Of a stretch of DNA of 64,000 nucleotides, positions 1 to 64,000 are shown in pieces. The DNA lies in contig NZ_ATXG01000001.1 in assembly GCF_000421565.1 (NCBI RefSeq), positions 496,001 to 560,000 on the forward strand. The letters are read 5' to 3'. Source of the stretch: Agromyces subbeticus DSM 16689 (GTDB lineage Bacteria; Actinomycetota; Actinomycetes; Actinomycetales; Microbacteriaceae). The first letter of the stretch is position 1. Each line of letters opens with the position of its first letter. A program made the translations under genes and the position numbers. The notes under the pieces were generated by a model, which saw only the letters and a list, made by a program, of their open reading frames with translations, did no database searches and had not been told where the DNA came from.

Positions 1-368
1 GCGAATTTCTCGAGCGTGCCCTCCTCGCGGATGCGCTCGATGACGATGCCGATCGAACCCGCCTCGGGGCGCTGGGGGGAGTGGTAGACATCGCCGGGCA
101 ACAGCCACATCTCGCCCTCGCGGATGTCGATGCGCTGCAGGCCGTCGTCGGTCTGCACGTTCACATGCATGTTGCCCCGGTACTGGTAGAACCACTCCTC
201 GTAGGGATCGAAGTGGAAGTCGGTGCGCTGGTTCGGGCCGCCGACCACCTGCACGATGAAGTCGCCGATCGGCTCCCAGGCCTGCTTGTTGTTCACCGGC
301 GGCTTCAGGAGGTGCTCGTGCTTCTCGATCCACGCGGCGAAGTCGATGACGGGTGGGATGGTGCTCAT
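1..368 (-). CDS. nbaC: 3-hydroxyanthranilate 3,4-dioxygenase, C-terminus cut by window edge
   Basis: Cytoplasmic Fe(II) cupin dioxygenase that opens the ring of 3-hydroxyanthranilate to 2-amino-3-carboxymuconate semialdehyde. About 122 residues are visible of a protein usually near 175. The active-site set lines up with the Cupriavidus enzyme shifted by one: Arg48, His52, Glu58 (inside [10 protein letters not shown]), His96 and Arg100 (GDVYHSPQR). The ATG overlaps the stop of the upstream deaminase gene as ATGA, so it is the last visible gene of the operon. The C-terminal rubredoxin-like CxxC part lies outside the window, so it cannot be told whether it is present. Family assignment is firm. 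Confidence 0.95.
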
Positions 369-844
369 GGTTCCTCCTCGGTTGTGGTGGTGCTGATAGC
401 CGGTTCGGCACGCCTCGCGACCGCCTGGATCTCGATGCGAAGATGCGGATGCGGCAGGCTGTGCACGGCGACGGTCGTGCGGGCGGGGCCGTTCTCGTCG
501 AAGTACTCGGCCCAGACCGCGTTGTAGCCGCCGAAGTCGTTCATGTCGACGAGGTAGCTCGTCGTCTGCACGAGATCGCCGAGCGAGCAGCCGCAGGCCG
601 AGAGCACCTCGCGGATGTTCTCGATGACGGCGCGGGTCTGTACCGCGATGTCGAGGTGCGTGGTGCCGAACTCGTCGACCTCGGCGCCCTCGATCGTGTT
701 GTCGGGGCGCCGGCTCGAGGTGCCCGACACGAAGACCAGGTCGCCCGAGACCCGCGCATGCGGAAAGCGGCCCCGGGGCACGGCCTTGCCTGCGACGGTG
801 ACGGCGCCGCTGGCGTCGGTGACGCCCATGTCGTGTTCAGGCAT
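365..844 (-). CDS. nbaF: 2-aminomuconate deaminase, RidA/YjgF family
   Basis: RidA-fold enzyme of about 159 residues. In the nba/amn pathways this member releases ammonia from 2-aminomuconate to give 4-oxalocrotonate (2-oxo-3-hexenedioate). Family marks are [20 protein letters not shown] near the N-terminus, [16 protein letters not shown], and the C-terminal [18 protein letters not shown]. The specific substrate comes from context: it sits between the dioxygenase and the oxalocrotonate decarboxylase genes. GTG at 847 and ATG at 844 are adjacent possible starts; both overlap the stop of the decarboxylase gene by 8-11 nt. The tail after about residue 150 is Thr/Glu rich and probably disordered. 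Confidence 0.9.
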
Positions 845-1634
845 CACTGATCCGTTCGTTGCGGTCGACCCGAACCGACACCCGCCCGAGGCCGGTCACG
901 ACCGCCTCGATGCACCCGCGCGCGGGCACCGGCACCGCGGCGGTCGCGGCTCCGGCGAGCAGCACCATGCCGGCACTGAGGGCGAAGCCGTGCGCGGCCG
1001 CGAGGCGCCGTGCGGCGGTGATCGCTCGGTGCGGGTGGCCGAGCACGGCTGCGGTCGATCCCGTCTGCACCGGTCGGCCGTCGATCTCGAGCCGCACCCC
1101 GCGATTGCCGAGATCGCCGGCGTGTGCGGGGTCGGCCCACTGGCCGATGGCGAAGGCTGCGGCTGAGGTGTTGTCGGCCACGACGTCATCGAGCGAGAAC
1201 CGGAAGTCGCGGTACCGCGAGTCGATGATCTCGAGGGCGGGTGCGACGGCCGCGATCGCCGAGGCGGAGCCGCGTGCATCGGCGTCGACCTCGTCGAGAT
1301 CGGTTCCGAGCAGGTAGGCCACTTCGGGTTCGATGCGCGGGTGAATGGCGGTGCGCGGGTCGAACGTTCCACCGTCGTCGATGCGCATCGCGTCGGTCAG
1401 CGTGCCGATGATGACGTCGGAGACGCCCATCTGCTGCGCCTTCGCGCGGCTCGTGAACCCGAGCTTCACGCCGACGACGTGCTCGCCGCGGGCAAGGCGG
1501 CGCGCGATCAGTGCATGCTGCGCCGCGTACGCCGTGCCGAGGCCGATCGTCGCATCCGGTGCGAGCCGCCGGATCGGCGATGCGGTGCGCTGCGCCTTGT
1601 CGAGCGCCGCGGCGAAGGCGGCCGCGGCGGTCAT
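837..1634 (-). CDS. nbaG: 4-oxalocrotonate (2-oxo-3-hexenedioate) decarboxylase
   Basis: Mg-dependent member of the FAH-like hydratase/decarboxylase family, 265 residues. It removes CO2 from 2-oxo-3-hexenedioate to give 2-oxopent-4-enoate. The motif [21 protein letters not shown] is typical of the decarboxylase branch, while the paralogue at 3639 carries the hydratase version GRKIGLTS. Acidic metal ligands are in [13 protein letters not shown] and in [12 protein letters not shown]. In meta-cleavage pathways decarboxylase and hydratase form a complex, which fits both genes lying in one operon. The ATG at 1634 overlaps the aldolase stop as ATGA. The open frame runs much further upstream, but that extension is antisense-like and lacks family similarity. 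Confidence 0.92.
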
Positions 1635-2716
1635 GCTGCGCCGGCTCTCGCGGCGATGAGGTCGAGCGCGACGTCGACGATCATGTCCTCCTGGCCGCCG
1701 ACCATGCGGCGGCGTCCGAGTTCGACGAGGATGTCGCGGGCATCGAGGCCGTGCCGCGTGGCCGCACGTTCGGCGTGCAGCAGGAAGCTCGAGTAGACGC
1801 CCGCGTAGCCGAGCGTGAGGGTCTCGCGGTCGACGCGCACCGGGCGTCGCTGCAGGGGCCGGATGAGCGATTCGGCGGCGTCCTGCAGCGCGAACAGATC
1901 GCAGCCGTGCTCCCATCCGAGCAGGTTCGCGACGGCGATGAACGCCTCGATCGGGCAGTTGCCGGCGCCGGCGCCCTGCCCGGCGAGCGAGGCATCGACG
2001 CGGAACGCGCCATGCTCGACCGCTGTGATGCTGTTCGCGACGCTCAGCGAGAGGTTCTCGTGCGCGTGGATGCCGATCTGGGTCTCGGGCTCGAGCACGG
2101 CCCGGTAGGCATCGATGCGCTCGGCGACATCGCCCATGGTCAACCGCCCGCCCGAGTCGGTGACGTAGACGCACTGCGCGCCGTACGACTCCATCAGCTT
2201 GGCCTGTTCGGCGAGTGCTCGGGGCGGGCTCATGTGACTCATCATGAGGAAGCCGGAGACATCCATGCCCTGATCGCGTGCCCACTCGATGTGCTGGGCG
2301 GCGACGTCGGCCTCGGTGCAGTGCGTCGCAACCCGCACACTCGTCACGCCGAGGTCGCGGGCGCGGGCGAGCTGATCGATCGTGCCGATGCCCGGCAGGA
2401 TCAGCGTCGTGAGCTTGGCGCGACGGAGCACCGAGGCGGCGGCCTCGATCCACGCCTCGTCGGTGCTGGCGCCGTGGCCGTAGGCGACGCTCGACCCGCC
2501 GAGCCCGTCGCCGTGCGCGACCTCGATCGCGTCGACGCCGGCGGCGTCGAGCGCAGTGGCGATCTCGCGGACGTCGTCGACCGAGTACTGGTGCGCGACG
2601 GCGTGCATGCCGTCCCTGAGGGTGACGTCCTGCACGTACACCCGCGGTGCGCCGGTCGCGGTTGCGTCGGTCGCGCCGGTCTCGGCCGAATGCGTGGCTG
2701 CTGCGAACTCGGTCAT
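1631..2716 (-). CDS. nbaI: 4-hydroxy-2-oxovalerate aldolase
   Basis: DRE-TIM-type, divalent-metal aldolase of 361 residues that splits 4-hydroxy-2-oxovalerate into pyruvate and acetaldehyde. The N-terminal signature [15 protein letters not shown] carries the catalytic Arg-Asp and His. The metal-binding [13 protein letters not shown] is near residue 200, and the C-terminal half holds the DmpG-type communication domain. It normally forms a complex with the acylating aldehyde dehydrogenase, whose gene is directly upstream, so acetaldehyde is channelled. Starts and stops of both neighbours overlap by 4 nt, which implies translational coupling. An mhpE/bphI-type enzyme is the same activity under another name. 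Confidence 0.95.
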
Positions 2717-3642
2717 GCGGTGGCCTCCATACGGTCGGCGATGAGGCGCTCGGCCGTGCGCAGCGCCGCGCTCGTCATGATGTCGAGGTTGCCGGCGTAC
2801 TCGGGGAGGTAGTGGCCGGCGCCGGCCACCTCGAGCAGCACTGTGACCCGGGTGCCGCGGAACGCGCGGTCGAGCGCCGGGACGTAGGCCTCGTCGACGG
2901 CATCGAACTGCACCTCCTGCTTGAGGCGATACCCGCCGACATAGCCCTGCACGTCGGCGACCATCGCGTCGACGGAGGCGCGCACGGCGGCCTCGTCGAC
3001 CTCGCCGTCGACGAGGCAGTAGACCGTGTCGCGCATGATGAGCGGCGGGTCGGCCGGGTTCAGCACGATGATCGCCTTGCCCCGCTCTGCGCGGCCGATG
3101 CGTTCGATCGCACGAGACGTGGTCTCGGTGAACTCGTCGATGTTGGCCCGCGTGCCCGGCCCGGCCGACTTCGAGGCGATCGAGGCGACGATCTCGGCGT
3201 AGGCGACCGATGCGACACGTGAGACGGCGGCCACCATCGGCACGGTGGCCTGGCCGCCGCAGGTGACCATGTTCACGTTCGTGGCGCCGAGATGCTGGTC
3301 GAGATTGACGACGGGCACGACATACGGCCCGATCGCCGCGGGCGTGAGATCGACCATGATGCGGCCACGATTGCGCACCAGTGCGTCGTTGCGGGCGTGC
3401 GCGCTCGCCGAGGTGGCGTCGAACACGAGCTCGACCTCGGCGAACTCCGGCATGCGCAGCAGCCCGTCGACGCCCTCGTGCGTGGTCGCGACGCCGAGTC
3501 GGCGCGCGCGGGCGAGCCCGTCGGAGTGCTCGTCGATGCCGACCATGGCGGCGACGTGGAGAGTGCTCGAGAGCCGCTTGACCTTGATCAACAGGTCGGT
3601 GCCGATGTTGCCCGAGCCGATGATGGCGATGCCCGTGGTCAT
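2713..3642 (-). CDS. nbaJ: Acetaldehyde dehydrogenase (acetylating)
   Basis: NAD- and CoA-dependent enzyme of 309 residues that turns acetaldehyde from the aldolase into acetyl-CoA. The Rossmann motif [12 protein letters not shown] lies at residues 7-18 and the catalytic cysteine is Cys128 in [12 protein letters not shown]. Length and motifs match the DmpF/MhpF/BphJ family over the whole protein. The gene overlaps both neighbours by 4 nt and precedes the aldolase gene, the usual order for this complex. Start at ATG 3642: longer open frame upstream gives only Arg/Pro-rich shadow sequence. Confidence 0.95.
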
Positions 3643-4442
3643 GCCAGGGCTCCTTCCGGTCGCGAGTCGATGAAGTCGGCGTGCACCTCGCCGAGCCCGT
3701 CGAGACGGGCTCGGTACACGCCGGGCCCGGTCACCGCGACCATCGGGCCGAGGGCGCCCGAGAGCACCACCTCGCCCGCGCGCAGCGGCCGGCCGTGTCG
3801 GGCGAGGGCCCGAGCGAGCCAGGCCACCGCGATGACCGGGCTGCCGAGGCACGCGGCGCCCGAGCCGGTCGAGACGACCTCGCCGTCGTGGTCGAGGCTC
3901 ATGCCCGTGGCGGCGAGGTCGAGCCCGTCGAGCGAGCGCGGCACCGTGCCGAGCACGATCGCGCCACTCGAGGCGTTGTCGGCGATGGTGTCGGTGATGC
4001 GGATGTCCCAGCCGGCGATCCTCGAGTCGACGACCTCGATCGCCGGCAGCACGAACTCGGTCGCTCGCAGCACGTCGGCGACGTGGGTGGCGGGGGAGTC
4101 GAGGTCGCGACCGAGCACGAAGGCCACCTCGGCCTCGACGCGAGGTTGCAGAAAGCGCGAGAGCTCGAGCGGTTCGCGGTCGGCGGCGACCATGTCATCG
4201 AGCAGCACGCCGTAGTCGGGCGTGTAGACCTCGAACTGCGCCTGCACCGACGCAGAGGTGAGGCCGATCTTGCGGCCGACGATCCGGCTCCCGCCGGCGA
4301 TGCGCCGGTCGATGCCGAGCGACTGCACGGCATAGGCCTCGTCGAGATCGACCTCGCCGATGAGGTCACGCACGGGCGCGCACGGGGTGCCCGTCTCGGA
4401 GGCGAGCCGAAGTCGTTCGTCGGCGAGTGCCGCGGCGCTCAC
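3639..4442 (-). CDS. nbaH: 2-oxopent-4-enoate (2-hydroxypenta-2,4-dienoate) hydratase
   Basis: FAH-family hydratase of 267 residues that adds water to 2-oxopent-4-enoate to form 4-hydroxy-2-oxovalerate. The hydratase-type motif [17 protein letters not shown] is followed by the metal-binding [17 protein letters not shown] and [21 protein letters not shown]. It is clearly paralogous to the decarboxylase at 837; the two differ in the G(V/R)K(L/I)G(F/L)TS signature. The GTG at 4442 overlaps the aldehyde dehydrogenase stop as GTGA, which fixes the start; frame further upstream is antisense-like. Confidence 0.92.
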
Positions 4443-5944
4443 AGCTGCACGCAGACGTTCGTCGGCTCGGTGTAGAACTCGAGCGAGTGGTGGCCGCCTT
4501 CGCGGCCGATGCCCGAGAGGCCGACGCCGCCGAAGGGACTGCGCAGATCGCGCAGGTACCAGGTGTTCACCCACGACATGCCGACGCGCATGCGCTGGGC
4601 GACCCGGTGACCGCGGGTGAGGTCGCTCGTCCACGTCACGGCTGCGAGGCCGTAGTCGGTGTCGTTGGCGAGCGCGATGGCCTCCTCCTCGGTGTCGAAC
4701 GGGATGAGAGCGGCGACCGGGCCGAAGATCTCTTCGCGCACCACGCGGTGCGAGTTGTCGAGCCCGGTCCAGAGGGTCGGCTCGATCCAGGAGCCGGCGT
4801 CGAGGCCGTCGCCCAGGGTGGGCACTCCGCCGCCGGCGAGCACGGTGGCGCCCTCTTCGCGCGCGAGCTCGAAGTACCCGAGCACCTTCTCGCGGTGCTG
4901 CGGCGAGATGAGCGGGCCGGTCGTCGTGGCCGGGTTCTCGGGGCGGCCGAGGCGCAGGCGCGCGGCCTGTTCGGCGAGGCCGTCGGCCACGTCGGCGAAG
5001 ATCGAGCGCTCGACGTAGATGCGCTCGGTGCAGAGGCACACCTGCCCGGTATTCAGGTAGGTGGAGCGGGCCAGGCCCGCGATCGCCGTATCGAGATCGG
5101 CATCGGCGAACACGACGGCGGCGTTCTTGCCGCCGAGCTCGAAGGACACCGGGCGCACCCGCGGTGCCACGGCGCGCATGATCGCCGAGCCGGTCGACGA
5201 CTCGCCGGTGAACGTGACCCCGTCGATGCCCGGATGCGTCGTGAGCAGCTCCCCGGCAGAGTCGGCGCCGAAACCGTGCACGACGTTGACGACGCCGACG
5301 GGCAGGCCGGCCTCGACGAGGATTTCGGCGAGCAGGGTCGCCGACGACGGCGTCTCCTCCGACGGTTTCACCACGACGGTGTTGCCGGTCGCGAGCGCCG
5401 GGGCGAGCTTCCAGGTGAGCAGCAGGAGCGGGAGGTTCCAGGGCACGATCACGGCGACGACGCCGAGCGGCTTGCGCACCGCGTAGTTGAGCGCGCGGCG
5501 TCCGTCGGGCAACTCGGTGAGGAAGGAGTCGAGGCCTGCGGCCGAGACGATGTCGGCGAAGGCGCGGAAGTTCGCCGCAGCCCGGGCGACATCGAGGTCT
5601 CTCGCGAGGGTCTCGGGCTTGCCGGTGTCGCCGACCTCGGCGGCGACGAGGTCGTCAGTGCGCCGCTCGATGGCATCCGCGATGCAACGCAGCATCGTCG
5701 CGCGCTCAGTGACCGACATGCGGCCCCAAGGGCCGTCGAGTGCGGCTCTGGCGGCGGCCACTGCGCGGTCGACTTCGTGCCGGCCGGCCTCGTGCACCTC
5801 GGCGATCGGCGAACCGTCGACGGGGTTCACCTTGGTGAAGGTGCGCACGCCGTCGACCGCCTGGCCCCCGATGAAATTGCGCAGCTGGCAGGGCGGCTGC
5901 GGTGTCGGGACCGTCGCACGCAGCGACGTCGTCTGGGAGCTCAT
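4439..5944 (-). CDS. nbaE: 2-aminomuconate 6-semialdehyde dehydrogenase
   Basis: NAD-dependent aldehyde dehydrogenase of 501 residues, first gene of the operon. It oxidises 2-aminomuconate semialdehyde (or 2-hydroxymuconate semialdehyde) to the acid. Catalytic residues visible are Asn170 (VPWN), Glu269 (FELGGKN) and Cys303 (GQVC). The C-terminal SWVNTWYLRDLRSPFGG is typical of the muconic-semialdehyde dehydrogenase branch. The operon context with 3-hydroxyanthranilate dioxygenase and 2-aminomuconate deaminase favours the amino substrate. A TTG at 5980 could add 12 residues, but the ATG at 5944 sits 7 nt after a good -10 box and is preferred. Confidence 0.92.
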   Translation of the reverse strand: MSSQTTSLRATVPTPQPPCQLRNFIGGQAVDGVRTFTKVNPVDGSPIAEVHEAGRHEVDRAVAAARAALDGPWGRMSVTERATMLRCIADAIERRTDDLVAAEVGDTGKPETLARDLDVARAAANFRAFADIVSAAGLDSFLTELPDGRRALNYAVRKPLGVVAVIVPWNLPLLLLTWKLAPALATGNTVVVKPSEETPSSATLLAEILVEAGLPVGVVNVVHGFGADSAGELLTTHPGIDGVTFTGESSTGSAIMRAVAPRVRPVSFELGGKNAAVVFADADLDTAIAGLARSTYLNTGQVCLCTERIYVERSIFADVADGLAEQAARLRLGRPENPATTTGPLISPQHREKVLGYFELAREEGATVLAGGGVPTLGDGLDAGSWIEPTLWTGLDNSHRVVREEIFGPVAALIPFDTEEEAIALANDTDYGLAAVTWTSDLTRGHRVAQRMRVGMSWVNTWYLRDLRSPFGGVGLSGIGREGGHHSLEFYTEPTNVCVQL

Positions 5945-6028
5945 GTGGATCAGGCTAGGAACTGGAGGTGATGCCGACAAATACCCACTTGTGGCACTGC
6001 CATGCCCCCACGGCTATAGTTCCGAAGC
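5945..6028. promoter_or_regulatory. Divergent nbaE / LysR promoter with palindrome
   Basis: Minus strand: -35 TTGTCG (5980-5975), 17-nt spacer, -10 TAGCCT (5957-5952), then 7 nt to the nbaE ATG, so the transcript would be leaderless. Plus strand: TATAGT (6015-6020) lies 8 nt before the LysR GTG at 6029. A 10-bp palindrome CCACTTGTGG (5985-5994) lies just upstream of the nbaE -35 and is the best candidate LysR site; it does not fit a strict T-N11-A. The arrangement is the classic one for a LysR activator that also controls its own gene. All of this is read from sequence, with no experimental support. Confidence 0.55.
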
Positions 6029-6994
6029 GTGGGCACTGATCGCCTCCTCGACGGACGGCTGAAGATTCGGCATCTGGTTCTCGTCGCCGCCATCGCCGAC
6101 GAGGGCACGCTCGTGCGTGCCGCCGAGTCGCTGCACATCACTCAGCCGGTCGTGACGAGGGCGCTGCGCGAGGTCGAGGAACTGCTCGGCGTGCCGCTCT
6201 TCGAGCGCCGACCGCGCGGCGTCGTGCCGACGCAGTACGGCCACGCGTTCATCGAGCGCGCCCGTTCGGTGCTCGCCGAACTGCGCACGGCGGGCGAGGA
6301 GGTGCGCCTGCTGCAGTCGGGCCAGCTCGGCACCGTGACCGTCGGCACACACCTCGCCGGCTCGAACCTGCTGCTGCCGCGGGCCATCGCCGGCCTCAAG
6401 GCCGAGCACCCTCGGCTCACCGTCGTCGTGCGCGAGGGCACGCCCGATACCCTCCAGCAGCTGCTGCTCGCGGGCGACCTCGACCTCACGGTGGGGCGCC
6501 TGTCGCCGACGGTGCCGGTGCGGCTCGAGCAGGAGCGCCTGCACCAGGAGCCGATCCGCCTCGTCGCCCGTGCGGGGCATCCGGTGCACGGCGGTTCGCG
6601 GACCTCCCTTGCCGACCTGATCGCGTATCCGTGGATCTTCCCGGTCGCGCAGACCGCGCTGCGGGCTGAGCTCGAGGCGGTCTTCTTCCACGAGGGCCTG
6701 CCGTTGCCGGCCGACCGGGTCGAGTGCACGTCGATGCTCACGTTGCGAAACCTCCTCGTGTCGACCGACGTCATCGCGGCACTGCCCATGTTCATCGCGG
6801 TCGACGACCGCGAGCTCCGAATCCTCCCGACACCGTTGAGCTCGATCCGGCGCTCCGTCGGCGTCACCGTGCCGAAGGATCGTGCGCCGTCGGGGGCTGC
6901 CGCTGCATTGCTCGTGCATCTGCGCGAAGAGGGAGCACGGCTCGCCGAACTCGAACGCGACTTCACGCAATCGGAGTCTCGTCGCCTGGGCTGA
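6029..6994 (+). CDS. LysR-type transcriptional regulator of the nba operon
   Basis: LysR protein of 321 residues. The N-terminal winged HTH covers about residues 12-70 (LVLVAAIADEGTLVRAAESL, TQPVVTRALREVEELLG). The effector domain runs from about 95 to 300 with the usual TVGTHLAGSNLLLPRAI start. Divergent placement 84 bp from nbaE implies that it controls that operon, with a pathway intermediate as likely coinducer (inference). Pseudomonas nba clusters also carry a regulator gene, but its family relation to this one cannot be judged here. Start is the GTG directly behind the -10 box; no Shine-Dalgarno sequence is visible. Confidence 0.9.
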   Translation: MGTDRLLDGRLKIRHLVLVAAIADEGTLVRAAESLHITQPVVTRALREVEELLGVPLFERRPRGVVPTQYGHAFIERARSVLAELRTAGEEVRLLQSGQLGTVTVGTHLAGSNLLLPRAIAGLKAEHPRLTVVVREGTPDTLQQLLLAGDLDLTVGRLSPTVPVRLEQERLHQEPIRLVARAGHPVHGGSRTSLADLIAYPWIFPVAQTALRAELEAVFFHEGLPLPADRVECTSMLTLRNLLVSTDVIAALPMFIAVDDRELRILPTPLSSIRRSVGVTVPKDRAPSGAAAALLVHLREEGARLAELERDFTQSESRRLG

Positions 6995-7124
6995 TATGCC
7001 CGAACGGTCATGGCTGCGAGCCGGATAGATATTGGACAGCATCGGTTGATCTCGCGACGCTGAGTGCACGACGCCTCACCGCGTCGACCGATGCACCCGA
7101 TGTTCTGCGAACCCTGGAGGCGAC

Positions 7125-8741
7125 ATGGCCGGCTCTCCCTACGTGCCCGATGCGAAGAAGTACCGCCCCGACGACTTCGAGCGCGTCGACGGTGAGCCGA
7201 CGGACCCCGATCCGGCGAGCTGGGGCATGCAGCCCGACGGCTCGTTCCTGCCGCCGGCATCGACGCCCTCGGTTCCCCGCGACGTCTTCGTCGACTGGCC
7301 CGGGCAGCTGCCGTACCGTGACGCCCAGACGTACAGCCTGAACGCGACATCCGAGGCGTTCTACCCGATCGTCGTGAACACGAGCCACTCGTGGCAGTCG
7401 ATCTACGACTGGGAGGGCCGGCGCTACATGCTGCACTACGGCGGCGGCAACCGGTGGAACGTCTACGACATCACCGACCCGCGCGCCCTCGTGATCGTCG
7501 ACGAGGAGACCCTGCCCTGGAGCGGCCCGAGCTTCGGCGCCGTGACGGTGCAGTGGAACGAGCAGCTCGGCAAGCACATCGCGATCCAGGCGAACGAGAC
7601 GCCGCGCTACTTCCTCAACGGCCGGGTCGCGAACAAGTGGACCGACCCCACCGTCGAGGGCCAGCTCCTCGAGTGGGAGGGCCTGCGCGGCTTCCGCGTG
7701 TTCGAGGTGAATGGTCCGACCCCACGCGACTGGACCCTGCTCACCGAGGTCTCGACCGACCCGAACCACGGGCCCGACGAGGTGCAGGAGGGCAACGGCG
7801 TGCTCGACCTGCCGATCTACTACGGCGACAAGTACCTGTTCGTGGCGACCGCGCCCGACAACACCTTCACGAACCAGCCGTACAAGACGACGCTCTGGGC
7901 GGCGGGCCATGCCGCCTACGACGTCTCCGACCCGGCCAACCCCGTGCACCTGTCGACCTGGTGGGTGCCCGGCACCCGCGCCGGCGAAGAGGCCGACTCC
8001 GAGTACCTCGCGGGCAACGAGCGCTGGAACAACAAGACCTCGTGGTTCGGCTCGCGCATGGGCATCTTCATGCCGCGATCGGTCGAGTCGGGCTGGAAGT
8101 ACGGCTACGCGGCGCAGGGCGGCCAGGGCTTCTTCGTCCTGGATGTCTCGGACCCGTCGAACATCCACCACGTCGGCTGGTGCGACCTCCCGGTGAGCGT
8201 CGCCGGCACCGAGGGCGACAACGTCGACACCACCCAGGTCGAGGAGACCGGGTACGTCTACGTCTCGGGCTACCCGATGAACACCGACTGCTACGAACCG
8301 GCGAAGGAGATCTACCAGATCGACGTGAGCGACCCGGCGCAGCCGCGGCTCGTCCGCACGATGCCGCGCCCGATGCCGCCGGCCGAGGCGGCGTTCACCG
8401 ACTGGGCGCAGCGTCGCGGTTCGTTCGGGCCGAAGCGCTCGGGCTACTTCACCAACACCGGCACGCCGCACGGCGGGGTCATCCCGTACGCGTTCTATGC
8501 GGCTGGGCTCCAGATCTTCGACGTGCGCGACCCCGAGAACCCGAAGGTGGGGGCGTACTACGTGCCCCCGATGGGGCTCAAGGACGACGACGACCTCGCC
8601 GCACCGGTGCACGGCATCTTCGTCGAATGGGACCGCAACCTCATCTGGCTGTTCGCCAATCACGGCATCTACGCGGTCTCCACGCCCCTGCTGGGCGAGC
8701 CGGTCGTCGGGCTGCCGACCCCGCCCCCCGTCGTGAGCTGA
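7125..8741 (+). CDS. LVIVD-repeat protein of unknown function
   Basis: 538-residue soluble-looking protein with no signal peptide or membrane segment. At least five short repeats of the form (Y/L/I/F)-D-(I/V)-x-D-P-x-x-P are visible near residues 114, 265, 338, 398 and 464 (YDITDPRALVIVDEE, YDVSDPANPVHL, LDVSDPSNIHHV, IDVSDPAQPRLV, FDVRDPENPKVG). These are LVIVD repeats, which are thought to build a beta-propeller. The N-terminal 50 residues are Pro/Asp rich. His, Asp and Cys residues between the repeats (WCDL, NTDCYE) leave room for an enzymatic or metal site, but none can be named. A GGAGG site lies 7 nt before the ATG. It heads a plus-strand run with an exporter and an ABC importer, so a role in handling an imported compound is possible (inference). 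Confidence 0.6.
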   Translation: MAGSPYVPDAKKYRPDDFERVDGEPTDPDPASWGMQPDGSFLPPASTPSVPRDVFVDWPGQLPYRDAQTYSLNATSEAFYPIVVNTSHSWQSIYDWEGRRYMLHYGGGNRWNVYDITDPRALVIVDEETLPWSGPSFGAVTVQWNEQLGKHIAIQANETPRYFLNGRVANKWTDPTVEGQLLEWEGLRGFRVFEVNGPTPRDWTLLTEVSTDPNHGPDEVQEGNGVLDLPIYYGDKYLFVATAPDNTFTNQPYKTTLWAAGHAAYDVSDPANPVHLSTWWVPGTRAGEEADSEYLAGNERWNNKTSWFGSRMGIFMPRSVESGWKYGYAAQGGQGFFVLDVSDPSNIHHVGWCDLPVSVAGTEGDNVDTTQVEETGYVYVSGYPMNTDCYEPAKEIYQIDVSDPAQPRLVRTMPRPMPPAEAAFTDWAQRRGSFGPKRSGYFTNTGTPHGGVIPYAFYAAGLQIFDVRDPENPKVGAYYVPPMGLKDDDDLAAPVHGIFVEWDRNLIWLFANHGIYAVSTPLLGEPVVGLPTPPPVVS

Positions 8742-8775
8742 ACCGGCGCCGAATCGTCCCCCGCGAAAGTCGACC

Positions 8776-10293
8776 ATGAATCAGAAATCCAGGCCGTGGC
8801 CGGCCCTCTGGGCGCTCGTCATCGGGTTCTTCATGATCCTCGTCGACACGACGATCGTGTCGATCGCGAACCCGGCGATCATGGCCGACCTCGACACCGA
8901 CCTGACGGCCGTGATCTGGGTGACGAGCGCGTACCTGCTCGCCTATGCGGTGCCGCTGCTCATCACGGGTCGGCTCGGCGACCGGTTCGGGCCGAAGCGG
9001 GTCTATCTGGCCGGGCTCGTGGTGTTCACGCTCGCGTCGCTCTGGTGCGGGTTGTCGGGCGACATCACGACGCTCATCGCCGCGCGTGCGGTGCAGGGCC
9101 TCGGTGCGGCGCTCATGACCCCGCAGACGATGGCCGTCATCGCCCGCGTCTTCCCCCCGAACCAGCGAGGCGCCGCCATGGGCCTCTGGGGTTCGGTGGC
9201 GGGAGTCGCGACCCTCGTCGGCCCGATCCTCGGCGGCGTGCTCGTCGACTCGCTCGGCTGGGAGTGGGTGTTCTTCGTGAACGTGCCGGTCGGCGTCGTC
9301 GCGTTCGTCGCGGCGTGGCGCTTCGTGCCGGATCTCGAGAAGCACGGGCACCGCTTCGACTGGCTCGGCGTGGTGCTGAGCGCGGTCGGCATGTTCCTCG
9401 TCGTGTTCGGCATCCAGGAGGGGCAGGCGTACGACTGGGGCACGATCACCGGTCTGATCACGGTCTGGGGCATCATCATCTCGGGCATCGTCGTGCTCGC
9501 CGCATTCGTGGTGTGGCAGGCGTTCAACCGCACCGAGCCGCTGCTGCCGCTCGGACTCTTCCGCGACCGCAACTTCGCCCTCTCGAACGTCGCGATCTCG
9601 CTCGTCGGGCTCGCGATGACCGCCATGCCGCTGCCGCTCGCCTACTACTTCCAGATCGCGCGCGGGCTGACCCCGACGCAGGCCGCGCTCATGCTCGTGC
9701 CGATGGCCGTCGTCTCCGGCCTGCTCTCCCCGCTCGTCGGGCGGTTCAGCGACCGGGTCGATCCCAAATGGGTCGCGCTCGCGGGGCTGTCGACGTCGGC
9801 GCTCGCGCTCGGCGGCTACGCCGTACTTCTCGGTCCGGATGTCCCGTACTGGCTGCTCCTCCTGCCCTCCGCGCTGCTCGGGCTCGGCGTCTCGGGGATC
9901 TTCGCCCCGCTCGCGTCGACGGCGACCCGGAACCTTCCGTCGGCCCTCGCCGGCGCCGGGTCGGGCGTCTACACGATGACCCGGCAGGTCGGGTCGGTGC
10001 TCGGCTCAGCGGCGATCGCCGCGCTGATGAGCTACGCCCTCGCCGTGCAGTTGCCCGGCCTCGACGCCGAGCAGGCACGGCCCGGCGAGGGCGGGGCGGT
10101 GCCCGCCGAGTTCGCAGCGGGCTTCTCCGCGGCGATGGCGCAGTCGCTCTGGCTCGCCGTCGCGGGGTTCACGGTCTGTGCGGTCGTGGTGGCGTTCTTC
10201 GCGAAGCCGAAGGTCACCGTCGGCTGGGGCGAGGAACGAGCGGCCGGGACATCCGACGCCGGATCGTTGTCGGATTCGGCCGGCGCGCGCTGA
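8776..10293 (+). CDS. DHA2-family MFS exporter (EmrB/QacA type), 14 TM
   Basis: 505-residue integral membrane protein with about 14 hydrophobic segments, the size and pattern of the DHA2 drug:proton antiporters. Marks are the TM1 motif LVDTTIVSIANPAIMADL, motif A GRLGDRFGPKRVYLAGL between TM2 and TM3, and motif C GSVAGVATLVGPILGGVLV in TM5. It starts 34 bp after the LVIVD gene and is probably co-transcribed with it. The hydrophilic tail after about 480 is Ser/Asp rich. Substrate is unknown; placement suggests export of a compound linked to the LVIVD protein or the ABC importer. Confidence 0.88.
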   Translation: MNQKSRPWPALWALVIGFFMILVDTTIVSIANPAIMADLDTDLTAVIWVTSAYLLAYAVPLLITGRLGDRFGPKRVYLAGLVVFTLASLWCGLSGDITTLIAARAVQGLGAALMTPQTMAVIARVFPPNQRGAAMGLWGSVAGVATLVGPILGGVLVDSLGWEWVFFVNVPVGVVAFVAAWRFVPDLEKHGHRFDWLGVVLSAVGMFLVVFGIQEGQAYDWGTITGLITVWGIIISGIVVLAAFVVWQAFNRTEPLLPLGLFRDRNFALSNVAISLVGLAMTAMPLPLAYYFQIARGLTPTQAALMLVPMAVVSGLLSPLVGRFSDRVDPKWVALAGLSTSALALGGYAVLLGPDVPYWLLLLPSALLGLGVSGIFAPLASTATRNLPSALAGAGSGVYTMTRQVGSVLGSAAIAALMSYALAVQLPGLDAEQARPGEGGAVPAEFAAGFSAAMAQSLWLAVAGFTVCAVVVAFFAKPKVTVGWGEERAAGTSDAGSLSDSAGAR

Positions 10294-10377
10294 TGTCCAT
10301 CGACGTGCCCACGGCGGACATCCAGCCCATTCAGCGGGATCCAGAATACAAAATCGTCACGGAAAGTTGAGCGCGAC

Positions 10378-11502
10378 ATGACTCACGCAAGCGGCGGCGG
10401 TCGACTCGTCGTCGACGGCCTCGAGAAGCAGTACCTGCTCGACGGTGCGGAGATTCCCGTGGTGAAGGGTGTCACCTTCACGATCGAGCCCGGCACCTTC
10501 ACCTCGCTCCTCGGCCCGTCGGGTTGCGGCAAGACGACCACGCTCCGCTGCGTCGCCGGCCTCGAGAACAGCAACGGCGGCGTGATCTCACTCGACGGCA
10601 AGGTGCTCTCCACCGGGTCCCGGCACGTGCCGCCCGACAAGCGGGATGTCGGCATGGTGTTCCAGAACTACGCGATCTGGCCGCACATGACCGTCTTCGC
10701 CAACGCGGTCTTCCCGCTTCAGGTGTCGGAGGGAAAGCTACCGAAGAAGGAGGCGAAGAAGCGCGCGATGGAGGCGCTCGAGCTCGTGCAGCTCGATGGA
10801 TTCGCCCATCGGCCGGCCACCGCGCTCTCGGGAGGCCAGCAGCAGCGACTCGCCCTCGCCCGAGCGCTGGCGCACCGTCCGCGACTGCTGCTGCTCGACG
10901 AGCCGCTCAGCAACCTCGATGCGAAGCTCCGCGACACGATGCGCAACGAGCTGCGCAGCCTCCAGCAACGGCTCGGCATCACCGCGCTCTACGTCACCCA
11001 CGACCAGTCCGAAGCCCTGTCGATGTCGGACCGGGTGGCGGTGATGAACCAGGGCCGCATCGTGCAGGAGGCGGCACCCCGCGATCTCTACTACCAGCCC
11101 GCCGACCGGTTCGTCGCGGACTTCGTGGGCAGGGTCAACATGATCCCCGCCGTCGTCCGCGACCGTGACGGCGACGGCGACGCGGTCGTCGAAGCGTTCG
11201 GCACCCGCCTGATCACGCCCTGCCCGAGCGGGGTCGCGAAGGGCACCGACGTCACGGTCACCTTCCGGCCCGAGAGCGTGCGCTGGCACGAAGCTGAGCC
11301 CGACCGCCCGAACGTGGTGCCGGCGCGGGTCGTGCGAGTGGAGTTCCTCGGCGAGATCGTCGAGTACGAGGCGGAGATCCTCAACGGCCAGAGCGTCGTC
11401 GGCAGCATCGTCGGGCGCGGAGCGCCCTTGAACTCACCCGCGACGGGCGACGCGATCTTCATCGAACTGACACCCAAGGCGTGCCGCGTGCTCGCGGCAT
11501 AG
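10378..11502 (+). CDS. ABC transporter ATP-binding protein (FbpC/PotA family)
   Basis: 374-residue cytoplasmic ATPase of the Fe3+/polyamine importer type. Walker A GPSGCGKTT is at 46-54, the Q-loop in NYAIWPHMTVFANA, signature LSGGQQQR near 147, Walker B LLLLDEPLSNLD near 170, and the switch His in YVTHDQSEAL. A TOBE-like domain follows from about 240 (VTFRPESVRWHE). It starts 84 bp after the exporter and is followed by the binding protein and the permease, completing an importer. GGAAAG lies about 11 nt upstream of the ATG. Polyamine, ferric or 2-aminoethylphosphonate-type substrates are all possible. Confidence 0.9.
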   Translation: MTHASGGGRLVVDGLEKQYLLDGAEIPVVKGVTFTIEPGTFTSLLGPSGCGKTTTLRCVAGLENSNGGVISLDGKVLSTGSRHVPPDKRDVGMVFQNYAIWPHMTVFANAVFPLQVSEGKLPKKEAKKRAMEALELVQLDGFAHRPATALSGGQQQRLALARALAHRPRLLLLDEPLSNLDAKLRDTMRNELRSLQQRLGITALYVTHDQSEALSMSDRVAVMNQGRIVQEAAPRDLYYQPADRFVADFVGRVNMIPAVVRDRDGDGDAVVEAFGTRLITPCPSGVAKGTDVTVTFRPESVRWHEAEPDRPNVVPARVVRVEFLGEIVEYEAEILNGQSVVGSIVGRGAPLNSPATGDAIFIELTPKACRVLAA

Positions 11503-11546
11503 ATCCACCCCAACCCCAGATCCACGTCAGAGAGGACATCCGGATC

Positions 11547-12710
11547 ATGAACACACTCACAGCACGGAGCGGGCTGATCGCCCTCGGAGCGGCGGGCATG
11601 CTGCTGCTCAGCTCCTGCAGCACCCCCACGGAAGCGGCGGGCCCGATCGAACCGACCGGCGACGTCGTGCTCGCGGACTGCGAGGCCGTCGAGATCGGCG
11701 CGATCACGCGGTGCGAGAACTTCTACGACGACTTCTGGCCCCAGATCGACGAGCAGATGGACGCCCTGTACGAGACCGCCAAGGAGACCGACGGCGGCAA
11801 GCTCGTGATCTGGGACTGGTACGAGCTCTCGCCCGACGTGATCGCCGAGTTCAACTCCCGCTACCCCGACCTGAAGATCGAGACGCGCGGCCTCACCTAC
11901 AACCTGTCGTCCGCGATCATCTCCGCCAAGACGACCGGCTCGCGCAACACCGACATCATCTCGGGCTCGCTCGTGTCGGCGGCCACGATGACCGACGAGG
12001 GGTACTGGGCCGACATCGACTGGACGAAGTTCGGCGTCCCCGCCGAGTACTTCACGATCGGCGACCCCGCGATGCTGCCCGACAGTGTCAACGGCTCGCT
12101 CATGCAGGTCAACACCGACAAGATCGAGGCGCCCGCCACGCTCCCCGGCCTGCTCGATCCGCAGTACGAAGGCACGGTGTCGGTCGCGAGCTACAACGCG
12201 AACGTCTTCGCCGGGTACGGCATGGTGGAGGGCGAGGACGCGATGCTCGACCTCATCGGCGAGCTGAAGTCGTCGGGCACGCTGCAGGTGCTCGAGGATC
12301 AGGACTCGCAGTTGTCGAGCGGCGACGTGCCGATCGCGCTCGGCCAGACCCTGTTCAACCCGAACCCGAGCCTCACGGTCTCGCCGTACGAGGATTCCGG
12401 CGTGTTCGCCCAGTTCTCGGGCGTGAACGTCGATGCGAAGAACCAGGCCGGCGCCATGCTGTGGTCGCTCTGGAACGCGTACGACCCCGACTGGCTCGAG
12501 CTGCGCATGACCGACGAGCGCTACTCCACCACGCAGGTGCCCTACCCGGGCCTGCCGACCTCGCTGTTCGACTCGGCGACCGGTCTCATGAAGACCAACG
12601 CCGACGCGCTCCTGGCGGGCCTGCAGGGCGGGGCGGTCACGGAGACCGCCGAAACCCGCGACGACTGGATCGCGATGATCAACGCCGCGGACGCGGCGCT
12701 GAACGGATAG
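11547..12710 (+). CDS. ABC transporter substrate-binding lipoprotein
   Basis: 387-residue extracellular binding protein. A lipoprotein signal peptide ends in LLLSSC with the lipidated Cys24, followed by a Pro/Thr linker. The rest has the periplasmic-binding type 2 pattern (KLVIWDWYELSPDVIAEFNS, then SGSLVSAATMTDEGYWADI), like ferric and polyamine/phosphonate binding proteins. The Tyr-Tyr pair of FbpA-type ferric proteins is not evident, so iron is not supported. Gene context, 44 bp behind the ATPase gene and 3 bp before the permease, makes it the ligand receptor of this importer. The nearby putrescine genes make an amine ligand worth considering. Confidence 0.85.
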   Translation: MNTLTARSGLIALGAAGMLLLSSCSTPTEAAGPIEPTGDVVLADCEAVEIGAITRCENFYDDFWPQIDEQMDALYETAKETDGGKLVIWDWYELSPDVIAEFNSRYPDLKIETRGLTYNLSSAIISAKTTGSRNTDIISGSLVSAATMTDEGYWADIDWTKFGVPAEYFTIGDPAMLPDSVNGSLMQVNTDKIEAPATLPGLLDPQYEGTVSVASYNANVFAGYGMVEGEDAMLDLIGELKSSGTLQVLEDQDSQLSSGDVPIALGQTLFNPNPSLTVSPYEDSGVFAQFSGVNVDAKNQAGAMLWSLWNAYDPDWLELRMTDERYSTTQVPYPGLPTSLFDSATGLMKTNADALLAGLQGGAVTETAETRDDWIAMINAADAALNG

Positions 12711-12713
12711 CAC

Positions 12714-14606
12714 GTGTCTCAGGCAGGACGGACCACGACGGCCGGGCGCACTCGGCCGACCTCGATGAAGATCGCGACGATCATCGCCGGAGCGGTGATC
12801 TTCCTCCTCCTCGCGATCCCGTTGGCCGTTCAGGTCATCACGGCCTTCCGTGGTCCGTTCCTGCCGTTCGGCGTCTCGTCCGCGAAGTGGTCGGCCGAGA
12901 ACTTCGTGACCCTCTGGGAGCTCCGCGAGGACTTCTGGGCGGTCATCGGCTCGACGGCCGCATTCGTGGGCGGGTCGACCGTGCTCTCGCTCGCGATGGC
13001 GTTCGGGCTCGCATGGGTGACGGTGCGCACCGACGCGCCGCTCCGGCGGGTGATCTCCGTGCTCGTCGTCGTGCCCTTCATCATCCCCCCGATCGTGAAG
13101 GCGCAGGCGTATCTGCTGATGCTCTCGCCCGAGTCGGGCGTGCTCAACCAGCTCCTGCGCCTGCTGCCGGGCGACCTCGTGATCGATCCGTACTCGTTCG
13201 TCACGATGACCTTCATCCAGGCGCTCACGAACGTGACGTTCCCCTTCCTCATGATCGTGCCGATCCTCACGAGCATGGACGGATCGCTCGAGGAGTCCGC
13301 CCGCGTCTCCGGGGCATCCTGGCCGCAGACGCTGCGGCGCGTGACCCTGCCGATGCTGTGGCCCGGCCTGCTCGGCGTGGCTGTGCTGACCTTCATCCTC
13401 GGCCTCGGCAGCCTCGAGGTTCCGCTCCTGTTCGGTCAGGAGAGCGGCCAGTCGATCTTCGCGCTGAAGCTCTGGAACCTCATCAGCGCGGGGGCCGGCG
13501 AGCTGCCGCAGTACGGACTGGCCGCGGCCTGGGGCTGCGTGTTCCTCGTGATCACGACGATCGCCTTCGTGGTCTACCTCCGCGCGACCAGGAATGCCGA
13601 GCGCCGGGCCTCGATCTCGGGCAAGGGGTTCCGGCCCACGGTCATGAAGCTCGGCGGCTGGCGCATCCCGGTGATGATTCTGATCTTCGTCTTCGTGCTG
13701 CTCACGGCGATCCTTCCGCTGTTCGCCCTGTTCTGGTCGGCGATCACGCCGTACCCGATCGCGTTCTCGTTCACCGCCCTCGTCGAGCAGACGCAGTTCG
13801 GCTCGTTCGGCGCCGTGCTCGGCGACCCCGAGTTCTGGGCCTCGCTCGGCCGCACCCTGATCATCGCGGGCGCCAGCGCCACGATCGCGTGCGTCGCGGC
13901 GACGGTGCTCGCGTACGGCATCGCCAGGACGAGGCGCACCGGCTGGACGAAGGCGATGGACCTGTTCGCGTCCTCGTCGGTCGCGATCCCCGCCGTCATC
14001 GCCGGCTTCGCGATGTTCCTCACGTTCATGGTGATCAACCCGGTGATCCCGCTCGCGGGCACCATCGCGGCGCTCGTGATCGCCTACTCGTACCGCGTGT
14101 CGATCGCCTACCGGGCCGGGTACAGCGCGACGCTCCAGATCCGCATGGAACTGGAGGAGGCCGCGCTCGTCAGCGGCGCGAGCCCGCTCGAGGGCTTCCG
14201 GCGCATCGTCGCACCGCTGCTCATGCCGACGGTCTTCGCCGTGTGGATCCAGATGTTCGTGCTCGGCACCAATGAGTTCACGCTGCCGGCGTTCCTGGCG
14301 ACACCCGAATCCCGGCCGTTGTCGGTGTACATGTACGCGATGATCAGCCCGCGATCGGCGCAGCTCTACGCGCCCGACCAAGGTGCAGCGATGGCCCTGA
14401 TCTTCACGCTCCTCGTGTTCGCGATCGGCTACGGGTTGCAGTGGGCCGTGTCGCTCGGCGCGATCGGTCGCGCGAAGCGGCGCACGCCGCTGCTCGGGGT
14501 GAGCTCGACACCCGTGGTGCCGCCGGTCGTGCCGGGTGCGCCCGACACCCGTGCCGTCGCCGCGCAAGATCTTCGCGATCAGCGAGAGCTGACCGCGAAG
14601 CGTTGA
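12714..14606 (+). CDS. ABC transporter permease, two fused TM modules (FbpB type)
   Basis: 630-residue membrane protein made of two permease domains in one chain, as in ferric-type importers. Each half has about six membrane segments and one EAA loop: EESARVSGASWPQTLRRVTL near residue 196 and EEAALVSGASPLEGFRRIVA near 480. These are the contact sites for the ATPase dimer. The GTG start is 3 bp after the binding-protein stop, so the genes are coupled. The last 60 residues after the final helix are Pro/Arg rich and cytoplasmic. Confidence 0.9.
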   Translation: MSQAGRTTTAGRTRPTSMKIATIIAGAVIFLLLAIPLAVQVITAFRGPFLPFGVSSAKWSAENFVTLWELREDFWAVIGSTAAFVGGSTVLSLAMAFGLAWVTVRTDAPLRRVISVLVVVPFIIPPIVKAQAYLLMLSPESGVLNQLLRLLPGDLVIDPYSFVTMTFIQALTNVTFPFLMIVPILTSMDGSLEESARVSGASWPQTLRRVTLPMLWPGLLGVAVLTFILGLGSLEVPLLFGQESGQSIFALKLWNLISAGAGELPQYGLAAAWGCVFLVITTIAFVVYLRATRNAERRASISGKGFRPTVMKLGGWRIPVMILIFVFVLLTAILPLFALFWSAITPYPIAFSFTALVEQTQFGSFGAVLGDPEFWASLGRTLIIAGASATIACVAATVLAYGIARTRRTGWTKAMDLFASSSVAIPAVIAGFAMFLTFMVINPVIPLAGTIAALVIAYSYRVSIAYRAGYSATLQIRMELEEAALVSGASPLEGFRRIVAPLLMPTVFAVWIQMFVLGTNEFTLPAFLATPESRPLSVYMYAMISPRSAQLYAPDQGAAMALIFTLLVFAIGYGLQWAVSLGAIGRAKRRTPLLGVSSTPVVPPVVPGAPDTRAVAAQDLRDQRELTAKR

Positions 14607-14623
14607 CGACGAGGAGGAGCGAG

Positions 14624-14719
14624 ATGACCGGACAGTGCGACGACAGGGATGCCGTGCGGCTGACGGTCGTCGTCGGTCGCGACGGAGACGAAGTCGGCGT
14701 AGGCCAGCAACGGCGCTGA
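14624..14719 (+). CDS. Possible 31-residue small ORF after the ABC operon
   Basis: A very strong ribosome site (GAGGAGGAGCGAG) stands directly before this ATG, 17 bp after the permease stop. The encoded peptide is 31 residues, hydrophilic, with an acidic middle and ending in Gln-Arg-Arg. No family is recognised. Either it is a real small protein, or the site is what remains of a deleted gene. The opposite strand (about 14594-14730) also reads as protein-like sequence (AYADFVSVATDDD), so the stretch could be the tail of a lost gene instead. The rest of the gap up to 14863 shows nothing else supportable. Confidence 0.25.
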   Translation: MTGQCDDRDAVRLTVVVGRDGDEVGVGQQRR

Positions 14720-14863
14720 GCACCGTCTTCATCGGGTGCACGAGCCATGTACCTGATGTCCAGTGAAGTGCCTTCGGGTGTACACGCGGGCTATGAGGCA
14801 TCCGCTCGGCCCGACCTACCATTGCCGCATCAGCCACCGTCGTCACCTTGCATCGGAGCACTC

Positions 14864-16218
14864 ATGACTCTCGTCGACACCCCGGCCACCACGACCGGAG
14901 GACCCTCGCTCGCCCAGGAGCGCCGCCTCGTCACCGCCATTCCCGGCCCGCGCTCGCAGGAGCTCATGGCCCGCAAGGCCGAAGCCGTCGCCGCGGGCGT
15001 CGGCCACACGCTGCCGATCTCGGTCGTCGCGGCGGGCGGCGGCGTCGTCGTCGACGCCGACGGCAACTCGCTCATCGACCTCGGCTCGGGCATCGCCGTC
15101 ACGGGCGTCGGCAACTCGCACCCGCGCGTCGTCGAGGCCGTGACCGCGCAGCTGAACGCCTTCACTCACACGTGCTTCACCGTCTCGCCCTACGAGGGCT
15201 ACGTCGCGGTGGCCGAGAAGCTCAACGAGCTCACGCCCGGCGACCACGTCAAGCGCTCGGCCCTCTTCAACTCGGGCGCCGAAGCCGTCGAGAACGCCGT
15301 GAAGATCGCTCGCCACTTCACCAAGAAGCAGGCCGTCGTCGCATTCGATCACGCCTACCACGGCCGTACGAACCTCACGATGGGGCTCACGGCGAAGAAC
15401 ATCCCCTACAAGAGCGGCTTCGGACCGTTCGCCCCCGAGGTGTACCGCGCCTCGCTCAGCTACCCGTTCCGCGACGGCGGCCTCGACGGCCGTGAGGCAG
15501 CCGCCCGCGCGATCACCCAGATCGAGAAGCAGATCGGCGCCGAGAACCTCGCCGCGATCATCATCGAGCCGATCCAGGGCGAGGGCGGCTTCATCGTGCC
15601 CGCCGCCGGGTTCCTGCCGGCGCTCGTCGAATGGGCGAACGCCAACGGCGTCGTCTTCATCGCCGACGAGGTGCAGACCGGATTCGCCCGCACGGGCGCC
15701 TGGTTCGCGAGCGAGCACGAGGGCATCGTGCCCGACCTCATCGTGACCGCGAAGGGCATCGCCGGCGGCCTGCCGCTCTCGGCCGTCACGGGCCGCGCCG
15801 AGATCATGGACTCCGCGCACGCCGGCGGCCTCGGCGGCACCTACGCCGGCAGCCCGATCGCGTGCGCCGCTGCCCTCGCCACGATCGAGACCTACGAGCA
15901 CGAGGGCCTCATCGCCCGCGCCCGCGACATCGGCGCCGTGCTTATCGGCCGCCTCAACGCATTGCGCACGGCCGACCCCCGCATCGGCGACGTTCGCGGC
16001 CGCGGCGCGATGGTCGCGATCGAACTCGTCGACCCCGAGACCGGTGCGCCCGACGCGGCCCTCACGAACCGCGTCGCGAAGTACGCCCACGAACACGGCG
16101 TCATCGTGCTCACGTGCGGCACCTACGGCAACGTGATCCGCTTCCTGCCGCCGCTCACCATCTCCGACGAACTGCTCGTCGACGGCCTCGGCGTCGTCGC
16201 GGAAGGACTGAAGAACGC

Positions 16219-16222
<4 letters not shown>
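14864..16222 (+). CDS. gabT: 4-aminobutyrate aminotransferase
   Basis: 452-residue class III PLP aminotransferase that moves the amino group of GABA to 2-oxoglutarate, giving succinate semialdehyde and glutamate. The PLP lysine is Lys297 in VTAKGIAGGLPLSAV. Upstream are the cofactor-binding FNSGAEAVENAVKIARH and the VFIADEVQTGFARTGAWF motif. It opens a plus-strand operon and its stop overlaps the next start (ATGA). The ATG at 14864 follows a weak GGAG. The downstream gabD and putrescine oxidase genes fix the substrate better than sequence alone, since 5-aminovalerate or related amines could also be used. Confidence 0.92.
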
Positions 16223-17559
<1,337 letters not shown>

Positions 17560-17614
17560 TCGATCGACCGCCGACCGGCGCCGCCACTCTCGCAACATCG
17601 AACGGAAACCACGC

Positions 17615-19084
17615 ATGACGAACGCAACTCTGGAAGCCACCGTGCTCGACACGCTCAACGGCGGGCTCTTCATCGGCGGCGAATGGGTCGACGCTGAGGG
17701 CGGCAAGACGCTCGCGGTCATCGACCCGTCGACTGGTCGCACGATCAAGGAGATCGCGGATGCGTCGGTCGCCGATGGCACTCGTGCCCTCGACGCCGCC
17801 GTCGCAGCGCAAGACGCCTGGGCGGCCACCGCTCCTCGTCAGCGCGGCGAGCTGCTGCGCCGCGCCTTCGACCTGCTGCAGGACCGCAAAGAGGAGTTCG
17901 CCCTGCTCATGACGCTCGAGATGGGCAAGCCGCTCGCCGAGGCGCGCGGCGAGGTCGCCTACGGCGGCGAGTTCCTGCGTTGGTTCAGCGAAGAGGCCGT
18001 GCGCATCTCTGGCCGCTACGGCCTGAACCCCGAGGGCACGGGCAACATGATCGTCTCGCAGCGCCCGGTCGGCCCGTCGTTCTTCATCACGCCGTGGAAC
18101 TTCCCGCTCGCGATGGCGACGCGCAAGATCGCGCCGGCGTTGGCGGCCGGATGCACCGTGGTGATCAAGCCCCCGGCCCTCACGCCGCTCACGACGCTCG
18201 CCTTCGTGCAGCTGCTCGAAGAGGTCGGTTTGCCGGCCGGCGTCGTCAACGTCATCGCGACGTCGACCTCTTCGAAGGTCTCTGGCCCGATCATCGCCGA
18301 CCCGCGCTTGCGCAAGCTGAGCTTCACGGGTTCGACCGAGGTTGGCCGCAGCCTCATGAAGGAGGCGGCCCAGGGCATCCTCCGCACGTCGATGGAGCTC
18401 GGCGGCAACGCGCCCTTCGTCATCTTCGACGACGCCGACCTCGACAAGGCGGTCGATGGCGCGATGCTCGCGAAGTTCCGCAACATCGGGCAGGCGTGCA
18501 CGGCCGCGAACCGCTTCATCGTGCACGAGTCGGTCGCCGAGGAGTTCGGCAAGCGCGTCGCCGAGCGCGTGCAGGCGATGCGCGTCGGCCGCGGCACTGA
18601 AGACGGCGTCGCGATCGGCCCGCTCATCGACGCGAAGGCCGTCGCCTCGACCGACGAGCTCGTGACCGACGCCGTGAACAAGGGCGCCACGGTGCTCGCG
18701 GGCGGCAGCCCGATCGACGGCGAGGGCACGTTCTACGCCCCGACCGTGCTCGGCTCGGTGCCGGCCGACGCGCGGCTGCTTCGCGAAGAGATCTTCGGCC
18801 CGGTGCTCGGCATCACGACGTTCTCGAGCGAAGACGAGGCCGTGCGCCTCGCGAACAACACCGAGTACGGCCTCGTCTCCTACGTCTTCACGCAAGACCT
18901 CGCCCGCGGCCACCGCATGATCGACCGCCTCGCCACCGGCATGATGGGCCTGAACACGGGTCTCGTCTCCAACGCCGCCGCGCCGTTCGGCGGCATCAAG
19001 CAATCGGGCATCGGCCGCGAGGGCGGGCTCGAGGGCATCCACGAGTACCTCGACACGAAGTACACCCTCATCCCCGTCAGCTGA
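17615..19084 (+). CDS. gabD: Succinate-semialdehyde dehydrogenase
   Basis: 489-residue NAD(P)-dependent aldehyde dehydrogenase that oxidises succinate semialdehyde to succinate. Catalytic Glu261 is in MELGGNAPFV and Cys295 in NIGQACTAANR. The oxyanion Asn is in ITPWNFPLAM, and the C-terminal NTGLVSNAAAPFGGIKQSG is typical of the GabD branch. It is third in the operon after gabT and the dehydrogenase gene. It could also take 4-aminobutanal, the product of putrescine oxidase, because no second dehydrogenase is seen in the block. Confidence 0.92.
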   Translation: MTNATLEATVLDTLNGGLFIGGEWVDAEGGKTLAVIDPSTGRTIKEIADASVADGTRALDAAVAAQDAWAATAPRQRGELLRRAFDLLQDRKEEFALLMTLEMGKPLAEARGEVAYGGEFLRWFSEEAVRISGRYGLNPEGTGNMIVSQRPVGPSFFITPWNFPLAMATRKIAPALAAGCTVVIKPPALTPLTTLAFVQLLEEVGLPAGVVNVIATSTSSKVSGPIIADPRLRKLSFTGSTEVGRSLMKEAAQGILRTSMELGGNAPFVIFDDADLDKAVDGAMLAKFRNIGQACTAANRFIVHESVAEEFGKRVAERVQAMRVGRGTEDGVAIGPLIDAKAVASTDELVTDAVNKGATVLAGGSPIDGEGTFYAPTVLGSVPADARLLREEIFGPVLGITTFSSEDEAVRLANNTEYGLVSYVFTQDLARGHRMIDRLATGMMGLNTGLVSNAAAPFGGIKQSGIGREGGLEGIHEYLDTKYTLIPVS

Positions 19085-19090
19085 TCCACA

Positions 19091-19177
19091 CCGCCGGTCG
19101 AGTAGCGAGCGCAGCGAGCGTATCGAGACCAGCAGCAGGGTCTCGATACGGCCCTGGAGGGCCTACTCGACCGGCGG
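19091..19177. repeat. Intergenic nested inverted repeat, family A copy 1
   Basis: Outer arms CCGCCGGTCGAGTAG (19091-19105) and CTACTCGACCGGCGG (19163-19177) pair perfectly over 15 bp. Inner arms CGTATCGAGACC (19119-19130) and GGTCTCGATACG (19139-19150) pair perfectly over 12 bp with an 8-nt loop. A second copy with the same arms lies at 38081-38172. It looks like a REP/MITE-like element. Between two co-directional genes of an operon it could also form an RNA hairpin that shifts expression between gabD and the oxidase. Confidence 0.85.
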
Positions 19178-19203
19178 AAACGAACTGAAGGAAGTACCTG
19201 CAC

Positions 19204-20586
19204 ATGGAACGCATCGACTGCGACGTCGTCATCGTCGGCGCCGGGGCATCCGGCCTCACCGTCGCCAACCGCCTGAAGGACGCCGGCCGCTCGGTCGTCG
19301 TGCTCGAGGCGCGCGAGCGGGCGGGCGGCCGTCTCTGGACCGACGACATCGACGGCGCGATGCTCGAGATCGGCGGCCAGTGGGTCTCGCCCGATCAGGA
19401 TGCGCTCATCGAGACGCTCGACGAGCTCGGCCTCGACACCTACCCGCGCTACCGCGAGGGCGAGAACATCTACATCGGCCCCGACGGCGAGCTGAAGAAG
19501 TTCGAGGGCGAGATCTTCCCGGTGCCGCGCGAGACCGAAGAGCAGATCGTCTCGCTCATCGACAAGCTCGACGCCCTCGTCGCCGAGATCGACCCCGACC
19601 GGCCATGGGCCCACCCGCGGGCCAAGGAGCTCGACGAGATCTCGTTCGCGCACTGGCTCGAGACCCAGACCGACGACCTCGAGGCGCGCGAGAACATCGG
19701 CATGTTCATCGCCGGCGCGATGCTCACGAAGCCCGCGCATGCCTTCTCGGCCCTGCAGGCGCTGCTCATGGCGGCATCTGCCGGTTCGTTCTCGAACCTC
19801 GTCGATGCCGATTTCATCCTCGACAAGCGGGTCGTCGGCGGCCTGCAGCAAGTGCCGCTGCTGCTCGCCGAGCGACTCGGCGAGGCTGTGCGCCTCGGCC
19901 AACCGGTGCGCACCATCCGCTGGGGCGGCCTCGGTCAGGGGCGAGCGGATGCCGCGCCGACGGGTGTCGTCGCCGTGACCGACTCGCTCGAGGTGCACGC
20001 ACAGCACGTCGTGCTCGCGCTGCCGCCGATCCTGATCAACCGCATCTCGTACGACCCGCCGCTGCCGCGTCGTCAGCAGCAGTTGCACCAGCACCTCTCG
20101 ATGGGCTTCGTGATCAAGGTGCACGCCGTCTACGAGACGCCGTTCTGGCGTGCGGCCGGCCTCAGCGGCACGGCGTTCAGCCCGTACGAACTCGTGCACG
20201 AGGCCTACGACAACACGAACCACGACGACCCGCGCGGCACCCTCGTCGGCTTCGTCTCCGACGAGGAGGCCGACGGCGTCTTCTCGCTCACGCCCGAGGA
20301 GCGCAAGGCCAAGATCCTCGAGTCGCTGTCGCATTACTACGGGCCCGATGCGCTGAACCCGGTCGTCTACTACGAGAGCGACTGGGGTTCCGAGGAGTGG
20401 ACCCGCGGCGCCTACGCCGCGAGCTTCGACATGGGCGGCCTCGCCCGGTACGGCTCCGACCTGCGAGCGCCCGTCGGGCCGATCCACTTCTCGTGCTCCG
20501 ACATGGCGGGCAAGGGCTACCAGCACGTCGACGGTGCGATCCGCGTCGGCCGCGAGGTCGCCGCCGAGATCCTCGAGGCCGGCTGA
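19204..20586 (+). CDS. puo: Flavin monoamine oxidase, probable putrescine oxidase
   Basis: 460-residue FAD amine oxidase. The dinucleotide motif VIVGAGASGLTVANRL starts at residue 9, ERAGGRLWT follows, and the C-terminal FAD contact FSCSDMAGKGYQHVDGAIRVG is intact. Length and the lack of a membrane anchor match the actinobacterial putrescine oxidases of Rhodococcus and Kocuria. These oxidise putrescine to 4-aminobutanal with release of ammonia and H2O2. The gabT/gabD neighbours supply the rest of the route to succinate. Ribosome site GAAGGAAG lies about 10 nt upstream. Other primary amines such as tyramine cannot be excluded. Confidence 0.82.
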   Translation: MERIDCDVVIVGAGASGLTVANRLKDAGRSVVVLEARERAGGRLWTDDIDGAMLEIGGQWVSPDQDALIETLDELGLDTYPRYREGENIYIGPDGELKKFEGEIFPVPRETEEQIVSLIDKLDALVAEIDPDRPWAHPRAKELDEISFAHWLETQTDDLEARENIGMFIAGAMLTKPAHAFSALQALLMAASAGSFSNLVDADFILDKRVVGGLQQVPLLLAERLGEAVRLGQPVRTIRWGGLGQGRADAAPTGVVAVTDSLEVHAQHVVLALPPILINRISYDPPLPRRQQQLHQHLSMGFVIKVHAVYETPFWRAAGLSGTAFSPYELVHEAYDNTNHDDPRGTLVGFVSDEEADGVFSLTPEERKAKILESLSHYYGPDALNPVVYYESDWGSEEWTRGAYAASFDMGGLARYGSDLRAPVGPIHFSCSDMAGKGYQHVDGAIRVGREVAAEILEAG

Positions 20587-21476
20587 TGAGCTCGCCAGCC
20601 CGCATCGTCGTCGGCTACATCGCCAACGACAGCGGCGCCGACGCCCTCGCGCTCGCGACTCGCATCGCCCGCGCCAGCGAGGCCGTGCTCGAGGTCGTCA
20701 TCGTGCTGCCGAGCGAGGCGCGCACGAGCATCGTGCCGAAGGATGCCGGGTACGAGCGCTTCCTCAGGGAGCGCTCGCGCACGTGGCTGGCCGAGGCCTC
20801 GGCCGCGCTCGGCGACGACGTCGCCCAGTCGCTGCACATCCGCTACGCGGAGTCGTTCGCCGAGGGGCTCATCGCCGCCGCGCACGAGTTCGACGCGGCG
20901 CTCATCGTCGTCGGCGCGGCTCGCGGCGGCCTGCTCGGGCGATCGCGCATCGGCTCCGTCGCGAACGAGCTGCTGCACTCCTCAGACGTTCCCGTGGCGC
21001 TCGCGCCGTCGGGCTCGCGAGAGGTGTCGCCCGGGCAGGGCGTCACCCGCATCACCGCCGCGGTCGGCACCCGGCCCGGCGCAGACGGGCTGATCGAGGC
21101 ATCCGTTCGCCTGGCCCGGCTGACCCACGCACCGCTGCGCCTGCTCTCGCTCGTCTCCATCGACCTGCCCGCCGGCATGGACGAGGAGCTCGCCGAACTC
21201 ACGAGCACCGTGCACGCCGACGAGGTGCTGCTCGCGGCCCGGCGCTCGCTGCCGGCGAGCGTGGAGGCCACGGCGGTCACCGCGAAGGGCGCCACCATCG
21301 AGGCGGCCGTGCAGTCGCTCGACTGGCACGCGGGCGAGCTCGTGCTCGTCGGCTCGAACCGGCTCGCGACGCCGAGCCACCTGTTCCTCGGCTCGACCGC
21401 AGCGAAGATGCTGCGCGAGCTGCCGGTGCCGATGATCGTGGTGCCGCGCACCGCGACGCCCGGCGCCACAACCTGA
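20586..21476 (+). CDS. Universal stress protein with two Usp domains
   Basis: 296 residues with two tandem UspA-like domains (about 5-142 and 150-290). The first has the ATP-binding style loop VVGAARGGLLGRSRIGSVANELLHSSDVPV; the second ends in LVGSNRLATPSHLFLGSTAAKMLRELPVPMIVV. It is a cytoplasmic nucleotide-binding regulatory protein with no known enzymatic activity. The start overlaps the oxidase stop by one base (TGATG), so it belongs to the amine operon. Usp genes paired with APC permeases are common, and a regulatory effect on the transporter is plausible. Confidence 0.88.
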   Translation: MSSPARIVVGYIANDSGADALALATRIARASEAVLEVVIVLPSEARTSIVPKDAGYERFLRERSRTWLAEASAALGDDVAQSLHIRYAESFAEGLIAAAHEFDAALIVVGAARGGLLGRSRIGSVANELLHSSDVPVALAPSGSREVSPGQGVTRITAAVGTRPGADGLIEASVRLARLTHAPLRLLSLVSIDLPAGMDEELAELTSTVHADEVLLAARRSLPASVEATAVTAKGATIEAAVQSLDWHAGELVLVGSNRLATPSHLFLGSTAAKMLRELPVPMIVVPRTATPGATT

Positions 21477-21487
21477 AAGAGATCGCA

Positions 21488-23041
21488 ATGACGCACCCAG
21501 CAGAACCGACCGCGCCGCTCACCGAGGCGTCGCGCGCTATCGACGGCGCCGACCACGGCATCTCGAAGAAGGGCCTCTCGGCCGGGTCGGTCGGCCTGAT
21601 CGGCGCCATCGTCATCGGCATCTCGTGCATCGCGCCGGCGTACACGCTGACGGCCGCGCTCGGGCCGACCGTGTCGGAGGTCGGCGTGCAGGTGCCGGCG
21701 ATCATCCTCGTCGGGTTCATCCCGATGCTGCTCGTCGCGTTCGGCTACCGCGAGCTCAACCGTCGCATGCCCGACTCGGGCACCTCGTTCACGTGGGCGA
21801 CGCGCGCGTTCGGCCCGTGGGTCGGCTGGCTCGCCGGTTGGGGTCTCATCGCGGCGACGATCCTCGTGCTCTCGAATCTCGCGGGCATCGCGGTCGACTT
21901 CCTGTTCCTGCTGATCTCGCAGATCGCCGGTAATCCCGATATCGCGGGCATCGCGGCGAACCCGCTCGTGAATGTGGTGGTGTGCCTGCTGTTCATGCTC
22001 GGCGCCACCTGGATCTCGTACCGCGACATGCAGACCACGCAGAAGCTGCAGTACTGGCTCGTCGGGTTCCAGGTGCTCGTGCTCCTGATCTTCTCGGTCG
22101 CCGCACTCGTCGAGGTCGCGAACGGCAACGCCTTCGACGCCACGGCGATCGACCTCTCGTGGTTCAACCCGTTCGCCGTCGAGTCGTTCTCGTCGTTCGC
22201 GGCGGGCCTCTCGCTCTCGATCTTCATCTTCTGGGGCTGGGACGTCACGCTCACGATGAATGAAGAGACGCGCGGCTCCGAGAAGACGCCGGGCCGCGCG
22301 GCGACGATCACCGTCGTCATCATCGTGGTGCTCTACCTGCTCATCGCGGTCTCGCTCATCGCGTTCGCGGGCGTCGGCGACGGGGAGTTCGGGCTCGGCA
22401 ACCCCGACATCCAGGACAACGTGTTCTTCCACCTCGCCGGCCCGATCCTCGGTCCGCTCGCGGTGCTCGTCTCGCTCGCGGTGCTCACCTCGTCGGCGTC
22501 GTCGTTGCAGTCGACGTTCGTATCGCCTGCTCGCACGCTGCTCGCGATGGGCCACTACGGCGCCCTGCCCGAGAAGTTCGCGAAGGTCAGCCCCCGCTTC
22601 TTCACCCCCGGCTACGCGACGATCGTCTCGGCGACCGTGGCGTCGGGCTTCTACGCCGTCATGCGCTTCGTGAGCGAGAACGTGCTGTGGGACACCATCA
22701 CCGCCCTCGGCATGATGATCTGCTTCTACTACGGCATCACGGCGTTCGCGTGCGTGTGGTTCTTCCGGTCGGTGTGGTTCCGCTCGGTGCGGAACTTCGT
22801 CTTCACGCTGCTGTTCCCGCTCGTGGGCGGCGTCATTCTTGCGGTGCTGTTCTTCACGACGCTGATCGACAGCATGGACCCCGACTACGGTTCGGGTTCG
22901 TCGGTCTTCGGCCTCGGGCTCGTCTTCGTGCTCGGCATGGTGGTGCTGCTCTCGGGCGCCGTGATCATGCTCTGGCAGTGGCGCAAGCGTCCGGCGTTCT
23001 TCCGCGGCGAGACGCTGTCGCGGGCGGTCGCCGAGGACTGA
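21488..23041 (+). CDS. APC-family amine/amino-acid permease
   Basis: 517-residue membrane protein with about 12-13 helices. The APC signature begins at residue 30 (GLSAGSVGLIGAIVIGISCI), followed by the consensus ELNRRMPDSGTSFTWATRAFGPWVGW. It ends the amine operon, 11 bp after the Usp gene, which makes putrescine, GABA or a related amine the probable substrate (inference). The protein resembles the PuuP/YeeF and CadB-distant groups, but the exact branch cannot be fixed by eye. Confidence 0.85.
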   Translation: MTHPAEPTAPLTEASRAIDGADHGISKKGLSAGSVGLIGAIVIGISCIAPAYTLTAALGPTVSEVGVQVPAIILVGFIPMLLVAFGYRELNRRMPDSGTSFTWATRAFGPWVGWLAGWGLIAATILVLSNLAGIAVDFLFLLISQIAGNPDIAGIAANPLVNVVVCLLFMLGATWISYRDMQTTQKLQYWLVGFQVLVLLIFSVAALVEVANGNAFDATAIDLSWFNPFAVESFSSFAAGLSLSIFIFWGWDVTLTMNEETRGSEKTPGRAATITVVIIVVLYLLIAVSLIAFAGVGDGEFGLGNPDIQDNVFFHLAGPILGPLAVLVSLAVLTSSASSLQSTFVSPARTLLAMGHYGALPEKFAKVSPRFFTPGYATIVSATVASGFYAVMRFVSENVLWDTITALGMMICFYYGITAFACVWFFRSVWFRSVRNFVFTLLFPLVGGVILAVLFFTTLIDSMDPDYGSGSSVFGLGLVFVLGMVVLLSGAVIMLWQWRKRPAFFRGETLSRAVAED

Positions 23042-23073
23042 GCCGCCGCGCGCTCCTCATCGCCGCCCCAGCA

Positions 23074-23133
23074 TCGAGTCGCCCGCTTCGGCCGGTGTGC
23101 GGGCGGCCGTACCCGCAGAAGTGGGCGAGTCGA
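23074..23133. repeat. Intergenic inverted repeat, family B copy 1
   Basis: Arms TCGAGTCGCCCGCTTC (23074-23089) and GAAGTGGGCGAGTCGA (23118-23133) pair with two mismatches around a GC-rich loop. A closely related copy lies at 24828-24887. This copy sits between the ends of two convergent genes, where it could also end transcription. No T-run follows. Confidence 0.75.
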
Positions 23134-23148
23134 CGTCCGTGAGCGGGG

Positions 23149-24435
23149 TCAGCCGATCGGGGCGAGTGGTGGTGGCGTCCAGGCTCCGGTTCGAACGGCG
23201 TCGCGCGGCAGGTAGAGCCGCAAGTCGGCCGTGAACGGCTTGCCGGCCGGCGTGGGAAGCCAGTTCGACTCAGGGGTTCCGGCCGGCAGCTCAGGCGCGA
23301 ACGTCAGGGTTGTCGCCCCGTCGGCGTCGGTTTCCAGGGGCCGACCGGATCCGACGGTGAATCGGCCCGCGCTGTTCGGGACGAGCATGTAGTCGGGCTT
23401 GCCGTACACCGTCAACGACCAGAATGCGTCGACGACCGCGTCAGGAAGCGCGTCCGGAGCGAACCTCATCCGGTACACGTGGTCGCCCGTGGTCGGGGCG
23501 CCGTTCGCGTCGACGTGAAGGAGTTCGTAGACGGCTTCCCTGGAGGAGTTCCACCAGATGCCGCCGAAGTTGGCGGTGGCGCGGAACCAGTAGTCGTCGC
23601 CGAACTTCGGGTACGCGGCGGTCGAGGACCATCCGTTGGTGACGTTGCCGAAGTGCACGACGAAGTCCATGAACGCAGGCACCGCGGCCGAGTGGATCTG
23701 CTGGTCGAGGTCCGCTGCGCGGTCGGGGTCGTCCCGCAGGAACGCGCTGATGCGGCGCACGATGGGCTGCAGCTCATCGGCTCTGCCGCAGGCATCCACC
23801 GGGGTGAGCGCGGCCGACAGGTATGGCTCGGTGAACATCCATGCCCCCGGCAGGTGCGCATTGTCGAACGCGGGGATCTCGATCGGAGTCGATACCGCCG
23901 GCGACCCGGTCGAGGAGAGCTTGAACCCGTGCTGGAGCTGCACCGCGGTATCGACGTCGTCTCCGATCTGGACGCGAGTGAGCAGCTCCGCCTTCGGCGA
24001 CGGGATATCGACCCGGTAGCAGCCCTCGGGGATCTCGGGAGAACTGCCCGCCAGGCAGATCGCGTACCGCCCATTCGGATGATCCGGGAAGTTTCGGTCG
24101 TTGATGTTGTGCGTGATCTCCGCCCACTCGTCCACGATCTGGGCCGTGTAGTACCTGCCGGCCGGGACGACAGGGATCTCGAGGATCGAGGGGGTGTGCT
24201 CGTCGACGGCGATCCACGCCTCGGAGTAGACGACATCGAGGTTCGGGTTCACGAATGTGGGCGCGGATGCCGCGGAAGAGCCCACGACCACTGCCGGGTT
24301 GTGCTTGAGGACGTTGTACCCGACGCCGTCCTCGGCGAGATCGATCCCCTCCTGCCGCATCACCAGGTAGCGGCCCAGCAGGTACACCCACGCTTCTGTG
24401 ACCTGCTCGTTCGTCGGCGAAGTCGTGTCAACCAT
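23149..24435 (-). CDS. DUF1254/DUF1214 domain protein
   Basis: 428-residue protein with the DUF1254 region in the first third (NPAVVVGSSAASAPTFVNPNLDVVYSEAWI) and DUF1214 in the last third (FWSLTVYGKPDYMLVPNSAGRF). The pair is common in bacteria, but its biochemical role is not settled. No signal peptide is seen, unlike many family members. It is a single gene with a purine-rich GGGGGGA site before the ATG, and it is convergent with the amine permease gene. A paralogue lies at 25852. Function unknown. Confidence 0.8.
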   Translation of the reverse strand: MVDTTSPTNEQVTEAWVYLLGRYLVMRQEGIDLAEDGVGYNVLKHNPAVVVGSSAASAPTFVNPNLDVVYSEAWIAVDEHTPSILEIPVVPAGRYYTAQIVDEWAEITHNINDRNFPDHPNGRYAICLAGSSPEIPEGCYRVDIPSPKAELLTRVQIGDDVDTAVQLQHGFKLSSTGSPAVSTPIEIPAFDNAHLPGAWMFTEPYLSAALTPVDACGRADELQPIVRRISAFLRDDPDRAADLDQQIHSAAVPAFMDFVVHFGNVTNGWSSTAAYPKFGDDYWFRATANFGGIWWNSSREAVYELLHVDANGAPTTGDHVYRMRFAPDALPDAVVDAFWSLTVYGKPDYMLVPNSAGRFTVGSGRPLETDADGATTLTFAPELPAGTPESNWLPTPAGKPFTADLRLYLPRDAVRTGAWTPPPLAPIG

Positions 24436-24566
24436 CTACATCCCCCCAGATGCGCGATCCAGGTGATCGCTGCGCTTCCACCATATGTCGAGACGCTCCG
24501 AGAGCCCCGGTAGCGACGAAGAGTTGAACGAGCTGTAACAGGGGCTTTGCACGTGTGAGGCGCGGA

Positions 24567-24704
24567 CTACTCCCAGGTCGCGGTATCCGGATCGATGCCG
24601 TGGTGGCGCGCTGATTCGTCGATGCTCTGACGGAACCACGTAGTGAGCCCGGCGGCTTCAGCCTGATGCTGTCCGGCCGCCCTGGGTCGAGCAGCGTCCG
24701 TCAT
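24567..24704 (-). CDS. Hypothetical 45-residue protein
   Basis: Small ORF with ATG at 24704 and GGAG about 9 nt upstream. It is hydrophilic and Ala/Gln/His rich at the start, with a C-terminal GLTTWFRQSIDESARHHGID that looks helical and amphipathic. No family is recognised. It lies in the gap 24436-24973, whose only other notable content is the inverted repeat at 24828. It may be a real small gene or the end of a decayed one. Confidence 0.3.
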   Translation of the reverse strand: MTDAARPRAAGQHQAEAAGLTTWFRQSIDESARHHGIDPDTATWE

Positions 24705-24827
24705 GGAGATCTCCGATCCGTTCGTCTTCCGCAATCGCTCCCGCCTTACGAACCCCCGGGCACCCGCGGATCCCCCGCGCGACGGATTCAGCACCACGGG
24801 ACACTCATCCGCCGACGCCGCTCAGCG

Positions 24828-24887
24828 TCGAGTCGCCCACTTCGGTCGGCGAGCGCGCAGTCGAACCCGCCGAAGTGGGCGAGTCGA
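24828..24887. repeat. Intergenic inverted repeat, family B copy 2
   Basis: Arms TCGAGTCGCCCACTTCGG (24828-24845) and CCGAAGTGGGCGAGTCGA (24870-24887) pair over 18 bp with one mismatch around a 24-nt loop. It shares both arms with the element at 23074-23133. The two copies bracket the DUF1254 gene and the small ORF. Confidence 0.8.
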
Positions 24888-24973
24888 CGCGAACGACGCC
24901 AATCGCCACGAAACGGAGGTGTCGCAGGCGACGGTTCGCGACGGCGGTCGCGAGAGAAGAATAGGGTCGGCCC

Positions 24974-25435
24974 ATGAGCAGAACAGACCGTGCGAGCCTT
25001 CTCGTCCATGTTCCTCGCGAAGACGCGTTCGCGGCGCTGACCAGTGAAGTCGCGCTGCTCAGCTGGTTGCCGCCGAAGGGCATGCACGGCCGGTTCGAGC
25101 GATTCGACCTGCGCACCGGCGGCTCATACCGCCTCGTGCTGACGTACGACGACGCCTCCGATTCACCGGGCAAGTCCTCGCCGGACTCAGATGTCTCAGA
25201 GGTTCGCATCTCGCGCGTGGACCCGGGCGAGCGGATCGTGCAGGAGGTCGATTTCGATTCCGAAGACCCCGCGATGCAGGGGACCATGCAGATGGAGTGG
25301 CAGCTGCGAAGCATCGAAGAGGGCACGATCGTCGAGATCGTGGCGCGGAACGTCCCCGATGGTATTCGCGCTCGCGACCACGCGGAAGGCATCACCTCGT
25401 CGCTCTCGAACCTCGCCGCGTACCTCGAGCCGTAG
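24974..25435 (+). CDS. SRPBCC (AHSA1-type) domain protein
   Basis: 153-residue helix-grip protein. The AHSA1/START-like pattern is clear: VHVPREDAFAALTSEVALLSWLPPKGMHG at the start, GGSYRLVLTY, EVRISRVDPGERIVQEVDF, and the C-terminal helix DHAEGITSSLSNLAAYLEP. Such proteins bind hydrophobic ligands or act in stress roles; no ligand can be named. TAGGGT (24962-24967) lies exactly 6 nt before the ATG and no ribosome site is present, so the mRNA is probably leaderless. Confidence 0.85.
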   Translation: MSRTDRASLLVHVPREDAFAALTSEVALLSWLPPKGMHGRFERFDLRTGGSYRLVLTYDDASDSPGKSSPDSDVSEVRISRVDPGERIVQEVDFDSEDPAMQGTMQMEWQLRSIEEGTIVEIVARNVPDGIRARDHAEGITSSLSNLAAYLEP

Positions 25436-25489
25436 TCGCGGTCACGACCGCGCCGGCCGTCCCACGGTCGGCTGATCGATCCGCGTGAC

Positions 25490-25824
25490 ATCACGTGGAG
25501 CAGAGTGCGCGCCGCTTCCGTCGCATAGCCATGGCCCCATGCGGCCTGATTGAGGCAGTAGCCAAGGGAGGCGCTCCGGAAGTCGGGATTCCAGCCGTTG
25601 AAGGTGCACCAGCCGACAAAGGCCCGGTCGGACGTGCGCTCGATCGCCACGCGCGCACCGCTGCCTTCTTCCGCCATCCGCTGGCATCCAGCCATGAAGC
25701 GTGCGACCGAAGCCCTGTCGGTCCACGGCGGCGAGTCCCAGTAGCGCAACACGTGGGCGTCGCTCTGCAATGCATAGAGGTCGTCGGCGTCGGCATCATC
25801 GAACGGACGCAACCGAATTCGCTC
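25490..25824 (-). pseudogene. GNAT N-acetyltransferase remnant, both ends lost
   Basis: About 110 residues match the front half of a GNAT acetyltransferase: IRLRPFDDADADDLYALQ, RYWDSPPWTDR, FVGWCTFNGWNPDFRSASLG and the acetyl-CoA loop WGHGYATEAARTLL. The usual second half (NxxSxxVxEKLGF) is absent; after residue 110 the frame runs into sequence antisense to the SRPBCC gene. Upstream there is no ATG or GTG between the family start and an in-frame TAG (about 25850); only TTG at 25812 or ATT could start it. I read it as a truncated, inactive gene. Confidence 0.7.
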
Positions 25825-25851
25825 AGCCTCCCCAAGACTCCGCGTACGACG

Positions 25852-27207
25852 CTACGCGGGTATCACGGGGGCCGGCGTCCACGTCTGGTCGAGGATGGCT
25901 GTGGTGGGCCCGTATGCGCGGAGGTAGAGCGAGAACGCCCCGTCGGGGGCAGGGAGCCAGTTGGCGATTGCCTCAGGGTCAGTGGGCATCGGGCCACCGG
26001 CTGTGATGGTGAGAGCTCCCGCGTCGTCGATGTGGAGCGTCTTGTTCTTGGTGCCGAGTGAGTAGCGGTTCAGGTCGTTGGCGTGGAAGAAGTGGTGCTC
26101 GTTGTAGAGCGTGAGCGACCAGAAGCCATCGACTGGGGGCAGGTCGCCTGCAGCGAACGTGACACTGTACGAGTGCGCGCCGTCGAGGCGGTCTCCGTTC
26201 GCGTCGAGGTCTTGGTAGTAGTAGCAGGTCTCGTTGGGACTGTTGACGAAGATGTTGGCCTTGGCCATCGCCGTGCGAGCGAGGTAATCGGTGCCGAATT
26301 GTGCGCCGTTGCGTTGCGTAGTCCAGTGGGCGGCACTCGGGATGCCGATATTGCGGAACTCGAAAAGGTCCTGGATTGGTCCTGCATCGGCTTCCTTGGC
26401 TGCCTCGACGACCAGGTCATGCACGCGCGGATCAACAGCCGCAGCGTCCACGAGGGTCCGGAACCAGTCGTAGAGCGCCGTCTCGCCGGGGCGTGGGGGG
26501 ACCTCGTCGAGGACCGCGGAGAGATCGGTGACGAACGCCCCCGGGTCAACCCAACGTGTCTCGACCTCGCCGTCACTGTCATCGGCGTCGCCGTATGAGG
26601 GAACGGCACTCCAATCCATCGTCTTCGTCGTGCCGTCGAACTCGGCAAGGGGGTACATGCAGATCTGGTCGACCAAGGCCGCGATCGCGAGACGGTCCTC
26701 GGCGGTGTCGTCCATGAACACCCTCGGGATCACGACCCCGACCGCCGTGTCGAAGCGGAACACCCCGGCGATCTGGTCCGGAACATGCCCCTCCCACCCG
26801 GTCGGTGCCAGCAGATAGAAGCCAGGGGCGGTGTCGTACATCGCCCCCAGACTCACGAATGAATCGGTGCGCTGATCGACTGCTTGGTACACCCAGAACC
26901 TGCCACCGAAGTCGGGGACCTGAATGATTGACGGACCGACCTCGGCCGCGACCATCCCGAATCCGTAGGCGACGTCCTGGTTCGGGCATGCGACCAGACG
27001 CTCAGCCGGCTCCACGTAATCGCGCAGCATCGCCAACCGACCCAACGGTGCCACTGGCGCGATCCCCTTCAGCAGCCCCGGAGCCGGCAACTGACGCATG
27101 ACCGACTGTCGGTTGTGCATGTTGATCAACGGCCACGCCCACAGATATGCCGAGGACGTGAGTAGGCGAACATAGCTGTCAGGGAGCTGGAACGTCGAAG
27201 AAGCCAT
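25852..27207 (-). CDS. DUF1254/DUF1214 domain protein (paralogue)
   Basis: 451 residues with the same architecture as the protein at 23149. The N-terminal DUF1254 part includes NMHNRQSVMRQLPAPG and ACPNQDVAYGFGMVAAEVG; the C-terminal DUF1214 part includes VDGFWSLTLYNEHHFFHAND. The closing residues of both proteins are alike (SNWLPTP / ANWLPAPDG, then LRLYLP / LYLRAYGP), so they are homologues, but only distantly similar. No signal peptide. Start taken at ATG 27207 ahead of the conserved region. Function unknown. Confidence 0.8.
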   Translation of the reverse strand: MASSTFQLPDSYVRLLTSSAYLWAWPLINMHNRQSVMRQLPAPGLLKGIAPVAPLGRLAMLRDYVEPAERLVACPNQDVAYGFGMVAAEVGPSIIQVPDFGGRFWVYQAVDQRTDSFVSLGAMYDTAPGFYLLAPTGWEGHVPDQIAGVFRFDTAVGVVIPRVFMDDTAEDRLAIAALVDQICMYPLAEFDGTTKTMDWSAVPSYGDADDSDGEVETRWVDPGAFVTDLSAVLDEVPPRPGETALYDWFRTLVDAAAVDPRVHDLVVEAAKEADAGPIQDLFEFRNIGIPSAAHWTTQRNGAQFGTDYLARTAMAKANIFVNSPNETCYYYQDLDANGDRLDGAHSYSVTFAAGDLPPVDGFWSLTLYNEHHFFHANDLNRYSLGTKNKTLHIDDAGALTITAGGPMPTDPEAIANWLPAPDGAFSLYLRAYGPTTAILDQTWTPAPVIPA

Positions 27208-27614
27208 GCTGCCATGCTGACAGTGCCGAGCAGGCGCGTCCAGCAAGTCGACGACCGGGGTCGAGGCCGTAACGGGGCAGAAGCAACCAAGGCGAGCGTG
27301 CCGCAGCTGATGGCAACGATGAGCATCGCAACAACGCCCGTGACACGAATTCGGTTTCTCCGTTGCGGCATCCGTGAATCGATCAAGAGCGTCGCCAGCG
27401 CGACCAACACCACTGCGCCTGCGCCAGCGAAGCTCCAGGCCGCCTGCACGGTGTAGTCCGACAATGGCCGCGGCGGCATCACGAGCGGGATAGCAAATCG
27501 CAGGTTCGCGAGGCAGACGAGCAGCCCGGCGAGTAACGCCGCCACGATCACAACGCCCACGGTCGCAGGGGCGACCCTGTGTCGTCTTGAAAGGTCATCG
27601 CGACCATCCTGCAC
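27126..27614 (-). CDS. Hypothetical membrane protein, 3 TM
   Basis: 162-residue frame with three hydrophobic segments near residues 17-38, 57-80 and 90-112 (TVGVVIVAALLAGLLVCL, WSFAGAGAVVLVALATLLI, GVVAMLIVAISCGTLALV). Between them is a short loop with PLVMPPRPLSDYTVQAAW. The last 45 residues are Arg/Ser rich and overlap the DUF1254 start by 82 nt, so the true end may differ and a frameshift is possible. No family recognised. GTG at 27614 is the only good start. Confidence 0.5.
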   Translation of the reverse strand: MQDGRDDLSRRHRVAPATVGVVIVAALLAGLLVCLANLRFAIPLVMPPRPLSDYTVQAAWSFAGAGAVVLVALATLLIDSRMPQRRNRIRVTGVVAMLIVAISCGTLALVASAPLRPRPRSSTCWTRLLGTVSMAAWLLRRSSSLTAMFAYSRPRHICGRGR

Positions 27615-27622
27615 TCAGCTGA

Positions 27623-27754
27623 CTATCGACTGACGAATGACACATCGAGGTACAGCAGATGCTCGCGGGCGAGCACCGCGGTGAGAACCCGATCGCCGAG
27701 GTTCGCTGCAACTCCCAGAACGTGCGGGTCGGTGCCGATGCGCATGCCCTTCAT
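27623..27754 (-). CDS. Doubtful 43-residue ORF
   Basis: A short minus-strand frame whose translation has protein-like composition (HVLGVAANLGDRVLTAVLA, then HLLYLDVSFVSR). The frame stays open upstream into the region opposite the ynfA fragment. It could be the C-terminal end of a lost gene. No family recognised and no ribosome site seen. Confidence 0.15.
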   Translation of the reverse strand: MKGMRIGTDPHVLGVAANLGDRVLTAVLAREHLLYLDVSFVSR

Positions 27755-27802
27755 GAGCCAACCGGGCCGCGCTGAGGCTGTCCGTCTGCAAAGCTCGATC
27801 GC

Positions 27803-27985
27803 GTGACCGTCCTCCGAATTGCGATCCTGTTCGTCCTCGCGGCCGTCGCGGAAATCGGCGGAGCCTTGCTCATCTGGCAAACCGTGCGCGAATCTAAGCC
27901 GTGGTGGTTCGCCGGCCTCGGCGTGGTCGCCTTGGGCGCGTACGGGTTCATCGCTGCGTTCCAACCCGACGCCAACGCCCAGTGA
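27803..27985 (+). pseudogene. Truncated YnfA/UPF0060 small membrane protein
   Basis: 60 residues match the first half of the YnfA (UPF0060) family: [20 protein letters not shown] in TM1 and [20 protein letters not shown] in TM2, then QPDANAQ and a stop. Complete members have about 108 residues and four helices, so TM3 and TM4 are missing. The 210 bases after the stop show no continuation in any frame. It is most likely a broken gene, though a two-helix product could still be made. Confidence 0.75.
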
Positions 27986-28186
27986 GGGCTGGACGTATCT
28001 GGTTCTGCGGCCTCAAGCCGCTTGCGCAGTGTGACAAGAAACCCGGGGTTTCGGATGTTTGTGGCGCCAGCCCCGAACTGCCGCCGACGCAGCCGCTCGA
28101 AACGGGAACTGCTGGCTCGATCTCGACCGAGTCGGAGTAGCGGGCGGGGTCGCAGAGTGTCCCTCGCCGCCGCGCCCCGCCCTGAG

Positions 28187-28192
28187 TACGAT
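28187..28192 (+). promoter_or_regulatory. -10 box for the small membrane protein
   Basis: TACGAT lies exactly 6 nt before the ATG at 28199, so transcription would begin at the start codon. No clear -35 is visible. Confidence 0.4.
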
Positions 28193-28198
28193 CTGGAG

Positions 28199-28423
28199 AT
28201 GGGCAACCTCGACGATGTGCGCCCGCAGGGTGAATCCGAAGCCGCTCCCGAGAAGGAGCCGCCGTACCAGGCGCTCTTCCCGAACCTCGACCGCGTCTCG
28301 TCCTCATCGTTCAGAAGCGGCACGGTCAGTCGTCGACGCATCAATCGGGCGCTCGCTGTCATCGCGGTCATTCCCGTGGTGGTGCTCGCGGTCGTCTTCC
28401 TGCCCCAGCTCTTCAACCGGTGA
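28199..28423 (+). CDS. Small single-TM hypothetical protein
   Basis: 74 residues. A hydrophilic, Glu/Pro-rich N-terminal half (ESEAAPEKEPPYQALFPNLD) is followed by an Arg stretch (SRRRINRAL) and one helix (VIAVIPVVVLAVVFLPQLF). This places the N-terminus in the cytoplasm by the positive-inside rule. No family recognised. A GTG at 28158 would add 14 residues; the ATG is favoured by the -10 box just ahead of it. Confidence 0.55.
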   Translation: MGNLDDVRPQGESEAAPEKEPPYQALFPNLDRVSSSSFRSGTVSRRRINRALAVIAVIPVVVLAVVFLPQLFNR

Positions 28424-28425
28424 GC

Positions 28426-28460
28426 CGAGGTCGCCCCTGCACCAGCATGGGGCGACCTCG
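28426..28460. terminator. Hairpin between convergent genes
   Basis: CGAGGTCGCCCC (28426-28437) pairs perfectly with GGGGCGACCTCG (28449-28460) around an 11-nt loop. It lies 2 bp after the small membrane protein and 21 bp before the end of aztD, so it can serve both strands. There is no T-run, as is common in high-GC actinobacteria. Confidence 0.65.
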
Positions 28461-28481
28461 CCGTCGGAGAGGCGCGGTGCG

Positions 28482-29702
28482 TCAGCCCGCGGCGACCGCG
28501 ATCTCGTTGGGGGTCGCCTCGAGGTCACCGGTCGCGATGACGTCTCCGGTGCTCAGATCGACCGCGTGAACGCGGTTCGCGGCGGGCTCGGTGACGTAGG
28601 CGATCTCGCCGGAGATGACGATCGCGGGGTGGGCATCCTGCCATTCGGCCGGACCCTCCCAAGCCTCGATCACGGGGAAGGAATCGGTGATCTCGCCCGT
28701 TGCGGGGTCGAGCACGTGGATCGACCCATCGGTGGCCAGGATGTATGCGAGGTCGGCCGGCCCGCGCGCGACGTCGCGGAAGGTGTACTCGACGCCCTCG
28801 GGAAGCTCGACGACCTCGAGCGTCTGCGCAGCCGTGTCGATCAGCGTGACCGCGTCGAGCAAGTAGCCCTCGGCGTCAGGGTCGTTCTTGTAGTCGCCGA
28901 CGATGATCGGGCTGGTCTCGCTGACGTAGGCGTTGCCGATGCGGCCGTACGGCTGGTCGGGTGAGTCGACCTTCACGATCTCGCCGTCGGAGTAGATCAG
29001 TGCCCCGTTCTCGCAGCCGAAGACGACGACCTCGTTCTCGGCGGTTCCCTCGCCGTGCACGCCGGGGCACTGGTCGCTCTCGGCGATCACCGCGCCCGAG
29101 GCATCCCGCACCGCGATGCCGTTGCGACCGTCGGCGTTGCCGACGGTCGTGAGGAACGTACCGTCTTCGAGCACGACCGAGACCCCGTGGTGCGCCTCGA
29201 CGCCCTCGACGGTTTCGGTCTCGGGCAGTTCGTCGGAGCCAGCGAGGCCGGCGAGGTCGGCGGTCTCGAAGATGGTGGTGTCACTCGTGCCGTCGGCGTA
29301 GAGGATCGTCTTGCCGCCGTGGCGCACGACGTGGCCGGGGGCGTCGGCCTCGAACACGAGGTCGGTCAGCTCGGCGTCGCCGGTCGTGCCCGCCGCGGTG
29401 TCGAGCACCTGGAAGCCCTCGCTCATGGTCACCATGACGTGGCGGCCGTCACCGGCGGGGTTCAGGCGGGTGAACTGCTCGGCCTCGAGATCGGCGACGG
29501 TCTCGAGGGTTTCGCCGTCGAGCACGAGGATGCCGCCGTCGTAGGAGACGGCGAGACGGGCGCCCGCTTCGGCGGGGCTCGAGTCGCCGGCGTTGTCAGA
29601 GGCCGAGCCCGCGCTCGCGCCAGATGAGCAGGCCGCGAGTGTCACGACCGCTCCGAGGGTGAGTGCGGTGAGGCCCGCGCGGCGGAGGGGTGAGGTGTGC
29701 AT
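28482..29702 (-). CDS. aztD: Zinc metallochaperone AztD, lipoprotein
   Basis: 406-residue extracytoplasmic beta-propeller protein that in characterised systems passes zinc to AztC. A lipoprotein signal ends TLAAC with Cys25; Ser/Ala linker to about 48. Propeller blades of the AztD family are evident (DGGILVLDGETLETVADL, GFQVLDTAAG, GALIYSDGEIVKVDS, GSIHVLDPATGEITDSF). Several His residues (VVRHGG, VEAHHGVSV, CPGVHGE) are candidate ligands. It is the last gene of the minus-strand zinc operon, 35 bp after aztC, with its own GAAGGAAG site. Confidence 0.85.
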   Translation of the reverse strand: MHTSPLRRAGLTALTLGAVVTLAACSSGASAGSASDNAGDSSPAEAGARLAVSYDGGILVLDGETLETVADLEAEQFTRLNPAGDGRHVMVTMSEGFQVLDTAAGTTGDAELTDLVFEADAPGHVVRHGGKTILYADGTSDTTIFETADLAGLAGSDELPETETVEGVEAHHGVSVVLEDGTFLTTVGNADGRNGIAVRDASGAVIAESDQCPGVHGEGTAENEVVVFGCENGALIYSDGEIVKVDSPDQPYGRIGNAYVSETSPIIVGDYKNDPDAEGYLLDAVTLIDTAAQTLEVVELPEGVEYTFRDVARGPADLAYILATDGSIHVLDPATGEITDSFPVIEAWEGPAEWQDAHPAIVISGEIAYVTEPAANRVHAVDLSTGDVIATGDLEATPNEIAVAAG

Positions 29703-29737
29703 GTGTGCTTCCTTCTTTCGGTGGTGGAATCGGGCGC

Positions 29738-30676
29738 TCAGGGCGAGAGCCCGGCGGTGATGCGCTGCGTGTTGACGCGCATCATGGTCAGGTAGTCGGG
29801 CGCGCCGCCGTCGGCGTCGGTGAGCGACTCGGTGAAGAGCTCGATGACGTCGACGTGCACGTCGGCTTCGCTCGCCAGGACCTGCACGAGCCGGTCGGGC
29901 GACGACGATTCGGCGAAGATCGCTGGCACCCCGGTCGACTCGATGGCGGTGGCGAGGTCGGCCAGGTCGGAGGCTGACGGTGCGGCGAGCGTCGTGCCCC
30001 CGGGAATCACCGCGCCGACCACCTCGAAGTCGAATCGCTCCGCGAGGTAGCCGAAGACGTGGTGGTTGGTCACCAGCGCCCGCCGCGCAGCGGGAATCGC
30101 CGAGAATGCGTCGGTCATCTCCGCATCGAGCGCCTCGAGGTCGGCGCGGTAGTCCGCGGTACGCGAGGCCACCGTGGCGGCATCGATGCCGTCGAGGCCG
30201 GCGAGCACGGGTTCGAGCGCGTCGATGACGTCGAGCATGCGGGCCGGGTCGGTCCAGAAATGCGAGTCGGGCATGCCGGCCGCGTCGCCCTCGCGGTAGT
30301 CGAGCACGTCGATCACCTCACCCGCGACGAAGGTCGCGACGTTGTCGGCGGCGGCACCGCTGAAGTGCTGCTGAAGCCCCTCTTCGAGGCCGAGCCCGTT
30401 CGACACGATCAGATCCGCAGTCATCAGCCGGCCCGCCTCCTGTGCCGAGATCTCGAACGAGTGCGGGTCGGCGTTCGGCTTCATCAGGGTCATCACCTCG
30501 GCCTGGTCGCCGACCAGCTGATCGACGACATCGCCGAGGATGTTCGTCGAGACCACGACGAGTGGGCGCTCATCGCCGACGCCCGAAGCGCAGCCGGCGA
30601 GACCGGCCGCGGCCGCGACCACGACGGCTGCCATCGCGGTACGCCGAGTGCGGATGCCGGATCGGAGCATGATCAT
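29738..30676 (-). CDS. aztC: Zinc ABC transporter substrate-binding protein AztC
   Basis: 312-residue cluster A-I metal-binding lipoprotein. Signal peptide ends GLAGC (Cys29). The expected ligand set is visible: His72 (DPHSFE), His139 (DSHFWTDP), His205 (VTNHHVFGYL) and an acidic residue near 256 (FAESSS). There is no long His-rich loop, which fits AztC proteins that take metal from a chaperone. The ATG overlaps the upstream lipoprotein stop as ATGA. Manganese-type relatives share the fold, but the AztD neighbour and Zur-like box favour zinc. Confidence 0.9.
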   Translation of the reverse strand: MIMLRSGIRTRRTAMAAVVVAAAAGLAGCASGVGDERPLVVVSTNILGDVVDQLVGDQAEVMTLMKPNADPHSFEISAQEAGRLMTADLIVSNGLGLEEGLQQHFSGAAADNVATFVAGEVIDVLDYREGDAAGMPDSHFWTDPARMLDVIDALEPVLAGLDGIDAATVASRTADYRADLEALDAEMTDAFSAIPAARRALVTNHHVFGYLAERFDFEVVGAVIPGGTTLAAPSASDLADLATAIESTGVPAIFAESSSPDRLVQVLASEADVHVDVIELFTESLTDADGGAPDYLTMMRVNTQRITAGLSP

Positions 30677-31920
30677 CGCCCCGTCTCGGCGGTGAATGCC
30701 GGCGGCGTCGCCGTGTCGAAGGTGCGTGCGATTCGGGCGCCATCGGCGAAGTCGATCTCGAACAGTCGCTGTTCGACGGGCGCGCTGAGGTACGCGCGCT
30801 GCTGGTCAGCGATGAGCGCGGGCGCATGCCCCGCGGCCAGTGACTCGGCGACGAGCGCATCGGTCTCCCCGAGCACCGAGCCGTCGGCCCCGCTCAGCAC
30901 GAGCACGCGCCCGTCTGCAGCGAGGGCGAGCACATGCTCGTCGTCATCGTCGACCGCCGTCGCACTCACGAGCGGGGCCGGTGCCGGCAGCAGCCGCCAC
31001 GACCGCGCACGGGTGTCGAGCAGCCAGATGCCGTTCGTTCCGGCGAGGCCGGCCACCGTCGGGCGGCCCTCGCGGTTGGCGAAGGCGGTCGCCGCCGGTG
31101 CGGTCGCGTCGGCGGGATAGGGAACCCGTTCGAGCGTGAGCTCGTCGTCGTCCACGGTCGCGAGCAGGGCTCCGTCGCGGCATCCGATGACCGCGCCGAC
31201 CCTGGTCGTGATCGTTCCGGATGCGTCGGCGCACGGTTCCCGGAGTCCGGTCGGTTCACCGTCGGCGGTGTAGCCCGCCACGGATGTCGCGACGCCGTGC
31301 TGCCCCTCGGTGACGAGTGCGAACGAGCCGACCGGCACGGTCATGCCGGCATGCCCGTCGGTCTCGAGTCGGAAGCGTTCGACCACTTCGCCCTTCGAGA
31401 GGGCTTCAGTGTCGAGGAGCACGGCCTCGCCCGAGCCGGCGAAGAAGAGGCCGGTGCCGCCGCTGGTCGAGAGGTTGGTCGTCGCGACCGTGAGCGCACC
31501 CTCGCCATCGACCGTGCCGAGGAGGCTCGGGTCGGCCCGGTAGTAGTGGAAGTGGTCGACGTGGTCCCACGTCCACACGCCGCTGTCGACGATCTCGAGG
31601 CCAGCGTCGGTCTGCACGAAGAGGTACCGGCCATCGGTGGTCATCGCGAGCGGTGCGTCGATCGTGCCGAGATTGCTGACGCGTTCGGAGAGCAGGTCGA
31701 GGTGGGTCACGGCCCCGGCGGGATCGATCGTCGTGAGCCCCAGCTGCGGCTCCGCGAGTTCGGCGGCGCCGGCGACCGCGCCATGGCCAGCGGTGGCGCT
31801 CGCTCGATCATCGGAGGTCGAGGTCGAGGTCGAGGTCGTGGAGGCCGGTGCGCCGGCGCAGGCGCTGAGCGTCAGGCCGAGGGCGGCGAGCATGGTGAGG
31901 GGGAGGGTGCGGGAGCGCAC
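30673..31920 (-). CDS. Second propeller-type lipoprotein of the zinc locus
   Basis: 415-residue lipoprotein, signal ending TLSAC (Cys21), then a Thr/Ser run. The body has AztD-like short blades (GLEIVDSGVWTWD, GIWLLDTRARSWRLLP, GRVLVLSGADGSVLGET). A striking His cluster, His120, His123 and His125 in WDHVDHFHYYRAD, could bind metal, and GHG near 46 may add to it. It is translated just before aztC with a 4-nt overlap. I take it as an AztD-related zinc chaperone or receptor. Its exact role is inference. Confidence 0.6.
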   Translation of the reverse strand: MRSRTLPLTMLAALGLTLSACAGAPASTTSTSTSTSDDRASATAGHGAVAGAAELAEPQLGLTTIDPAGAVTHLDLLSERVSNLGTIDAPLAMTTDGRYLFVQTDAGLEIVDSGVWTWDHVDHFHYYRADPSLLGTVDGEGALTVATTNLSTSGGTGLFFAGSGEAVLLDTEALSKGEVVERFRLETDGHAGMTVPVGSFALVTEGQHGVATSVAGYTADGEPTGLREPCADASGTITTRVGAVIGCRDGALLATVDDDELTLERVPYPADATAPAATAFANREGRPTVAGLAGTNGIWLLDTRARSWRLLPAPAPLVSATAVDDDDEHVLALAADGRVLVLSGADGSVLGETDALVAESLAAGHAPALIADQQRAYLSAPVEQRLFEIDFADGARIARTFDTATPPAFTAETGR

Positions 31921-31989
31921 GGTGTCCTTCCAGGAGGGTTCGGATCAGGCGAACCGAGGCAGTTCCGGCCGGGGATCGCAAGCAGGTCG

Positions 31990-32853
31990 TCAGGCGGTCA
32001 TGGGTACGGCGAGTGGTCGAGGTCGCACGAGATCGATAAGCGATCGAGTCGCCCACGACAGCGCCGCGAGGAGGATCGCGGCAGCGGCCACGGATGCGCC
32101 TGCGGCGGTCGCCGCGTGCCAGGAGACGAGCAGTCCGATGACGACGGCGGCGACGCCGAGCACTGCGGCGAGCAGCATCCTGCTGGGAATCCGGTTCGTC
32201 CAGTGACCGGCGGCGACGGCGGGTGCGAGCAGCAACCCGACGACGAGGAGGGAGCCGACCGCCTGATACGAGGCGACGACGGCGATCGTGACGAGGCCGA
32301 CGAGTGCGGCCTGCGCGAGGCGCGGCTTCAGGCCGAGCACTGCGGCGATGCGTGCGTCGAGGGCGAGCGCGACCAGCGAGCGGTGCGCGACGACGGCGAC
32401 GATGATTCCGACTGCGGCGGCGATCGAGAGCAGCACGAGGTCGGCGGGCGCGATGGCGAGGATGTCGCCGAACAGGATGGAGGTGGCGTCGGTGGCGAAG
32501 CTGCCCGAATGGGAGATGATGATGACGCCGAGAGCGAGCATCGACACGAAGAGCAGGCCGATGCTGGTGTCGTACGACAGCTTGCCGCGGCGCTGCAGCG
32601 CCCCGATGCCCACGCTCATCGCGATCGCGCTCAACGCGCCGCCGGCGAGCACCGGCAGGCCGAGCACGGTCGCGAGGGCGACACCCGGCAGCATGCCGTG
32701 GGCGAGCGCTTCGCCAAGGAACGCCATGCCGCGGATGACCACCCAGGTTCCGACGACTCCGCACAGCACGGCGACGAGGCTGCCGCCGAGCAGGGCGCGC
32801 TGCAGGAAGTCGAGCGCGAACGGCTGCAGCAATGCTTCGGTCATCGGGGTCAC
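31990..32853 (-). CDS. aztB: Zinc ABC transporter permease AztB
   Basis: 287-residue ABC-3 family membrane protein with about eight helices. Family marks include VIRGMAFLGEALAHGMLPGVALA near residue 40 and GSLLVVGLLLAPAVAAGHW in the last third. It starts the minus-strand operon aztB-lipoprotein-aztC-aztD, while its ATPase partner is transcribed the other way. GTG at 32853 sits 8 nt behind the -10 box; ATG at 32844 is an alternative start. Confidence 0.9.
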   Translation of the reverse strand: MTPMTEALLQPFALDFLQRALLGGSLVAVLCGVVGTWVVIRGMAFLGEALAHGMLPGVALATVLGLPVLAGGALSAIAMSVGIGALQRRGKLSYDTSIGLLFVSMLALGVIIISHSGSFATDATSILFGDILAIAPADLVLLSIAAAVGIIVAVVAHRSLVALALDARIAAVLGLKPRLAQAALVGLVTIAVVASYQAVGSLLVVGLLLAPAVAAGHWTNRIPSRMLLAAVLGVAAVVIGLLVSWHAATAAGASVAAAAILLAALSWATRSLIDLVRPRPLAVPMTA

Positions 32854-32861
32854 GATGTCCG

Positions 32862-32901
32862 ACCGTAGCGTTAACGATAATGATTCTCAAACTCATATAC
32901 T
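32862..32901. promoter_or_regulatory. Divergent aztB/aztA promoters with Zur-like box
   Basis: The 15-bp near-palindrome CGATAATGATTCTCA (32875-32889) resembles actinobacterial Zur operators built around AATGATT. Minus strand: -35 TTGAGA (32890-32885), 17-nt spacer, -10 TACGGT (32867-32862). Plus strand: -10 TATACT (32896-32901), 6 nt before the aztA GTG. One repressor dimer would cover the aztB -35 and spacer and the region just upstream of the aztA -10, shutting both directions when zinc is sufficient. Confidence 0.7.
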
Positions 32902-32907
32902 GACCAG

Positions 32908-33567
32908 GTGCCGCTCCTTCCCGCCCTGCCCCCTGCCGTCGTTCGCCTTCGCGGTATTCACGTCGCCTTCGCAGGTCGACCAGCTCTCAGCGATGTCGAT
33001 CTCGACATCGAACCGGGCGCGGTGACGGTCATCGCGGGCCCGAACGGCGCCGGCAAGTCGACGCTCCTCGAGGTGATCGCGGGCACCCGGCGGCCGGTGT
33101 CCGGTACCCGCGCTGCGGCCGGCGCGATCGCGTTCGTGCCCCAGCGCACCGCGGTCTCGGACCGACTGCCGGTGACCGTCAGGGATGTCGTGACGGTCGG
33201 CGTTTGGGGGCGCATCGGTTCATGGCGGCGACTGGACGCCGACGCCCGTGCCGCCGTCGATGACGCGCTCCAACGGCTGAGGATCGCCGAGCTCTCAGCG
33301 CAGTCGTTCGCCGCGCTCTCGGGTGGGCAGCGTCAGCGAACCTTGCTCGCGCAGGGCGTCGCCCGAGGCGCCGAACTGCTGCTGCTCGACGAGCCGACGA
33401 CCGGGCTCGACGCCGACAGCGCCGAACGCATTCGCGCGGTCATGCGCGTCGAGGCCGACCGTGGGGCGGCGGTCGTCTGCGTCTCGCATGATCCGGCCGT
33501 GATCAACGACGCCGACCGCATCGTGCGCCTCGCCGACGGTCGCGTGCTCGCCCACGCGGAGCGCTGA
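32908..33567 (+). CDS. aztA: Zinc ABC transporter ATP-binding protein AztA
   Basis: 219-residue ATPase. Walker A GPNGAGKST is near residue 47, signature LSGGQRQR near 134, Walker B ELLLLDEPTTGLD near 152, and switch His in CVSHD. The size and sequence fit metal-type (ZnuC/AztA) ATPases. It is the only plus-strand gene of the locus. The GTG lies directly at the predicted transcription start, so it is probably leaderless. Confidence 0.88.
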   Translation: MPLLPALPPAVVRLRGIHVAFAGRPALSDVDLDIEPGAVTVIAGPNGAGKSTLLEVIAGTRRPVSGTRAAAGAIAFVPQRTAVSDRLPVTVRDVVTVGVWGRIGSWRRLDADARAAVDDALQRLRIAELSAQSFAALSGGQRQRTLLAQGVARGAELLLLDEPTTGLDADSAERIRAVMRVEADRGAAVVCVSHDPAVINDADRIVRLADGRVLAHAER

Positions 33568-33627
33568 CACTCCAGCGCGTGAGCAGCCCCGCGGCCCTGC
33601 TGCCCGCTCTCCGCCCCCGCCTCGCCG

Positions 33628-35247
33628 CTACGCTTCGTAGACCGTCGTTCCGGCGACCACCGTGCGCACGACCGCCGCAGTGAGCAGCGACTCCTCGCCG
33701 GCGGCGAACACGTCGGTGTCGAGCACCGCGAAGTCGGCAGCGAGCCCGGCACGGATGCTGCCGCGCACGTGCTCCTCGCCACATGACGCCGCGGCATCCC
33801 GAGTCGCGTGCACGATCGCCTGGGCGAGCGGCAGCGCGAAGTCGGGCCGGTTCGGCTCGAACGACGAGTCGAGCGCCGAGCGCCGCGTCGCGGCGATGTA
33901 CATGTTCGGCAGGGCTCCGTGCGGCGCGGTCGGGGCGTCGGTCGAGAAGGCGAGCCGGGCGCCGGCATCGACGTACTCGGGCCACGCGAAGCCACGGTCG
34001 GCGCGGTCGTCGCCGAGCATCGCGGCCCAGTTGTCCCAGATCGCGGGGTCGGCGTGCACGGGCTGCATCGATGCGGTCACGCCGAGCCGCGACATCCGAT
34101 CGGCCGTGCCCGGCGCCGCGTACTCGAGGTGCTCGATGCGGTGCCGGCGCTCGCGCTCGCCGTTCTCGAGCTGCGCGTGCTCGATCGCGTCGAGGGCGAG
34201 GTCGCTCGCGAGGTCGCCGATCGCGTGCATCGCGACCTGCAGGCCCGCGGCATCGGCCGCGGCGACGACGGGCTTCAGCCGGTCGAGCGGCCAGATGGGG
34301 TCGGCGTTCGAGCCGTCGGCGTACGGATGCCGCATGGCCGCGGTGCACGCATCGATGACGCCGTCGAGCACGAGCTTGATTCCCGCGACGCGCAGCCAGG
34401 GCGAGCCGATCTCGCGCGCGAGCTGGGCGGCGCGCTCGACCTGGGCCAGGTTCTGCGCGTCGTCGCCGGTGTTGCCGACGAACCAGTGAGCAGCAACGCG
34501 GATCGGCAGGGCGCCGCCCCGTCGCTCGGCGGCGCGCTGGAACGCGGCGAGGCCGAGCTCGTCGAACGCCATGTCGACGACGCCCGTGACGCCGGTGGCC
34601 AGATAGGCGTCGATCGTGCGCTCGACGGCGCGGTCGCGGTCGTCGTCGGTGGTGACGGTGGCGAGGTGGCCCCACACGTACTGCTGCGCCGCGGTCTCGT
34701 AGAGCATGCCGTTCGGCTCGCCGTCGTCGTCGCGGCCGATCGTGCCGCCGATGGGATCGGGCGTGTCGCGCGTGATTCCGATCTCAATGAGCGCCGCGCG
34801 ATTGAGCCAGCACGAGTGGTAGTCGTTGGCGTCGAGATACACCGGCACGTCGGCGACCACTGCGTCGATCATCGCCGCGGTGGGCGAGCCGCCGGGAACC
34901 GAGTCGAAGAGCCAGCCGCGCCCGAGCAGTCGAGGCGCACCGAGGTCGGCGGCCCGAGCGGCCACGAGCCGCGACTGGATCGCGTCGAGCGTGCGGGCGT
35001 CGGTGAGTGCCACGCGCCCGAGGGCCTCGCCCATCATGACGAGGTGCGTGTGCGCGTCGGTGAACCCCGGCAGCACGAGGCCCCCGGCCAGGTCGATGGC
35101 CGCGACATCCGTGCCGGCCGCTTCGCGAGCGCCCGACTCGTCACCGACGTAGACGAGCGTGTCGCCGTCGACGACGAGCGCCTCGGCCCATTCGGTCGCG
35201 GCGTCTGCGGTGAAGACGCGGGCGTTGGTGTAGAGCGTGCGAGTCAC
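33628..35247 (-). CDS. Amidohydrolase, YtcJ-like
   Basis: 539-residue metal-dependent hydrolase of the amidohydrolase superfamily 3. Metal and catalytic motifs: DAHTHL near residue 65, HAIGD near 318, HRIEHLEY near 345 and the final Asp in FSTDAPTAPHG near 415. C-terminal beta-sandwich part includes GLAADFAVLDTD. No signal peptide, so cytoplasmic. The GTG start overlaps the stop of the MFS gene upstream (GTGA). Likely hydrolyses a compound imported by that transporter; YtcJ-like substrates are rarely known. Confidence 0.88.
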   Translation of the reverse strand: MTRTLYTNARVFTADAATEWAEALVVDGDTLVYVGDESGAREAAGTDVAAIDLAGGLVLPGFTDAHTHLVMMGEALGRVALTDARTLDAIQSRLVAARAADLGAPRLLGRGWLFDSVPGGSPTAAMIDAVVADVPVYLDANDYHSCWLNRAALIEIGITRDTPDPIGGTIGRDDDGEPNGMLYETAAQQYVWGHLATVTTDDDRDRAVERTIDAYLATGVTGVVDMAFDELGLAAFQRAAERRGGALPIRVAAHWFVGNTGDDAQNLAQVERAAQLAREIGSPWLRVAGIKLVLDGVIDACTAAMRHPYADGSNADPIWPLDRLKPVVAAADAAGLQVAMHAIGDLASDLALDAIEHAQLENGERERRHRIEHLEYAAPGTADRMSRLGVTASMQPVHADPAIWDNWAAMLGDDRADRGFAWPEYVDAGARLAFSTDAPTAPHGALPNMYIAATRRSALDSSFEPNRPDFALPLAQAIVHATRDAAASCGEEHVRGSIRAGLAADFAVLDTDVFAAGEESLLTAAVVRTVVAGTTVYEA

Positions 35248-36545
35248 GCGGAAACCTCCTGGTCGTCGAGTGAGAGTGCGAGAGCGGCAGCGGATGCCTC
35301 GGCGCGCTCGCGCCGCGTCGAGAACAGGGCGACGCCGGCGACCGGCACGGCGAGCACGAAGCTCGCGATGCCGAGCACCACGGCGAAGCCCTGGAAGCCG
35401 AAGACCTCGACGAGCGCAGCGCCGATGACGGGAGTGAGGCTCGAGCCCACGAGGTAGATCGCGAGCAGCGGCGCCGACCAGCGTCCGTCAGCGTCGAGCG
35501 CCGATGACGTCGAGACGAAATACATGAAGGCGACGGCGTAGAGCGAGTTCCACGCGATGAAGACGACGATGAACATGGTCGGGTCGGTGACGAAGCCCTC
35601 GACGAACTTCAGGACGCCGCCGCCGACGAGCAGCACGGCCAGCGGCACCGCTCGACCGAGCCGGTTGCCGACGATCATGAGCAGCACGGAGCCGATGAGG
35701 CCGCCGGCCGTCGCCCCGCTCAGCGCGATGCCGAGACCCTCGGGGGTGAGCGCCGCCTGCGCTTCGCCCATCACGCCCGCCATCGCCCAGAGCGAGTCTT
35801 CACTGATGGCCCAGAGCGCGAAGGTCACGAGCAGCGTGAAGCCGGCGATTCGCACCGCGCGCGGTGACGGAATCGCCCGCGATGCAGCTGCTGCCGCCGA
35901 CAGCGCGGGCACAGCGGCGGTCGGCGGCACCTCGACGGGAACGGCTTCCGCGACGCCTGCGGCGGCCTGCGCGTCGAGGACCGGTGCTGCCGGCAGCCAA
36001 CGGCTCACGGCGAGTCCGATGAGCGAGAAGATCGCCAGCGCGCCGAAGACGTCGATCGGCGCGAGCCCGATGAGCGGGATCACGGCGAGGATGACGGTCA
36101 CGACGGCACGGTTCGCGAGCCCGTTGAAGCCGGCGACCCGGTCGGGGTTGGTGAACGCTGCGATGGCGGCGCCGCCCGCGGCGACGGCTCCGCCGGCGCC
36201 GATGCCACCGACGATGAGTGCCGTGATGACGACGGCGGGTGTCGGCACGAGCGCGGCGAGGGCGAACCCGAGCACCGAGACGGCGAGTCCGGCACGGGCG
36301 ACGACGAGGCGCCGCGGCCCGGCGCAGAGGGGTGCGATGGCGAGGCCGGTCAGCGCCGTCGCGAGCAGGGTGGCGGTGATGATCCAGCTCGCGGTGAGCA
36401 CGTCGGCGCCGATGGCCTGCTGGAGCGCGCTGATCATGTACGGCGAGAGGTTCACGCCGAGGTAGCCGGCGATGCCGATGGTGAAGGTGGCGGTGGCGCT
36501 CGGCAGGCGGAGCGGGACTCGCGCGGTGAGATCGGAGTAGGACAC
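35244..36545 (-). CDS. MFS transporter
   Basis: 433-residue transporter with about 12 helices and a central Ala/Pro/Val-rich loop (about 195-235) between the two halves. GTG 36545 gives the best start: the protein then begins a short way before the first helix (TFTIGIAGYLGVNLSPYMI), and GGAG lies 9 nt upstream. The motif-A loop is degenerate (APLCAGPRRLVVARAG). It is translated together with the amidohydrolase and controlled from the region shared with a TetR gene, so uptake or export of the hydrolase substrate or product is likely. Confidence 0.82.
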   Translation of the reverse strand: MSYSDLTARVPLRLPSATATFTIGIAGYLGVNLSPYMISALQQAIGADVLTASWIITATLLATALTGLAIAPLCAGPRRLVVARAGLAVSVLGFALAALVPTPAVVITALIVGGIGAGGAVAAGGAAIAAFTNPDRVAGFNGLANRAVVTVILAVIPLIGLAPIDVFGALAIFSLIGLAVSRWLPAAPVLDAQAAAGVAEAVPVEVPPTAAVPALSAAAAASRAIPSPRAVRIAGFTLLVTFALWAISEDSLWAMAGVMGEAQAALTPEGLGIALSGATAGGLIGSVLLMIVGNRLGRAVPLAVLLVGGGVLKFVEGFVTDPTMFIVVFIAWNSLYAVAFMYFVSTSSALDADGRWSAPLLAIYLVGSSLTPVIGAALVEVFGFQGFAVVLGIASFVLAVPVAGVALFSTRRERAEASAAALALSLDDQEVSA

Positions 36546-36614
36546 GGAGGTCTCCGGAGGGGTGCGGGCACGTCGATGTGCCGAGGTGGGGGAGCGCGGC
36601 GGGGTGTCGTCGCG

Positions 36615-36637
36615 ATAAATGAATGGTGTTCGTTTAT
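36615..36637. promoter_or_regulatory. Probable TetR operator
   Basis: ATAAATGAA (36615-36623) and TTCGTTTAT (36629-36637) form an inverted repeat, 8 of 9 positions paired, with a 5-bp centre. It is AT-rich in a GC-rich setting and lies between the MFS gene and the TetR gene, where it would overlap promoters for both. Confidence 0.65.
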
Positions 36638-36722
36638 TATGCATTCGAGAGCCGCCGATGGGAAGCGCGAGTTTCGATTCTCGCCACATAGGCTGGTTCG
36701 AGGCTTGATCGAGGAGGTTCGG

Positions 36723-37337
36723 ATGGCGCGGCCGAGAGTGCCACTGCTGTCGACCGAGCGCATCGCAGACGCCGCCATCGAGCTCGTCGACTCGGGCGAC
36801 ACGTTCGGTGTGAACGCGCTCGCGCGTCAGCTCGGCGTCACGCCCTCATCGCTCTACAACCACGTCGACGGGCGCGACGGCATCATCGAGGTCATGCGGG
36901 GCCGTCTCGGCGAGCGATACCTCGCTGTACCGCCGACCGGCACGTGGGACGAAGTCGTCGAGCAGATCATGCGCGCCTCGCGGCGCATGTATGCGGAGCA
37001 TCCGTTCGTGGTCCCGCTCATCGTCGGCAAGACGATCACCCACCCGCTCGTGATCGCCAGCTACGACACCCTGGCGACCGCACTGCTCGGCGCCGGATTC
37101 CCCGACGACGAAGTGCTCGTCGTCGTCGCCATCCTCGACGCGTTCGCGATCGGCTTCGGACTCGACCTCGCCTCGCCCGACCACATCTGGCAGCCCGAGA
37201 CGCCCACCGTGAACCTCGCCCGGCTGCTCGCCGACGCCGAGACCGGCGACGAGCGATCCGACCGCGCCTTCGAGATCGGCCTCGAGCTCCTGCTCGACGC
37301 CCTGCGCATGCGGCTCGGGCGGCTCGACCTCGACTGA
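36723..37337 (+). CDS. TetR-family transcriptional regulator
   Basis: 204-residue regulator. N-terminal HTH (about 12-55) contains RIADAAIELVDSGDTFGVNALARQLGVTPSSLYNHV. The C-terminal domain resembles the TetR class-C type (HPFVVPLIVGKTITHPLVIASYDTLATAL, then DAFAIGFGLDLA). AGGAGG lies 5 nt before the ATG at 36723 and decides the start over upstream in-frame ATGs. It probably represses the divergent MFS-amidohydrolase pair and its own gene through the inverted repeat at 36615. Confidence 0.88.
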   Translation: MARPRVPLLSTERIADAAIELVDSGDTFGVNALARQLGVTPSSLYNHVDGRDGIIEVMRGRLGERYLAVPPTGTWDEVVEQIMRASRRMYAEHPFVVPLIVGKTITHPLVIASYDTLATALLGAGFPDDEVLVVVAILDAFAIGFGLDLASPDHIWQPETPTVNLARLLADAETGDERSDRAFEIGLELLLDALRMRLGRLDLD

Positions 37338-37363
37338 GCGGATGCCTCTTCCGCCCGCGGCAT

Positions 37364-37377
37364 CCGTATCGATACGG
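37364..37377. repeat. 14-bp perfect palindrome
   Basis: CCGTATCGATACGG is fully self-complementary and lies between the TetR stop and the DUF937 gene. TACGGT within its right half (37373-37378) could be the -10 of that gene. It may be an operator or part of a weak terminator. Confidence 0.35.
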
Positions 37378-37423
37378 TGATCGGTGGGCGCCCCGTTCGC
37401 GGGCGCGAGAAACGGGGACCCGA

Positions 37424-38047
37424 ATGGCTGCACTCGACGACATCATCGCCAACCTTCCGATCGGCGACATCGCCGCGAAGCTCGGCGTCGATGAGGCGAC
37501 CGCGAAGCAAGCAGTCGACGACGCGCTGCCCGCGCTGCTCGCCGGCATGGGCGCGAACGCCGCCGATCCCGCGGGCGCCGCCTCGCTCGAGAAAGCGGTC
37601 GCCAAGCACGACCCGAAGCTCATCGAGGGCGGCGTGAACCTCGACGACGTCGACGAAGACGACGGCAAGAAGATCGTGAAGAACGTATTCGGCGGCAACA
37701 CCGACCAGGTCGTGAAAGCCCTCGACAAGAAGGAGGGCGGCGCGGGCGATCTCATCGGCAAGCTCCTGCCGATCCTCGCGCCGATCGTGCTGAGCTTCCT
37801 CGCCGGGCAGTTCCAGAAGAAGCAGGCCGAACCGGCCGCCGCGTCGAAGGAGTCGAGCGGCGGCGGCATCGGCGACCTGCTCGGGGGCCTGCTCGGCGGC
37901 GGCTCCGGCTCATCGGGCACCGGTGGCGGTGGCGGCATCGACCTCGGCGGCATCGTTGGCGGTCTCCTCGGCGGCGGCTCGGGCTCCGGCGGCGGCGGCG
38001 GCCTCGGCGACCTGCTCGGCGGTCTGCTCGGCGGCGGCAAGCGCTGA
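37424..38047 (+). CDS. DUF937 protein with Gly-rich tail
   Basis: 207 residues. The first 125 form a DUF937 (YidB-like) region: DIIANLPIGDIAAKLGVDEATAKQAVDDALPALLAGM, then KHDPKLIEGG, KIVKNVFGGNTDQVVKAL and a hydrophobic LPILAPIVLSFLAGQF. The last 80 residues are low complexity, with three repeats of the type IGDLLGGLLGGGSG separated by Ser/Gly linkers. Function of the family is unknown. Ribosome site GGGGA precedes the ATG. Monocistronic: a family A repeat follows 34 bp after the stop. Confidence 0.85.
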   Translation: MAALDDIIANLPIGDIAAKLGVDEATAKQAVDDALPALLAGMGANAADPAGAASLEKAVAKHDPKLIEGGVNLDDVDEDDGKKIVKNVFGGNTDQVVKALDKKEGGAGDLIGKLLPILAPIVLSFLAGQFQKKQAEPAAASKESSGGGIGDLLGGLLGGGSGSSGTGGGGGIDLGGIVGGLLGGGSGSGGGGGLGDLLGGLLGGGKR

Positions 38048-38080
38048 CCTTCGCTGGTCGAGCAGGGCGCTGTACCCCTT

Positions 38081-38172
38081 CGCCGGTCGAGTAGGGAGCG
38101 AAGCGAGCGTATCGAGACCTCTCGCGGGGTCTCGATACGCGTCCTCCTTCGTCGGTCGCTACTCGACCGGCG
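38081..38172. repeat. Intergenic nested inverted repeat, family A copy 2
   Basis: Outer arms CGCCGGTCGAGTAG (38081-38094) and CTACTCGACCGGCG (38159-38172) and inner arms CGTATCGAGACC (38108-38119) and GGTCTCGATACG (38128-38139) pair perfectly. These match the arms at 19091-19177. The segment between the left arms (AGCGAAGCGAGCG) is also shared with small changes. A partial relic, TTCGCTGGTCGAGCAGGGCG, lies just upstream near 38050. Confidence 0.85.
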
Positions 38173-38190
38173 GTGCTCGACCCCACTGCA

Positions 38191-38196
38191 TAGACT
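38191..38196 (+). promoter_or_regulatory. -10 box of hadA (leaderless)
   Basis: TAGACT stands exactly 6 nt before the GTG at 38203 and no ribosome site is present. The transcript should begin at the start codon. Confidence 0.55.
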
Positions 38197-38202
38197 GACG
38201 GG

Positions 38203-38649
38203 GTGCCAGTGAACCCCGAGCTGCAGGGGCGGGTCCTCCCGCCCACCGAGCCCTACCTCGTCGGTCGTGAGAAGGTGCGCGAGTTCGCGCGCGCGGTCTT
38301 CGCGACGAATCCGATCAACCTCGACCCCGAGGCGGCGCGCGCCGCCGGGTACGCCGATGTCGTCGCGCCGCCGACGTTCCCGATCGTGGTGCAAGAGCTC
38401 ACGCTCGCCCAGCTGTTGGCCGAACCCGACGCCGACATCGACTTCTCACGGGTCGTGCACGGCGACCAGCGCTTCAGCTACACCCGCCCGGTCGTCGCCG
38501 GCGATCAGCTCACCGCGACCCTCACCGTCTCGAGCGTGAAGTCGCTCGGCCCGCACTCGATCGTCGTGGCCGAATCGGTCATCGTCGATGCCGACGGTGC
38601 CCACGTGGTCACCGCCGTGTCGCAGCTCGTCGTGCGAGGAGAAGACTGA
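38203..38649 (+). CDS. MaoC-like dehydratase subunit, HadA/UPF0336 type
   Basis: 148-residue hot-dog protein of the FAS1-like dehydratase (UPF0336) group. Motifs: GREKVREFARAVFATNPINLD at the N-terminus and APPTFPIVVQEL, plus VVHGDQRFSYTRPVVAGDQL. In mycobacteria this subunit pairs with a catalytic MaoC partner to form the (3R)-hydroxyacyl-ACP dehydratase; here the partner gene follows with a one-base overlap. A role in fatty-acid or envelope lipid synthesis is inferred from the family. GTG start fixed by the -10 box. Confidence 0.85.
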   Translation: MPVNPELQGRVLPPTEPYLVGREKVREFARAVFATNPINLDPEAARAAGYADVVAPPTFPIVVQELTLAQLLAEPDADIDFSRVVHGDQRFSYTRPVVAGDQLTATLTVSSVKSLGPHSIVVAESVIVDADGAHVVTAVSQLVVRGED

Positions 38650-39074
38650 TGCCCACCCCCGACTTCGCATCCCTCACCGTCGGCGACGTCGTCGCCGAGC
38701 GCTCGTTCCCGCTCACCCGCGACTCGCTCGTGCGCTACGCCGGTGCCTCGGGCGACTTCAACCCCATCCACTACCGTGACGACGTCGCGGCAGAGGTCGG
38801 CCTGCCGGGCGTGCTCGCCCACGGCATGCTGACCATGGGGCTCGCCGTGCAGCCCGTCGTCGACTGGGCCGGCGACCCCGGCCGCATCGCCGACTACCAG
38901 GTGCGCTTCACCCGCCCCGTCGTGGTCGACCCGCAGGCGGGTGCCACCATCGACGTCACGGCCAAGGTCGGGCAGCTCGACGAGGCGGCATCCGTCGTTC
39001 GCATCGACCTCACCGTGAAGGTCGGCGACGAGACGGTGCTCGGCAAGGCGCAAGTGCGCGTCTCCCTCGGCTGA
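38649..39074 (+). CDS. MaoC-family dehydratase, HadB type
   Basis: 141-residue hot-dog protein carrying the hydratase 2 motif with the catalytic Asp and His: GDFNPIHYRDDVAAEVGLPG, followed by VLAHGMLTMGL. It is the catalytic partner of the preceding subunit. ATG overlaps that stop (TGATG). The next gene, murB, follows after 1 bp, a gene order seen in many actinobacteria. Confidence 0.87.
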   Translation: MPTPDFASLTVGDVVAERSFPLTRDSLVRYAGASGDFNPIHYRDDVAAEVGLPGVLAHGMLTMGLAVQPVVDWAGDPGRIADYQVRFTRPVVVDPQAGATIDVTAKVGQLDEAASVVRIDLTVKVGDETVLGKAQVRVSLG

Positions 39075-39075
39075 C

Positions 39076-40317
39076 ATGAGCGGCGACATCCGCTTCTCCG
39101 AGCTCACGACCCTGCAGGTCGGTGGCCCGATCGACCGGCTCGTCACGGCCACGACGCAGCGCGACCTCGTCGACCTCGCGGTCGAGACCTGGGCGACGGA
39201 TGCCCCGTGGCTCGCGCTCGGCGGCGGTTCGAACCTGCTCATCGGCGACGAGGGCTTCGCGGGCACGGTCATCAGGGTCGCGACGCGCGGCATCGAGGTG
39301 CTGCCCTCCACCGGCTCGGGGCTCGGGTCGGGCAGCGGCGAAGCATCCTCTCGAGACCATGAGCACTCCGCGCGACTGCGAGTGCAGGCCGGCGAGTCGT
39401 GGGACGACCTCGTCGCCTGGACCGTCGAGCACGGGTACGCGGGCATCGAGGCGCTCTCGGGGATTCCGGGCTCGGTGGGCGCGGCTCCCGTGCAGAACAT
39501 CGGCGCCTACGGCCAAGAGCTCGCGTCGACGCTCGTGGCGATCGAGTTCCTCGACGAGGGTACCGATGCCCCTCGGCGCATGACGGCCGACGAGCTCGAG
39601 CTCGAATACCGCACGTCGGTGCTGAAGCAGGGCTTGCGCGGCATCGTCGTGACCGTCGAACTCGAGCTGCACGACACCACCGCCGAGCGGGCCGTGCTCG
39701 GCGAGGCCCTCGGCCGGCCGATCGCCTACGGGCAGCTCGCCGATGCGCTGCACGTGCAGCAGGGCGACCGGGTGCCGATCGCGAAGGTGCGCGAGAGCGT
39801 GCTCGCGCTGCGCGCCTCGAAGGGCATGGTGCTCGACCCTTCAGACCCCGACTCTGTGAGCGCCGGCTCGTTCTTCACGAACCCCATCGTCAGCGAGCAC
39901 GTCGCGCGCCTGCTGCCGGCGTCGGCGCCGCGCTGGTACGTGGAACCCGATGAGCCCGACGAGGTCGTGCCGCTCGGGCCGCTGGCGTCGGCCACACCGC
40001 TCGACGACTTTCTCGCGCACCAGGCCGAGCTCGACGCATTCGATGCCGACGCGCTCGAAGCTCCTGAGGCCGAGACCGGGCCGCTCGTGAAGCTCTCGGC
40101 GGCATGGCTCATCGAGCAGTCGGGCGTCCGGCGCGGATTCGCACTGCCGGGCTCGCGCGCCGCGATCTCGTCGAAGCACACGCTCGCCCTGACGAATCGC
40201 GGCGGCGCGACCGCCGAAGAGGTCGCGTCGCTCGCGCGGTTCGTGCAGAGCCGGGTGCAGGCCGAGTTCGGCATCGTGCTGCGGCCCGAGCCCGTGCTCG
40301 TCGGCCTCGAGCTCTAG
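39076..40317 (+). CDS. murB: UDP-N-acetylenolpyruvoylglucosamine reductase
   Basis: 413-residue FAD enzyme that reduces UDP-GlcNAc-enolpyruvate to UDP-MurNAc for peptidoglycan. FAD-binding LALGGGSNLLIGDEGFAGTVI near residue 48, then GIEALSGIPGSVGAAPVQNIGAYGQE, and the catalytic Ser in SAGSFFTNP near 265. It is longer than the usual 300-350 residues because of an acidic insert (about 280-325, AELDAFDADALEAPEAETG) and a Gly/Ser/Glu loop near 80. It ends the hadA-hadB-murB unit, closed by the hairpin at 40399. Confidence 0.93.
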   Translation: MSGDIRFSELTTLQVGGPIDRLVTATTQRDLVDLAVETWATDAPWLALGGGSNLLIGDEGFAGTVIRVATRGIEVLPSTGSGLGSGSGEASSRDHEHSARLRVQAGESWDDLVAWTVEHGYAGIEALSGIPGSVGAAPVQNIGAYGQELASTLVAIEFLDEGTDAPRRMTADELELEYRTSVLKQGLRGIVVTVELELHDTTAERAVLGEALGRPIAYGQLADALHVQQGDRVPIAKVRESVLALRASKGMVLDPSDPDSVSAGSFFTNPIVSEHVARLLPASAPRWYVEPDEPDEVVPLGPLASATPLDDFLAHQAELDAFDADALEAPEAETGPLVKLSAAWLIEQSGVRRGFALPGSRAAISSKHTLALTNRGGATAEEVASLARFVQSRVQAEFGIVLRPEPVLVGLEL

Positions 40318-40398
40318 CTGTACGAGGCGGGCAACTGCAGGCGGTGGCGCGGTGTGAGAGCAGCGTTTGGATGTGTCATGAGTTCCCTCCAAGACGGA

Positions 40399-40428
40399 AA
40401 GGGGCCAGCCGAATCCGGCTGGCCCCTT
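40399..40428. terminator. Bidirectional terminator hairpin
   Basis: AAGGGGCCAGCCG (40399-40411) pairs perfectly with CGGCTGGCCCCTT (40416-40428) around a 4-nt AATC loop. It lies between the convergent ends of murB and the alpha/beta hydrolase gene. The minus strand continues with TTTCCGTCTT, a modest T-rich tail. Confidence 0.8.
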
Positions 40429-40445
40429 CAGGTTGCGAGTGCAGT

Positions 40446-41177
40446 TCAGCTGGTCTGCGACGCCGCCGACCGAATGACCTTGGCGAGGTCGCGGGGCCGG
40501 CTCCACATAGGCCAGTGCCCCGTGGGGAGGTCGACGATGTCGACGTGTTCGAGATTCGCGACCTCGGCAAACATAGGGTGACCTGCCTGGACCAGCTCCA
40601 TCACCTGCTCGCCCGACATTGAGCAGCACACCAAGGTCGTCGGGACGCCGTGGCGGGCCTCGTTCGCGAGCTCGACGGGCTGACGAAGCACTGAGGCAGG
40701 CTCCGGGACAGCCCTCACCCGGAATCGCTCAAGGGCCTCGGCGCTCAGGCCTTCGAGGCTCGCCTGCTGCCCGAGGGCATCGAACGACGGCAGAGGCAGT
40801 TCTTCGAGCTCATCCGGAAAGTCAGGGGCGAACACGCTACCGTCCGCCACCGGGCCGGAATCGACCCATACCACCCGGGAGACAAGCTCGGGGTGCCGGT
40901 CGAGGATGAGGCTGACGGGGGCGTTAGCCCCGCTGTGCGCGACGAGAATGGCAGGCTGATCGCCGTGCTGAGCGATGACGTCTCGGATCGCTGCTGCCTG
41001 GTCGTCGAGAGTCTTCGCCGCGCGGTTGGTGTCGTCTCCGTCGAGACCAGGCAGAGTCATCGCGACTGCGCGAGTGTGGTTGGTTTCGAGGTGTTCAAGG
41101 ACTTCGTCCCATGCCCATGCCCCCAGCCAATGGCCGGCGATGAGAACGGTGATCGGACTGCTCGTGGGAGTTGTCAT
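40446..41177 (-). CDS. Alpha/beta hydrolase
   Basis: 243-residue alpha/beta hydrolase fold. Oxyanion region AGHWLGAWAWDEVLEHL, nucleophile Ser82 in LVAHSGANAP (elbow lacks the first Gly, as in several esterase-type members), and C-terminal His in PTGHWPMWSRP near 229. It resembles the small esterase/hydroxynitrile-lyase-like group. The substrate is unknown. It is divergent from a WYL regulator gene. Its start codon lies inside the palindrome at 41171. Confidence 0.85.
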   Translation of the reverse strand: MTTPTSSPITVLIAGHWLGAWAWDEVLEHLETNHTRAVAMTLPGLDGDDTNRAAKTLDDQAAAIRDVIAQHGDQPAILVAHSGANAPVSLILDRHPELVSRVVWVDSGPVADGSVFAPDFPDELEELPLPSFDALGQQASLEGLSAEALERFRVRAVPEPASVLRQPVELANEARHGVPTTLVCCSMSGEQVMELVQAGHPMFAEVANLEHVDIVDLPTGHWPMWSRPRDLAKVIRSAASQTS

Positions 41178-41184
41178 GTGACAA
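41171..41184. promoter_or_regulatory. Palindrome over the hydrolase start codon
   Basis: TTGTCATGTGACAA is an inverted repeat with 6-bp perfect arms and a TG centre. TGTCA recurs at 41212-41216 and near 41225. The spacing between copies suggests sites for the divergent WYL regulator; the AT-rich TATTTATG between them could hold promoter elements. Confidence 0.45.
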
Positions 41185-41250
41185 CCCTCCCAGCCGGGAT
41201 CGACAAGAGCGTGTCACTATTTATGTCATGAATTTGCCAAGGCCTGAACA

Positions 41251-41949
41251 GTGAGGCGAGCCGAACGTCTTCATGCCCTGTCCGAGATGTTGCGTCGCAG
41301 CGGCGTGCGGGGAGTCTCCGCTGAACGGTTGGCGCGAGAGTTCGAGGTGTCGGTGCGCACTGTCAAGCGAGACCTCGATGCGCTGGAGAACAGCGGCGCG
41401 CCGATCTGGTCTCGCCCGGGTCCGGGTGGTGGATACGGGCTGGCCAAAGGCGCATCGCTGCCTCCTGTCACCCTGTCCCCGGCGCAGGCCGTGGCGCTCA
41501 TGACAGCTGTGTCCGCCGCACCCGATGCTCCTTACGCGGATCTGGCTGCAGCTGGCATCCGGAAGATCATGGACGTCCTCGATCCCAGGACCCGAGCGCA
41601 AGCCGACGAGCTGGCCCACCGAGTCTGGGTCAATGTGCTTCCTTCCTCCTCGCGCGCCATCAGGTCAGCACTCGAGGAGGCCATGGCCGAGCAGCGGGTG
41701 ATTCGCATCCGCTACACATCACGAGACGGCACCACGACCACCCGTGACGTCGAGCCCGTGCTGTTCGCTTCCACGAGCGGCCGGTGGTACCTGGTTGGGT
41801 GGTGCCGTCTGCGCGACGCGATGCGATGGTTCGCCGCGTCACGCATCGAGTGGGCCAGCGTCACCAAGATGGCCTGTAGCGGCCACACCATCCACGAGGT
41901 CGGAGAGCCCCCGGAGAACGCCAGACCGGTGCACGGCTGGGGCGAGTGA
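41251..41949 (+). CDS. WYL-domain transcriptional regulator (YafY type)
   Basis: 232-residue regulator. The N-terminal winged HTH covers about 1-60 (SERLHALSEML-like start, then GVSAERLAREFEVSVRTVKRDLDALENSG). The WYL ligand-binding domain runs from about 140 (ALEEAMAEQRVIRIRYTSRDG to GRWYLVGWCRLRDAMRWF). WYL proteins sense small effectors or nucleic acids. Divergent placement suggests control of the alpha/beta hydrolase gene. GTG start at 41251, no clear ribosome site. Confidence 0.87.
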   Translation: MRRAERLHALSEMLRRSGVRGVSAERLAREFEVSVRTVKRDLDALENSGAPIWSRPGPGGGYGLAKGASLPPVTLSPAQAVALMTAVSAAPDAPYADLAAAGIRKIMDVLDPRTRAQADELAHRVWVNVLPSSSRAIRSALEEAMAEQRVIRIRYTSRDGTTTTRDVEPVLFASTSGRWYLVGWCRLRDAMRWFAASRIEWASVTKMACSGHTIHEVGEPPENARPVHGWGE

Positions 41950-41979
41950 CTGCCTCGATCAACCTCTCCTGTCAGTACA

Positions 41980-42387
41980 TCAGCGGCGGGCGCGCTCGCC
42001 TCGGCGAATGAGGCCGACGATGCCGAACAGGGCCACGATCACCCCCAGGGCGACGACAGCGTAGAGCGTGGCGGTGAGCGGACTGAGTGTCGTGAGCCAG
42101 CCGCCGACCGAGTCGCGGCGGGATGGGTCGATGAGGATCCAGAGCGTCGTGGCGGCGGCGGATCCGTAGAGCAGCGCCCAGACGATGGCTCCCCATCGCA
42201 CGGTCGGTCGTGCAGCGGCCGACGCGACCGACGTGTCGACGCTCGCCGGTGATGCCGGCGGAGCCGGTGGCGCCGGCGCGACCGGCGGGGTGCCACTGGC
42301 GGGGCTGCTCCAGTCGGCGAGGATCGCCGTGACGGCGGTCTCGGCCGAGCCGGCCGGCTTCTCGGAGTCGGGCGTGTTCGTGGTCAT
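41980..42387 (-). CDS. Small two-TM membrane protein of the PspC locus
   Basis: 135 residues: Pro/Ala-rich cytoplasmic N-terminus (PPVAPAPPAPPASPAS), then two helices (WGAIVWALLYGSAAATTLWILI and LTATLYAVVALGVIVALFGIVGLI) and an Arg tail. It starts 1 bp after the PspC gene stop, so it is co-translated. No named family; it resembles short PspC-locus companions. Confidence 0.65.
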   Translation of the reverse strand: MTTNTPDSEKPAGSAETAVTAILADWSSPASGTPPVAPAPPAPPASPASVDTSVASAAARPTVRWGAIVWALLYGSAAATTLWILIDPSRRDSVGGWLTTLSPLTATLYAVVALGVIVALFGIVGLIRRGERARR

Positions 42388-42388
42388 G

Positions 42389-44122
42389 TCAGTTTCCTTC
42401 CCGGATCTCGATGTGCACCATGCCGGAGTTCTGTTCGAGCACGATCCGCGCGTCGACGGGGTCGCCGCCTGCGGTGTATTCGCCGATGCCGCCCTCCCCG
42501 CCGAGCAGCAGTGCCTCACGATCGAGGCCGCCGAGCTGCGGGGTCGAGCTCGATGAGAAATCGGGTGACCACACGACGACGTCGACGTGACCGGCTTCGC
42601 TCGCGTCGAGCACCACCCGGGCGTTCGGCTCGACCGTGATCCAGGAATCACCAGTGCCCTGCCGCAGTTCGATGACGGGGGTGGTGTCGTCGACGCGTCT
42701 CGGGCCGACATGCATGTACGCATCACCGAACGGCTGCACGAGCCGTTGCGACTGGGACAGCGGAATCCCGTACCCCGGCGGAACGAGCACCCCCTGCGGC
42801 AGGATCGACGCCACGAGCACGCCGATCGCCATCGCAATCGCCGTCAGTGTCGTCATGAAGGCGAGCCCTCCGCTGCGCCGCCGCCGAAGTCCGGCGATGA
42901 GCATGCCCACGGCGAGCGTGAGCGTCGCGACCCCGAGCGCGATCGGGATCGCGAACTCCGCGACATCCGAGCTGCCGAGCGACCAGATGGCCCCGACCGA
43001 GCCGGCGACGATGGCCAGCCCGAGGAAGGTGAAGACGAAGGCGGCGCTCGCTCGCGGGCGGCTGGTGCGCCGCGCTGCCCGTGCCTCGTCGGCCTGGGCC
43101 GTGAGCAGGCGCGCCTTCTCCTTGTTCTCGGCGGCGGCCAGTGCTCGCGCCGCGCGTTCGGCGTCGTCCTGGCCCGTCTTCCATTCGGCGTGCGACACGC
43201 GCCAGGCCTCGTGCTGTGCGCGCCAGTCGGCGATCGCGGCGGCGTCTGCGCCCTCGGCCGGCACCGCGGGTTCGACGTTCGAGACCGGTGCGGCGATGCC
43301 CACCGCGGCCGGGGGAGCGCCTGCGTCGCTGCCGAACTGGGCTGCGCCCGTGGCGGAAGCGGACGCGGGCGTCGACGTCCCGGTCGCCCACGCGGCATCC
43401 GGCGTGTACGCCGTGGCCGACGAGTGGTACCCCGGAGCGGCGGCGGTCGCCGCGGAAGCCATTCGCGGCCCGCCACCGCCCGGGGGGTTCTGGGCGGCCC
43501 GCCGCGCGAGCCACACGACGAGCGCGACGACCGCACCGACGACGATGAGCACCCACAGCACTCGCAGCGGCCAGAGCAGGTTGAAGCCGAAGAGTTGGTT
43601 GTCGAGGGTCGGCCAGTCGGGCCACCAGCGCCAGCCGAGCCACCCGCCCTGCACGAGCGGAACGAGGCCGATGACGCCCATGACCGCGATGCCGACCATC
43701 GCCGGGTCGACGATGCCCCGCGTCAGCCGTTCGAAGTGGATCTCGCCCTCGGTGTCGGGCAGCAGCAGCCAGGCGATCGCGTAGAGCAGCACGAACGGGG
43801 CACCGAGCACCGCGATGACCACGACGATGCCGCGCACGATGATCGGGTCGATGCCGAGGCGCGCGGCGACACCGGCGCAGACGCCGCCGAGCCACCCGGC
43901 ACGCCGGGGCAGGCCGAGTCGGTGCAGCCAGGCGTAGAAGCCGTTGCCGGTGCCCGGCGCAGCCGCGGCGTCAGCTCGCTGATCGGTACCGGCCGCGCCG
44001 GGAGCACCGGAGGATGGAGTCGACCCGGTCGCCCCTTCGGCGGACGCGCCGGGCGCCGCGGAGTCCCCCTTCGCGTCGTCGTGCACGTTGTCCGCCTCTG
44101 GGGCAGTCGGGTTCGTCTCCAT
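42389..44122 (-). CDS. PspC-domain membrane protein
   Basis: 577 residues. A disordered Ala/Gly/Pro N-terminus (1-60) is followed by a PspC domain (LGLPRRAGWLGGVCAGVAARLGIDPIIVRGIVVV, near 70-130) with its helix pair. Further helices lie near 145-200, then a long Ala/Glu-rich stretch with coiled-coil potential (AEGADAAAIADWRAQHEAW, DDAERAARALAAAENKEK). Three more helices follow, and finally an outside beta-rich domain with repeating DV/V motifs (VELRQ-like, DVVVWSPDFSSSSTPQLGG). ATG 44122 is chosen; the longer frame upstream is a shadow of the divergent kinase gene. It likely senses or buffers envelope stress. Confidence 0.8.
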   Translation of the reverse strand: METNPTAPEADNVHDDAKGDSAAPGASAEGATGSTPSSGAPGAAGTDQRADAAAAPGTGNGFYAWLHRLGLPRRAGWLGGVCAGVAARLGIDPIIVRGIVVVIAVLGAPFVLLYAIAWLLLPDTEGEIHFERLTRGIVDPAMVGIAVMGVIGLVPLVQGGWLGWRWWPDWPTLDNQLFGFNLLWPLRVLWVLIVVGAVVALVVWLARRAAQNPPGGGGPRMASAATAAAPGYHSSATAYTPDAAWATGTSTPASASATGAAQFGSDAGAPPAAVGIAAPVSNVEPAVPAEGADAAAIADWRAQHEAWRVSHAEWKTGQDDAERAARALAAAENKEKARLLTAQADEARAARRTSRPRASAAFVFTFLGLAIVAGSVGAIWSLGSSDVAEFAIPIALGVATLTLAVGMLIAGLRRRRSGGLAFMTTLTAIAMAIGVLVASILPQGVLVPPGYGIPLSQSQRLVQPFGDAYMHVGPRRVDDTTPVIELRQGTGDSWITVEPNARVVLDASEAGHVDVVVWSPDFSSSSTPQLGGLDREALLLGGEGGIGEYTAGGDPVDARIVLEQNSGMVHIEIREGN

Positions 44123-44236
44123 GCTTCGATGCTGGCAGCGATGACGGATGCCCCGCCATGGGGTGAATCCCTGATTCGACCCTGAGCGTGGCGCACCGAC
44201 CGCGGCGGCCGCGTCAGGGTCTGCTTGGATGGCTGC

Positions 44237-45520
44237 ATGGATAGCGGGGCGGTGAGGGCCACGGATGCCGCGGCATCCGTCGACGCCGAAGCCGCCGACG
44301 CCGCCGAGAACGTGTCGACGACGGCGCGATCGTCGACCGCCGCGACCATTCCGCGAATGACCCGGCCCCGCGACTGCATGGCCACCGGCGTCGCCGCCGG
44401 TCTCGCCGACCATCTCGGCTGGTCGGTCTGGTTGGTTCGCGCGGCGTTCGTGCTCGCGACGATCGCGGCCGGTGCCGGCGTGCTGCTCTACCTGTGGCTG
44501 TGGGTGTTCACGCCGTGGCGCGAGGGTGACCAACGCCCGACCCGAAGTGCTCCGGTCGCGTGGCTGCTGGTCGGGGCATCCACCGTGTGCCTGCTCGGTG
44601 TCTGGATCGCCAGCGGCGTCTGGACGCTGGCCGCTGCGGAGATCGAGGGATCGCGAAGCCTCGTCACGCTCGCAGGCATCGCGTTCGCCGTCGCGGCTGC
44701 GGCGTGGGCGACCCTGATCGACCGACCCGACCCGGCTCGAGGGCCTCGCCACGAACTCGCGGTGCGCGCGTTCGCCACGGTGCTGTTGGCGATCACCGCG
44801 CTCGTGCAGATCTTCATCGTGAGTCGCCAGTCCGACACCGTCGTGAGCTTCGCCGTGGCGCTCGCCGCGGTCTTCGGCATCGCGCTCGTCTACGTGCCGA
44901 CCCTCATCGCCGCGTGGCGCGACCTCACGGTCGAGCGAACCAAGCGCATCCGTGAGGAGCAGCGCAGCGAGATCGCCGCGCACCTGCACGACTCGGTGCT
45001 GCAGACGCTCGCACTCATCCAGAACCGAGCGGGCGCGACGAGCGAGGTGGCTCGCATCGCGCGGGCGCAGGAGCGTGAGCTGCGCGACTGGCTCTTCGCC
45101 GGTGACGCACCCGCCGACAGCGACCTCGGCACCGACCTGCGCAACTTCGGCGCCGCGCTCGAGATCGACTACGCGGTGACGGTCGACGTGGTCGTCGTGG
45201 GGGAGTCGCGCGAGAGCGCGAGCGGCGAGGTGGCGGCGGCGGCTCGTGAAGCGATGCTCAACGCGGCCCGACACGCGGGCGGCGAGGTGTCGGTCTACGT
45301 GGAGTCGTCGCCCGACGCCGTGGAGGTCTTCGTGCGCGACCGCGGGCCGGGCTTCGCGCTCGCCGAGGTGCCGGGCGACCGGCTCGGCGTGCGCGAGTCG
45401 ATCATCGGCCGCATGCGGCGCTCGGGCGGATCGGGCGAGGTGCGGCCGGGCGCGGGTGGCATCGGCACCGAGGTGCGGCTGCGGTTCCCCTCCGAGCGGG
45501 TGGAGGCGAGTCGTGGCTGA
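44237..45520 (+). CDS. Sensor histidine kinase with N-terminal PspC domain
   Basis: 427 residues. PspC domain near 40-95 (MTRPRDCMATGVAAGLADHLGWSVWLVRAAF), several helices to about 225, then a HisKA_3 helix with phospho-acceptor His251 in AAHLHDSVLQTLALIQ and an HATPase domain (AREAMLNAARHAGGEVSVYV, DRGPGFAL). This is the fused PspC-kinase layout of actinobacterial envelope-stress systems. It is divergent from the PspC protein, and its 3' end overlaps the response regulator by 8 nt. TTG at 44225 is an alternative start. Confidence 0.87.
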   Translation: MDSGAVRATDAAASVDAEAADAAENVSTTARSSTAATIPRMTRPRDCMATGVAAGLADHLGWSVWLVRAAFVLATIAAGAGVLLYLWLWVFTPWREGDQRPTRSAPVAWLLVGASTVCLLGVWIASGVWTLAAAEIEGSRSLVTLAGIAFAVAAAAWATLIDRPDPARGPRHELAVRAFATVLLAITALVQIFIVSRQSDTVVSFAVALAAVFGIALVYVPTLIAAWRDLTVERTKRIREEQRSEIAAHLHDSVLQTLALIQNRAGATSEVARIARAQERELRDWLFAGDAPADSDLGTDLRNFGAALEIDYAVTVDVVVVGESRESASGEVAAAAREAMLNAARHAGGEVSVYVESSPDAVEVFVRDRGPGFALAEVPGDRLGVRESIIGRMRRSGGSGEVRPGAGGIGTEVRLRFPSERVEASRG

Positions 45521-46181
45521 GCGCGTGCGCGTGGTGATCGTCGACGATCACTCGATCTTCCGCTCCGGCCTGAAGGCCGACCTCGACGACTCGATCGAGG
45601 TCGTCGGCGAGGCGTATGACGTGGAGTCGGCGGTCGCGGCGGTGACGGATGCCGCGCCCGACGTCGTGCTGCTCGACGTGCACCTGCCCGGTGTGGCGGT
45701 ACCGGCGGGCACGAGCGGCGGCGCCGAGGTGATCCGTCGCGCCGCGGCATCCGTGCCGTCGACTCGCTTTCTGGCACTCTCGGTCTCGGACAAGGCCGAA
45801 GACGTCGTGGGCGTCATTCGCGCCGGCGCCCGTGGCTACATCACGAAGGGCTCATCAGGAGCCGATGTCAGCCGAGCGGTGCAGGCCGTCGCAGGCGGCG
45901 ACGCCGTGTTCTCGCCGAAGCTCGCGGGCTTCGTGCTCGACGCCTTCGGGGCGGCGGTCGGCGAGACCGCGGCAGCGAGCGACGAACTCGACCGGCTCTC
46001 AGCTCGCGAGCAGGAGGTCATGCGGCTGATCGCCCGCGGCTACGCCTACAAGGAGGTCGCGGCCGAGCTCTTCATCTCGACGAAGACGGTCGAGACGCAC
46101 GTCTCGGCCGTGCTGCGCAAGCTGCAGCTCTCGAGCCGGCACGAGCTCACGGCCTGGGCGAACGCGCGGCGGCTGCTGTAG
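45513..46181 (+). CDS. LuxR/NarL-family response regulator
   Basis: 222 residues. Receiver domain with phospho-Asp55 (VVLLDVHLPG) and the conserved DDH at 11-13; LuxR HTH at the C-terminus (LSAREQEVMRLIARGYAYKEVAAELFISTKTVETHV). An insert (PAGTSGGAE) lengthens the loop after Asp55. It pairs with the kinase that overlaps it and probably regulates both PspC genes. Its 3' end overlaps the convergent PAP2 gene by 35 nt. Confidence 0.9.
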   Translation: MAERVRVVIVDDHSIFRSGLKADLDDSIEVVGEAYDVESAVAAVTDAAPDVVLLDVHLPGVAVPAGTSGGAEVIRRAAASVPSTRFLALSVSDKAEDVVGVIRAGARGYITKGSSGADVSRAVQAVAGGDAVFSPKLAGFVLDAFGAAVGETAAASDELDRLSAREQEVMRLIARGYAYKEVAAELFISTKTVETHVSAVLRKLQLSSRHELTAWANARRLL

Positions 46182-47793
46182 GCCGCTGCTTGTCGAGGTT
46201 CGTGCTCGCCGGCCGGTAGACGTCGAGCGCCGCGGGCACGATTCGCACGGTCGTGCGGTAGCCGGGTGCTGCGGTACGAGCGGATGCCTCGACCGGCTCT
46301 TCGATCGACACCTCGCCGTCGTGCGCGAACCCGGGCGGCTGACCATGTCTCGGCCGCACGAGCACCTCGATCGACTCGCTCGTGAACGACTCGAACCGCT
46401 TCGGCAGCAGGCGGATGCGCCGCAGCAACGTGCTCGTGCGCCGGCCGAAGGCGAGCGCTCCGGCCGCCCGCACCCGCGAGCCGGCGTGCAGCATGCGCAC
46501 GTCGAGCACGCCGCCATCGAGGCGCCGGCGCTGCATCGGGGCGGGGATGCCGGGGTCGTTCAGCCCGACGCCGACGTAGAGGGTCCAGACCAGGGCACGC
46601 CGGCCCTCGACGATCACGGTGACCGGGGCCGAGCGCCGCAGCACTCGCACCGCGGCGATGAGCGCCGCGGGCCACTTGCCCCATCGAGGTTCGCGTCGCT
46701 CCCGCTCGGCCACGAAGTCGGGGTAGAGACCGACCGAGGCGGTGTTCAGCACGGTGATCGGCGGCCCGCCGGCGAAACGCAGCTCGGCGACGTCCACCCG
46801 CACCCCCTCGCCGCGCTGCAGGGCATCGACGGCGAGATCGACGGATGCCGCGCCCGCCGCGCGCGCGAAGTGGTTGAACGTGCCGCCGGGCACGACCAGC
46901 AGCGGCACACCCGCCGCGCGGGCCTCGTGTGCCACCGCGGCCACGGAGCCGTCGCCCCCGCAGATGCCGACGATGCGCGGCGGATGCTCGCGGGCGAGTG
47001 CGGCGCGAACCGCGGCGGCCGGGTCGCCGTCGTCGCCTGCATCGTCACCGTCGACCAGGTGCAGCTCGGCAAGTGGCAGCCTTCGCTCGAGCACCCGCAC
47101 CGGGTCGCCGCGCAGCACGCTCGTGCCCGAGGCGCGGTTGACCGCGATGAACACGCCGCTGCCGTCGGGAGAGGCTGGCAGCGGTCGGTCGTCCCCGCTC
47201 GCCGCCCACGCGTCGAGCGGCGTCGGCCCTGGTCGCGCGACGAGCGCGCTCAGCCCCGCGACCCCGGCGCCCAGGGCGAGCCCGCCGACGACGTCGGAGA
47301 GCCAGTGCGCACCGGTGTGCAGCCGCGAATAGGCGACGCCGAGCGCGGCCGGCGCGAGAGCTGCGCCGAGCCGCGGCGACTCGATGGCGATTCCCGTGGC
47401 GAAGGCCGCGGCGCTCGCCGAGTGCCCTGATGGGAACGAGGGCGTGATGGGCGGCTTCGGCAGGTGCCGGCCGATCGGCACATCCGCCAGCAACGGCCGG
47501 TCGCCGCCGAAGACGCGCTTGGCGATGACGTTGGTGAGCGCGCTCGCCATGAGCAGCGAGCCGAGCCCGCGTGCCGCCACGCGGCGACGGCCGATCACGG
47601 CGAGCACGCCCGCGATGGTCCACCACAGCACGCCGCGGTCGGCGAAGCCCGAGACGCGCGACCAGAACCGGTCGGCCAGCGGATGGGTGCGGCGGGCGTT
47701 CACGGCTCGTGCGGCCGCGGCATCCGCTCGCCGAACCCAGGCGGGCAGAATTTTCGTACGTTGTACGGCGACGCGAACGTTCCGGAACACCAC
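46147..47793 (-). CDS. PAP2 phosphatase fused to diacylglycerol/sphingosine kinase domain
   Basis: 548-residue two-domain lipid enzyme. The N-terminal PAP2 domain has all three phosphatase motifs: KRVFGGDRP, PSFPSGHSAS and SRLHTGAHWLSDV, with membrane helices near 45-70 and 150-185. The C-terminal half is a DAGK catalytic domain (ICGGDGSVAAVAHEA, VVPGGTFNHFARA, LNTASVGLYPDFV). Such fusions may interconvert lipid phosphates at the membrane. TACGAT lies 6 nt before the GTG (47800-47805), so it is probably leaderless. Confidence 0.9.
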   Translation of the reverse strand: MVFRNVRVAVQRTKILPAWVRRADAAAARAVNARRTHPLADRFWSRVSGFADRGVLWWTIAGVLAVIGRRRVAARGLGSLLMASALTNVIAKRVFGGDRPLLADVPIGRHLPKPPITPSFPSGHSASAAAFATGIAIESPRLGAALAPAALGVAYSRLHTGAHWLSDVVGGLALGAGVAGLSALVARPGPTPLDAWAASGDDRPLPASPDGSGVFIAVNRASGTSVLRGDPVRVLERRLPLAELHLVDGDDAGDDGDPAAAVRAALAREHPPRIVGICGGDGSVAAVAHEARAAGVPLLVVPGGTFNHFARAAGAASVDLAVDALQRGEGVRVDVAELRFAGGPPITVLNTASVGLYPDFVAERERREPRWGKWPAALIAAVRVLRRSAPVTVIVEGRRALVWTLYVGVGLNDPGIPAPMQRRRLDGGVLDVRMLHAGSRVRAAGALAFGRRTSTLLRRIRLLPKRFESFTSESIEVLVRPRHGQPPGFAHDGEVSIEEPVEASARTAAPGYRTTVRIVPAALDVYRPASTNLDKQRPTAAAARSPRP

Positions 47794-47900
47794 GCCGTCA
47801 TCGTAGGCGCGTGTGATCGCCCCGTCGACGGGTTGTCAAATGGTTCGGCGATGGGGTCGGCCCGGCCGGCCGACCCCGGGCTGCGCGCCTCGGCACGCTG

Positions 47901-48302
47901 TTAGCCCTGGCCCCAGAACGCGTCTTCGCCATGACCGTCTTCGGAGAACAAGTGCACCTCGACGATCCTGCCGTCGCGAACGGTGAGCAGGTCGACGCCC
48001 GACATGTCCATCGAGGCTCCCGCACGACTGCCGGTGAACCGCACCGGCACGGCGACGAGCTCGCCGTTGACCATCGAGGGCCCGGTGACCGCGAGCTGGA
48101 AGCTGCCCTCGCTCGCCTCCATCATGCCGCCGAGCAGGGCGCCGACGCCGGCGACGCCGTGGTGGTCGCCCGAGAACCGGTTGGCGCCGGGCTGGTGCCA
48201 GGTGACGGTGTCGCTGAACTGCGCCATCACCGTGGGGATGTCGCCGCGCCCGAGGGCGTCGAAGTAGGTTGCCGCGACTGCCGCGGGGGTCTGTTCGGTC
48301 AT
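47901..48302 (-). CDS. SnoaL-like / NTF2-fold protein
   Basis: 133 residues with the NTF2-like fold pattern: AAVAATYFDALGRGDIPTVMAQFSDTVTWHQPGANRFSGDHHG at the front, then DLLTVRDGRIVEVHLFSED. It is typical of small polyketide-cyclase-like or limonene-epoxide-hydrolase-like proteins; catalytic role unclear. AGGAGACAAC precedes the ATG. It is divergent from an HxlR regulator gene that probably controls it. Confidence 0.83.
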   Translation of the reverse strand: MTEQTPAAVAATYFDALGRGDIPTVMAQFSDTVTWHQPGANRFSGDHHGVAGVGALLGGMMEASEGSFQLAVTGPSMVNGELVAVPVRFTGSRAGASMDMSGVDLLTVRDGRIVEVHLFSEDGHGEDAFWGQG

Positions 48303-48343
48303 GTTGTCTCCTTCGTGAGCTGGTAGGAGCCATAGTTTCAGAT

Positions 48344-48357
48344 GGTAACTTGTTACC
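48344..48357. promoter_or_regulatory. Probable HxlR operator
   Basis: GGTAACTTGTTACC is a palindrome with perfect 6-bp arms and a TT centre, placed between the SnoaL-like gene and the HxlR gene. A half-site GTAAC recurs at 48362-48366. The AT-rich site is well placed to overlap promoters in both directions. Confidence 0.65.
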
Positions 48358-48379
48358 TCAACGTAACTGGAGGCGAACC

Positions 48380-48796
48380 ATGACAGCACCGGCGACCGAG
48401 CCATCGACGGCGCAAGCACCGGTGTGGAACGTCATGCTCGCCACGTGCCCGTCGCGCACCTCGCTGGCGAAGATCGCCAACAAATGGACGGCGATGATCG
48501 TGATCGCGCTGAGCGACGGCCCCGCCCGGTTCGGCACGATCCGCCAGACCGTCGGCGGCATCAGCGGCAAGGTGCTCGCAGAGACGCTGCGCGACCTCGA
48601 ACGCGACGGCGTGCTCACGAGAACCGCCTACGACGAGATGCCCCCTCGCGTGGAGTACGAGCTCACGCCGTTGGGGCTCACGCTCCGCGAGCCGCTGACC
48701 GCACTGGGCCTCTGGGCCGAGCAGCACATCGAAGAGGTGCTCGACGCTCGCGACGTCTACGACCGGCGAACCGACGGCGACGGCGCCGGCGCCTGA
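48380..48796 (+). CDS. HxlR-family transcriptional regulator
   Basis: 138 residues with the single HxlR winged-helix domain (CPSRTSLAKIANKWTAMIVIALSDGPARFGTIRQTVGGISGKVLAETLRDLERDGVLTR pattern, about 25-110) including the single N-terminal Cys24 typical of redox- or quinone-sensing members. GGAGG lies 8 nt before the ATG. Divergent from the SnoaL-like gene; the palindrome at 48344 is its likely site. Effector unknown. Confidence 0.88.
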   Translation: MTAPATEPSTAQAPVWNVMLATCPSRTSLAKIANKWTAMIVIALSDGPARFGTIRQTVGGISGKVLAETLRDLERDGVLTRTAYDEMPPRVEYELTPLGLTLREPLTALGLWAEQHIEEVLDARDVYDRRTDGDGAGA

Positions 48797-48812
48797 CGAG
48801 GCGCGCGTGCGC

Positions 48813-50507
48813 TCAGTCGCGCTCGAGCAGCGACTCGCGCACCTCGCGCCGCAGCACCTTGCCGATGAGTGAGCGGGGCAGCTCGTCGAACGGCTCGATG
48901 CGGCGCGGCACCTTGTAGGCCGTGAGGCTCGCCCGGCAGAAGTCTCGCAAGGCCGACTCATCGAAGACCGCGCCCTCGCGCAGCTCGACCGCAGCGGCGA
49001 CCGCTTCGCCGCCCGAGGCGCGTGGCAGCCCGACGACGGCGGCCGCGCGCACGTCGGGGTGCGCGAGCAGCGCCGCCTCGACCTCCGACGGCGAGACGTT
49101 GAAGCCGCCCGTGATGATCAGCTCCTTCACCCGGTCGACGATCGTGACGAAGCCGTCTGCCGAGACGCGCACGATGTCGCCGGTACGCAGCCAGCCGCCG
49201 GGCAGCAGCGTCTCGGCCGTCTCGGTCGGGCGACGCCAGTAGCCCTGGAACACCTGCGGGCCGCGCACGAGCAGCTCGCCGGCCTCGCCAGCGGGCCGGT
49301 CGGCGTCGGGTTGCGCGGGGTCGACGACGCGGATCTCGGTGCTCGGGAACGGCACGCCGACGGTGCCCGGGCGGCGGGTCGGTCCCATCGGGTTGCCGAG
49401 GGCGACGGGCGAGGACTCGGTCATGCCGTAGCCCTCGACGAGGAGGCCGCCGGTCGCCGTCTCCCAACGGTCGACCGTGGCGATCGGCAGACTCATCGCG
49501 CCCGAGATCGCGAAGCGGATGCTCTCGAGCGCGCGCGGGCGGCCCGCCGAGGCATGCACGAGCTGGTCGTAGATCGGGGGCACGGCCGGCAGGAACGTCG
49601 GCGGCGAGTGGCGCGCCGCGGCGAGCACGAGCGTGCTGTCGAACTTCGGGAACAGCACGAGTCGCGCGCCGATGCTCATCGCGAACGTCAGGCACAACGT
49701 CATGCCGTAGGCGTGGAAGAGCGGCAGCACGGCGTAGAAGACCTCGTCGCCCTCGACGAGCCCCGGCACCCATGCGCGGCCCTGCATCGCGTTCGCGCGC
49801 AAGTTGCGGTGGCTCAATACGGCGCCCTTCGGCGTGCCGGTGGTGCCGCTCGTGTACTGCAGCACGGCGGTGTCGTCGAGCGATGGCCGCGGATGCCGCT
49901 TGGCGATCGCCCGGCGCGAGGTGAGACGTTCCCACGGCACGAGCCCGCGGGCGCGCGGGGTCGTGGTGAGCGCGGCACGCGAGCGTCGCGCCCGGGGGAG
50001 CGGCAAGCGCAGCGCCATCCGCTTGCCGAACGGCAGCGCACGAGCGAGATCGACCGCGACGATGTGCTCGGGCCGGATATCGCGGGGAAACTCGGCGACC
50101 GTGTCGGCCACGTTGTTCCACACGATCGCGACGCGGGCGCCGTGGTCTTCGAACTGATGCCGCAACTCGGGCGGCGTGTAGAGCGGGTTGTGCTCGACGA
50201 CGATGGCGCCGAGGCGCAGCACCGCGTAGAACGCGACGACGTGCTGCGGGCAGTTCGGCAGCACGAGGGCGACCCGGTCGCCGGGCCCGATGCCGAGCCG
50301 GCGAAGCCCCTCGGCGGCCGAGGCGATCTGCGCGCCGAGCTCGCGGTAGCTCGTCTCGGCGCCGAAGAACTCGAGCGCCGTCTGCCGCCGGAATCGATGC
50401 ACGGCGTCGTCGATCATGTCGACGAGCGTCTGCGTCGGTTCGTCGATCGTGGGCGGCACGCCCTCGGCGTAGTGGTCGAGCCACGGTCGGTCGTCGTACG
50501 GGTTCAT
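48813..50507 (-). CDS. fadD: Long-chain fatty acid-CoA ligase
   Basis: 564-residue AMP-forming acyl-CoA synthetase. ATP motif LQYTSGTTGTPKGAVLSHRNL near 213, VEGYGMTESSPVALGNPMGP near 355, GWLRTGDIVRVSADGFVTIVDRVKELI near 445 and the C-terminal Lys region ending SLIGKVLRREVRESL. Length and motifs match FadD over the whole protein. It stands alone, convergent with the HxlR gene and 80 bp behind the next operon. GAGGGG lies about 9 nt before the ATG. Confidence 0.9.
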   Translation of the reverse strand: MNPYDDRPWLDHYAEGVPPTIDEPTQTLVDMIDDAVHRFRRQTALEFFGAETSYRELGAQIASAAEGLRRLGIGPGDRVALVLPNCPQHVVAFYAVLRLGAIVVEHNPLYTPPELRHQFEDHGARVAIVWNNVADTVAEFPRDIRPEHIVAVDLARALPFGKRMALRLPLPRARRSRAALTTTPRARGLVPWERLTSRRAIAKRHPRPSLDDTAVLQYTSGTTGTPKGAVLSHRNLRANAMQGRAWVPGLVEGDEVFYAVLPLFHAYGMTLCLTFAMSIGARLVLFPKFDSTLVLAAARHSPPTFLPAVPPIYDQLVHASAGRPRALESIRFAISGAMSLPIATVDRWETATGGLLVEGYGMTESSPVALGNPMGPTRRPGTVGVPFPSTEIRVVDPAQPDADRPAGEAGELLVRGPQVFQGYWRRPTETAETLLPGGWLRTGDIVRVSADGFVTIVDRVKELIITGGFNVSPSEVEAALLAHPDVRAAAVVGLPRASGGEAVAAAVELREGAVFDESALRDFCRASLTAYKVPRRIEPFDELPRSLIGKVLRREVRESLLERD

Positions 50508-50587
50508 GCGTCGCGTTCCCCTCGAATCTCGCCGTTCCAGCGTAGGCCGCTCGCGCTGAGCCTGTGCTGTGTCGGCTGAGTGATCGG

Positions 50588-51226
50588 TCAGATGAGGCCG
50601 AGTTCCATCGCTCGGGTGACGGCGCGCGTGCGGTCGTTCACCTCGAGCTTCTCGAACACGTGCAGCAGGTGCGTCTTCACGGTCGCCTCGCCGATGAAGA
50701 GCGCGCGGGCGATCTCGGGGTTCGAGCGGCCCTCGGCCACGAGTCGCAGCACCTCGAGCTCGCGCGGCGAGAGCGACGGCGGAGCGACGGATGCCGCCTC
50801 GGCACGCACCCTCGAGACGAGCTTCGCCGCGATCGACGGCGCGAGCACGGTCTCACCGGCAGCGACCGCACGGATGCCCGCCACGATCTCGGCCTGCGGC
50901 GCCGCCTTCAGCAGGTAGCCGCTCGCCCCCGCCTCGATCGCGGCGAGGATGTGATCGTCGGTCTCGTACGTCGTGAGCACGAGTACCCGGGTGCCCGGTG
51001 TCTCGGCGACGATTCGGGCGGTCGCACCGGCGCCGTCGAGCCGCGGCATCCGCAGGTCCATCAGCACGAGGTCGGGGCGTTCGGATGCCGCGACGGCGAC
51101 GGCCTCTGCACCGTCGGCGGCCTCACCGACGACCTCGAGCCCCGGCTCCGCTTCGAGCAGGCCGACGATGCCGGCGCGCACGATGGGGTGGTCGTCGGCA
51201 ACGACGATGCGGATCGTGGCGGTCAC
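50588..51226 (-). CDS. NarL/LuxR-family response regulator
   Basis: 212 residues: receiver with Asp57 (LVLMDLRMP), DDH at 11-13, and a C-terminal LuxR HTH (LSPRELEVLRLVAEGRSNPEIARALFIGEATVKTHL). The GTG start overlaps the kinase stop by 4 nt. It is the last gene of a four-gene unit ATPase-permease-kinase-regulator and probably controls that ABC exporter. Confidence 0.92.
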   Translation of the reverse strand: MTATIRIVVADDHPIVRAGIVGLLEAEPGLEVVGEAADGAEAVAVAASERPDLVLMDLRMPRLDGAGATARIVAETPGTRVLVLTTYETDDHILAAIEAGASGYLLKAAPQAEIVAGIRAVAAGETVLAPSIAAKLVSRVRAEAASVAPPSLSPRELEVLRLVAEGRSNPEIARALFIGEATVKTHLLHVFEKLEVNDRTRAVTRAMELGLI

Positions 51227-52419
51227 GGGGTCTCCTCGATGGTGGGGGACGATTCGCTTGCTGGGCGGGGGATGCCGACGCGCAGCACGGTGCCGCCGGT
51301 GGGTCCGGGCTCGATCGAGAACGTGCCGCCGACGAGTGCGGCGCGGTCGCGGATGCCGGCGAGGCCGAAGCCGGACTCGCCGGGTGCTGCCGTGCCCGGA
51401 CCGACGCCGTCGTCGGCGACGGTCAGCACGATCTCGCCGTCGCGCGCCTCGACGGTCACACTGGCGTGCGCCGCCCGGGCGTGCTTGCGCACGTTCGCGA
51501 GCCCCTCTTGCGCCGAGCGCAGGAGCACGACCTCGTGCTCGCGGCTGAGGCCCGCGGCATCCGTCGTCGCCGTGACCACGACGCCGGTCTCGCGCTCGAA
51601 GTTCGCCGCCAGTCGGCCGAGTGCGTCGCCGAGGCCGGCGCCCGGCTCGACTGGCGCCAACGACGCCACGAGGCCGCGGGCCTCGGTCAGGGCCTCGCGC
51701 GCCATCTGCTCGATGAGCTCGACGTCGGCGCGAGCGGATGCCGCGGCCTCGCCGTCGACCGGCGCGAGCCGCGTGCCCGTGCGCTGCGCGACCATGACGA
51801 GGCCGGTGAGGCTCTGCGCGATGGTGTCGTGGATCTCACGGGCGAGCCGGGCGCGCTCGTCGACGACGCCGGCGTCGCGGTGCATCGCGGCGAGTTGCCC
51901 CTGCGCCGCCTGGAGCTCGTCGAAGAGCCGTGCCCGCTCTTCGCCGATGCCGGCGATGTGGGTGATCCACAGGCCGAGCGCGAGGCTGAAGGCGAGCGAC
52001 AGGGTGCCGACGCTGATGCCGGCGACGATGCCCGTGCCCGGGTCGTCGGCGAAGTGCATCGCGTAGCCGACGGAGACGGCGAGGGCCATGCCGACGTTGA
52101 CGACGATCGCCCGCTTCGTCGACGGCGCGGTGACCCAGATGTACGGGTAGGCGAACGTCTGCATCGTCGCGAAGGAGGCATCGAAGGCGGTGCCCACCCC
52201 GAGCAGCACGGCGAGCACGGCGGCACCCACGAGATGGTGGCCGGCATCCTCACTGCCGATGCGGCCGCGCAGGTAGCCGAAGTACACGGCAAGGAACGCC
52301 GTGGCCGTGGCCCACGCGCCCCAGTCGTTCGGGCCGTACGGCGGCTCGATGACGGTGAGGATCACGGTCACGGCGGTCACCGCGACCGCCGCGACATCCC
52401 ACCATCGCCTGTTCACCAT
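51223..52419 (-). CDS. Sensor histidine kinase, DesK/NarX type
   Basis: 398 residues. About six N-terminal helices (residues 8-155) without an evident extracellular domain, a short coiled coil, then HisKA_3 with His197 in LAREIHDTIAQSLTGL and an HATPase domain (SAQEGLANVRKHARAA, SGFGLAGIRDRAALVGG). It is the intramembrane-sensing layout of DesK-like kinases. It follows the permease gene by 21 bp and overlaps the regulator gene. Confidence 0.9.
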   Translation of the reverse strand: MVNRRWWDVAAVAVTAVTVILTVIEPPYGPNDWGAWATATAFLAVYFGYLRGRIGSEDAGHHLVGAAVLAVLLGVGTAFDASFATMQTFAYPYIWVTAPSTKRAIVVNVGMALAVSVGYAMHFADDPGTGIVAGISVGTLSLAFSLALGLWITHIAGIGEERARLFDELQAAQGQLAAMHRDAGVVDERARLAREIHDTIAQSLTGLVMVAQRTGTRLAPVDGEAAASARADVELIEQMAREALTEARGLVASLAPVEPGAGLGDALGRLAANFERETGVVVTATTDAAGLSREHEVVLLRSAQEGLANVRKHARAAHASVTVEARDGEIVLTVADDGVGPGTAAPGESGFGLAGIRDRAALVGGTFSIEPGPTGGTVLRVGIPRPASESSPTIEETP

Positions 52420-52440
52420 GCTGCGAGTGTCGCACGCCGC

Positions 52441-53250
52441 CTAGGCGTCGCGGCGGATCCAGCGAAAGGTGACCCGGCTCACGATGAGGCCGACGACGAG
52501 CCAGGCGAGCAGTGCGACGGCGACCCAGCCGAGCTCCCACGCGCCGTTCATCTCGCTCGCCGCGAACTCGTCGGGCAGGAACGCCGCGCGCATGCCCTGC
52601 GCCATCCACTTCAGCGGGAACAGGCTCGCGATGTTCTGCATCCATTCGGGCAGCCTGTCGAACTGCAGGTAGACACCCGAGATGAACTGCAGCACGAGCA
52701 CGATGGGAATGACGACGGCGGTCGCCGACTTGCCGCTGCGCGGCAAGGCCGACAGTGCGATGCCGAGCAGTGCCGACGCCGTCAGCCCGAGCACGAAGAC
52801 CCACGCGAAGGTGAGCCACGACTCGAGGTCGGTGGGCAACGCGATGCCGAACACGGTCGCCGCCGCGAGCAGCAGGAGCGCCGCCTGCAGTGCGCCCGTG
52901 ACGAAGACCTGGCCGATCTTGCCGAGGAAGTACGACACTGGCGACAGCGGCGTGCCGCCGAGGCGCTTCAGTGTGCCGTCGCTCTTCTCGGTCGCGATGT
53001 CGACGGCGAGGTTCTGCACCCCCGAGAGCAGCACGCCCGCGGCGAGCATGCCGGGCAGGTAGTAGGCGCCCACGCTGATCTCAGCGCCGGGCGGGCCGAT
53101 CTCGCCCGCAGAGCTGAACGCGGCGGTGAAGATGCCGAGCATGATGAGCGGAAACAGGAACGTGAAGAAGACCGCATCGAGCGAGCGGAAGTAGCCCTTG
53201 GTCTCGTAGCCGACGCGGGCGGTGCCGATGGTCATGATGCCGGTGCTCAT
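52441..53250 (-). CDS. ABC-2 type transporter permease
   Basis: 269 residues with six helices in the ABC-2 exporter pattern: FRSLDAVFFTFLFPLIMLGIFTAAF first, then YYLPGMLAAGVLLSGVQNLAVDIATEKSDGTLKRLGGTPLS, the hallmark loop of drug/lipid exporters. Its ATG overlaps the ATPase stop (ATGA). It forms the membrane part of the exporter. Confidence 0.9.
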   Translation of the reverse strand: MSTGIMTIGTARVGYETKGYFRSLDAVFFTFLFPLIMLGIFTAAFSSAGEIGPPGAEISVGAYYLPGMLAAGVLLSGVQNLAVDIATEKSDGTLKRLGGTPLSPVSYFLGKIGQVFVTGALQAALLLLAAATVFGIALPTDLESWLTFAWVFVLGLTASALLGIALSALPRSGKSATAVVIPIVLVLQFISGVYLQFDRLPEWMQNIASLFPLKWMAQGMRAAFLPDEFAASEMNGAWELGWVAVALLAWLVVGLIVSRVTFRWIRRDA

Positions 53251-54161
53251 GCGAGCGCCTCCTCGTCGTCGTGTGCGGCTGCGCCGGCGCTCGCGGCGTG
53301 CACGAGTTGCAGGTAGATGTCTTCGAGGCTCGGGCGGATGACCTCGAGCCCCACGGGCTCGCCGCCGGTGTCCACCGTTTCTGGAGCCTGCCGAAGGGAT
53401 GCCACGAGCTCGGCCGGTCGCTCGGTGCGAACCTCGCGCTGGGTGCCGTCCCCGGTGCGCCAGCGCACGATCGGCACCCGTGCCTCTTCGCCGCCGAGGG
53501 TGGCGACGGGGCCGACATCGACGAGACGCCCGTCGATGATGACGCCGGCCCGATCGCCGAGCTGCGCCGCCTCGTCGAGGTAGTGCGTCGTGAGCAGGAT
53601 GGTGGTGCCCTCGGCCTTGAGGCGTCGGATGAGCGCCCAGAACTCGCGCCGCGCCTCGGGGTCGAAACCCGTGGTCGGCTCGTCGAGGAAGAGCAGCTCG
53701 GGCCGGCCGACGATGCCGAGCGCGACGTCCACGCGTCGGCGCTGGCCGCCCGAGAGCTTCGCGATGCGGGTACCGGCCTGCCGTTCGAGACCGACCGCGG
53801 CGATCACCTCATCGACGTCGCGCGGCCTCGGGTAGTAGCCGGCGAACTGCCGCAGCTGCTCGCGCACCGTGAACTGCCCCGACTCGCCGCTCGACTGCAG
53901 CACGATGCCGATGCGGGCCTTCCAGTCGAGGCCGCCGCGCGCGGGGTCGACGCCGAGCACGCTCACCTCGCCGGCGGTGCGCAGACGGTAGCCCTCGAGG
54001 ATCTCGACCGTCGTCGACTTGCCCGCCCCGTTCGGGCCGAGCAGGGCGAAGGTCTCGCCGTGCGCGATGTCGAGATCGATGCCGTCGACGGCGGCGACCC
54101 CGGCGTAGTCCTTGCGGAGGCCGCGGATCCGCACCGCGGCATCCATGCGTGTCATGTCCAT
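53247..54161 (-). CDS. ABC exporter ATP-binding protein (DrrA type)
   Basis: 304 residues. Walker A GPNGAGKST near residue 43, signature KLSGGQRRRVDVAL near 137, Walker B ELLFLDEPTTGFD near 160, switch His LTTHYLDEA. The C-terminal 80 residues are a regulatory extension. ATG 54161 is taken; ATG 54155 is possible. It starts the four-gene operon with its own two-component system, typical of antibiotic- or lipid-responsive exporters. Confidence 0.9.
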   Translation of the reverse strand: MDMTRMDAAVRIRGLRKDYAGVAAVDGIDLDIAHGETFALLGPNGAGKSTTVEILEGYRLRTAGEVSVLGVDPARGGLDWKARIGIVLQSSGESGQFTVREQLRQFAGYYPRPRDVDEVIAAVGLERQAGTRIAKLSGGQRRRVDVALGIVGRPELLFLDEPTTGFDPEARREFWALIRRLKAEGTTILLTTHYLDEAAQLGDRAGVIIDGRLVDVGPVATLGGEEARVPIVRWRTGDGTQREVRTERPAELVASLRQAPETVDTGGEPVGLEVIRPSLEDIYLQLVHAASAGAAAHDDEEALA

Positions 54162-54271
54162 ACCGGAAGCCTCTCGCGGCGGGCCGGCGACCGACAGCCC
54201 CCGACGGTTCGATTCGCCCATCCACCGATCGGTGGATGTGTGCGGACCGCCCGGGGCGGGCCCGCTCGTGG

Positions 54272-55588
54272 CTAGCCGGGTGTACCGGGATCGGGCCGAG
54301 GCGCGGCCGAACGCTCGACCTCGGCGAGGCGCCGCTCGAGGAAGCGTCGTTCAGGTGCCGTCGGCGCGAGGGCGATCGCCTCGCGGTACCGGGCGGCGGC
54401 CGGCTCCGCTCTGCCGGACCGGCGCAGGAAGTCGGCCTGCGACGCCGGCAGCAGGTGGTATCCGGACAAGCGAGCGGATGACTCGAGCGCCGCGAGTGCC
54501 GCAAGGCCGGCGTCGGCGTCGGTCGCCATGCCGATCGCGATCGCGCGGGCGAGTTCGACGAACGGAGATGCGCCCTCGGTGATCGCCATCAGTTCGTCGT
54601 AGCGGTGCACGATCGCCGCCCAGTCGGTCGCCTCTGCCGCCTCCGCGCGAACGTGCACGGCCTGGATCTCGGCCTGTACCCGATAGGGGCCGCGATCCAC
54701 CGCAGGAATCGGGTCGAGCAGCGCGAGCCCTTCGGTGATGAGTGCTCGATCCCAGCGGTCGCGGTCCTGCTCTTCGAGGGGCACGAGCTCGCCGTCGGCA
54801 TCCACGCGCGACCCCGCCCGTGCGTGCTGCATGAGCATGAGCGCGAGCAGGGACCGGGGTTCGGCGGTGTCGGGAAGCAGGTCGACGACGAGTCGCACCA
54901 AGCTGATCGCTTCGAGGGCGAGATCGACTCGCTGCAGGCGATCGCCCGAAGAGGCGACGTAGCCCTCATTGGCGATCAGGTAGAGCACCGCGAGCACTCC
55001 GTCGATCCGGGCGGGGAGCGCCTCGGGCAGCGGCACGCGGTACGGAATGCCCGCGTGCTGGATCTTGCGCTTCGCGCGCACGATGCGCTGCGCCATCGTC
55101 GACTCGGCCACGAAGAACGCGCGTGCGATCTCGCTCGTCTCGAGCCCGCCCACCGTGCGAAGGGTGAGCGCGACTCGCGACTCGATCGTCAGGGCGGGGT
55201 GGGCGCACGTGAAGATGAGGCGAAGGCGGTCGTCCCACTCGAGCTCCTGGTGGGCGGCCGCGATCTCGGCCGGGTCCGGCGGTCCACCGATGCGGCCGGC
55301 CAGTGCTTCCTCCGACATCCACTCCCTGACCTTTCCCGACTCGACGGCGCGACGGCGCAGCCGGTCGAGCGCGAGGTTGCGTGCGGCGGTCGTCAGCCAC
55401 GCGCCCGGATTCGACGGCACGCCATCGCGTGGCCACGTGGCTGCCGCGCGCTCGAACGCCCCCGAGGTCGCCTCCTCCGCGACATCCCAGTCACCGGTCG
55501 TGCGGATGAGCGTTGCCACGACCCGCGCCCACTCCGTCTCGAACGCGGAATGAAGGGCGAAGCCGACCGCCGCCCGTTCGCGATTCAG
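54272..55588 (-). CDS. ECF42-type RNA polymerase sigma factor
   Basis: About 438 residues. Sigma region 2 near the start (WDVAEEATSGAFERAAATWPRDGVPSNPGAWLTTAARNLALDRLRRR), region 4 near 120-170 (LTLRTVGGLETSEIARAFFVAESTMAQRIVRAKRKIQ), then the long C-terminal TPR-like domain typical of ECF42. ECF42 genes sit beside YCII/DGPF genes, as here. The start is unclear: no ATG or GTG exists ahead of the conserved HSAFETEWARV; CTG 55588 overlapping the partner stop is the simplest choice, and an ATG at 55816 lies inside the partner gene. Confidence 0.82.
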   Translation of the reverse strand: MNRERAAVGFALHSAFETEWARVVATLIRTTGDWDVAEEATSGAFERAAATWPRDGVPSNPGAWLTTAARNLALDRLRRRAVESGKVREWMSEEALAGRIGGPPDPAEIAAAHQELEWDDRLRLIFTCAHPALTIESRVALTLRTVGGLETSEIARAFFVAESTMAQRIVRAKRKIQHAGIPYRVPLPEALPARIDGVLAVLYLIANEGYVASSGDRLQRVDLALEAISLVRLVVDLLPDTAEPRSLLALMLMQHARAGSRVDADGELVPLEEQDRDRWDRALITEGLALLDPIPAVDRGPYRVQAEIQAVHVRAEAAEATDWAAIVHRYDELMAITEGASPFVELARAIAIGMATDADAGLAALAALESSARLSGYHLLPASQADFLRRSGRAEPAAARYREAIALAPTAPERRFLERRLAEVERSAAPRPDPGTPG

Positions 55589-56490
55589 AGGGCCGCTCCG
55601 ATGGCCGCGTCGAGCGCCTCGGCGGCGGGCGGCTCGAGCCGCACTCCACGCTCGTCTGCCTCCCTCCGGGCGCGGGCGGTGTGGTCGTCGTGCACGTCGA
55701 ACGGCCAGAGCGGACGCAGCTCGAGGATGCCGCCGCTGGCCATCGGATGCTTCGACGCGACTTCGATCGCCTCGGCGAGGTCGCGCACCTCGAGCAGGTC
55801 GAAGCCCGCGATCCACTCCTTCGACTCGGCGAACGGGCCGTCGCTCACCAGTAACTCGCCTTGCCGCCGGCTCACGAACGTCGCGTCGTCCGGGCCGTGC
55901 AGCACCTCGCCGAAGAGACGGGTGCCGCGGGCGTCCATCTCGGTGACCCAGGCGTCCGGATCGTCGCTCGCGGCGGCTTCGGCCGGAGCCGCTGCCGCTG
56001 CCGCTGCATCTTCGGCCGTTGCCGCCTCGCTGCCGCCGTCGTCGCCGATCACGGCGCGTCGCTCACTCGACTCGGCCACGACGAGCATGAGGTAGCGGCG
56101 GCCGCTCGCCGTGCGCTCGAGGAAGTCGGCCGGGACGACGCGCGCCGCGGGGTCGGCGTCGGGCCACCGCATGAAGGGGCGCACCTCCACTCGCCCGAAG
56201 GCGGCCGCGGGATGCCGCGACGCGATCTCGATCGCCTCGTCGAGGTCGGCGACGTCGATGATGTCGAATCCGCCGATCGATTCCTTCGACTCGGTGAAGG
56301 GCCCGTCGGTGACGAGCAGTCGCCCGTCGCGCACCCGTACGGTCGTGGCGTCGTGGTCTGGCCGCAGACGCTCGCCGTACTCGGACGCGCCTCGACGCCC
56401 GAGATCGTCGACCCAGTCGCCGATGTCGTCTTGCGCGGGAACGTAGGCGATGGGCTCGTCGCCCTCGGCGTAGAACAGTGCGTATTCCAT
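55585..56490 (-). CDS. Double YCII/DGPF-domain protein
   Basis: 301 residues holding two YCII domains. The first is near 1-115 (YALFYAEGDEP; RLLVTDGPFTESKESIGGFDIIDV). The second is near 120-285 (YLMLVVAESSERR; GELLVSDGPFAESKEWIAGFDLLEV) and is interrupted by an Ala/Glu/Asp-rich insert near 150-175. Most ECF42 partners have a single domain. YCII proteins are thought to relay the signal to their sigma factor or bind a small ligand. GAGAGAGG precedes the ATG at 56490. It lies upstream of and coupled to the sigma gene. Confidence 0.85.
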   Translation of the reverse strand: MEYALFYAEGDEPIAYVPAQDDIGDWVDDLGRRGASEYGERLRPDHDATTVRVRDGRLLVTDGPFTESKESIGGFDIIDVADLDEAIEIASRHPAAAFGRVEVRPFMRWPDADPAARVVPADFLERTASGRRYLMLVVAESSERRAVIGDDGGSEAATAEDAAAAAAAPAEAAASDDPDAWVTEMDARGTRLFGEVLHGPDDATFVSRRQGELLVSDGPFAESKEWIAGFDLLEVRDLAEAIEVASKHPMASGGILELRPLWPFDVHDDHTARARREADERGVRLEPPAAEALDAAIGAAL

Positions 56491-56594
56491 GGTGGAATCC
56501 TCTCTCTCGGTCACGCTACGCAAGTACGACGAACGGCGACAGCCGTTCTCGACACTTGTGCCGTGATCGGTGAGATCGGGTTGCGTGGGCTGCG

Positions 56595-57326
56595 TCAGTG
56601 CGGCAGCACGAGCAGCACGCCGAGCACGACCATCACGACCGCGATCACGCCGTCGAGCACGCGCCACGCCCGAGGGCTGGCGAGCACCCCGCCGAGCAGC
56701 CGCGCTCCGTAGGCGAGCCCGAAGAACCAGAGGAGGCTCGCGAGCCCGGCGCCGGCCGCGAACACCCAGCGCAGTTCGCCGTGCGTGTTGGCGACCGAGC
56801 CGAGCAGGAACACCGTGTCGAGGTAGACGTGCGGGTTCAGCCAGGTGAGGGCAAGGCAGGTCAGCACTGCGGTCGCCAGGGTGCCGGTGGTGCGTCGCGT
56901 GAGCGTCGCCGTCGACGAAGCGGATGCCCCGGGGCGAGGGGGCGCCGCGGGTGTCCCGACCCGGGCGTCCTCCCGCCACGGGGCATCCGTCGTCTCGGAT
57001 GCGTCTCCGGCCTCCCCGTCGGCGACGAGCGCTTCACCGCTCGGCCGCAGGGCGCGCCGGGCGGCGAGCACGCCGTAGGTGACGAGGAACGCGGCGCCCG
57101 CCCAGCGGATCACCTCGACGAGCCAGGGCACCGCCGTGAGTACGGCGCCGATGCCCGAGACGCCGACCATGATCAGCGCGAGGTCGCTCAGCGCGCAGAT
57201 CGCGGCCACGACGAACACGTGTTCGCGTCGGATTCCCTGACGCAGCACGAAGACGTTCTGCGCGCCGATCGCGATGATGAGCGAGAGGCCGAGGCCGAGG
57301 CCGGCGAGGGCGGTGGAGATGAGCAC
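56595..57326 (-). CDS. lysE: LysE/ArgO-family amino-acid exporter
   Basis: 243 residues with about six helices. LysE marks: SLIIAIGAQNVFVLRQGIRREHVFVVAAICALSD at the start and LTWLNPHVYLDTVFLLGSV in the second half. The central loop (about 95-145, acidic then Ala/Ser/Thr rich) is longer than usual. It exports basic amino acids, mainly lysine or arginine, under control of the divergent LysG/ArgP-type gene. GTG at 57326 is 7 nt behind TACCGT (57339-57334). Confidence 0.88.
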   Translation of the reverse strand: MLISTALAGLGLGLSLIIAIGAQNVFVLRQGIRREHVFVVAAICALSDLALIMVGVSGIGAVLTAVPWLVEVIRWAGAAFLVTYGVLAARRALRPSGEALVADGEAGDASETTDAPWREDARVGTPAAPPRPGASASSTATLTRRTTGTLATAVLTCLALTWLNPHVYLDTVFLLGSVANTHGELRWVFAAGAGLASLLWFFGLAYGARLLGGVLASPRAWRVLDGVIAVVMVVLGVLLVLPH

Positions 57327-57398
57327 GGGATCGACGGTACGGGTCGCGGCATCATCAATCCAGCTCAGGTTTCTGCAGCGCCATTAGCATTGCTTCAG
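57327..57398. promoter_or_regulatory. Divergent lysE / lysG promoter region
   Basis: Minus strand -10 TACCGT (57339-57334) lies 7 nt before the lysE GTG; plus strand -10 TAGCAT (57385-57390) lies 8 nt before the lysG ATG. The 45 bases between the two boxes are where a LysG dimer pair would bind. No perfect palindrome is evident. Confidence 0.45.
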
Positions 57399-58310
57399 AT
57401 GGAGATTCCGCTCGACCTCGCCCGAACCCTCGCCGCCGTCATCGACGAGGGCACCTTCGACGCGGCCGCCCGACGCCTGCGCATCACGCCGTCGGCGGTC
57501 TCGCAGCGCGTGAAGACGCTCGAGCAGCAGCTCGGCCGCGTGCTCGTCGTGCGCTCGAAGCCCACTCGCGCCACCGATGCCGGTGCACCCATCGTGCGGC
57601 TCGCCCGCCAGCTCGCCCTGCTCGAGCACGATGCGCTCGCCGAGTTCGGGCTCGACGAGGCATCCGCCCGGCCGGTCTCGATGCCGCTCGCGGTCAACGC
57701 CGATTCACTCGCGACGTGGTTCCTGCCGGCGCTCGCCCGCGTGGCGGAGCGATTCCCGGTGGTCTTCGACCTGCACCGCGACGATCAGGACTTCACCGCC
57801 GGGCTGCTCGAGTCGGGCACCGTGATGGGCGCCGTCACCTCGCAGTCGACGCCGGTGGCCGGATGCCTCGTGACCGCACTCGGCGTCATGCGCTACGAAG
57901 CCGTGGCGACGCCCGCGTTCGCGGCGCGGTGGTCGCTCGATCGGCGTCGCGCTGGGTCCGACGAGATGGCTGCCGCGCTCGCCGCCGCGCCGCTCGTCGA
58001 CTTCGATCGCCGCGACGATCTGCAGCGCGAATACCTCGCGGCCGCGGAGGTCGACCCCGATGCGCCGCCCCGGCACTACGTTCCCGCGTCGAGCGATTTC
58101 GCGAACGCGGTCAAGCTCGGCCTGGGCTGGGGCATGCTGCCGGCGTTCCAGTCGGTCGACGAGCTCGCCGCGGGTTCGCTCGTGCGGCTCGGCGGCGCAC
58201 CGATCGACGTGCCGCTCTACTGGCAGCAGTGGAACCTGCGATCGACCCTCCTCACGGCCGTCGCCGACGAACTCGCCGCCGAGGCGCGCATCGCCCTCGC
58301 GCGGCCCTGA
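57399..58310 (+). CDS. lysG: LysR-family regulator, LysG/ArgP type
   Basis: 303 residues. HTH in the first 60 (DLARTLAAVIDEGTFDAAARRLRITPSAVSQRVKTLEQQLG), effector domain with VNADSLATWFLPALARV typical of ArgP/LysG. These proteins activate the exporter gene when basic amino acids are high. ATG 57399 is chosen; the long frame upstream is antisense to lysE. Confidence 0.9.
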   Translation: MEIPLDLARTLAAVIDEGTFDAAARRLRITPSAVSQRVKTLEQQLGRVLVVRSKPTRATDAGAPIVRLARQLALLEHDALAEFGLDEASARPVSMPLAVNADSLATWFLPALARVAERFPVVFDLHRDDQDFTAGLLESGTVMGAVTSQSTPVAGCLVTALGVMRYEAVATPAFAARWSLDRRRAGSDEMAAALAAAPLVDFDRRDDLQREYLAAAEVDPDAPPRHYVPASSDFANAVKLGLGWGMLPAFQSVDELAAGSLVRLGGAPIDVPLYWQQWNLRSTLLTAVADELAAEARIALARP

Positions 58311-58322
58311 GGCCCGCGCATG

Positions 58323-58398
58323 CTGCGAGTCGGCGGAAATATGAGACGACGCGCCGCAGGCCGGCGGCGCGTCGTGCGGATCATCCGCCGACTCGCAG
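58323..58398. terminator. Nested inverted repeat between convergent genes
   Basis: Outer arms CTGCGAGTCGGCGGA (58323-58337) and TCCGCCGACTCGCAG (58384-58398) pair perfectly over 15 bp. Inner arms ACGACGCGCCGC (58346-58357) and GCGGCGCGTCGT (58364-58375) pair over 12 bp with a 6-nt loop. It fills the gap between lysG and aspC and should stop transcription in both directions. Its layered build resembles the family A repeats but shares no arm with them. Confidence 0.75.
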
Positions 58399-58419
58399 AC
58401 CGGATGCAGCGGCGTCAGG

Positions 58420-59637
58420 TCACGCGAAGAGGCGCTGCAGGCGCTGCACGCCCTCGAGCAGGGGGGCGTCGCCGAGCGCGTAGCTCAGGCGCAGGTAGCC
58501 CGAGGGGCCGAAGGCCTCACCGGGCACGGCCGCGACCTCGGCCTGATCGAGGATCAGGTCGGCGAGCTCGAGCGAGGTTGTCGGCGTGACACCGCCCCAT
58601 TCGCGGCCGAGCAGTCCCGAGACATCCGGGTACACGTAGAACGCGCCCTGCGGCACCGGCACGGTCATGCCGTCGATCTTCGAGAGCTCGGCGACGATCG
58701 TGCGGCGTCGGCGATCGAAGGCCCGGCGCATCTCTTCGACGGCGTCTTGCGGGCCGTTGAGTGCGGCGATGGCGGCGCGCTGCGAGATGTTCGAGACGTT
58801 CGACGACAGGTGCGACTGCAGGTTCGCGGCGCCCTTGATGACGTCGGCGGGACCGACCATCCAGCCGAGGCGCCAGCCGGTCATCGCATAGGTCTTCGCG
58901 ACGCCGTTGACGAGGATCGTCTGGTTCGCGAGCCCCGGCACCGCCTCGACGATGGAGACCGAGCGCGGCGGCACCCCGTCGGCCTCGTCGGCGTAGGTGA
59001 GGTTCTGGTAGATCTCGTCGGCCACGACCCAGATGTCGTGCTCGAGCGCCCACTCGCCGATGGCCTGCACCTGCTCGGCCGAGTAGAGCGCGCCTGTGGG
59101 GTTCGACGGCGAGACGAAGAGCAGCACCTTCGTGCGGTCGGTGCGGGCGGCCTCGAGCTGCTCGACGGTGACGAGGTAGCCCTGCTCGGCGCCGGCGAAG
59201 ACGTCGACCTGGCGCCCACCGGCGAGCTTGATCGCCTCGGGATACGTGGTCCAGTACGGCGCGGGCACGAGCACCTCGTCGCCCGGGTCGAGCAGCGTCT
59301 GGAACGCCTGGTAGACGGCCTGCTTGCCGCCGTTGGTGACGACGACATGGCCGGGCGAGACCTCGAGCCCCGAGTCGCGCAACGTCTTCGCCGCCACGGC
59401 CTCGCGCAGCTCGGGCAAGCCGGCAGCGGGCGTGTAGCGGTAGTTCTTCGGGTCGTGCGTGGCCGCGAGCGCCGCCTCGACGATGTAGTCGGGCGTCGCG
59501 AAATCGGGCTCGCCCGCCGCGTACGAGATGACCGGGCGACCCTCGGCCTGCAGGGCCTTCGCCTTGGCATCGACCTTCAGGGTCGCGGACTCGGCGATGG
59601 CGGCGATTCGGGCGGAAAGGCGGGGCTTCTCGGTCAC
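58420..59637 (-). CDS. aspC: Aspartate aminotransferase-type PLP enzyme
   Basis: 405-residue class I aminotransferase. PLP Lys248 in [21 protein letters not shown] near 179, DEIYQNL near 207 and the closing Arg in GYLRLSYAL. It fits the Ib subgroup of actinobacterial aspartate aminotransferases, which exchange amino groups between aspartate and 2-oxoglutarate; prephenate may also be used in that subgroup. TAGGCT (59649-59644) is exactly 6 nt before the GTG, so it is probably leaderless. Confidence 0.9.
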
Positions 59638-59771
59638 GCGACCAGCCTACGGCGTGTGCCATGCCGTGTGACAGGGGGCGGATGACCCGAATCGACACGA
59701 ACCACGGGCGATCCGTCCGGCTCGAGATTTCTCTGGGACGCGCGTCCCACTCTTGCTACGCTGCCCACGTG

Positions 59772-62700
59772 ATGGCGCGAACCCGACGGGGTCTCCTCGC
59801 CGGTGTCGCGCTCACGGTGCTCGTGGCGCTCGGCGCCGGCGTCGCGGTGGTGCTCGCCGACGAGCTCGGCATCCGCAGCGAACCGTCGGACATCCCGGCC
59901 GAGGTGCTCGCGGCCTCGCCCGAGACGGCGCCGATCCTCCCGCCCGACTTCACGGCGATCACCGCACCGGCCTCGTTCCGCATGGAGCTCGCGGTCGACG
60001 AGCTGCGCGACGCTGTCGTCGATGCCGAGGCGACCGTGGGCTCGGCGACACTCGACGTCGTCATCGTCGAGGGCGCGAACGCAGGCGAGGGCGACATCGA
60101 CGAGTCCTACCGCATCGAGGGCACTCCCGACGCCCTGCGCGTGGTCGCGGCATCCGAAGCCGGCGCCGTGCTCGGCGTCTACGATCTCGCCGCAGCCGTG
60201 CGCGACCGCCGCTCGGTGAACGAACGCCTCGGCGATACCGTCGACTCGCGGCTCGGGTTCCGAATGGTCGACCTCGGCGCCGTCGGCGTCACGGTCGACG
60301 AATCGGAGTGGATCGCCGGCGACGACTATTCGCACAACTCGAAGGCCTTCGCCGACGTCATCCTCGCCGACGCCCCGTACATCGATGAGACGGCCCTCGC
60401 GGCCGCCCGCACCGACTTCGAGACGTACGTGCGCCACGCGCTCGCCGAGGGCTACAACGCCATCGCCATTGCCGGCTTCGTCGAGTACCTCACGTTCTCG
60501 GGCGTCGGCGACGGCACCGAGGTCTACGACGCCGACGACTCGCACATCGCCCGCGCGCAGGCGATGCGCGATGCCTTCGGCCCGATGTGGGAGTACGCGC
60601 ACGACGCCGGCCTCGACGTCTACTTCCGCACCGACATGCTCACCCTCACGACGCCGCTCGAGGAGTACCTCGTCGACCGCTTCGGCGGCCTCGCGACCGA
60701 GGACCCGGCGTTCTGGGACGTGTACGCCGCCGGTCTCGACGAGCTGTACGCCGAGATGCCGTATCTCGACGGCGTGCTCATCCGCATCGGCGAGGCGGGT
60801 CGCGTCTACGACCTGCCCGGCTGGGACTACTACTCGAAGCTCGCCGTCACGACGGTCGGTTCCGTGCGAGCCATGCTCGAGGCGTTCACCGCGCAGGCCG
60901 AGCGCACCGACCGCGAGGTGATCTTCCGCTCGTGGAGCGTCGGCGTCGGCGCCGTCGGCGACATGCACACGAACGACCACTCGTACGAGGCGGTGCTCGG
61001 CGGCATCGACTCCGACGCGCTCATCGTCTCGACGAAGTACACGCTCGGCGACTTCTACAGCCACCTGCCGCTGAACCACACCCTCGAGATCGGCGAGCAG
61101 CGGCGCATCGTCGAGTTCCAGAGCCGGCGCGAGTTCGAGAACTTCGGCGCCTTCCCGAACGACCTCGGCATGCTCTACCAGGAAGCCCTGCAGCGCTTCA
61201 TCGAGGTGAACCCGCACGTCGAGGGCATCTGGACCTGGACACAGGACGGCGGCCCGTGGCGCGCGGGCCCGCTCTCGCTCGAGCTGAAGGCCGGCTTCTG
61301 GCAGCTCTACGAACTCAACACCGAGCTCGCCGTGCGGCTCGCGCGCGATCCCGGGGCCGATCCCGCCGCGATCACCGCCGACTGGGCGCGGCGCTGGTTC
61401 TCCGGCGACCCGGCCACCGTGCAGGCGATCGGCGAGGCGATGGCGCAGTCGCGCGAGGCCATCACCGACGGGCTCTACATCGGCCCGTTCGCCGACCGCC
61501 GGGTCTTCGCGATCGGCCTCGAGCCGCCGCCCATGATGTGGATCTTCGAGTGGGACATCCTCACCGGCGACAGCGCCGTACTGAACGTGATCTACGAGAT
61601 CAGCCGCGACGAGCTCGACGAGGCGATCGCGGGCGGCGACCGCGCGATCGCCGCGGTCGAGCGCATGCAGTCGGCGATCGAGGCGACGGATGCCGCGAGC
61701 TGGCGCGATCCCGCACTGCGCACGGCGTTCCTCGACACCCTCGACTACCAGGCCAACACCTACGCGATGCTCGGTGACTACCGCGAGATGTTCCTCCGGC
61801 AGGCTGAATGGCACGACACCGGCGACCCGGCGGCCCATGAACAGTGGGATGCCGCGCGGCGGGCGTTCGAGGCATCCGCTGCCGCTCACGAGGCCGCCTA
61901 CGAGGGCGACCCGTACCTGCCCGCGTACAACCTCACGGCGGCGGAGCTCGGCGTCGAGCGAGCCGTGCGCGACCTGCCCATGGCGTGGGCGGCCAGGATC
62001 GCGCTCGTGCTGCTCGCCGCGTGGATGGGCTACGGCATCGCCGCCGGCTACGCCAGGGAGCGATGGCCCGGCGCCCGCGCCGCACGTGCCCTCTGGGTGG
62101 CAGGCACCAGGCCGTGGCGCGCCCGCGAGGTCGTCGACGGTCTCGGTGGCCTCGACCGTGTGTTGCTCGTGGCCGTGCCCGCGGCGTTCCTCGTGGCGAG
62201 CCGAGGCATCCAGACCTGGTTCCTGGCACCGTCGCACCTGCTTGTGACCCTCGGCGGTTGGGCGGTGTTCGTCGGCGTGCTCTGGCTCGCCCTCGGCCGA
62301 CGTTCGGCGTGGCCGGTGATCGCGGCGATCGGGGGAGCCGCGGTGCTCCGCGTGGCGCTGTTGCTCGTCGTGCTCGCGCCGACCGGCCCGGGCGGCTACT
62401 GGTTCGGGTTCTGGACGAATCCGCTCGGCCGTTCGGTGTACATCGCCCTCGCGTTCGCCGCATTCGGGTGGGTCGTGGTCGCCGCCGCGTGGGCGATCGC
62501 CGTCGAGCGAGGAAAGCTCTGGGCGACCGGTGCGGTCGTCGCCGGCGTCGGCGCCGTGCTCGCGGTGTTCGGCTCGCTGATCGGCCTGATCGGTCTCGAG
62601 GCGGCGCTCACCCGGTGGAACGACGAGATGGCGCTCTTGCCCTGGGGTCTCTCGCGCATCCTCGGCATCAGCGTCTACCTCGACATCCCGACCGACACGG

Positions 62701-62837
62701 CATGGTGGGTCGCGATCGCAGGTGGCGTGATCGTCGCGGTGGGTGCGATCTGCATCGCGCTGGCTCAGAGGTTCTGGCCGATGTCCCACAGCTTGTCGGG
62801 GCGGCCGTCGAGCGCCTCGGACACCGCGAGCGCCTGA
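59772..62837 (+). CDS. Membrane-anchored GH67-like glycoside hydrolase protein
   Basis: 1021 residues. Helix near 7-27, then an extracellular part. It opens with an alpha-glucuronidase-type N-terminal domain (VVAASEAGAVLGVYDLAAAVRD) and a TIM-barrel-like body (FRMVDLGAVGV, YNAIAIAGFVEYLTFSG, LDVYFRTDML, LDGVLIRIGEAGRVY, EGIWTWTQDGGPWRAG). From about 745 on there are seven membrane helices, an unusual addition. The barrel resembles GH67 alpha-glucuronidases, but the catalytic carboxylates cannot be fixed by eye. GTG 59769 lies 6 nt behind TACGCT, so the true start may be there. The last 73 nt overlap the convergent dgt gene. Confidence 0.6.
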   Translation: MARTRRGLLAGVALTVLVALGAGVAVVLADELGIRSEPSDIPAEVLAASPETAPILPPDFTAITAPASFRMELAVDELRDAVVDAEATVGSATLDVVIVEGANAGEGDIDESYRIEGTPDALRVVAASEAGAVLGVYDLAAAVRDRRSVNERLGDTVDSRLGFRMVDLGAVGVTVDESEWIAGDDYSHNSKAFADVILADAPYIDETALAAARTDFETYVRHALAEGYNAIAIAGFVEYLTFSGVGDGTEVYDADDSHIARAQAMRDAFGPMWEYAHDAGLDVYFRTDMLTLTTPLEEYLVDRFGGLATEDPAFWDVYAAGLDELYAEMPYLDGVLIRIGEAGRVYDLPGWDYYSKLAVTTVGSVRAMLEAFTAQAERTDREVIFRSWSVGVGAVGDMHTNDHSYEAVLGGIDSDALIVSTKYTLGDFYSHLPLNHTLEIGEQRRIVEFQSRREFENFGAFPNDLGMLYQEALQRFIEVNPHVEGIWTWTQDGGPWRAGPLSLELKAGFWQLYELNTELAVRLARDPGADPAAITADWARRWFSGDPATVQAIGEAMAQSREAITDGLYIGPFADRRVFAIGLEPPPMMWIFEWDILTGDSAVLNVIYEISRDELDEAIAGGDRAIAAVERMQSAIEATDAASWRDPALRTAFLDTLDYQANTYAMLGDYREMFLRQAEWHDTGDPAAHEQWDAARRAFEASAAAHEAAYEGDPYLPAYNLTAAELGVERAVRDLPMAWAARIALVLLAAWMGYGIAAGYARERWPGARAARALWVAGTRPWRAREVVDGLGGLDRVLLVAVPAAFLVASRGIQTWFLAPSHLLVTLGGWAVFVGVLWLALGRRSAWPVIAAIGGAAVLRVALLLVVLAPTGPGGYWFGFWTNPLGRSVYIALAFAAFGWVVVAAAWAIAVERGKLWATGAVVAGVGAVLAVFGSLIGLIGLEAALTRWNDEMALLPWGLSRILGISVYLDIPTDTAWWVAIAGGVIVAVGAICIALAQRFWPMSHSLSGRPSSASDTASA

Positions 62838-64000
62838 TCGTCGGAGAGCGAGGCGACGTAGTCGATCACGCCGCGACCGACCCCGAGCCGGCGTACGTCG
62901 CCCGGGTCGGGCAGCAGGACGCCGTCGGGGCGCGCCTCGCGAAGCCGGAGGTAACCGTCGGTCGCGATCTCGACGAGCTCCTTGAGGCGCTGCGGCACTC
63001 GCTCGCGATCGTGGTCGTCGGTCGCCCAGGCGCTGAGGCCCTTGACGGCTCGCGCCAGCACCCGGCTGAGGCCGCGCTGGTACATCACGATGTCGGCCCG
63101 GTCGAGGATGAAATGCCGGTGCACGAACTTCAGGATCTCGACCTCGTGCCAGGCGCGGCGATCGAGTGTCACGAGGCCCGAGCGCACGACATCGGCGGGC
63201 GCGGGCACGACCGATGACTGCAAGTGGCTGATCCAGCGGTTGGTGAACGACGAGAGCGCGCGCTCCGACGCGATCGAGCCGTCGAACGAGCTGGCGAGCA
63301 GGCCATCGACGAGGTCGTCGGCCACGACGTGCACTGCATCGGCGAACGCGTCGTCGTCAGCGATCCAGGCATCGCTGCGCTGCATCTTTCGACGCAGACC
63401 CTCGAGCGCACTGCCGGGCGGGGCGGCTCGTGCGGCGAGGGCCTCGTCGTCGAGTTCGCGGAGCTCTGCCCCCGAGGCCATCCAGCCGCGGAACTCCCGT
63501 GCCACGGCGCCCTGGCTGAGCACGCCCGCGCGGTAGAAGTCGTCGACGTCGTGGATCGAGTATGCGATGTCGTCGGCGATGTCCATGATCGAGCACTCGA
63601 GCGATTGCTGCATCGGCGGCTGACCGGAGCGAGCCTGGCCGAGATCGATGGCGTCGATGCCGTAGGCCGAGAACTTCAGCGCCTCGACCCCTCGCGTCGT
63701 GCGACGGAGCCCACGCGGGAGCGGGCCGTCGTCGAAGGCCGCGTCGTCGACGAAGCGCGTCCACGGATACTTGGCGACAGCGGTACGCACCGCTGCCGTG
63801 AGGTTGAGCCCGCGTGGCGCGGCTTCGCTGACGTCGAGCGCGGTGAGGATCCGGTAGCTCTGCGCGTTGCCCTCGAAGCCGTCGACGAGGCCGAGGGTTT
63901 CGCGGGCGAGCCGATCGAGCACGCGTTCGCCGAGATGCCCGAACGGCGGGTGGCCGAGGTCGTGCGCGCTCGCTGCGGCCTGCACGACGACGGCGTCGCA
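62765..64000 (-). CDS. dgt: dGTP triphosphohydrolase, N-terminus cut by window edge
   Basis: About 411 C-terminal residues of an HD-domain dNTPase that splits dGTP into deoxyguanosine and triphosphate. The HD metal motif SAHDLGHPPFGH is at the edge, followed by EGNAQSYRILTALD, the PRGLNLTAAVRTAVAKYPW region and the second Asp in MDIADDIAYSIHDVDDFY. The frame stays open to base 64000, so the first part of the protein lies outside. It is convergent with and overlaps the GH67-like gene by 73 nt. In many actinobacteria it is followed by dnaG, which is not the case here. Confidence 0.9.
   Translation of the reverse strand, partial: CDAVVVQAAASAHDLGHPPFGHLGERVLDRLARETLGLVDGFEGNAQSYRILTALDVSEAAPRGLNLTAAVRTAVAKYPWTRFVDDAAFDDGPLPRGLRRTTRGVEALKFSAYGIDAIDLGQARSGQPPMQQSLECSIMDIADDIAYSIHDVDDFYRAGVLSQGAVAREFRGWMASGAELRELDDEALAARAAPPGSALEGLRRKMQRSDAWIADDDAFADAVHVVADDLVDGLLASSFDGSIASERALSSFTNRWISHLQSSVVPAPADVVRSGLVTLDRRAWHEVEILKFVHRHFILDRADIVMYQRGLSRVLARAVKGLSAWATDDHDRERVPQRLKELVEIATDGYLRLREARPDGVLLPDPGDVRRLGVGRGVIDYVASLSDDQALAVSEALDGRPDKLWDIGQNL

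Follow-up and report, generated by a model that had tools for sequence, protein, structure and literature searches.

The azt locus of Agromyces subbeticus

The window analysed here, a 64-kb stretch of the genome of Agromyces subbeticus DSM 16689, contains an azt zinc-importer locus at 28482-33567 in which aztA is divergent from a minus-strand group of genes in the order aztB-par-aztC-aztD (Table 1). The plus strand of the locus carries aztA alone, and aztC and par overlap by 4 bp. The products of aztA, aztB, aztC and aztD all score above the curated NCBIfam cut-offs, and the zinc locus with split transcription described in a sequence-only reading is recovered with all five open reading frames in place and on the expected strands. 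The other two elements of that description are likewise found: an additional propeller lipoprotein bearing a histidine cluster, its fold seen in a predicted model, and, as a predicted box, one Zur-like site shared by both promoters. The full divergent gene order is present in 76 of 80 related loci, the remaining four being cut off within the cluster where their stretch ends, and the same order is seen in all 40 stretches of a second sample that contain aztB, par and aztC, most of these having been chosen by an AztD match.

Table 1. Positions of genes, codons and the predicted regulatory site at the azt locus, numbered within the window
Feature	Position	Strand	Remarks
aztA, ATPase of zinc ABC importer	32908..33567	+	NCBIfam AztA equivalog, 250 bits vs cut-off 220
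Zur-like palindromic box, CGATAATGATTCTCA	32875..32889	.	between divergent aztA and aztB starts; one mismatch from pattern
aztB, permease	31990..32853	-	NCBIfam AztB equivalog, 352 bits vs cut-off 280
par, AztD-family beta-propeller lipoprotein, putative zinc donor	30673..31920	-	site 2 only; AztD model E 1.4e-17
par Glu54, candidate fourth site-2 ligand	31759..31761	-	co-occurs with site 2
par site-2 hairpin, residues 115-128	31537..31578	-	strands 115-119 and 124-128 in model
par His120, His123, His125 codons	31561-31563, 31552-31554, 31546-31548	-	aligned to PdAztD His99/His102/Asp104
aztC, cluster A-I zinc-binding lipoprotein without His-rich D-loop	29738..30676	-	NCBIfam AztC equivalog, 378 bits vs 350; loop alignment
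aztD, AztD-family propeller lipoprotein, site 1 only	28482..29702	-	NCBIfam AztD NF038015, 480 bits vs cut-off 400

The Zur-like box was sought with a pattern that we wrote from the related azt loci themselves. It is the sole place in the window with two mismatches or fewer (0.17 matches expected; the count is reached in 2 of 100 shuffles), and the 4.3-Mb genome as a whole has three occurrences of the pattern at one mismatch or fewer and none of a reversed control pattern. The box is conserved at two mismatches or fewer in 89 of 111 scored aztA-aztB gaps versus 0.2% of letter-shuffled gaps, the shuffles preserving letter content only; several of the 22 gaps without it were clipped by profile boundaries, and seven gaps shorter than 20 bases were left unscored. 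A FUR-family gene was found adjoining ABC-3 permeases. Transcription of the azt genes may be controlled by zinc through Zur.

Par and AztD each carry one of the two AztD zinc sites

The only noteworthy match of Par to a family model is to NCBI's AztD model NF038015, at 63.5 bits and thus far below the cut-off of 400; in the test of Par, 19 of the 20 A1 members matched this model at E <= 0.001. Direct comparison of Par with the window AztD gives a weak match (23%, E 1e-4 in one comparison), comparing their profiles gives a firm one (probability 99.6%), and Par matches the AztD structure 6ck1 at E 9e-7. With the AlphaFold2 model of Par (pLDDT 86), AztD chains occupy Foldseek ranks 1-9 with TM scores of 0.71-0.73 by query, and VIA places the AztD structures at Z 35.5-35.9 (rmsd 2.9-3.0, 351-356 residues aligned), the next entry having Z 22.6. 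In its predicted model Par has the AztD propeller fold, and its residues Cys230 and Cys247, present in 81/81 sequences (80 related loci and the window), match the disulfide pair Cys214/Cys231 of PdAztD.

The histidine cluster of Par had been put forward as an extra feature. It is present in Par and absent from the AztD copy, but it aligns with AztD site 2, which the local AztD has lost, and this alignment rules out a new site. Par site 2 is HHH versus the HHD of PdAztD (Asp104 being replaced by His), and the counterpart of the C-terminal His408 is absent. His120, His123 and His125 are each present in 81/81; with His120 and His123 this figure follows in part from the search itself, because the Par peptides used to find the 80 loci include part of the cluster. 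Glu54, a candidate site-2 ligand by its pattern of occurrence, has a frequency of 0.98 in Par, 0.90 in AztDs without Par and 1.00 in the single AztDs of other classes (6 rows), compared with 0.05 in operonic AztD. At the site-1 positions the window Par has 0/3 His (TAS instead). On these residues Par would be expected to bind zinc.

The window AztD shows the reciprocal pattern. Its site 1, His124/His172/His216 (HHH), matches PdAztD His124/His167/His218 and is intact in 81/81; the site-2 hairpin is gone, the site being incomplete in 81/81, and the AlphaFold2 model of the window AztD has no hairpin between strands 96-101 and 111-118. Taking the 80 related loci together with the window, site 2 alone is kept by 81/81 Par proteins and site 1 alone by 81/81 AztDs.

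The second sample came from a search with the NCBI model of AztD, which matched 232 different genomes; chosen regions of 120 of these were taken. The two sets share some genomes, and L355 and L079 are probably the same record. Par proteins have an intact site 2 in 58/58 and an intact site 1 in 4/58, and the AztDs paired with Par have site 1 intact in 59/59 and site 2 in 3/59; these counts include L355-L358, added from a Par-profile search of the genus, and are 54/54, 4/54, 55/55 and 3/55 without them. Left out before counting were L280 (two pieces) and L359 (contig end) for Par, L353 (none found), L354 (contig end) and L361 and L334 (no match above threshold) for AztD, and L114 and L115 (broken or partial). 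Of the AztDs that score above 300 bits against the profile and whose fetched stretch shows no Par, 50/52 kept site 2; L251 is counted here although its genome has a Par elsewhere, in L250, and Par may lie beside the L327 AztD, since L327 is on a 3.6-kb contig. Two AztD relatives below the 300-bit limit of this count, L264 and L320, kept site 2 and not site 1. At the level of sequence, the partition of AztD's two zinc sites over a pair of related surface proteins is well shown, and it appears to extend to many actinobacteria. A sign test of Par presence against site-2 loss, with two independent contrasts for and none against, is not significant.

Intermediate and atypical arrangements also occur. 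Three loci of one genus (L248, L249 and L372) are unsplit and one (L259) is half-split, and the single AztDs adjoining aztC in other actinobacterial classes have both sites and occupy the position of Par. In one locus (L353) par is accompanied by a broken aztC, and the stretch contains no aztD. In another (L243, in genome G634) a perfect Zur-like box precedes the split pair although the best AztC match is weak at 43 bits, and the two propellers may thus serve more than AztC. Searched against plasmids, Par gave only distant relatives, 18 Streptomyces records at about 30% identity, 14 named 'hypothetical protein' and four without a listed gene.

In a quick tree, Par clusters with the single AztDs of other actinobacterial classes with modest support (SH-aLRT 87-94), and the window AztD clusters with AztDs located away from azt genes (support 98). 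On these separate groupings we reject a recent tandem duplication in the lineage of the window. The minimum number of changes on the tree is two for site 1 and five for site 2; the counts carry no direction, and we infer from the outgroup and the intermediates that the changes were losses.

Proposed roles of the two propellers in zinc import

Among the closest known relatives of this locus is AztABCD of Paracoccus denitrificans, which shares the importer genes, an AztC-type solute-binding protein, an AztD-type propeller with the conserved Cys pair (PMC6689063, PMC7463823), the site-1 and site-2 residues, and a proposed Zur control. Whereas Paracoccus has a single periplasmic AztD with both sites, the window encodes two lipoproteins with one site each; its aztA is divergent, its AztC lacks the His loop, and Par is fusible to AztB in related genomes. 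In P. denitrificans AztD, site 2 alone was shown to transfer zinc to AztC (PMC6689063), and the discoverers of AztD left the role of the highly conserved site 1 as either intramolecular tuning of site 2 or storage.

The recipient differs too. The AztC of Paracoccus has a flexible loop bearing three His that is essential for transfer (PMC7463823); in the window AztC the D-x-H ligand is preceded by a short loop devoid of His, and therefore docking must differ from that in Paracoccus. The loop has 0-1 His in all aligned rows shown except one, the second cluster in L121. Coupling of this loss to the split is ruled out by L117, L118, L122 and the first L121 cluster, which lack the loop beside complete single AztDs.

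We propose, with a probability of roughly 0.6, that the locus encodes an AztABCD-type importer in which the AztD sites are divided, Par donating zinc to AztC and AztD buffering zinc or feeding Par. Under zinc scarcity Zur would come off the box in the aztA-aztB gap, and transcription would start in both directions. The two propellers would capture zinc at the cell surface, with AztD as the pore-site holder, and Par would hand zinc to AztC for delivery to AztB/AztA.

An alternative that overlaps this explanation, and which we rate at slightly less than even, is that the propellers act in parallel and with no relay, Par feeding AztC while AztD stores surface zinc or feeds other acceptors. A Zur-like box precedes 43 of the 52 AztDs situated away from azt genes, which likely points to a function outside the importer, and the pair persists in L243 without a close AztC. 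Against parallel action, aztC is followed by aztD in each of the 40 stretches noted above (again, most chosen by AztD match), and loss of site 2 accompanies the presence of Par.

The two-chaperone relay of the sequence-only reading is plausible in a sharper form, one site per protein, because Par and AztD have each kept the other's missing AztD site. The pore of AztD would catch zinc, an inserted Par hairpin would take it over and AztC would receive it; Par would be docked on the permease or joined to it in one chain, and the two propellers would form a heteromer. In this full form we regard the relay as less likely than not. A precedent for contact between Par and AztD is Citrobacter koseri AztD (6cmk, 6n01), a single protein of the same fold with both sites, which crystallized with one chain inserting its site-2 hairpin into the site-1 pore of another (PMC6689063), and the Par hairpin may possibly enter the AztD pore in this manner. 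The 2019 paper considers the chain contact most likely a crystallization artefact (PMC6689063), and the 2020 paper leaves room for a contact that is weak and transient (PMC7463823). The one published Paracoccus test of transfer from site 1 to site 2 was negative (PMC6689063).

A role for Par as permease scaffold or adaptor with no part in zinc handling, and with His residues that serve its structure, is unlikely. In-frame AztB-Par fusions, sought in 40 complete operons and 77 earlier loci and found in five and one of these, are what such a role might produce, but the His trio falls on a known zinc site, is intact in all full-length Par proteins scored and stays, accompanied by Glu54, while the remainder of Par has diverged. 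Mere redundancy, with two drifting AztD copies, chance site losses and no division of labour, is quite improbable: site loss after duplication is common and the independent events are few, but no scored pair has lost the same site in both proteins, every paired AztD in the scored set has site 1 and every full-length Par has site 2, and loss of site 2 recurs on the tree.

Implications of a divided AztD

Additional zinc-binding surface proteins are encoded with a Zur-controlled actinobacterial zinc importer in Corynebacterium diphtheriae, as ZnuE, ZnuF and ZnuG; these have a different motif, HxD/HxH (PMC12445094), and the words 'AztD' and 'propeller' are absent from that paper's main text. Searches of open-licence full text turned up no publication on actinobacteria with a second AztD or a divided one. 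For annotators the locus holds a caution, in that a protein passing the AztD cut-off is without the transfer site, and Par, the bearer of site 2, falls far below NCBI's cut-off.

AztD is among the few zinc chaperones with measured protein-to-protein transfer, and the natural split is the separation that the mutants made by its discoverers imitate. With the sites on separate proteins, intramolecular tuning cannot be the sole reason for site 1 in these bacteria, and the role of each site can be tested apart by deleting, purifying or complementing it as its own gene. If the relay is true, evolution would have placed the two sites of one metallochaperone on separate proteins that act as a heteromer.

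The azt locus and its putative regulation

The window holds a complete azt zinc-importer locus, in which AztA, AztB, AztC and AztD all meet the NCBI curated cut-offs. The gene coordinates bear out the split transcription described by the sequence-only reading – aztA alone facing aztB, the extra gene par, aztC and aztD – and a single Zur-like palindrome between the divergent starts agrees with its proposal of one box common to both promoters. By eye, TATACT ends 6 bases 5′ of the aztA GTG (window 32853-32908), and a TACGGT-like element lies shortly 5′ of the aztB start in many related loci; the aztA and aztB transcripts may both be leaderless.

Coordinates of the azt locus in the window and of two further Zur-like boxes in its genome
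Feature	Position	Strand	Remark
aztB	31990-32853	minus	first in transcription order
par (extra gene)	30673-31920	minus	second, after aztB
aztC	29738-30676	minus	third; 4-base overlap with par
aztD	28482-29702	minus	fourth, last
aztA	32908-33567	plus	sole plus-strand gene of the locus
Zur-like palindrome	32875-32889		inside the 54-bp gap separating the divergent starts
Box with downstream ZnuA-family gene	L344:1501-2656		
Box with downstream FecCD-type gene	L345:1501-2671		

A Zur-like box with at most two mismatches occurs in 89 of 111 scored aztA-aztB gaps versus 0.2% of letter-shuffled gaps, and at the starts of AztD genes lacking par in 43 of 52 regions versus 23 of 1040 random windows from the same loci. 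Of the two FUR-family genes in the window's genome, both named here by their neighbours, one adjoins two ABC-3 permease genes and is taken as the putative Zur; the other adjoins a catalase gene and is taken as the putative FurA. Boxes with at most one mismatch are present at three places in this genome: the azt gap; 5′ of a gene of the ZnuA family that contains a His-rich stretch, lies some 4 kb away from the putative zur and probably forms one cluster with it; and 5′ of a FecCD-type permease gene.

Par and the zinc sites of AztD

Par, the par product, matches the AztD model weakly (63.5 bits; cut-off 400) and has no match in a Pfam search. Its closest solved relative by sequence is Paracoccus AztD (6ck1, E 9e-7), and profile-profile comparison with operonic AztDs gives a probability of 99.6%. 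When the Par structure predicted by AlphaFold (pLDDT 86, pTM 0.81) is used as query, AztD structures occupy Foldseek ranks 1-9 and reach Z 35.5-35.9 in VIA, where the next entry scores 22.6. AztD is thus the best match by profile, sequence and predicted fold, which upholds the earlier claim of a second propeller-type lipoprotein and identifies Par, at the level of sequence and model, as an AztD-family protein. The lipobox-position Cys is conserved in 80 of 81 Par, 81 of 81 AztC and 81 of 81 AztD proteins.

The 2019 study (PMC6689063) describes two sites in Paracoccus denitrificans AztD (PdAztD): His124, His167 and His218 form site 1 within the pore, and His99, His102 and Asp104 on an extended hairpin make up site 2 together with the C-terminal His408; zinc reaches AztC from site 2 only. 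Par His120, His123 and His125 align with PdAztD His99, His102 and Asp104, and in the model lie in and next to the turn of a hairpin with strands 115-119 and 124-128. The sequence-only reading correctly noted that this cluster is missing from the local AztD, but treated it as an added feature of the second protein; alignment and model indicate that it is site 2, the AztD transfer site. Par has none of the three site-1 His, and the window AztD retains all three and lacks the hairpin; both keep the AztD Cys pair. Whereas PdAztD carries both sites on one protein, in the window site 2 is on Par and site 1 on AztD.

Further residues accompany each site in a comparison of 121 operonic AztDs, 52 AztDs without Par, 118 Pars and six single AztDs of other classes. 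Par Glu54 tracks site 2: its frequency is 0.98 in Par and 0.90 and 1.00 in the two groups of complete AztDs, against 0.05 in operonic AztD. We propose it as a candidate fourth site-2 ligand because PdAztD His408 has no counterpart in Par. His46 is nearly unique to Par (0.94, versus 0 in both AztD groups and 0.17 in the six singles). AztD Asp137 tracks site 1 (1.00 in each of the three AztD groups, 0.03 in Par), as does, less strictly, His171 (1.00 versus 0.38), the first of an HH pair whose second member, His172, is a site-1 ligand.

Partition of the sites and its origin

Across 81 loci, namely the window plus 80 relatives found with Par peptides (Microbacteriaceae, Rhodococcus, Nocardioides, Dietzia, Arthrobacter and others), every Par carries HHH at site 2 and lacks His at all three site-1 positions, and every AztD carries HHH at site 1 with site 2 missing or incomplete. 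Because this set was found using Par, a second sample was drawn with the NCBI AztD model from overlapping sets of 396 phylum, 297 order and 394 class genomes, giving 20, 152 and 92 matches, respectively, in 232 distinct genomes, which were additionally searched with a Par profile. Selected regions from 120 of the 232 were scored, together with four same-genus loci found by the Par profile (counts without these in brackets). Site 2 is intact in 58/58 Pars (54/54) and site 1 in 4/58 (4/54; L248, L249, L259, L372); paired AztDs have site 1 intact in 59/59 (55/55) and site 2 in 3/59 (3/55; L248, L249, L372). Among same-lineage AztDs that score above 300 bits and whose fetched stretch contains no Par, 50 of 52 retain site 2; the genomes of the two exceptions, L327 (on a 3.6-kb contig) and L329, each hold a second, complete AztD relative (L328, L330). 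In none of the scored pairs have both proteins lost one and the same site. Judged from these sequences, the partition between Par and AztD is general.

A quick-method tree of 117 proteins, with trait columns removed, groups Par with single AztDs from other actinobacterial classes, which have both sites and, where on the same stretch (L117, L118, L121, L122), directly adjoin aztC, as Par does. The window AztD groups with AztDs remote from azt genes, mostly complete. Minimum changes number two for site 1 (the base of a 34-row Par clade and a distant pair, L264/L320) and five for site 2, four of them in operonic AztDs as read from the drawn tree; we infer that these are losses. Surviving intermediates are recognizable by sequence: L248, L249 and L372, from one genus of the order, with two complete proteins per operon; L259, with a complete Par and an AztD without site 2; and AztDs with shrunken hairpins (L080, L241, L245, L250, L259, L355, L356, L358). 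Independent contrasts of Par presence and site-2 loss give two for and none against; the correlation is thus well backed by counts but by few independent events.

Within the window genus, 8 of the 60 genomes, among them that of the window, contain Par proper (>440 bits), and nine further genomes have weaker AztD-like matches alone; this patchiness suggests loss or transfer. The distant AztD relatives at L264:4496 and L320:4858, which come from two genomes within a single other family, have HHD at site 2 and an incomplete site 1, and are possibly a second, independent site-2-only form. A third AztD-family gene with site 1 only (L269:11460-12593) lies near a complete operon.

Zinc transfer between Par, AztD and AztC

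Five of 40 complete operons (L124, L125, L255, L269, L274) encode AztB and Par as one continuous frame, as does one of 77 earlier loci (L079, Agromyces salentinus); these fusions come mostly from draft assemblies and span at least three families. Paracoccus AztC has a His-bearing loop, described as required in the 2020 study (PMC7463823), whereas AztC of the par-bearing operons has a short loop instead, so the donor-acceptor contact must differ. L353 (genome G989) has aztA, aztB, par and an aztC broken by an internal stop, with no aztD found in the stretch, and in L114 (G008) aztD lies in two frames; these breaks reflect either decay or sequencing error.

In the best-supported reading, Par would donate zinc to AztC through site 2, and AztD would keep zinc in its pore as a buffer or feeder. 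Against an exclusive AztC role speaks a split par-aztD pair in genome G634 (L243:4000-6510), with a Zur-like box (0 mismatches) directly before par, no azt transporter genes in the stretch and no more than a weak AztC match genome-wide (43 bits). The next ORF there, on the same strand, encodes a partial short-chain dehydrogenase domain and may be spurious.

AztD may feed Par. The shared operon and the one divided set of sites count in favor, as does a C. koseri crystal in which the site-2 hairpin of one AztD inserts into the site-1 pore of another (PMC6689063) – a contact that the same paper calls most likely an artefact, and that was reconsidered in 2020 as weak and transient (PMC7463823). 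The absence in Paracoccus of site-1-to-site-2 transfer competing with EDTA (PMC6689063) counts against it.

Searches of the open-licence full-text literature brought up no publication that describes an additional or divided AztD in actinobacteria; the 2019 study reports both sites, except His408, as conserved in at least 95% of homologues analysed (PMC6689063). Since site 1 is retained though apart from site 2, tuning of site 2 inside one protein is ruled out as the only use of site 1 in these bacteria.
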